This document shows, in pieces, positions 1 to 20,794 of a DNA stretch of 20,794 nucleotides (position 1 is its first letter; each line of letters opens with the position of its first letter). The DNA comes from a virus, in IMG/VR virus record IMGVR_UViG_3300025282_000321, positions 1 to 20,794 of that record; one strand, given 5' to 3'. Below the pieces are notes generated by a model. That model ran no database searches and was not told the origin of the DNA. It saw only the letters and a list, made by a program, of their open reading frames with translations. Both the position numbers and the translations under genes were made by a program.

Positions 1-384
1 CCTGTTAAAATTCCTAATGATGCAATTATTACAAGGGTTGTTGCTGTCACAAAAACACTCAGTAATTTAAATACTGCACTATACAATATTCAAATATCTG
101 CTACAAGTGCAACGGCTGCTGATAGCGCGATATCATCAGGAACAGAGCTTCTTGGTGCAGGCGGATCAGGAACGGCCGATTCAAATGGCGGTTCTGCTGC
201 GGATATCATAATGTCCAATGCAGGAAACAGCGGAGTTGTGAATAAAGTTTGGTATAATAACACTATAGTCAAAACGACATACGATGCGTATGTTTATGTT
301 TGCAATGCCGGTACTGGTAACGGTACAACTGACCCATCGGTAGGAACAATGACAATTATTATTGAATATTATGGAATAGATTGA
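1..384 (+). CDS. Tail fibre-like protein, C-terminal fragment (5' end outside window)
   Basis: Frame 1 is open from the first base and ends at TGA 382-384, giving 127 codons of the C-terminal part of a protein whose start lies upstream. The visible part is nearly the same as the last ~125 residues of the gene ending at 4826, at both protein and DNA level. It includes 'DAIITRVVA', 'ISSGTELLGAGGSGTADSNG', 'YDAYVYVCNAGTGNGTT' and the shared end 'IIIEYYGID'. Such Gly/Thr/Ser-rich C-termini are typical of phage fibre or adhesin subunits, and this end is probably the trimeric tip or distal domain (inference). No enzyme motif is seen. Relative to its paralogue it carries a net 9-bp insertion around position 220-240. 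Confidence 0.8.
   Translation, partial: PVKIPNDAIITRVVAVTKTLSNLNTALYNIQISATSATAADSAISSGTELLGAGGSGTADSNGGSAADIIMSNAGNSGVVNKVWYNNTIVKTTYDAYVYVCNAGTGNGTTDPSVGTMTIIIEYYGID
1..384 (+). repeat. Fibre C-terminal duplication, copy 1
   Basis: Direct long repeat with 4452-4826. The first 44 bases are identical to 4452-4495, and 148-197 is identical over 50 bases to 4599-4648. The similarity stops at the stop codons and the downstream spacers differ. The left edge lies at or beyond the window start. Confidence 0.9.
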
Positions 385-452
385 TAAACTTGAGATGACC
401 CCCATTGACAGTCCGGAAAAATAATATTATTTTATCTATTAAAAAATAAATT

Positions 453-463
453 TACTATTTATA
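453..463 (+). promoter_or_regulatory. TACTATTTATA motif upstream of fibre gene 513
   Basis: Intergenic TACTATTTATA, 49 bases before the ATG at 513. The same 11-mer recurs at 9980-9990 and 14364-14374, and as TACTATTTATT at 17801-17811, each time in a gap just upstream of a structural gene. A role as late promoter or RNA processing site is inferred. Its reverse complement contains the T4 late -10 element TATAAATA, but in that reading it would point away from the gene. Confidence 0.4.
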
Positions 464-512
464 TTTGTAGAAGTGCATAATTTAATTATGATTACAAAGA
501 GAGGTGATTCAA

Positions 513-1307
513 ATGGCAGGTGATGGCACTGGTTTTATGGCTAACAATTCAGCGCTTTACGTAACAGGCGCCTGTGCGCTTTCACAAAGCGCTTATCTTA
601 GCTGGGGCGGCGGTCTTAATGCTAGCACAGCTGTTGGCTTTACGCAAAACAAAAACGGAACGTTACTTTTTAAAGACCATGCTAGCGGAAGCTGGACAGA
701 GCTTGGGAATTCTCGTGATCTTACGGCTGTCCATAATGCGCATTTGGTGTTAACCGACGACGATGTGGTACATGGAATAACAAATGTGGCCCAGACCAAT
801 GCTTATGGTGACATTGGCCCGATACACCAAACTCAGGGCGGCCTACTGATTAACGGGATATCAGATCAGGAAAGTGCAGCTGCTCGTTCACTAGCTTTGA
901 GAGGCATTTCTAACGATACCCACACAGATACGGTTGCAACCGTTGAAATCATTGGAGCAAAAAGAAGTGGAACAACAGTTCAAGCCTTAGCTTCTGCTGA
1001 AACTGTTTTGGAGGTTGCAAACCATACCACCGAACTGTTGACCGTGCTTGGTTCCGGTAACGTCGGTATTGGAACGACAACTCCAGCTGCCTTGCTAGAT
1101 GTTGCTGGAAGTGTTTTTCCAAGCGCTGATGATACACATGATTTAGGATCTGCTTCAAAGCGTTGGGCTAATGTATATGCTGGAGACCTTCATCTTAAAA
1201 ATGATAGAGGAGATTGGACAATTGTTGAGGAAGAGAACTATTTATGTGTAGTGAACAATAAGACACAAAAGAGATATAAAATGATGTTAGAGGAGGTCGA
1301 AGACTAA
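513..1307 (+). CDS. Tail fibre/adhesin-like protein with shared C-terminal module
   Basis: 264 aa starting at ATG 513, preceded by GAGAGGTG at 499-506. An in-frame GTG at 504 lies inside that ribosome binding site and is less likely. The N-terminal part (residues ~1-170) is a Gly/Ala/Ser/Thr-rich beta-type sequence with no recognised enzyme motif. Around residues 180-196 is 'GNVGIGTTTPAALLDVAG', a phrase common in phage fibre proteins of the S74-chaperone lineage. It is followed by 'DLGSASKRWANVYAGDL', and then, instead of a peptidase S74 chaperone domain, a ~45-residue end with 'GDWTIVEEENYLCVVNN' and 'TQKRYKMMLEE'. This end is repeated in the gene at 1584-3239. Its stop overlaps the next start (TAATG), so translation of the two is probably coupled. 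Likely a fibre or fibre-tip subunit; receptor unknown. Confidence 0.75.
   Translation: MAGDGTGFMANNSALYVTGACALSQSAYLSWGGGLNASTAVGFTQNKNGTLLFKDHASGSWTELGNSRDLTAVHNAHLVLTDDDVVHGITNVAQTNAYGDIGPIHQTQGGLLINGISDQESAAARSLALRGISNDTHTDTVATVEIIGAKRSGTTVQALASAETVLEVANHTTELLTVLGSGNVGIGTTTPAALLDVAGSVFPSADDTHDLGSASKRWANVYAGDLHLKNDRGDWTIVEEENYLCVVNNKTQKRYKMMLEEVED
1139..1300 (+). repeat. Shared fibre C-terminal module, copy 1
   Basis: Encodes residues from 'DLGSASKRWANVYAGDL' to 'RYKMMLEE'. The counterpart is 3074-3232, 'NLGSSSKRWANVYTGDL' to 'RYKMMLEE'. DNA similarity is high, especially over the last ~90 bases, so the module appears to have been copied or exchanged between adjacent fibre genes. Confidence 0.85.
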
Positions 1308-1555
1308 TGGCCGTGTTTACTACTTCAATAACTGGCTCGACCGGCACCGGAGTTGTACAGTTTTCTGGTTCAATGAAAACAGCTGGATTTTTATCAAGCA
1401 TGGGCTATGGAAATGCATCAAAAATAAACAAGCCAACGACAGTTCCAGAGTTTTATAATTCTGTTTTATTTGGACCAATAAGAATTATACACACTGGGTC
1501 ATTGACAATTGGTAGCGGATCGGTTGTGAAAATTAAGGACATTGAGGATCTATAA
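1307..1555 (+). CDS. Small fibre-associated structural protein
   Basis: 82 aa; ATG 1307 overlaps the previous stop in TAATG, and GAGGAGG about 10 bases upstream (inside the previous gene) can serve as ribosome binding site. The N-terminal half is Ser/Gly/Thr-rich ('GSTGTGVVQFSGSM'). The C-terminal part reads 'VLFGPIRIIHTGSLTIGSGS' followed by 'VVKIKDIEDL', an alternating beta pattern of the kind that ends small trimeric phage fibre components. No Cys and no membrane segment. Its place between two larger fibre genes and the tight coupling suggest it is made together with the upstream protein, perhaps as a tip or accessory subunit. Exact role unknown. Confidence 0.7.
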   Translation: MAVFTTSITGSTGTGVVQFSGSMKTAGFLSSMGYGNASKINKPTTVPEFYNSVLFGPIRIIHTGSLTIGSGSVVKIKDIEDL

Positions 1556-1583
1556 ATCTAATTAATAAGAGGAATTAATAAAT

Positions 1584-3239
1584 ATGAGCAAGCTATATGT
1601 AGATACAATTTACCCAAACTCCGGAGAACTTGTCGAACTTTCTGGAAATTTACACGTTTCTGGAACGTTGAACGCTTATGAGTTTAAAACAATTGTACAT
1701 GACTCAACTACATATCGAGGGGATACGTCTTTTGGCAACAGTGTTGACGATGTTAGTACTTTTTCAAGTCAGGTAACTGCTTCATATGGCGCCACAATTG
1801 CTTCCGGCAAAAAACTTAAAATTGGTGCCGACCAAGAATATTTGAAGGGAGACGGCACAGACATTCATTTTGGCCTTGGATCCGGCGGCGACATTAATAT
1901 TCCTGCAAGCATTGGTCTTACATTTGGCGATGATGGTGAAAAGATTGAAGGTGACGGCACAAACTTAGCAATTGCATCTTCTGCAGAACTTGATCTTACA
2001 GCAGGTTCAACTGTTGATATCAATGCCACAACCACTGTAACAGTTGACGGAACTGGAATCTCTATTGATGGCACTGATGATTCAAATTTCACTGTTGCTG
2101 GTTCAAATAAAGATCTTACTATAAGCGTATCTGGAGGTTCTACACAAACGCTCACTGTTAGCTCCGCAGGTACAGGCACGAATGCTATTGATATTAATGC
2201 CACTGCAGGTGGTGTTGATGTTGATGCGAATGGAGCAATTAGTCTTGATTCCGCAGCCGGTTCTATTGATATTAATGTTGTTGATGGACAGACGGTCAAT
2301 GTAGGTTTAAATGGCGCTGTAGAAACAATATGGTCGCCACATGGAACTGCTGGAAGTGAACTATGGTCGACGATTAACACTGCAGGCACCACAGATGGCA
2401 CAGATGCTGCTGGTGCAATTTTATTGAGTACTGTTGCTGGCGGCATTGGTCTTGCCTGGGCAGATACTAAAGATTTATGGGCAGAGGGCGGCCAATTTGT
2501 CGTAACTGCCAATCATGACACGGCTGGAGCTATTAAGCTTCATGCTGATGCGGGAACGTCACAAACAATCCTTATACAGAACGATGCAGGTACAGGCGCT
2601 GGTGCTGTAAATATTGCAGCAGACGCTGGTGGCATTGCTTTGGACGCTGGCTTAGACATTGTTCTTGATGCCGATGGTGGCGATATTTTCTTTAAAGCTG
2701 GTGGGGCGACTTCAGGATCTCTCAATTTCAATACTGCCAATAAGTTTACATTATCTTCAAGTTCTCCTAGTAATGATTTTTATTTGATGTCCGGACGAGA
2801 TATGGTTCTTGATGCCGATGGCGGCCAAGTTCATATTAAAGATGCCGATGCTAGCCACTTTTTACTTGATTGCGATAATACAAAATTTGTAATTTATGAC
2901 GATCAAGACACGGGCGATTTATTTTCAATTACAGTTGCCCAACATGGCGCCACGACAATAACCACTGTCGACGATGATGCAACAGCAGCAGATTTAACAT
3001 TTACAATTGATGGAGATATTATCTTCAATCCCGCTGGTGGAGATATATTACCTAACGCCGATGGTACTACAAATCTTGGTTCTTCTTCAAAACGTTGGGC
3101 AAATGTATATACTGGCGACCTTCACCTTAAAAACAATAAAGGTGATTGGACGATTCTTGAGGAAGAAAACTATTTATGTGTAGTAAATAATAAGACACAG
3201 AAGAGATATAAAATGATGTTAGAAGAGATAGGAGAATAA
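1584..3239 (+). CDS. Large repetitive tail fibre-like protein
   Basis: 551 aa starting at ATG 1584 behind AAGAGGA. The N-terminus ('MSKLYVDTIYPNSGELVELS') leads into a long low-complexity beta region rich in D, G, A, T and I. Loosely repeated phrases include 'IDINATAGGVDVDANG', 'AGSIDINVVDG', and 'VLDADGG' twice ('IVLDADGGD' and 'MVLDADGGQ'). This looks like a repetitive fibre shaft, probably trimeric (inference). The last ~60 residues are the 'NLGSSSKRWANVYTGDL'...'RYKMMLEE' module also found in the gene ending at 1307. No catalytic motif is seen. It ends 3 bases before the next start, with GGAG of the next gene's ribosome binding site inside its last codons. A large minus-strand open frame over 1865-2512 is an artefact of its biased codons. 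Confidence 0.75.
   Translation: MSKLYVDTIYPNSGELVELSGNLHVSGTLNAYEFKTIVHDSTTYRGDTSFGNSVDDVSTFSSQVTASYGATIASGKKLKIGADQEYLKGDGTDIHFGLGSGGDINIPASIGLTFGDDGEKIEGDGTNLAIASSAELDLTAGSTVDINATTTVTVDGTGISIDGTDDSNFTVAGSNKDLTISVSGGSTQTLTVSSAGTGTNAIDINATAGGVDVDANGAISLDSAAGSIDINVVDGQTVNVGLNGAVETIWSPHGTAGSELWSTINTAGTTDGTDAAGAILLSTVAGGIGLAWADTKDLWAEGGQFVVTANHDTAGAIKLHADAGTSQTILIQNDAGTGAGAVNIAADAGGIALDAGLDIVLDADGGDIFFKAGGATSGSLNFNTANKFTLSSSSPSNDFYLMSGRDMVLDADGGQVHIKDADASHFLLDCDNTKFVIYDDQDTGDLFSITVAQHGATTITTVDDDATAADLTFTIDGDIIFNPAGGDILPNADGTTNLGSSSKRWANVYTGDLHLKNNKGDWTILEEENYLCVVNNKTQKRYKMMLEEIGE
3074..3232 (+). repeat. Shared fibre C-terminal module, copy 2
   Basis: Partner of 1139-1300. Both copies end genes, and neither is followed by a peptidase S74-type domain. 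Coding identity is strongest from 'EEENYLCVVNNKTQKRYKMM' onward. Confidence 0.85.
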
Positions 3240-3242
3240 AAG

Positions 3243-4826
3243 ATGCCGCAATATACAGATAGGATTTTTGTTACTGGTTCGGGAACCACTTTTAATGTTT
3301 CTGGATCTTCAGCGTTGGGCGATGCAGCCGCCGACGTGGTAACCGTAACTGGCCAATTAACAGCTTCACAAGGTGGTGTTTTTACTCTTCATGTAGAATG
3401 CGATGATACTCTTAACGTTGATGGAGCAGCTACTTTTGGTGGCAACGTAACTCTTGGTAATGCCGCTGCTGATGCTGTAACTGTAACTGGCCAATTAACA
3501 GCGTCTCAGGGCGCCCTCTTTAGTGTCGCGCCGCGAGTTGCCGATGACATAAAACTTTACTTTGGCACCGGTCAGGATGCTTCAATCTCATATGATGAGA
3601 CCGCATCGGATAAGTTGATTATTTCAGGCGCCGCAGGCGGCACAATGTTTCAAATTCCTGACAATTCCGGTGAAGCATTTGAGTTCAGAGAAACTGACAC
3701 CATTTATATGACAGTTTCCTCTGTCGATGGTCAGGAAGCTGTAAGTTTTAGCAAACGACTAGTAATGCTGGATGACACAGCAATAGCTCTTGGTACCGGG
3801 CAAGACGCCACTATCGAATATGATGAAAATGGAACCGATGAACTTCGTTTTGCAGGTGCGGCAGCGACCTTTGAACAGGCTGTTACTTTTGATGCCAATG
3901 TAACTCTTGGTGATGCAGCTGCCGATGTCATAACTTCAACTGGTCAATTCACCGCCTCACAGGGTGCCAAATTTAGTAATGATGTCTTTCTCGCAGCTGA
4001 TGATGTAAAACTGTACTTTGGAACTGGTAACGACAGCAATATTATGTATGGCAATTCAGGTGGCGGAAATGAATTTACTCTTACCGTCGGCGCCGATGGT
4101 GGCGGAATTCAAATGCCAGACAACGATGGTGCCGCATTTGAAATTAGAGAAGCTGGTAATACGTATATGAGATTTAATACTGGTGATAGTTATGCGGATG
4201 TAAGATGTCCCAAGCCGTTTGGAGTAATGGACAATATAACGTTAAATATAGGCACACCAGCCGCGAGTGGCGTCCCAGGCACATTGGAATACGATGCAGA
4301 TGGGACACAAGAGCTTGTTATTTCTCCACCCCCAAATGGAATGTCTGTCGGCTCAGGCTTTCATAGAATTGCGGTAGATTTATCTATTACTAAAGCAGAC
4401 AGTGGCGATAATGATGTTGCCAATCAATTATTTATGATTGATGGATCGACTCCTGTTAAAATTCCTAATGATGCAATTATTACAAGGGTTGTTGCCATCC
4501 CAAAAGCTCTTTCTAATTTAGGTACCGCACTATATAATGTTCAAATATCTGCTACAAGTGCAACGGCCGCTGACAGCGCGATATCATCAGGAACAGAACT
4601 TCTTGGTGCAGGCGGATCAGGAACGGCCGATTCAAATGGCGGTTCTGCATCGGATATCACAATGTCTAGTGGCGGGGTTTTGAAAAAAGTTTGGTATAAT
4701 ACCACTGTTGTTAAAACGACATATGATGCATATGTTTATGTTTGTAATGCGGGTACTGGTAATGGCACAACTGATCCGGCAACGGGAACCCTGACAATTA
4801 TTATTGAATATTATGGAATAGATTGA
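3243..4826 (+). CDS. Tail fibre-like protein with internal repeats and duplicated C-terminus
   Basis: 527 aa starting at ATG 3243; AGGAG lies 8 bases upstream, in the end of the previous gene. Two repeat families are visible. One is 'LGDAAADVVTVTGQLTASQG' at residues ~25-44, with close copies at ~71-90 and ~222-241. The other is 'DIKLYFGTGQDASISYD' at ~102, with relatives at ~180 ('ALGTGQDATIEYDE') and ~254 ('DVKLYFGTGNDSNIMY'). Each long copy is followed by a segment containing 'QIPDNSGEAFEFRE' or 'QMPDNDGAAFEIRE'. This modular build fits a beta-structured fibre shaft. From residue ~404 the protein is nearly identical to the fragment at 1-384, so two fibre genes share this end. No enzyme signature. 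Probably a distal fibre or adhesin subunit. Confidence 0.77.
   Translation: MPQYTDRIFVTGSGTTFNVSGSSALGDAAADVVTVTGQLTASQGGVFTLHVECDDTLNVDGAATFGGNVTLGNAAADAVTVTGQLTASQGALFSVAPRVADDIKLYFGTGQDASISYDETASDKLIISGAAGGTMFQIPDNSGEAFEFRETDTIYMTVSSVDGQEAVSFSKRLVMLDDTAIALGTGQDATIEYDENGTDELRFAGAAATFEQAVTFDANVTLGDAAADVITSTGQFTASQGAKFSNDVFLAADDVKLYFGTGNDSNIMYGNSGGGNEFTLTVGADGGGIQMPDNDGAAFEIREAGNTYMRFNTGDSYADVRCPKPFGVMDNITLNIGTPAASGVPGTLEYDADGTQELVISPPPNGMSVGSGFHRIAVDLSITKADSGDNDVANQLFMIDGSTPVKIPNDAIITRVVAIPKALSNLGTALYNVQISATSATAADSAISSGTELLGAGGSGTADSNGGSASDITMSSGGVLKKVWYNTTVVKTTYDAYVYVCNAGTGNGTTDPATGTLTIIIEYYGID
3315..3965 (+). repeat. Three-copy 20-residue coding repeat in fibre gene
   Basis: Units at 3315-3374, 3453-3512 and 3906-3965 encode 'LGDAAADVVTVTGQLTASQG', 'LGNAAADAVTVTGQLTASQG' and 'LGDAAADVITSTGQFTASQG'. 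The spacing is uneven, and the first two units are much closer together than the third. Confidence 0.85.
4452..4826 (+). repeat. Fibre C-terminal duplication, copy 2
   Basis: Partner of 1-384. It contains exact matches of 44 and 50 bases and many shared codons between them. Differences cluster around 4496-4520 and 4647-4690. Confidence 0.9.
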
Positions 4827-4943
4827 TAAGATATAGTCGATAACATTAATTCTTAGATATAGATATGCAGACCTGGTTTTTTCTTTTCATACAAACTAAA
4901 AACAATATTAAAATCTAATTATCTTAAACAAGAGGGTTTAAGT

Positions 4944-5570
4944 ATGTCCCACGGAAGAAGACGACGAGGTACTAGAGGTATATGGTTACCCCCAGGAGGA
5001 GTTTCACCGGCTTATTATACGCCTGCCGCAGGTGATTCTATTACTCTTGGAAGTTCAGGGTCCTTTGTGCGAGTTTCTGGTAGTCTTGAAGTTAGTGGAA
5101 GTTCGTTTGTTAAAGCTGATTATCATACAACAACATTTGAAAACCAATTAAGTGATGGCGAAGCGGCCACTGGTGATATACTTTATTACGGACCTAGTGC
5201 AGACACTACTTTGACAAAGAGTCGGTTATACTATTTAAAATCAGATGGTGTTTGGACAGAGACTGATGCAGATGCTGCAGCTACTGCAAAATCATTAATT
5301 GCAATTGCACTGGGAACGTCTGCAAGGGCAGATGGCATGTTGTTGCGCGGTTTTATTAAAATGCCATCAACCGAAGTACTAAACGTTCCGGGTTCAGGTG
5401 CATCAGACGGTTTACCTGTTTATATTTCTACAACTGCTGGCCATTTAGATTTTACGGCGCCTTCTGGAACTGGCGATATTGTAAGAGTTGTCGGCTATTG
5501 CATTGATGATGATAGTAGTGATATATTACTTCTTTTTAGACCTGATAATACGTGGGTAGAAATAGCATAA
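4944..5570 (+). CDS. Fibre/adhesin-like virion protein with basic N-terminus
   Basis: 208 aa; ATG 4944 follows AAGAGGG. The first residues are strongly basic ('MSHGRRRRGTRGIW'). Residues ~30-60 are a short Ser/Gly beta segment ('SITLGSSGSFVRVSGSLEVS'). The C-terminal half has 'LIAIALGTSARADGMLLRGF' and ends with 'GDIVRVVGYCIDDDSSDILL' then 'FRPDNTWVEIA', a compact beta-rich end seen in other marine phage fibre proteins (from memory, not searched). No membrane segment or protease motif. The 117-base gap before it (4827-4943) contains only a T-rich run near 4879 and no convincing hairpin. Probably a fibre tip or receptor-binding accessory protein; unproven. Confidence 0.7.
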   Translation: MSHGRRRRGTRGIWLPPGGVSPAYYTPAAGDSITLGSSGSFVRVSGSLEVSGSSFVKADYHTTTFENQLSDGEAATGDILYYGPSADTTLTKSRLYYLKSDGVWTETDADAAATAKSLIAIALGTSARADGMLLRGFIKMPSTEVLNVPGSGASDGLPVYISTTAGHLDFTAPSGTGDIVRVVGYCIDDDSSDILLLFRPDNTWVEIA

Positions 5571-5591
5571 AAATATTTAAGGAAGTATATA

Positions 5592-6839
5592 ATGCCATTA
5601 ACTAAATATGTTTCAGTTACTTTTACTGGCGGCTCTAATGATGGGTCTACCTCGAATCCTTATACCACAATTGAAGCTGCCCGTTCAGATATAAATGATA
5701 ATCTCTCAGACGTTGGCCCTCATTATATTATTTTAAGTGAAAGCTCAGGCGCCCAAACAGTATATTCTGCAAGTTATGGGATGCCTTCTGGCTTTGAACA
5801 AGAATTGTGGGTTGACAGCTATGATAACGGAGTTATTGTTTCTGGAGCGCATGGGCAAGATATAATAGTTGATGGTAATGGCGCCACAGATAAAAGCGCT
5901 TTTGAGTTATATGGTTCTGGTTCTGGCATACATAATTTAACAATCAGAGATATTGGCACACACTCACTTGCTGGCGCTGGAGCAATTGTTGGCAACAAGA
6001 GGCCTTACGATATTAGAGGAGTTACGATTACATCTTCTTTTTGTGGCGGTATCACTGGCCTAGGCGATTATAGTAGCACGGATGCTTGGACTATAGTTGA
6101 TAGTTGTCGAATACATGTAGGTATCGGATCCGGAGGACAACTTCCATATGGTATTAGTTTCAAGGACGATTCCAGAAATGCTTTAATAAACAATTGTTTA
6201 ATTATCTTTAGTGGAACAACCTCTCATACTCCCACTAGAGCCATTTACGCTGCAGCAGGCGGAACTGATCGCGCAACTGCCAGTTTTTGCACTGTTATAG
6301 CGAGAGTCGCTGACACTAATCATACTGATGCCAATTTTGGAATTACAGCGCCTCGCGTAGAAAATTGCATCGTTAGTATGAGCCTTGATTCTGACACAAA
6401 TCTTAATTTTCCTTTTATTAGATCTGATACTGCCACAAATAATCTTTACGCTGGATTTCGAACTTCTATTGTTAGTAATGGTGTGCGCAGAGAATTTGAT
6501 GGCACGAGCGCTTCGTTTCACTCAACTGAATTGTCTTATCAGAATACAGATTCGTTGACGCTTTTTAATGATCCTGATTTAAGTTTTGTGGGCATACATG
6601 CAGACTGGACTCTTGCTAGCACCTCGCCCGCTCTCAATGTTGGAACCGCTTTAAGTTATTTTAATTTAACATCAGTTGATTTGAGCGGCACTACGCGCGC
6701 TGACCCACCTGATCTCGGCGCCTTCGAGTTTGTTTCTGTGGGATATGGTAACATAGTAATAGGCGTAGTAGCAGGCAGTTTAGGCAAAATAATAGATGTT
6801 GCAAGAGCAGATGTTTCAAAGGTCATTGGTGTCGAATGA
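5592..6839 (+). CDS. Right-handed beta-helix tailspike-like protein
   Basis: 415 aa starting at ATG 5592, with AAGGAAG upstream. The opening 'FTGGSNDGSTSNPYTTIEAA' is the usual first strand of pectate-lyase-like right-handed parallel beta-helices. Residues ~80-290 show the repeating short-strand pattern ('NGVIVSGAHGQDIIVDGNG', 'GIHNLTIRDIG', 'IRGVTITSSF', 'TIVDSCRIHV', 'RNALINNCLI', 'VENCIVSMSL'). Near residues 365-380, 'DLSGTTRADPPDLGAFEFV' is the common closing motif of such secreted or viral helices. The last ~30 residues ('GNIVIGVVAGSLGKIIDVA' and 'SKVIGVE') form a separate tail motif. Likely a tailspike or fibre that binds, and perhaps cleaves, host glycans. Catalytic residues cannot be assigned by eye. 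Confidence 0.75.
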   Translation: MPLTKYVSVTFTGGSNDGSTSNPYTTIEAARSDINDNLSDVGPHYIILSESSGAQTVYSASYGMPSGFEQELWVDSYDNGVIVSGAHGQDIIVDGNGATDKSAFELYGSGSGIHNLTIRDIGTHSLAGAGAIVGNKRPYDIRGVTITSSFCGGITGLGDYSSTDAWTIVDSCRIHVGIGSGGQLPYGISFKDDSRNALINNCLIIFSGTTSHTPTRAIYAAAGGTDRATASFCTVIARVADTNHTDANFGITAPRVENCIVSMSLDSDTNLNFPFIRSDTATNNLYAGFRTSIVSNGVRREFDGTSASFHSTELSYQNTDSLTLFNDPDLSFVGIHADWTLASTSPALNVGTALSYFNLTSVDLSGTTRADPPDLGAFEFVSVGYGNIVIGVVAGSLGKIIDVARADVSKVIGVE

Positions 6840-6917
6840 AAATTTCAAACAATATAGGGAATTTAAATATTTTAAAGACTACTTATTATGGAAAACTGTT
6901 TTAAAAGGAGTTTATAA

Positions 6918-8024
6918 ATGTCTAGTATGCTTGATCAAGTTATTGTCGACGCAGAAGCCTTAAAAGAGGTTGCAATCAAAAATGCAGAAGCTACAATCGT
7001 TGAAAAATATTCTAATGATATTAAAAAAGCCGTAGACCAGCTTTTAGAACAGGGCCCAAGCCCAGAAGAAATGGCTATGATGGGTGCTGCTGGCGGAATG
7101 GCGCAGCCTGGCACTCCTGATGCTCCTGGCGGAATGGATGCTGGTTCTGGCGAAGATGTAGGTCCCTCTATACCTCCAGCCCAGATGGACCTCCAAAAAA
7201 CAGTTACAATCAACCTATCAGAATTAGTACAGGAGATGAAAATGGACGATCTTGACCCTTCAGAAAAACAAATGCATGAATTAGTAGCAGAAGAGGTTAC
7301 TGGTGGCGAAGAAGTTGCCGAAGAGGAAGGAAGAGAAGTAATCACCATTCAAGAGTCTGTCATTGCTGATATTTTAGGCGAAGACCTCGAAGAAGATGTA
7401 TACGAAGAAGACGTATATGAAGAGGGCGAAGACCTCGGAGAAGATGTATACGAAGAAGGTGAAGAACTTGAAGAAGATGTATATGAAGACTCCTCCCCAT
7501 ATGAGGCCGGTGTTATGGAGGGGCAAGAAACACAACGGGAAGCAATTGATAAATTACAACGAGCCCTTCAAGTTTATCAACATGACTACGCAAAACTTTA
7601 TGAATCACACCAAGCATACGAACAAGAACACGCACAGCTTTATCAACAGGCTGGGCAATTACACGAACAAAATAATAAATTTAGAGAAATGCTCGTTAAG
7701 ACCCAAGAAAAGCTTAACGAGGTAAATGTGCGAAATGCGCATTTACATTATACAAACCGCACTTTAATTAGCGACTCCCTGAATGAGCGACAGAAAGATA
7801 AAATTGTCGAAGCTATTGGAAAAGCGGGTACGGTTGAAGAAGCAAAAGTAATTTTTGAAACTCTTCAAAGTGCAGTGGCTGGTATAAGGTCTATTCAAGA
7901 TACTCCAAAATCACTGGACGAAGCAATCAACAAGCGTTCTTCAGCTTTCTTGCCTCGTAAAGAGGAAAAGCAATCCGATCCGTCATTTACGGATAGGATG
8001 CAACGTTTAGCAGGTATTAAATAA
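6918..8024 (+). CDS. gp22: gp22-like prohead core scaffolding protein
   Basis: 368 aa; ATG 6918 with a strong AAAAGGAG upstream. It directly precedes the major capsid gene, as gene 22 does in T4. The N-terminus ('MLDQVIVDAEALKEVAIKN') is helical and followed by a Pro/Gly/Met linker (~50-90). Residues ~155-190 are an acidic tandem repeat of D-V-Y-E-E units. Residues ~200-285 form a long Gln/His/Tyr/Glu-rich coiled coil ('KLQRALQVYQHDYAKLYESH'). 'LNERQKDKIVEAIGKAGTVE' resembles the corresponding part of T4 gp22 ('LTESQKEKVSALVEGM', from memory). The scaffold is expected to form the core inside the prohead and then be degraded by the prohead protease, which is not in this window. It is longer than T4 gp22 (~269 aa), mostly because of the linker and acidic repeat. 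Confidence 0.75.
   Translation: MSSMLDQVIVDAEALKEVAIKNAEATIVEKYSNDIKKAVDQLLEQGPSPEEMAMMGAAGGMAQPGTPDAPGGMDAGSGEDVGPSIPPAQMDLQKTVTINLSELVQEMKMDDLDPSEKQMHELVAEEVTGGEEVAEEEGREVITIQESVIADILGEDLEEDVYEEDVYEEGEDLGEDVYEEGEELEEDVYEDSSPYEAGVMEGQETQREAIDKLQRALQVYQHDYAKLYESHQAYEQEHAQLYQQAGQLHEQNNKFREMLVKTQEKLNEVNVRNAHLHYTNRTLISDSLNERQKDKIVEAIGKAGTVEEAKVIFETLQSAVAGIRSIQDTPKSLDEAINKRSSAFLPRKEEKQSDPSFTDRMQRLAGIK
7380..7488 (+). repeat. Acidic tandem repeat (DVYEE units) in scaffold gene
   Basis: Four copies of D-V-Y-E followed by E or D are separated by 'EEGEDLG'- or 'EEGEELE'-type linkers, with GATGTATAYGAAGA as the core at DNA level. In another frame the same repeat creates a spurious 109-aa open frame at 7396-7725. 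Confidence 0.9.
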
Positions 8025-8049
8025 ACATTGATTAAAGGAGGATTTAAAT

Positions 8050-9903
8050 ATGTCTATTTTAAATAAACTAACCGAAGGACTTGTTAACCGCGATCTCAAG
8101 AAAGAAGGCGAAGCAGTTGTTTCTAAGTGGGATAAAACTGGTCTTCTTGAAGGTTTGAACGGTAACAATCGTTCTACAATGGCTCGGCTGCTTGAAAATC
8201 AAGCTAAAGAGTTACTACGTGAGGCCAGTTCAATGGCCGCTGGAGATGTTGAGGGCTTTGCAGCCGTCGCATTCCCAATTGTTCGCCGTGTATTCGGTGG
8301 ACTTGTCGCTAACGATCTTGTTAGCGTTCAGCCCATGAGTTTGCCCTCTGGTCTGATCTTTTTCCTGGACTTTACCTATACAGATGGCCGCGGCGGTCTC
8401 GACGCTAGCTCTTCAGTATATGGTGGTGGAGTAGTTGCTTCACAGATTACCGGTGGTGTCACAGACCTCACTGGATCTGGTTTCTATAACATGAGCAATG
8501 TATATTCTTCACCGACTGGTTCGCTGACTGCGATGGCCGTTAACGCCGACTCAGATCACGGAACCTCGGACTCCCCTGAGTTTAACATTAAAGCCACGGG
8601 TACCGCTGGTACCAACGCGCTATTCGATCTTGACGGTACTAAAATTGCCGACTTGTCGGATGCACAGAAAAAGGCGATTCGTTATGACGCAGATGTCTTA
8701 GGACAAGCTACAGGACGCGTCTATCATGGTGTTGCCTGTCTTGGTCAAGCCGATTTTGATAAGATCAATTTAGACATGCTTCAAGGTATCGTGATGCACA
8801 CCAACGTCACCGATACTACGGAGTCTGACATGGGTCTAGGGGCAAACAATGGACGTTTACTTCGTCGTTTGACTCATCGAGGCTGGCACAATGCAAGTGG
8901 AGTGCTCACTGGTAGCGCCGGAAGAAAGATCAGCATGTATTGGGTCACTTCCACCGACAGTACCGACACATTGGCAACTGGCGATGCAAACCATAGCCTT
9001 TCTGTACCTATAAAAGACTCATTTGCAGCTTCCAATGCTATTGGATCTGTTGTAGGTCAGGCCGATTGGGGCCTTGAAGAGCCAAGACCTGGGACTGGCA
9101 ATGCTGGTAACGCAACTAAGAAAAACACCATTGCAGAGATTGATATCAAAGTTGATTCAATCGCTGTAACGGCTATCACCAAAAAGCTTAAAGCTAAGTG
9201 GTCGCCAGAGCTTGGTCAAGACCTCAATGCATATCATAATCTTGATGCAGAAGTTGAGCTTACGTCGATTCTTTCTGAGCATATTGCTCTTGAAATTGAC
9301 CGCGAGATTCTTAACGATCTCATCCAAGGGGCAACTGCTGGTACGTATTACTGGTCTCGTTCGCCTGGTCTTTTTGTACATCGTACAAAGGGCACTGAGC
9401 TTGGTGCATCCTCGGCTGCACCGGACTTCACTGGTACCGTGTCTGAGTGGTACGAGACTCTTGTAGAGACTCTTAATGATGTCTCCGCACAGATTCACCG
9501 TAAAACTCTTCGCGGCGGAGCTACGTTCCTTGTGACTAGCCCCGAGATTGCTAATATTCTTGAGTTTACTAGCGGTTTCCGTGCTAATATTACCCATGAC
9601 GATGACAAGGGTACTGTTGGTGCTGTTAAAGCTGGTAATCTTAGCAAGAAATGGGATGTTTACGTTGATCCGTACTTCCCGCGCAATCTTGTATTGGTTG
9701 GCCGTAAAGGCGGTAGTTTCTTGGAGAGTGGCTATGTCTACGCTCCTTATGTACCGTTGCAGGTTACTCCCACTATCTTTGGTACGGAAGACTTCGTACC
9801 GCGTAAAGGCGTTATGACCCGTTACGCTAAAAAGATGGTCCGACCTGATATGTATGGTCTAGTAGTTGTTCGCGGACTCCTCGGTGAGGAAGGCGCTAGC
9901 TAA
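8050..9903 (+). CDS. gp23: Major capsid protein, T4 gp23 family
   Basis: 617 aa; ATG 8050 behind AAAGGAGG. The N-terminal region contains 'MARLLENQAKELLREA' and then 'VRRVFGGLVANDLVSVQPMS', matching the T4 gp23 'VRRAIPNLIAFDICGVQPMN' region (from memory). The C-terminal half carries the rest of the gp23 fold: 'IALEIDREILNDLIQGA', 'SAQIHRKTLRGGATFLVTSP', 'KWDVYVDPYFPRNLVLVGRK', 'SGYVYAPYVPL', and 'MTRYAKKMVRPDMYGLVVVR'. It forms the HK97-fold hexameric shell. At 617 aa it exceeds T4 gp23 (521 aa), with extra sequence around residues ~120-300. A cleavage site for the prohead protease could not be assigned. Arginine codons are almost all CGN (about 25 of 27), whereas neighbouring genes favour AGA, consistent with very high expression. 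A terminator follows. Confidence 0.95.
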   Translation: MSILNKLTEGLVNRDLKKEGEAVVSKWDKTGLLEGLNGNNRSTMARLLENQAKELLREASSMAAGDVEGFAAVAFPIVRRVFGGLVANDLVSVQPMSLPSGLIFFLDFTYTDGRGGLDASSSVYGGGVVASQITGGVTDLTGSGFYNMSNVYSSPTGSLTAMAVNADSDHGTSDSPEFNIKATGTAGTNALFDLDGTKIADLSDAQKKAIRYDADVLGQATGRVYHGVACLGQADFDKINLDMLQGIVMHTNVTDTTESDMGLGANNGRLLRRLTHRGWHNASGVLTGSAGRKISMYWVTSTDSTDTLATGDANHSLSVPIKDSFAASNAIGSVVGQADWGLEEPRPGTGNAGNATKKNTIAEIDIKVDSIAVTAITKKLKAKWSPELGQDLNAYHNLDAEVELTSILSEHIALEIDREILNDLIQGATAGTYYWSRSPGLFVHRTKGTELGASSAAPDFTGTVSEWYETLVETLNDVSAQIHRKTLRGGATFLVTSPEIANILEFTSGFRANITHDDDKGTVGAVKAGNLSKKWDVYVDPYFPRNLVLVGRKGGSFLESGYVYAPYVPLQVTPTIFGTEDFVPRKGVMTRYAKKMVRPDMYGLVVVRGLLGEEGAS

Positions 9904-9936
9904 TCTCTGATTAGTTAACAGCTAAATAATAATTTA

Positions 9937-9968
9937 AACCCACCTTGGGAAACTAAGGTGGGTTTTTT
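9937..9968 (+). terminator. Intrinsic terminator after major capsid gene
   Basis: Stem AACCCACCTT (9937-9946) and AAGGTGGGTT (9955-9964), perfectly complementary over 10 bp with an 8-base loop, running into a T tract to 9968. It lies 33 bases after the capsid stop and probably ends a gp22-gp23 transcript. Confidence 0.92.
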
Positions 9969-9979
9969 CATTTCCAACC

Positions 9980-9990
9980 TACTATTTATA
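9980..9990 (+). promoter_or_regulatory. TACTATTTATA motif after the capsid terminator
   Basis: Exact copy of the 11-mer at 453-463 and 14364-14374, 12 bases beyond the terminator T tract and 131 bases before the next ATG. A motif directly after a terminator and ahead of a new gene is where a new transcript would be expected to start. This is inference. Confidence 0.42.
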
Positions 9991-10012
9991 AGTAACTTGA
10001 GAATACTCTCCT

Positions 10013-10096
10013 GGGTCGAGGCCACTGACCCTCGAAGATTCATAACCGAACGTGGCTGGTTATGTTTCGTGATTAAAATCAAGTTATCGATAACTT
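10013..10096 (+). promoter_or_regulatory. Structured leader with inverted repeats and a 16-bp palindrome
   Basis: Three elements precede the gene at 10121. TCGAGG (10016-10021) pairs with CCTCGA (10030-10035), with a mutually exclusive alternative GGGTC (10013-10017) and GACCC (10027-10031). CATAACC (10041-10047) pairs with GGTTATG (10058-10064). AAGTTATCGATAACTT (10081-10096) is a perfect palindrome 9 bases before the AAAGGAG ribosome binding site. It could act as RNA hairpins controlling translation or as a protein-binding dyad. No known riboswitch class is recognised. Confidence 0.4.
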
Positions 10097-10120
10097 AAAA
10101 TATAAAAGGAGAAATAAATT

Positions 10121-10954
10121 ATGGGAAATCGAAGAATAGGGCGTAAAAGATTAGAATCTGCCCTAAAACAACTTAATGCAACTAAAGCAGATAGTGCTGG
10201 ATCTAGATCTGGCCTCGGTGGTTTTCACATGCCAGCGTTTGAAATACAGCCAGCAAAATATTTTGGCTTGTTTGACGACTTTTTAACGGTGTCAGGTGTA
10301 ACTGACCTCGTTGCTAATGATGACTTTTTTCTTGCTCACGCTGCTTCTGGTCTTGTTGGCGCCAATTGGATTGTAACTCTTGGCGGTGCTGGATCACCGA
10401 CTGCAGTTCTTGTCAATACAATTCCGGGTGGTTGTGTAAAAGTACTTGCCGGTACTACGGATGACAACATAGCCCGGCTGTTTGCTCCAAATCATATGTT
10501 TACATTGGATGCGGCGAGCGCAAGAAAAGTTTGGTTTGAAACCAGATTAAAGGTAACTGATGCCTCTGATAATGGGTTTTTTGCTGGACTTGCCTCAACT
10601 GGTGATGAAGCAGTAGATACCGCCTTTGTTGGTGGGGGTCTAGACACTGCCATGGGTTGGCAAGTAATTGACGGACAAGCATCAGTGAAATTGTCGTCAA
10701 TTGCCGCTAAAGATGATACCGAGACAGTAACAGCGTCTAGCACAGATTTGGGCGACGATACTTTTGTTACTTTGAGTATCTATTTTGATGGCAGTACTGC
10801 TCATTATTATATAAATGGCACATTGTCTCACTCTTCAGCGAGCAATTTACCTTTGGATGGAGAGGCCATGTTTCCACACCTCGAATTCGTTCAGCAAACG
10901 AACGATAATGACGTAATGCATGTCGACTATGTTAGATATTGCATGGAAAGGTAG
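10121..10954 (+). CDS. LamG/concanavalin-like virion protein, possible capsid decoration
   Basis: 277 aa; ATG 10121 with AAAGGAG (10105-10111). A short basic N-terminus ('MGNRRIGRKRLESALKQL') leads to a beta-sandwich-like body. The pattern 'VWFETRLKVTD', 'NGFFAGLAST', 'TLSIYFDGSTAHYYINGTLS' and the final 'VMHVDYVRYCMER' is typical of concanavalin A/LamG-type jelly-roll domains. Such domains often bind sugars or act as surface decoration on phage heads and fibres. The position after the major capsid gene, behind a terminator and a structured leader, favours a head surface protein, but a fibre role cannot be excluded. No signal peptide or membrane segment. Fold assignment is by pattern only. 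Confidence 0.65.
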   Translation: MGNRRIGRKRLESALKQLNATKADSAGSRSGLGGFHMPAFEIQPAKYFGLFDDFLTVSGVTDLVANDDFFLAHAASGLVGANWIVTLGGAGSPTAVLVNTIPGGCVKVLAGTTDDNIARLFAPNHMFTLDAASARKVWFETRLKVTDASDNGFFAGLASTGDEAVDTAFVGGGLDTAMGWQVIDGQASVKLSSIAAKDDTETVTASSTDLGDDTFVTLSIYFDGSTAHYYINGTLSHSSASNLPLDGEAMFPHLEFVQQTNDNDVMHVDYVRYCMER

Positions 10955-10966
10955 TAGGAGATTAAA

Positions 10967-11176
10967 ATGAAAAGATTAGTTAAAAAAATCTTAGTTGAGG
11001 AAGAGTCGTCAGACACTGTGAAGGTATATAAGAAAATATACGAAGAAGTACCTGACAAACCTGCCCCCAAAAAGGCTGGCCCAAAAAAGGCAACACCAAA
11101 AAAGCCAAAGGTAAAAAAAAGTGTTGCAAAAAAAGTTGTAGAAAAGCTTACAAAAAAAGATGAAGATGTAAAGTAA
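10967..11176 (+). CDS. Small lysine-rich, histone-tail-like protein
   Basis: 69 aa; ATG 10967 follows TAGGAG, 12 bases after the previous stop, so it is cotranscribed with the LamG-like gene. The N-terminal half is mixed charge ('MKRLVKKILVEEESSD', 'VYKKIYEEVPDKPAP'). The second half is a Lys/Pro/Ala tail ('KKAGPKKATPKKPKVKK') resembling histone H1-type tails or other disordered DNA-binding sequences. It has no Cys, Trp or membrane segment. It may bind DNA or RNA, possibly as an internal head protein or as a factor modifying the host nucleoid; nothing in the sequence decides between these. A strong terminator lies 35 bases downstream. Confidence 0.7.
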   Translation: MKRLVKKILVEEESSDTVKVYKKIYEEVPDKPAPKKAGPKKATPKKPKVKKSVAKKVVEKLTKKDEDVK

Positions 11177-11211
11177 TCTATTTTTAATAAGTTTATATAA
11201 CGAAATCTAAG

Positions 11212-11236
11212 CCCCGCCTTTCAGGCGGGGTTTTTT
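11212..11236 (+). terminator. Intrinsic terminator after lysine-rich gene
   Basis: CCCCGCCT (11212-11219), loop TTC, and AGGCGGGG (11223-11230), then six T residues. A strong GC stem in an AT-rich region. It separates the two small lysine-rich genes into different transcripts. Confidence 0.95.
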
Positions 11237-11285
11237 CTTAAAATCCCCAACACAATATTATATAATATAACAAAAGGAGTTTACC

Positions 11286-11594
11286 ATGGGAAAGAAAAAA
11301 CGTCGGATGAATAGTCCAAAATATGCAAAGAAATTTGCAGCAAAGTTTGCAAAGTTTAAAGCAGCAGTAGAAGAAGCACTCTCAATAACTGCTGGAACTT
11401 ATGAAGAAGTAATTGAAGAACGAAAAGAAGTTGAAGAGAAAAAGGTTCCTAAAGTTGTGGTAAAAGAGGTTGACGAATCTGCTATATCTGAGCCAAAACC
11501 AAAAAAGCATTCTGCGAGAAAACCGCCCCAGAAAAAAACACCAGATTTTAAAAAGAAAACTACAAGAAAAAGAAAACCTGCAAAGAAAAAGTAA
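11286..11594 (+). CDS. Second small basic protein
   Basis: 102 aa; ATG 11286 with AAAAGGAG at 11272-11279. The N-terminus is a strongly basic amphipathic segment ('MGKKKRRMNSPKYAKKFAAK', then 'FAKFKAAVEEAL'). The middle is alternating acid/basic ('EEVIEERKEVEEKKVPKVVV'). The C-terminus is a Lys/Arg/Pro tail ('KKTTRKRKPAKKK'). The general layout matches the 69-aa gene upstream, although they do not align convincingly. Possible nucleic-acid-binding or internal capsid protein; function unknown. Just upstream, after the terminator, is an AT palindrome containing TATAAT (11261-11266), but a start site there would fall on the ribosome binding site, so it is not called a promoter. Confidence 0.7.
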   Translation: MGKKKRRMNSPKYAKKFAAKFAKFKAAVEEALSITAGTYEEVIEERKEVEEKKVPKVVVKEVDESAISEPKPKKHSARKPPQKKTPDFKKKTTRKRKPAKKK

Positions 11595-11646
11595 ATTAGA
11601 TTTTTTAAATAGCTGCCAACTAATTATAGCGAGGAGATCTAAATGA

Positions 11647-12966
11647 ATGGCAGTACCGACCTTAACACCTTCAAGCCAAACAAGCAAAGTTACACTTCCA
11701 ACAGGAAGCACGCCAAGCGATGTAAAAGATAACACTGAATTGCCTTTTCAAGTTTATTCTAGCACAACTGTACAAATTGGCGACAACTCAGTGACCAACA
11801 ATATGTTTTCCCAGTATTTTTGCACTGGTGCTGCAAATCAAGTTGCATATACTTTTAAAAAGCTTGGCGGCGACGTATTAGACATAGAAATAACTACAGG
11901 AAGCGTTTTTTCAGCTTATGAAGAATCTGTGCTAGAATATTCTTATATTGTTAATATACATCAAGCCAAAAACATTCTTGGAAGTGCTTTAGGCGCCGCA
12001 ACAGGCACTTTTAATCACCATGGTGAAAAAATCACCACCGGCGCCACTTCAGATAAAGATAAGAAAAACCTTAGATATCCCGAATGGCAATTTTCTTATG
12101 GCAAAAAAATTGGCGATGGAATGGCCACAGATGCTGGTTTTGGTGGCACTACAAGAATATATTCGGCCTCTTTTGCAACGACTATTAATGTACAAGATTA
12201 TGACTTACAAGCGGTTGTTGAAACTGCAGATGCAGATAGCGACTCAGAAATATTCGGCAAAATTAACAATAAAAAAGCTTATATAACAAGGGTATGGTAC
12301 AAAACACCTCATGCTATGTGGAGATTTTATGGTTATTATGGTGGTTTAAATACCGTTGGCGATTTAGCTAGTTATGGCCAATTTGCAGATGACTCTACCT
12401 TTGAAATTATTCCAGCATGGCAAAATAAATTACAAGCCATGGCCTTTGAAGATGCAATTTATACCAGAAACAGCCATTATTCATATGAAATTAAAAACAA
12501 CAGGCTAAGAATTTTCCCAAGTCCAACTATTAGTTCTCCAACTGAAGTCTGGTTTGAATTCTATGTTCGCAATGATATCTTTGCCCGTGATTCTGAAAAA
12601 GATGATGGTATCGATGGTGTCAATAATATGAACACTCTACCATTTGAAAATATTCCCTATAAAAATATTAATGCAATCGGTAAACAATGGATTAGAAGAT
12701 TTGCTTTAGCTTTAAGTAAAGAAACATTAGGACAAGTGCGTAGTAAATTTAGTTCTATTCCTATACCTGGAGAAACTGTTAATTTAAACGGCTCAGAGTT
12801 AATTTCTCAGAGCCAGCAAGAGCAAGAAAAACTAAGAGAAGAACTAAAAACAACATTAGATGAACTTACGTACGCCAAGTTAGTCGAAAAAGATGCTACC
12901 ATGGCAGAAGCTGCAATGGGAGTACAGGGTAAAATTCCTTATCCTGTGCCTATTGTGTTGGGATAA
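11647..12966 (+). CDS. gp13: gp13-like neck protein
   Basis: 439 aa. The reading frame starts at ATG 11647 ('MAVPTLTPSSQ'); GAGGAG at 11631-11636 is 10 bases away. An out-of-frame ATG at 11643 is 4 bases closer and encodes only a 29-aa overlapping frame. The middle part contains 'AYITRVWYKTPHAMWRFYGY'. The C-terminal part has 'IGKQWIRRFALALSKETLGQ' and 'VRSKFSSIPIPGETVNLNG', followed by 'QEQEKLREELKTTLDELTY', the conserved end of T4-type gp13 neck proteins (from memory). gp13 sits in the neck between portal and tail and completes the DNA-filled head. It is longer than T4 gp13 (309 aa). Its neighbours gp14- and gp15-like follow in the T4 order 13-14-15. Confidence 0.8.
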   Translation: MAVPTLTPSSQTSKVTLPTGSTPSDVKDNTELPFQVYSSTTVQIGDNSVTNNMFSQYFCTGAANQVAYTFKKLGGDVLDIEITTGSVFSAYEESVLEYSYIVNIHQAKNILGSALGAATGTFNHHGEKITTGATSDKDKKNLRYPEWQFSYGKKIGDGMATDAGFGGTTRIYSASFATTINVQDYDLQAVVETADADSDSEIFGKINNKKAYITRVWYKTPHAMWRFYGYYGGLNTVGDLASYGQFADDSTFEIIPAWQNKLQAMAFEDAIYTRNSHYSYEIKNNRLRIFPSPTISSPTEVWFEFYVRNDIFARDSEKDDGIDGVNNMNTLPFENIPYKNINAIGKQWIRRFALALSKETLGQVRSKFSSIPIPGETVNLNGSELISQSQQEQEKLREELKTTLDELTYAKLVEKDATMAEAAMGVQGKIPYPVPIVLG

Positions 12967-12972
12967 TAGAAA

Positions 12973-13461
12973 ATGGCAAGTAATAAATGGTCACAACCCA
13001 GCAAACCACCTCCTCCGTTATTTGTTGGTAAAAAGGAGCGAGATCTTGTCAAACAAGTCAATGATGAACTTATTGAACGAGTCATTGGCCAACAAATAGC
13101 ATATTATCCTATAAGCTTAGAACATACTAATTTTCATTCTTTATATGGAGAAGCAATAGAAAAAACATTTTTACCTCCAATTAGAGTTTATGTTTTAGTT
13201 GTTTGGAAAGGGTATACCACTGAAACAACAAGCATGGGAATTGACAGAAAACCATCTATTACAGTACATTTTCACAAGAGAAGACTAACAGAAGACCAAG
13301 ATTTGTTTGTTAGGGAAGGAGACTTTATTTTATACGGCGATACATATTACGAAATAACTACTTTAAACGAACCAAGACAACTGTTTGGCCAAACAGATCA
13401 TAAAATGGAAATAGAAGCTAATTGTATTAAATCCAGAAGAGGGCTTTTCGATGCCACATAA
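12973..13461 (+). CDS. gp14: gp14-like neck protein
   Basis: 162 aa; ATG 12973 lies 6 bases after the gp13 stop and has no clear ribosome binding site, suggesting translational coupling. 'RVIGQQIAYYPISLEHTN', 'LYGEAIEKTFLPPIRVYVLV', 'REGDFILYGDTYYEITTLNE' and 'QLFGQTDHKMEIEANCIKSR' correspond in order and spacing to T4 gp14 segments such as 'ECYYVPREY', 'EGDLIYFPMDNSLFEI' and 'YQLGQNAIRK' (from memory). It is shorter than T4 gp14 (256 aa) and lacks the long C-terminal part. Expected to form the head-closure layer of the neck with gp13. Its stop overlaps the start of the next gene by 11 bases. Confidence 0.72.
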   Translation: MASNKWSQPSKPPPPLFVGKKERDLVKQVNDELIERVIGQQIAYYPISLEHTNFHSLYGEAIEKTFLPPIRVYVLVVWKGYTTETTSMGIDRKPSITVHFHKRRLTEDQDLFVREGDFILYGDTYYEITTLNEPRQLFGQTDHKMEIEANCIKSRRGLFDAT

Positions 13462-14305
13462 AGAATTTCCCATAACTCCATCGACTTTAGAATTAATCGA
13501 TGAATCTCTTTTTAATTATGTCATTGGGCTGGATCTAAGGGCAACCACGAATAAAGGCTGGAAAAAAACCCCAATTATTTGGACGTCGGCAGAAAGATCT
13601 TATCAAATTAAAAACGACAAAGATATAAGAGACGGTGTTGGTAGCTTAATTTTGCCTTTAATTACAATTGAGCGCACATCAGTTGTAAAAGATATGAACA
13701 GAAAAGGTGTTTTTTGGGGTAACGTAGACAGAAATAAAGACGGAGGCTCTATCACTTTTACCAGGAGAATTAACCAAGATAAAACATCTAATTTTGCTAA
13801 TGCAGATGCTTATAGATTAGAAAACCAACTTAATTTTCCTAGAGAAAATAAAAAAGTTGTTTATGAGTGGATATCAATGCCAATGCCAACATATGTTGAA
13901 ATATCGTATGCAATATCACTACGTACAGAATATCAACAACAAATGAATGAATTAGCAACGCCATTTATTACTAAAACTGGTGCAATTAATTATTTTCCAA
14001 TGAGAAACAAAGGGCACTTTTATGAAGGATTTATTCAGGGCAATTTCGCTGCAAACAACAACCTGGCAGGTTTAGGCCAAGAAGAACGAAAATATGAAAC
14101 AAGAATAGATATCAAGGTTTTAGGTTATTTATTAGGCGAAGGTAAAAATCAAGAAACACCAAAAATGGTTATAGCTGAAAACGCTGTTGAAGTAAAAATA
14201 CCCAGAGAAAGAATCATACTTGGCGACATAGATGAACATTTAACCGAACAACAGCGAAAAAAAGCCGCCCAGCGCTTAGAAAACTCTCCAAACGAGCTAA
14301 ACTAG
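13451..14305 (+). CDS. gp15: gp15-like tail completion/sheath terminator protein
   Basis: 284 aa; ATG 13451 lies inside the end of the gp14-like gene, with AAGAGGG 7 bases upstream. The order of features follows T4 gp15 (272 aa): an early 'IDESLFNYVIGLDLRATT', a beta segment 'TPIIWTSAERSYQI', 'LILPLITIERTSVVKD', then 'PMPTYVEISYAISLRTEYQQ' and 'QMNELATPFITKTGAINYFP', matching T4 'IKMIYELSIFTRYEDDMFQI', and 'YETRIDIKVLGYLLGEG' matching the strand before 'EVNGWMYPP' (from memory). gp15 caps the tail tube and sheath and joins the tail to the neck. The C-terminal ~60 residues are polar and charged. Position directly before the sheath gene supports the call. Confidence 0.75.
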   Translation: MPHKEFPITPSTLELIDESLFNYVIGLDLRATTNKGWKKTPIIWTSAERSYQIKNDKDIRDGVGSLILPLITIERTSVVKDMNRKGVFWGNVDRNKDGGSITFTRRINQDKTSNFANADAYRLENQLNFPRENKKVVYEWISMPMPTYVEISYAISLRTEYQQQMNELATPFITKTGAINYFPMRNKGHFYEGFIQGNFAANNNLAGLGQEERKYETRIDIKVLGYLLGEGKNQETPKMVIAENAVEVKIPRERIILGDIDEHLTEQQRKKAAQRLENSPNELN

Positions 14306-14363
14306 TGAAAGCTATTAGTAAAACTCATTTTAAGCAGAAGTAAAGGATTTTGCAATTTCTTAT

Positions 14364-14374
14364 TACTATTTATA
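14364..14374 (+). promoter_or_regulatory. TACTATTTATA motif upstream of sheath gene
   Basis: Third exact copy of the 11-mer, 47 bases before the sheath ATG. It is followed by AAG, as is the copy at 9980. The surrounding gap (14306-14421) is AT-rich and holds no hairpin. Inferred late promoter or processing element. Confidence 0.42.
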
Positions 14375-14421
14375 AGAGAAATAATTTATTTTTTAAATAA
14401 GCCAAAAGGAGACTCAAAAGA

Positions 14422-17400
14422 ATGTCAGTTAAAAAGTTTAGATTCGTTTCACCTGGAATTTTCATCAACGAAATTGATCGTTCACAATTGGAAAGACTAC
14501 CAGCAAGAATGGGCCCAGTCATTATGGGACGCTCGGAAAGAGGCCCGGGCTTCCGGCCCACAACCGTTCATTCATATTCAGAATTTGTAGAAATATTTGG
14601 CAATCCCATTCCTGGCGGAGCAACTGATGACGTTTGGAGAAACGGCAATTATAATGGACCTACATATGCGGCATATGCTGCGCAAGCTTATTTAAGAAAT
14701 AATAATCCTGTAACATTTGTTCGTATTCTTGGGGCAAACCATGCGTCAAATGATGGCGCCAATTCCGGAGTTATTGGTGATCATGGTGTTGCTGGCTGGA
14801 GAACCACAAATCTAGCAGCCAGCCTTGGCGGAGCTTATGGTTTGTTTGTTATGCCTTCTGCTTCAATTGGCACGCCTGCAACGGCAACAGTAACTTTTGC
14901 CGGGGCAGTTACAACTGGTAAAACTCTTACAATAACCGATACCACCGGTAAAAGCGTGGCATATACTGCCGCCGATGGTACTGACACCTCTGCAAGCCCA
15001 CCTGAGTTCGAGGATTCGGCCGGTGGCGTCACTGCTATAGCTGCGGGACTTGGGACTTGTATTGAGAGTGCAAATGGTCACAATGGAACAATTCTTGTTA
15101 CTAATAATGGTGATGGTTCGTTGACCTTAAAACAAAACATAAGAGGCACTGGAGGGAATACTACAATGACCGATAGTGGCTTAGGCAACACGACACTTGT
15201 GCAATTTGCCGCCAGCGCCGCGACGACAGGGCAAACTGACGAACAAGCCCGAGTAACAGGCTCTCTTGCTGCTGTTTGGTATCTGGACAGTGGATATATG
15301 CAGCTTTCTGGTGCTATTAGAGGCACTGAAACTGGTAGTGTACCTATAAGTGTTTCCGGAAGTTCAGTATTAATAGGAAATTCTGATAAACTCACATGGA
15401 AAGCAGTCATTAAGGATTCTTCGGATGCCACTGTTGTGGAAACTGCTTTTAGCTTTGATCCTGATTCTGATAATTATATTCGAAAAGCTTTTAACACAAA
15501 TCCACAATTAGTTAATACTGATGTTTATGCCACCACTTCCGGTACAACAAATTATTGGCTAGGCGAAACATTTGAAAGATCGGTTCAAGACGCCCTAGTA
15601 GCCAGTTCTAGCGCTAATACATGCTGGGGTCTTTTAGTGCAGTTAGGCAATGGTACTAATGGATATTCCGACCAGACAAAAGAACACATTCCTTCTGAAA
15701 CCGGCTGGATTGTTTCTCAAGATACTTCTGCAACTTCTCCAGGTTTTGATGTACTCAACCAACAAAGGGCAAAAAGATTATTTAAGTTTGTTTCTTTGGA
15801 TGAAGGATCAGAATGGAATCAAAATAATATTAAAATATCAATTGAAGATATTCGACCAGCTAAAAGTGATAAAACCTGGGCGACATTTTCAGTTGCAGTT
15901 CGCTCAATAAGCGATACAGACAAAAACATAAGCGTTCTTGAAAAATTTACAGGTTGCAACTTGAACGTTTCTTCTCCAAACTATATCGCACGTAGAATAG
16001 GAGACAAACAAGTTACTTATGATAAAGTTAATAAACAATTAAAAGTTGGTGGCAATTATGATAATCAATCACGATATGTCCGTGTAAAAACAAACGAAGC
16101 AGCTTATTCAAAAGATCTTGTTCCTTTTGGTTGTTATGGACCTCCAAGGTATAAAGGATTTACTTTTTTTAGCGGCGCCGCAGGCAGTATCGGTGGTAGT
16201 GATGGCACGGCCACAGCTAATACTTTTGTTCTTGCTGGGTCAAGCATGGATTTTGAAGCTACAGGAAGCCGAAACCAACCCGCAGGCGACCCCCATTGGC
16301 TCCAAGGCGACCTAACAGCAGGAGAAATTTGGTGCGGTTATGAAAGCTCACAAAATAACTCGGGAAGATTAACTGCCTCACTGGCATTTGCCTCACTTGC
16401 ATTAAGAGGCGCAGCAACAGACGGCGGAATAGTTGATCAAAGTAAAGCTTATTGGGGAGTCGATGTTACGAAAACTGGCTCTAGCGAAACTAGATTTGAT
16501 CCTTGCGTTACTGATTATCTTAAAACGCTTGCCGATCAAACCACTGCAGATACTGTTGATTTTCATTTAACGGCCACGAATGCTGAAGTTCAATTTGCTT
16601 TCTCTTTAGATGATCTTGTAGAAGCAGGAAACGGAAACGTTTTTTATACTAGCGGTAGTCGACAAAACTCTGGAAGCAACGGCCAGACGACCAACTCAAT
16701 CACCACGAAAAGTGGTAGTAGTTTCTTGTTGACTGCTTCTACAATGGGGCATGATAAATTTACTACAGTTCTTTATGGCGGTTTTGACGGCTTTGATATT
16801 AGAGAGAAAGAACCGCTTAATACAACGCGCGGTTTGAAAGCAGCCGCAACCGAAAAAAATAGTTACGCTTATTTCTCGGCTACCAAAGCTATTGAAATCA
16901 TTAAAGACCCAGAGCGCGTAGAATGTAATTTGCTGGCCATGCCAGGGGTTACTAATGCAAACTTGACCACTAGATTGGTTAGAGTTGCTGAAGAGCGCGC
17001 GGATACTTTGGCAATTATTGATATTCAAAAAGACTTTACGCCTACTGGTGAAAATAATAACACCGATATGGCAAACCAAGGCAATGTAGATGAAGCAGTG
17101 CGATCGATGAAAGATCGTAAAATTGATTCAAGTTACGGCGCCGCCTATTATCCATGGGTACAAATTAAAGATACACAAACCAATCAAATTTTGTGGGCTC
17201 CACCTTCGGTAGTTGCTTTGGGTGCTTTAGCGTACAGCGATTCTGTTAAAGATGTTTGGTTCGCTCCAGCTGGATTTAGCCGCGGCGGATTAACAGCCAC
17301 AGGCGCAGGCGGAGTACCCGTTGTTGGAATTAATCAACAGCTAACTTCAAAACAAAGAGATAAACTTTATGAAGTTAACGTTAATCCAATTGCATCATTC

Positions 17401-17778
17401 CCTGCTGAAGGAATTGTAATCTTTGGCCAAAAGACCCTGCAGTTAACTCCTTCGGCATTGGATAGAATCAATGTAAGGAGACTCTTAATCTTCTTGAAAA
17501 AAGAGATTTCTAGAATTGCGTCAACAACATTATTTGAGCCAAACCTTGATGTAACTTGGGCGTCATTTAGAGCAAGAGCAGACACTTTGCTGAGCAGCGT
17601 TAAGTCTAGATTAGGCCTCGCAGACTATAAGCTGGTGTTAGATGAATCAACCACAACTCCGGAGTTGATTGATAGAAACATCATGTATGCAAAAGTTTTC
17701 TTAAAGCCTGCTAGAGCTATTGAATTTATTGCTCTAGACTTTATTATTACGAGTTCCGGAGCATCATTTGAAGATTAA
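14422..17778 (+). CDS. gp18: Contractile tail sheath protein, gp18 family, unusually long
   Basis: 1118 aa; ATG 14422 behind AAAAGGAG (14404-14411). The N-terminus is classical: 'RFVSPGIFINEIDRSQ', 'MGPVIMGRSERGPGFRPTTV' and 'EFVEIFGNP', then 'YAAYAAQAYLRNNNPVTFVR'. Residues ~149-275 look like an inserted beta module ('GKTLTITDTTGKSVAYTAAD', 'GSLTLKQNIRGTGGNTTMTD'). The C-terminal ~300 residues form the sheath core: 'YAYFSATKAIEII', 'WAPPSVVALGALAYSDS', 'WFAPAGFSRGGL', 'INVRRLLIFLKKEISRIAST', 'FEPNLDVTWASFRARADTLL', and the end 'AIEFIALDFIITSSG'. It surrounds the tube and contracts on infection. T4 gp18 is 659 aa; the extra ~450 residues are probably surface domains. A tube gene follows. Confidence 0.95.
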   Translation: MSVKKFRFVSPGIFINEIDRSQLERLPARMGPVIMGRSERGPGFRPTTVHSYSEFVEIFGNPIPGGATDDVWRNGNYNGPTYAAYAAQAYLRNNNPVTFVRILGANHASNDGANSGVIGDHGVAGWRTTNLAASLGGAYGLFVMPSASIGTPATATVTFAGAVTTGKTLTITDTTGKSVAYTAADGTDTSASPPEFEDSAGGVTAIAAGLGTCIESANGHNGTILVTNNGDGSLTLKQNIRGTGGNTTMTDSGLGNTTLVQFAASAATTGQTDEQARVTGSLAAVWYLDSGYMQLSGAIRGTETGSVPISVSGSSVLIGNSDKLTWKAVIKDSSDATVVETAFSFDPDSDNYIRKAFNTNPQLVNTDVYATTSGTTNYWLGETFERSVQDALVASSSANTCWGLLVQLGNGTNGYSDQTKEHIPSETGWIVSQDTSATSPGFDVLNQQRAKRLFKFVSLDEGSEWNQNNIKISIEDIRPAKSDKTWATFSVAVRSISDTDKNISVLEKFTGCNLNVSSPNYIARRIGDKQVTYDKVNKQLKVGGNYDNQSRYVRVKTNEAAYSKDLVPFGCYGPPRYKGFTFFSGAAGSIGGSDGTATANTFVLAGSSMDFEATGSRNQPAGDPHWLQGDLTAGEIWCGYESSQNNSGRLTASLAFASLALRGAATDGGIVDQSKAYWGVDVTKTGSSETRFDPCVTDYLKTLADQTTADTVDFHLTATNAEVQFAFSLDDLVEAGNGNVFYTSGSRQNSGSNGQTTNSITTKSGSSFLLTASTMGHDKFTTVLYGGFDGFDIREKEPLNTTRGLKAAATEKNSYAYFSATKAIEIIKDPERVECNLLAMPGVTNANLTTRLVRVAEERADTLAIIDIQKDFTPTGENNNTDMANQGNVDEAVRSMKDRKIDSSYGAAYYPWVQIKDTQTNQILWAPPSVVALGALAYSDSVKDVWFAPAGFSRGGLTATGAGGVPVVGINQQLTSKQRDKLYEVNVNPIASFPAEGIVIFGQKTLQLTPSALDRINVRRLLIFLKKEISRIASTTLFEPNLDVTWASFRARADTLLSSVKSRLGLADYKLVLDESTTTPELIDRNIMYAKVFLKPARAIEFIALDFIITSSGASFED

Positions 17779-17800
17779 AATGGATAAAAAAAAAGGTAAG

Positions 17801-17811
17801 TACTATTTATT
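17801..17811 (+). promoter_or_regulatory. TACTATTTATT motif upstream of tube gene
   Basis: One-base variant (final A to T) of the TACTATTTATA motif, in the sheath-tube gap and 37 bases before the tube ATG. The adjacent GAGGGAG (17832-17838) is the tube gene's ribosome binding site. Confidence 0.38.
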
Positions 17812-17848
17812 GATAGAGGCGCAAACTGTGCGAGGGAGAAAATAAAAA

Positions 17849-18436
17849 ATGGGATTCTGGAATGACCAGCAGACTTTCGAGACCAAGAGAGCTTATAGAT
17901 GGGTAGCTATTTTTAATAGGGTTGCACCTTATGCGATCAAATCTGTTTCAAAGCCAAGTGTAAGTATTTCAGAAACTTCGCACAGATTCCTTAATCATAC
18001 TTATTATTATCCAGGCCGTGTAGAGTGGAGCACGGTAGATCTTAGCTTAGTCGATCCACTTTCACCAGACGCAACAAAAACAGTTTTGCACATGATAGAA
18101 GCTGCAGGATATAATCCAAATATTACAGAAAGTACTCCACTCCTAACTATTTCTAAAACAAAAGCTGTTGCCGCCTTGTCAAGCTTAGAAATTCGGCAAT
18201 TAGATGCGGATGGCAATAAAGTTGAAGTTTGGAAACTAAGGCACCCATGGATAAAAGATGCTAAATTTGGCAACTTGTCATATGATAGCGATGATCTTAT
18301 GGACGTTAGCGTAACTATAAGATTTGATTGGGCTGAAGTATGGACCAAAAATAATTCGTTCGCCTTGGATGGCGTAGGAATTGGGAGAAACAGTAATTTC
18401 CCATCCGATTCAAACATTACTTATTCTGGTGGTTGA
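17849..18436 (+). CDS. gp19: Tail tube protein, gp19 family
   Basis: 195 aa; ATG 17849 behind GAGGGAG. It follows the sheath gene directly, as in most contractile-tailed phages. Features: 'AYRWVAIFNRVAPYAIKSVS', then 'KPSVSISETSHRFLNHTYYY', 'PGRVEWSTVDLSLVDPLSPD', the helix 'ATKTVLHMIEAAGYNP', and near the end 'IKDAKFGNLSYDSDDLMDVS' followed by 'VTIRFDWAEV', which corresponds to the last strands of T4 gp19 ('FEVTLALDYWE', from memory). It should stack as hexameric rings around the tape measure protein to form the inner tube. Slightly longer than T4 gp19 (163 aa). Confidence 0.88.
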   Translation: MGFWNDQQTFETKRAYRWVAIFNRVAPYAIKSVSKPSVSISETSHRFLNHTYYYPGRVEWSTVDLSLVDPLSPDATKTVLHMIEAAGYNPNITESTPLLTISKTKAVAALSSLEIRQLDADGNKVEVWKLRHPWIKDAKFGNLSYDSDDLMDVSVTIRFDWAEVWTKNNSFALDGVGIGRNSNFPSDSNITYSGG

Positions 18437-18461
18437 TATTATTAATTTTTAGAGGTGAAAA

Positions 18462-19310
18462 ATGAGAAACAATGAAGAGCGCTTTGGAGCAGCCGCAGGT
18501 GCTGGCTCCGACCCTTCAATTGCTGAATTAACAAACAATTCAAGTACATTAAATTTTGTTGTACCAACAGATTTTGTTGAGCTTCCTTCAAAGGGGCAAT
18601 TTTATCCTGAAGGACATCCCTTACACAAGAAGGACCATATTGAAATAAAACAAATGACTGCGAAGGATGAGGATATATTGACCTCAATGTCCTTGTTAAA
18701 AAAAGGTATTGCAATTGAAAGACTACTTGAAAATCTTATTGTCGATAAAACAATAAAACACAGCGACCTTCTTGTGGGCGATAAAAACGCAATAATGATG
18801 AGAACAAGGATTTCTGCCTATGGAAGCACATATGAAACAAAAATCCAATGTCCTTATTGTCAGGCTAATGCCGATCATTCATTTGATCTAGAAGAGATTA
18901 AACCAAAAGATTCAGAAGTAGATGATTCAATTCAATCTACTAAAAATGGAACTTTTGTTATTGAGTTACCATCATCCAAAGTTAAAACAGAAGTACGATT
19001 TCTAACTGGTAAAGATGAAGCTAATTTATTGACATACACAGAAAAGAAAAGAAAATATAATTTAATTGACAATTCAGTAACTGATCAGATGAAAACTTTT
19101 ATTGTATCTCTCAACGGAATTGAAGATCGTGGTCAAATAGCAGAGTTTGTTGATAATATGCCAGCAAAAGATTCACACTATTTAAGGACGGTTTACACCG
19201 ATTTAGTACCAAACATTGACTTAACACAAACTGTTAGATGTCAAAGTTGTTTCACGGAAGTGGAAATGGAGGTTCCGTTTACAACGGACTTTTTTTGGCC
19301 TAAGCAGTAA
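18462..19310 (+). CDS. gp26: gp26-like zinc-ribbon baseplate hub/tail assembly protein
   Basis: 282 aa; ATG 18462 behind AGAGGTG. 'FVVPTDFVELPSKGQFYPEG', 'EIKQMTAKDEDILTSMSLLK', 'KGIAIERLLENLIVD' and 'LLVGDKNAIMMRTRISAYGS' match the T4 baseplate protein family (gp26, Pfam T4_baseplate, from memory). Two CxxC pairs (C130/C133 in 'CPYC', C260/C263 in 'CQSC') probably bind one zinc. The family acts in baseplate hub or tail assembly. Placed between tube and tape measure, it occupies the position of tail assembly chaperones. Near its end seven T residues (19290-19296) lie where the +1 frame is open into the 55-aa ORF downstream, so a longer frameshift product is possible. T4 gp26 is ~208 aa. Confidence 0.78.
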   Translation: MRNNEERFGAAAGAGSDPSIAELTNNSSTLNFVVPTDFVELPSKGQFYPEGHPLHKKDHIEIKQMTAKDEDILTSMSLLKKGIAIERLLENLIVDKTIKHSDLLVGDKNAIMMRTRISAYGSTYETKIQCPYCQANADHSFDLEEIKPKDSEVDDSIQSTKNGTFVIELPSSKVKTEVRFLTGKDEANLLTYTEKKRKYNLIDNSVTDQMKTFIVSLNGIEDRGQIAEFVDNMPAKDSHYLRTVYTDLVPNIDLTQTVRCQSCFTEVEMEVPFTTDFFWPKQ

Positions 19311-19314
19311 ATAT

Positions 19315-19482
19315 ATGGAATCTGTATATGAACAATTCTTTTTATTGAAATATTATGGTAATTGGAGTTTTATAGAAGTATACAATTTACCAATTGGTTT
19401 GAGAAATTGGTTTACAAAAAGATTGATAAAGCAATTCGAAAAAGAAAAAGAAGATTACGAAAAAGCCCAAAAACAAAAATAG
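19315..19482 (+). CDS. 55-aa ORF, possible frameshift extension of the gp26-like protein (tail chaperone type)
   Basis: ATG 19315 to TAG 19480-19482, 55 aa beginning 'MESVYEQFFLLKYYGNWSFI'. There is no ribosome binding site before the ATG; the upstream sequence is the end of the gp26-like gene plus four bases. The same frame is open backwards to 19225, overlapping the last 86 bases of that gene. The motif W-S-F-I-E-V-Y-N-L-P-I-G-L-R followed by a Lys/Glu helix resembles the C-terminal halves of frameshifted tail assembly chaperones, where a 'LP...R' segment precedes a charged helix (from memory). It may be translated by coupling from ATG 19315, or by +1/-2 slippage at the T7 run giving a ~340-aa fusion. 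Either way it probably assists tape measure folding. Confidence is for its being coding. Confidence 0.6.
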   Translation: MESVYEQFFLLKYYGNWSFIEVYNLPIGLRNWFTKRLIKQFEKEKEDYEKAQKQK

Positions 19483-19527
19483 GCCGTCCTTTCTATTATT
19501 ATCTATTTATTATTTTAAACTTTACAA

Positions 19528-19538
19528 CTATTTATTAG
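19528..19538 (+). promoter_or_regulatory. ACTATTTATTA motif upstream of gene 19557
   Basis: CTATTTAT at 19529-19536, 20 bases before the end of the gap, and a second CTATTTAT at 19503-19510 in the same 74-base spacer. Both are weaker matches to the TACTATTTATA motif seen elsewhere, and the closeness to the GAGGAGGAG ribosome binding site at 19542-19550 makes a promoter role less certain here. Confidence 0.3.
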
Positions 19539-19556
19539 TATGAGGAGGAGTGCGCA

Positions 19557-19988
19557 ATGATAAGACCCCTAGAAATTAATTTTTATAAGCTAAAGAACAA
19601 TCAGTTACAAGAAAGCTTTTTAGCGATGTTTGGTGAAACTATTAAAGTAATCTTAAAAAGAATGTTTGGTAAAATTCCCTCACCAGAAGAATACACAAAA
19701 ATGGTTGCAGAAGCTGAAGAAAACGAAGGCGATGATGTTTTAACACCAGAAGATAAACAACAGCCTGGCCAGCAAAAAGAGCCAACTGAAAAATTTGAAT
19801 TAATCGTTTCTGGGACCGATGATGATATTAGTTCTTTTCTTGGCGCACTTAAAGCAGAACATAAATATATGGATACATATTTAAAGCTTGGGATGGATGA
19901 GGAAGAAACAAGAGAAGCAAAATACCTACTTAGCGATGCAGTCGAAGGATTTGAAAGGACAACTGGCCTCTTATGGCCTTTTGTATAA
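19557..19988 (+). CDS. Small conserved-looking tail-region protein of unknown function
   Basis: 143 aa; ATG 19557 behind a very strong GAGGAGGAG. The N-terminus 'IRPLEINFYKLKNNQLQESF' continues into 'LAMFGETIKVILKRMFG'. A disordered acidic/Gln linker (~50-80) follows, then 'FELIVSGTDDDISSFLGAL', 'AEHKYMDTYLKLGMDEEE', and the end 'VEGFERTTGLLWPFV'. Small proteins with this 'FLAMFG ... FE..TGL.WPF' layout recur beside tape measure genes in T4-like marine phages (memory, unsearched). Mean charge is acidic, with no membrane segment. Position between chaperone and tape measure suggests a tail assembly role. Confidence 0.68.
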   Translation: MIRPLEINFYKLKNNQLQESFLAMFGETIKVILKRMFGKIPSPEEYTKMVAEAEENEGDDVLTPEDKQQPGQQKEPTEKFELIVSGTDDDISSFLGALKAEHKYMDTYLKLGMDEEETREAKYLLSDAVEGFERTTGLLWPFV

Positions 19989-20005
19989 TTTGGAGGACAA
20001 GATAA

Positions 20006-20794
20006 ATGGCTGACAGATTTGACCCTAAAGAAATAGCAGAATACCAAGTAATATTAAAGGGTATTGAAGGTATACTAGGGGAAATTGTAGATAAGGATCG
20101 GTCAATTCTCCTTTCAGCCACAGAAAAAGCCAACCTGGCCAATCAGCACGTAGCTAAACTTGAAGATACCATAAAATTAAAATTTCAAGAGCTTGATGCT
20201 GCTGGTAAACTTGCTGATAATGAAGAAAGAAGAAATGCACTTTTAGAACAGCATAGAGTAAATTTAGAACAAGCCTTAGCTAAGGTTACAACAGAACACT
20301 ATGAAAGTCAACGAGCTTGGCAGCAAGCGACAGAGGCCATAGAAAATCTTGAAAATCAAATAGATTCCTTAGACCGCTCAGCGACTACATACAATGCATC
20401 GCTCACAGCCCTTACCAGAAGATTAATCGATGCGCGAGAAGAAGAAGCACGACTTAGCCGTGAACAGCTTCGAATACTCGATAGCGAAAGAGAAGCAATC
20501 GCACGAAAAATTACTGTGGAAATGCGATACACTGATGCAAAACTAAGGTCATCACAAGCTGCGCAAAGCTCAATGACAATGCTCTTTGGTCTAGACAACA
20601 AGTGGCGTCAAACATTGGGTGCTTCGTTGGTGGAAACTACAGCTGCAGCAATAAAAGCCAGAGGAGTGATTCAAGGTGTAACCGAAAGTATGGCCCACTT
20701 GTCTACTACATTATCTAATGTAGGCTCTCTTAGTAATGTAATGGGCTCAGGTCTAATGAAAATACAAGAAACTACGGTTATGATGGTAGGTTCA
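20006..20794 (+). CDS. Tape measure protein, N-terminal 263 codons (3' end outside window)
   Basis: ATG 20006 follows TGGAGG (19991-19996), 17 bases after the previous stop; the frame stays open to the last base. Residues ~10-190 are almost uninterrupted helix rich in E, A, K, Q, R and L, with coiled-coil character ('EVYRISTVIF' on the opposite strand is only its shadow). Examples are 'NEERRNALLEQHRVNLEQAL' and 'LTRRLIDAREEEARLSREQL'. From ~195 it changes to 'SSMTMLFGLDNKWRQTLGAS' style and then Gly/Ser/Met-rich helical segments ('MGSGLMKIQETTVMMVGS'), as in the pore- or membrane-active parts of tape measure proteins. Its place after tube and chaperone genes fits. It would set tail length and line the tube. 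T4's equivalent is gp29; no direct similarity was confirmed. Confidence 0.75.
   Translation, partial: MADRFDPKEIAEYQVILKGIEGILGEIVDKDRSILLSATEKANLANQHVAKLEDTIKLKFQELDAAGKLADNEERRNALLEQHRVNLEQALAKVTTEHYESQRAWQQATEAIENLENQIDSLDRSATTYNASLTALTRRLIDAREEEARLSREQLRILDSEREAIARKITVEMRYTDAKLRSSQAAQSSMTMLFGLDNKWRQTLGASLVETTAAAIKARGVIQGVTESMAHLSTTLSNVGSLSNVMGSGLMKIQETTVMMVGS

Follow-up and report, generated by a model that had tools for sequence, protein, structure and literature searches.

Gene organization around the gp26-like gene

The window, meaning the whole stretch of 20,794 nucleotides analysed here (IMG/VR virus record IMGVR_UViG_3300025282_000321), contains a gp26-like gene among other tail genes. 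The features considered below are the following.

17849..18436, + strand: tail tube protein gene, 5' of the gp26-like gene (PHROG 4542, E 2e-19)
18462..19310, + strand: gp26-like gene, putative short chaperone form (TAC-N), 282 aa (PF12322, E 7e-14; PHROG 150, E 1e-18)
19268..19272, + strand: Shine-Dalgarno (SD)-like GGAGG, 20 nt (linear) before the P-site codon (GAG in 25/26 against a 23% background, p 3e-15)
19274..19288, + strand: predicted small hairpin UCCGUU-UAC-AACGGA, between GGAGG and the slip site (synonymous-version test)
19290..19298, + strand: putative slip site TTT TTT TGG ([C/T]TT_TGG in 34/34 relatives)
19297..19482, + strand: +1-frame extension, 61-aa gp51-type C-terminal domain plus stop (conserved in 34 relatives; hhalign 95%)
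19301..19303, + strand: -1-frame stop TAA just 3' of the slip site (a stop there in 33/34 relatives)
19315..19482, + strand: nominal 55-aa ORF, without a ribosome binding site (RBS), ATG not conserved
20006..20794, + strand: probable tape measure gene, cut by the window end (coiled-coil; tape-measure matches weak)

The gp26-like ORF ends with TAA at 19308-19310. Its product contains two Cys pairs of the zinc-ribbon type and matches PF12322 above the gathering score, and on sequence it can be placed in the T4-type tail-assembly chaperone family (gp26/gp51, TAC). The flanking genes are a tube match upstream and, downstream, a weak tape-measure match in a gene that is incomplete at the window end; the downstream gene in the relative Flavobacterium phage immuto is annotated as tape measure. 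An AlphaFold model of the 0-frame protein only (pLDDT 85) matches viral gp26 relatives. Its top match among 350,542 PDB chains was the HK97 tail-assembly chaperone 2ob9, a weak one (E 1.6, probability 0.33) that gives only a hint of a similar fold, and a sequence search of solved structures returned no relative.

The initial annotation had proposed that a programmed frameshift joins the gp26-like protein to the 55-aa ORF. The sequence details on which it relied were all confirmed: the gene end at 19310, seven T at 19290-19296, a +1 frame open from 19225 to a stop at 19480-19482 and the -1-frame stop at 19301. The claim that the short ORF has no RBS of its own was also borne out, for no SD-like sequence precedes ATG 19315, while GAGGAGGAG and TTGGAGG stand ahead of the starts of the two genes that follow. 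In the slip site, TTT 19293-19295 would occupy the P site and TGG 19296-19298 the A site; TTTT occurs in frame also at 18600. With stops at their shuffled frequency, a single sequence would have 60 open codons with a chance of about 0.4%; the openness of the +1 frame is modest evidence in the window alone and strong evidence across relatives.

Conservation of the slip site and the +1 frame

A scan of viral contigs yielded 61 relatives, and from these together with Microcystis phage Mel-JY01 and Flavobacterium phage immuto we kept a non-redundant set of 34 homologues with less than 90% identity, whose counts are not independent by descent. [C/T]TT_TGG near the gp26 end, followed by an open +1 frame of 54-89 codons, was found in all 34, with TGG as the A-site codon in every case. 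The T run itself, whose retention had been anticipated, is conserved in part: the full seven T are not invariant, and the conserved core consists of the second Phe codon plus TGG, with two relatives (L037 and L043) reading TTC TTT TGG and immuto reading TTT CTT TGG. Several relatives have their +1 frame closed 5-11 nt upstream of the slip codon and their 0-frame stop 9-18 nt downstream of it, so that little room is left for a shift elsewhere. TTT is the P-site Phe codon in 33/33 (p 0.01), but this bias is weak by itself because TTT already makes up 87% of Phe codons, and we dropped it as the main proof in this group.

The extension starts in the 34 relatives with an invariant Gly-Leu that is encoded ahead of any ATG, and in the nearer relatives it continues with a motif of the type VYEQ..LKY.GG.S..E.YNLP..LR.WF. 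Over the two codons that separate the 0-frame stop from the ATG position, substitutions at codon positions 1/2/3 are 0.28/0.04/0.51, compared with an even 0.51/0.51/0.49 at the ATG codon itself. Judged from these substitutions, coding selection in the +1 frame begins upstream of the ATG and reaches the slip site. Moreover, 8 of the 34 relatives have no ATG, GTG or TTG in the +1 frame through codon 11, many have a Q, I, S, K or R codon in place of the ATG, and neither a conserved ATG nor a conserved RBS for the short ORF was found among them. The 55-aa ORF thus probably does not serve as a gene of its own, or at least not exclusively.

Three further observations concern this region. The -1-frame stop after the slip site may be a by-product of Gly-Leu coding, or it may limit -1 products. 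One relative (L005, LR756508, about 3740-3800) has a conserved +1-frame domain after gp26 at the junction TTT CTA TTC CCT, without a convincing slip codon. PF20546 (DUF6760, unknown function) weakly matches 13/34 of the +1 C-terminal domains (window 19297-19479, for example; best E 5e-4), and control genomes gave nothing for a link of DUF6760 to bacterial contractile injection systems.

A second group with +1 organization

In a sister group, gp26 is joined in the +1 frame to a similar domain, mostly at TTY TTT_CGN. This group includes Bacillus phage SP-15, Listeria phage LIS04, Streptococcus phage GXN1, many IMG/VR contigs and one Erysipelotrichaceae bin. The bin (L167, a MAG contig) was the only bacterial one obtained when genome contigs were scanned with the SP-15 group; its gp26 is close to those of phage contigs, and it is probably a binned phage. 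Re-pairing of the Phe tRNA in the +1 direction (TTT to TTC) is possible in 19/20 members, as against only 13/20 for a -2 shift. TTC precedes the slip codon in 7/20, and 8/20 have no ATG, GTG or TTG. Four members (L186, L189, L191 and L195) have no codons for Phe-Phe (FF) but TTA TTT AAT, TTA TTC AAT or CTA TTC AAT, and keep CCC_AGT, a possible replacement +1 site; where the codons read TTA TTT AAT CCC_AGT, slippage may take place at CCC_A.

A selected element upstream of the putative slip site

Synonymous sites just 5' of the slip site are constrained in the TTT_TGG group (GAG 25/26, p 3e-15; CCG 24/34, p 6e-14; GAC 20/20, p 2e-11), and GGAGG is present at the window's spacing in 22/34 relatives. 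The hairpin predicted in the window is more stable than 300/300 synonymous versions. Among 23 core relatives, the hairpin region reached p<0.05 in 15, compared with 0-4 of 23 at each other gp26 position tested, and its mean energy was -4.2 versus -1.2 or weaker elsewhere in gp26. The hairpin is weak or absent in 8/23 core relatives, and a weak sub-branch comprises L036-L038, L041-L045 and L047. Its support comes mainly from the synonymous test since covariation is slight, with one pair changed on both sides and a score reached by 27/500 shuffles. If it folds, the hairpin would bring GGAGG to a spacing of 5 nt from the P-site codon, and would itself end 4 nt before that codon. On this comparative evidence, GGAGG plus the hairpin just upstream of the +1 site is a selected element, and it would act as a stimulator of the +1 shift. 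We found no downstream stem or pseudoknot (mean z -0.03; no pairs with RNAalifold), and no SD-like sequence matching the TTT_TGG element in the TTT_CGN group.

Proposed mechanism and alternative explanations

The best explanation of these data is, with high confidence, a +1 programmed frameshift giving a 339-aa long chaperone; the comparison of 34 relatives strongly supports the frameshift that had been proposed. One start would give two forms of a T4-type tail-assembly chaperone. Most ribosomes would stop at 19310 and release the 282-aa short form (gp26, TAC-N). A fraction would slip while TTT 19293-19295 occupies the P site, with TGG as the A-site codon: the Phe tRNA would re-pair with the overlapping TTT, one base would be skipped, and translation would run on to 19482. 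P-site re-pairing one base forward is possible in 34/34 of the TTT_TGG group and 19/20 of the TTT_CGN group. The predicted long form (TAC-NC) has 339 aa, 278 gp26 residues plus the 61-aa gp51-type domain (...TTDFF-GLSSKYMESVYEQ...), and this C-terminal domain, with an hhalign probability of 95% to the -1-encoded gp51 domain, would be carried by the long form only. If the two forms work as in lambda G/GT, the tape measure protein would be coated by the short form, and the extra domain of the long form would bring in tube subunits. We infer the slippage itself, its frequency and the chaperone role from these comparisons.

The alternative that survives best, although improbable, is that the 55-aa ORF is a separate gene translated from ATG 19315 by coupling to the gp26 stop 4 nt upstream, without any frameshift. 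In its favour, the window and its near relatives have the ATG, only a short distance separates the stop from the start, and two Vibrio phages, VAP7 and K413, show a TAATG stop-start overlap at the junction with no slip heptamer, so that their gp51 is possibly translated separately. Against it stand the lack of an RBS, the replacement of the ATG position in many relatives, the absence of any ATG, GTG or TTG in 8/34 and 8/20 members of the two groups, and the coding selection that extends from the ATG upstream to the slip site. Additional independent initiation at ATG 19315 may occur in the window and its nearest relatives.

The +1 shift is also to be preferred to changes that depend on the T run. 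The initial annotation had allowed for either a +1 or a -2 shift, and the +1 part works in relatives. A -2 shift, as in phage Mu, would insert one extra Phe; the seven T permit its re-pairing in the window and 32/34 relatives keep this ability, but with TTC before the slip codon (2/34 and 7/20) it fails by mismatch at TTC TTT, where +1 fits 34/34 and 19/20. Since an upstream hairpin or a close SD is moreover tied to +1 (PMC6321510, PMC5009743), we regard -2 as quite unlikely. Slippage of RNA polymerase on the T run, giving an mRNA one T shorter, is more doubtful still: seven T are present in 31/34 of the TTT_TGG group, but 3/34 have a run of 3-4 T, and 7/20 of the TTT_CGN group one of 3 T, with the +1 arrangement unchanged. 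Seven T is, besides, a short run for transcriptional slippage. It is this persistence of the arrangement in relatives with broken T runs that favours +1 over both readings. A -1 shift in the window is excluded by the stop at 19301 and by the lack of a T before the Phe codons. Finally, a chance overlap or a sequencing indel is hardly credible, for although a single open frame this long is not rare (about 0.4%) and homopolymers attract indels, the same arrangement recurs in dozens of independent contigs and in cultured phages.

The -1 group and the direction of the proposed shift

In another group of relatives, the end of gp26 reads T_TTT_TTC or T_TTT_TTT, and gp51 is reached in the -1 frame. 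Its members are cyanophages (B23, P-SSM4, Syn19, S-B64 and contigs), Melnitz-3, pf16, Aeh1 and KVP40, as well as the jumbo phages RaK2, Atu_ph07, RAS14 and PA5oct. We rejected the idea that B23 and the cyanophages simply have separate gp51 genes, as T_TTT_TTC is present in them. The slip codons are biased here (TTT 37/37, p 6e-8; TTC 34/37, p 2e-12), and 31/37 members have an SD-like core 8-9 nt upstream of the heptamer. T directly precedes the FF codons in 37/37 of this group, and another base does so in 54/54 of the +1 groups, which therefore do not have the -1 heptamer; similarly, the Asp before FF is GAC in 20/20 (+1) versus GAT in 9/9 (-1).

The domains encoded in the two frames gave an hhalign probability of 95% (P 3e-8), and by this profile comparison they are the same domain, of gp51 type. 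The -1-encoded domain also matches PHROG 634. On the gp26 tree, the distribution of +1 and -1 needs only two changes; the deep branches are long, and the tree gives the number of changes and not their direction. One megaphage (L161, LR756511, about 2680-2923) carries T_TTT_TTC though it stands among +1 rows on this tree, and its -1 frame has a long low-complexity linker ahead of the gp51 domain (VAP7 and K413, mentioned above, correspond to L074 and L164).

An SD-like sequence is reported to serve +1 when it is 3 nt upstream and -1 when it is 9-14 nt upstream (PMC5009743), and in 70S extracts a hairpin located next to the E site raises +1 and lowers -1 shifting (PMC6321510). In the window no SD-like sequence lies about 3 nt before the slip codon, GGAGG being 20 nt away in linear terms. 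The fit of the published spacing rules to the upstream elements of the two directions is suggestive. There is about an even chance, in our view, that the direction of frameshifting switched within one chaperone family, with at least two changes, and that the switch went with a re-engineered upstream signal, namely, for -1, an SD-like sequence placed 8-9 nt ahead of T_TTT_TTC and, for +1 at TTT_TGG, GGAGG plus a spacer-folding hairpin against the E site, the latter being a natural composite upstream +1 stimulator.

Comparison with known systems

T4 gp26 and gp51 have been identified as the short and long chaperone, with frameshifting in some T4-like groups (Vladimirov, Gautam and Davidson 2022, as cited in PMC10885494 and PMC12846349). 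The earlier suggestion that gp26 belongs to the chaperone class therefore holds as to identity, but not as a new idea, and we dropped it as such in view of this prior work as the citing papers present it. Both T4 proteins match PF12322 (E 9e-64 and 4e-52). T4 gp26 consists of PF12322 alone and T4 gp51 of PF12322 plus a C-terminal gp51 domain (PHROG 634), so that the short and long forms are made from two genes on opposite strands. The family and the short/long logic are the same as in the window, which differs in using one gene and a +1 shift instead of two paralogous genes. The +1-domain profile alone gave no significant match to the T4 gp51 C-terminus; the window's domain is tied to T4 gp51 because both connect through the -1 group. 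We also rejected the idea that a -1 site survives as a relic at the end of T4 gp26, which reads GAG TTC TTT GAG and has no shifted-frame domain. The gp26-gp51 pairs of Kyanoviridae, KVP40 and Aeh1 are homologous to the window's, with the same FF dipeptide and the same C-terminal domain, but shift -1 at T_TTT_TTC instead of +1 at TTT_TGG. In cyanophages, gp51 has been noted to be only roughly one fifth as long as its T4 counterpart (Sullivan et al. 2010, PMC3037559).

Lambda G/GT, P2 E/E' and SPP1 17.5/17.5* resemble the window in its probable order tube, chaperone, tape measure and in a short form plus a putative frameshifted long form, but their shifts are -1 (the SPP1 site is UUUUUUC, PMC6316719), and homology by sequence was not seen. 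T4 has been listed as an exception to the widely conserved G/GT frameshifting, and -1, -2 and +1 shifts occur in different phages (Atkins et al. 2016, PMC5009743). E. coli prfB (RF2) resembles the window, as read here, in its +1 direction, in P-site re-pairing at YTT_T and in an upstream SD-like element. It differs in that its A-site codon is UGA and not the sense codon TGG; in the window, moreover, the SD is 20 nt away in linear terms and about 5 nt only with the hairpin folded, and there is no autoregulatory switch.

In the literature covered, with Vladimirov et al. (2022) represented by the papers citing it, we found no description of the +1 mode at TTT_TGG and TTT_CGN, nor of a selected GGAGG plus hairpin before a +1 site as against SD-like sequences before -1 sites. 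T4 relatives, including the large uncultured group of the window, appear to frameshift in opposite directions in different lineages. The same protein junction would be reached by -1, by +1, by two genes and possibly by separate starts, and this natural series makes the determinants of direction and efficiency testable. Annotation would be corrected as well, with the 55-aa ORF and many 'gp51' genes being the ends of a longer protein.

Other observations in the window

The tail sheath gene (14422-17778) is long, with 1118 aa, and its best PHROG match begins only at residue 545, so about half of it would be an insertion or an extra domain. The ORFs 504-1307, 1584-3239, and 1-384 with 3243-4826 have C-terminal stretches in common (GDWTI.EEENYLCVVNNKTQKRYKMMLEE; SAISSGTELLGAGGSGTADSNGG), suggesting that these neighbours are duplicated tail-fibre-like genes.
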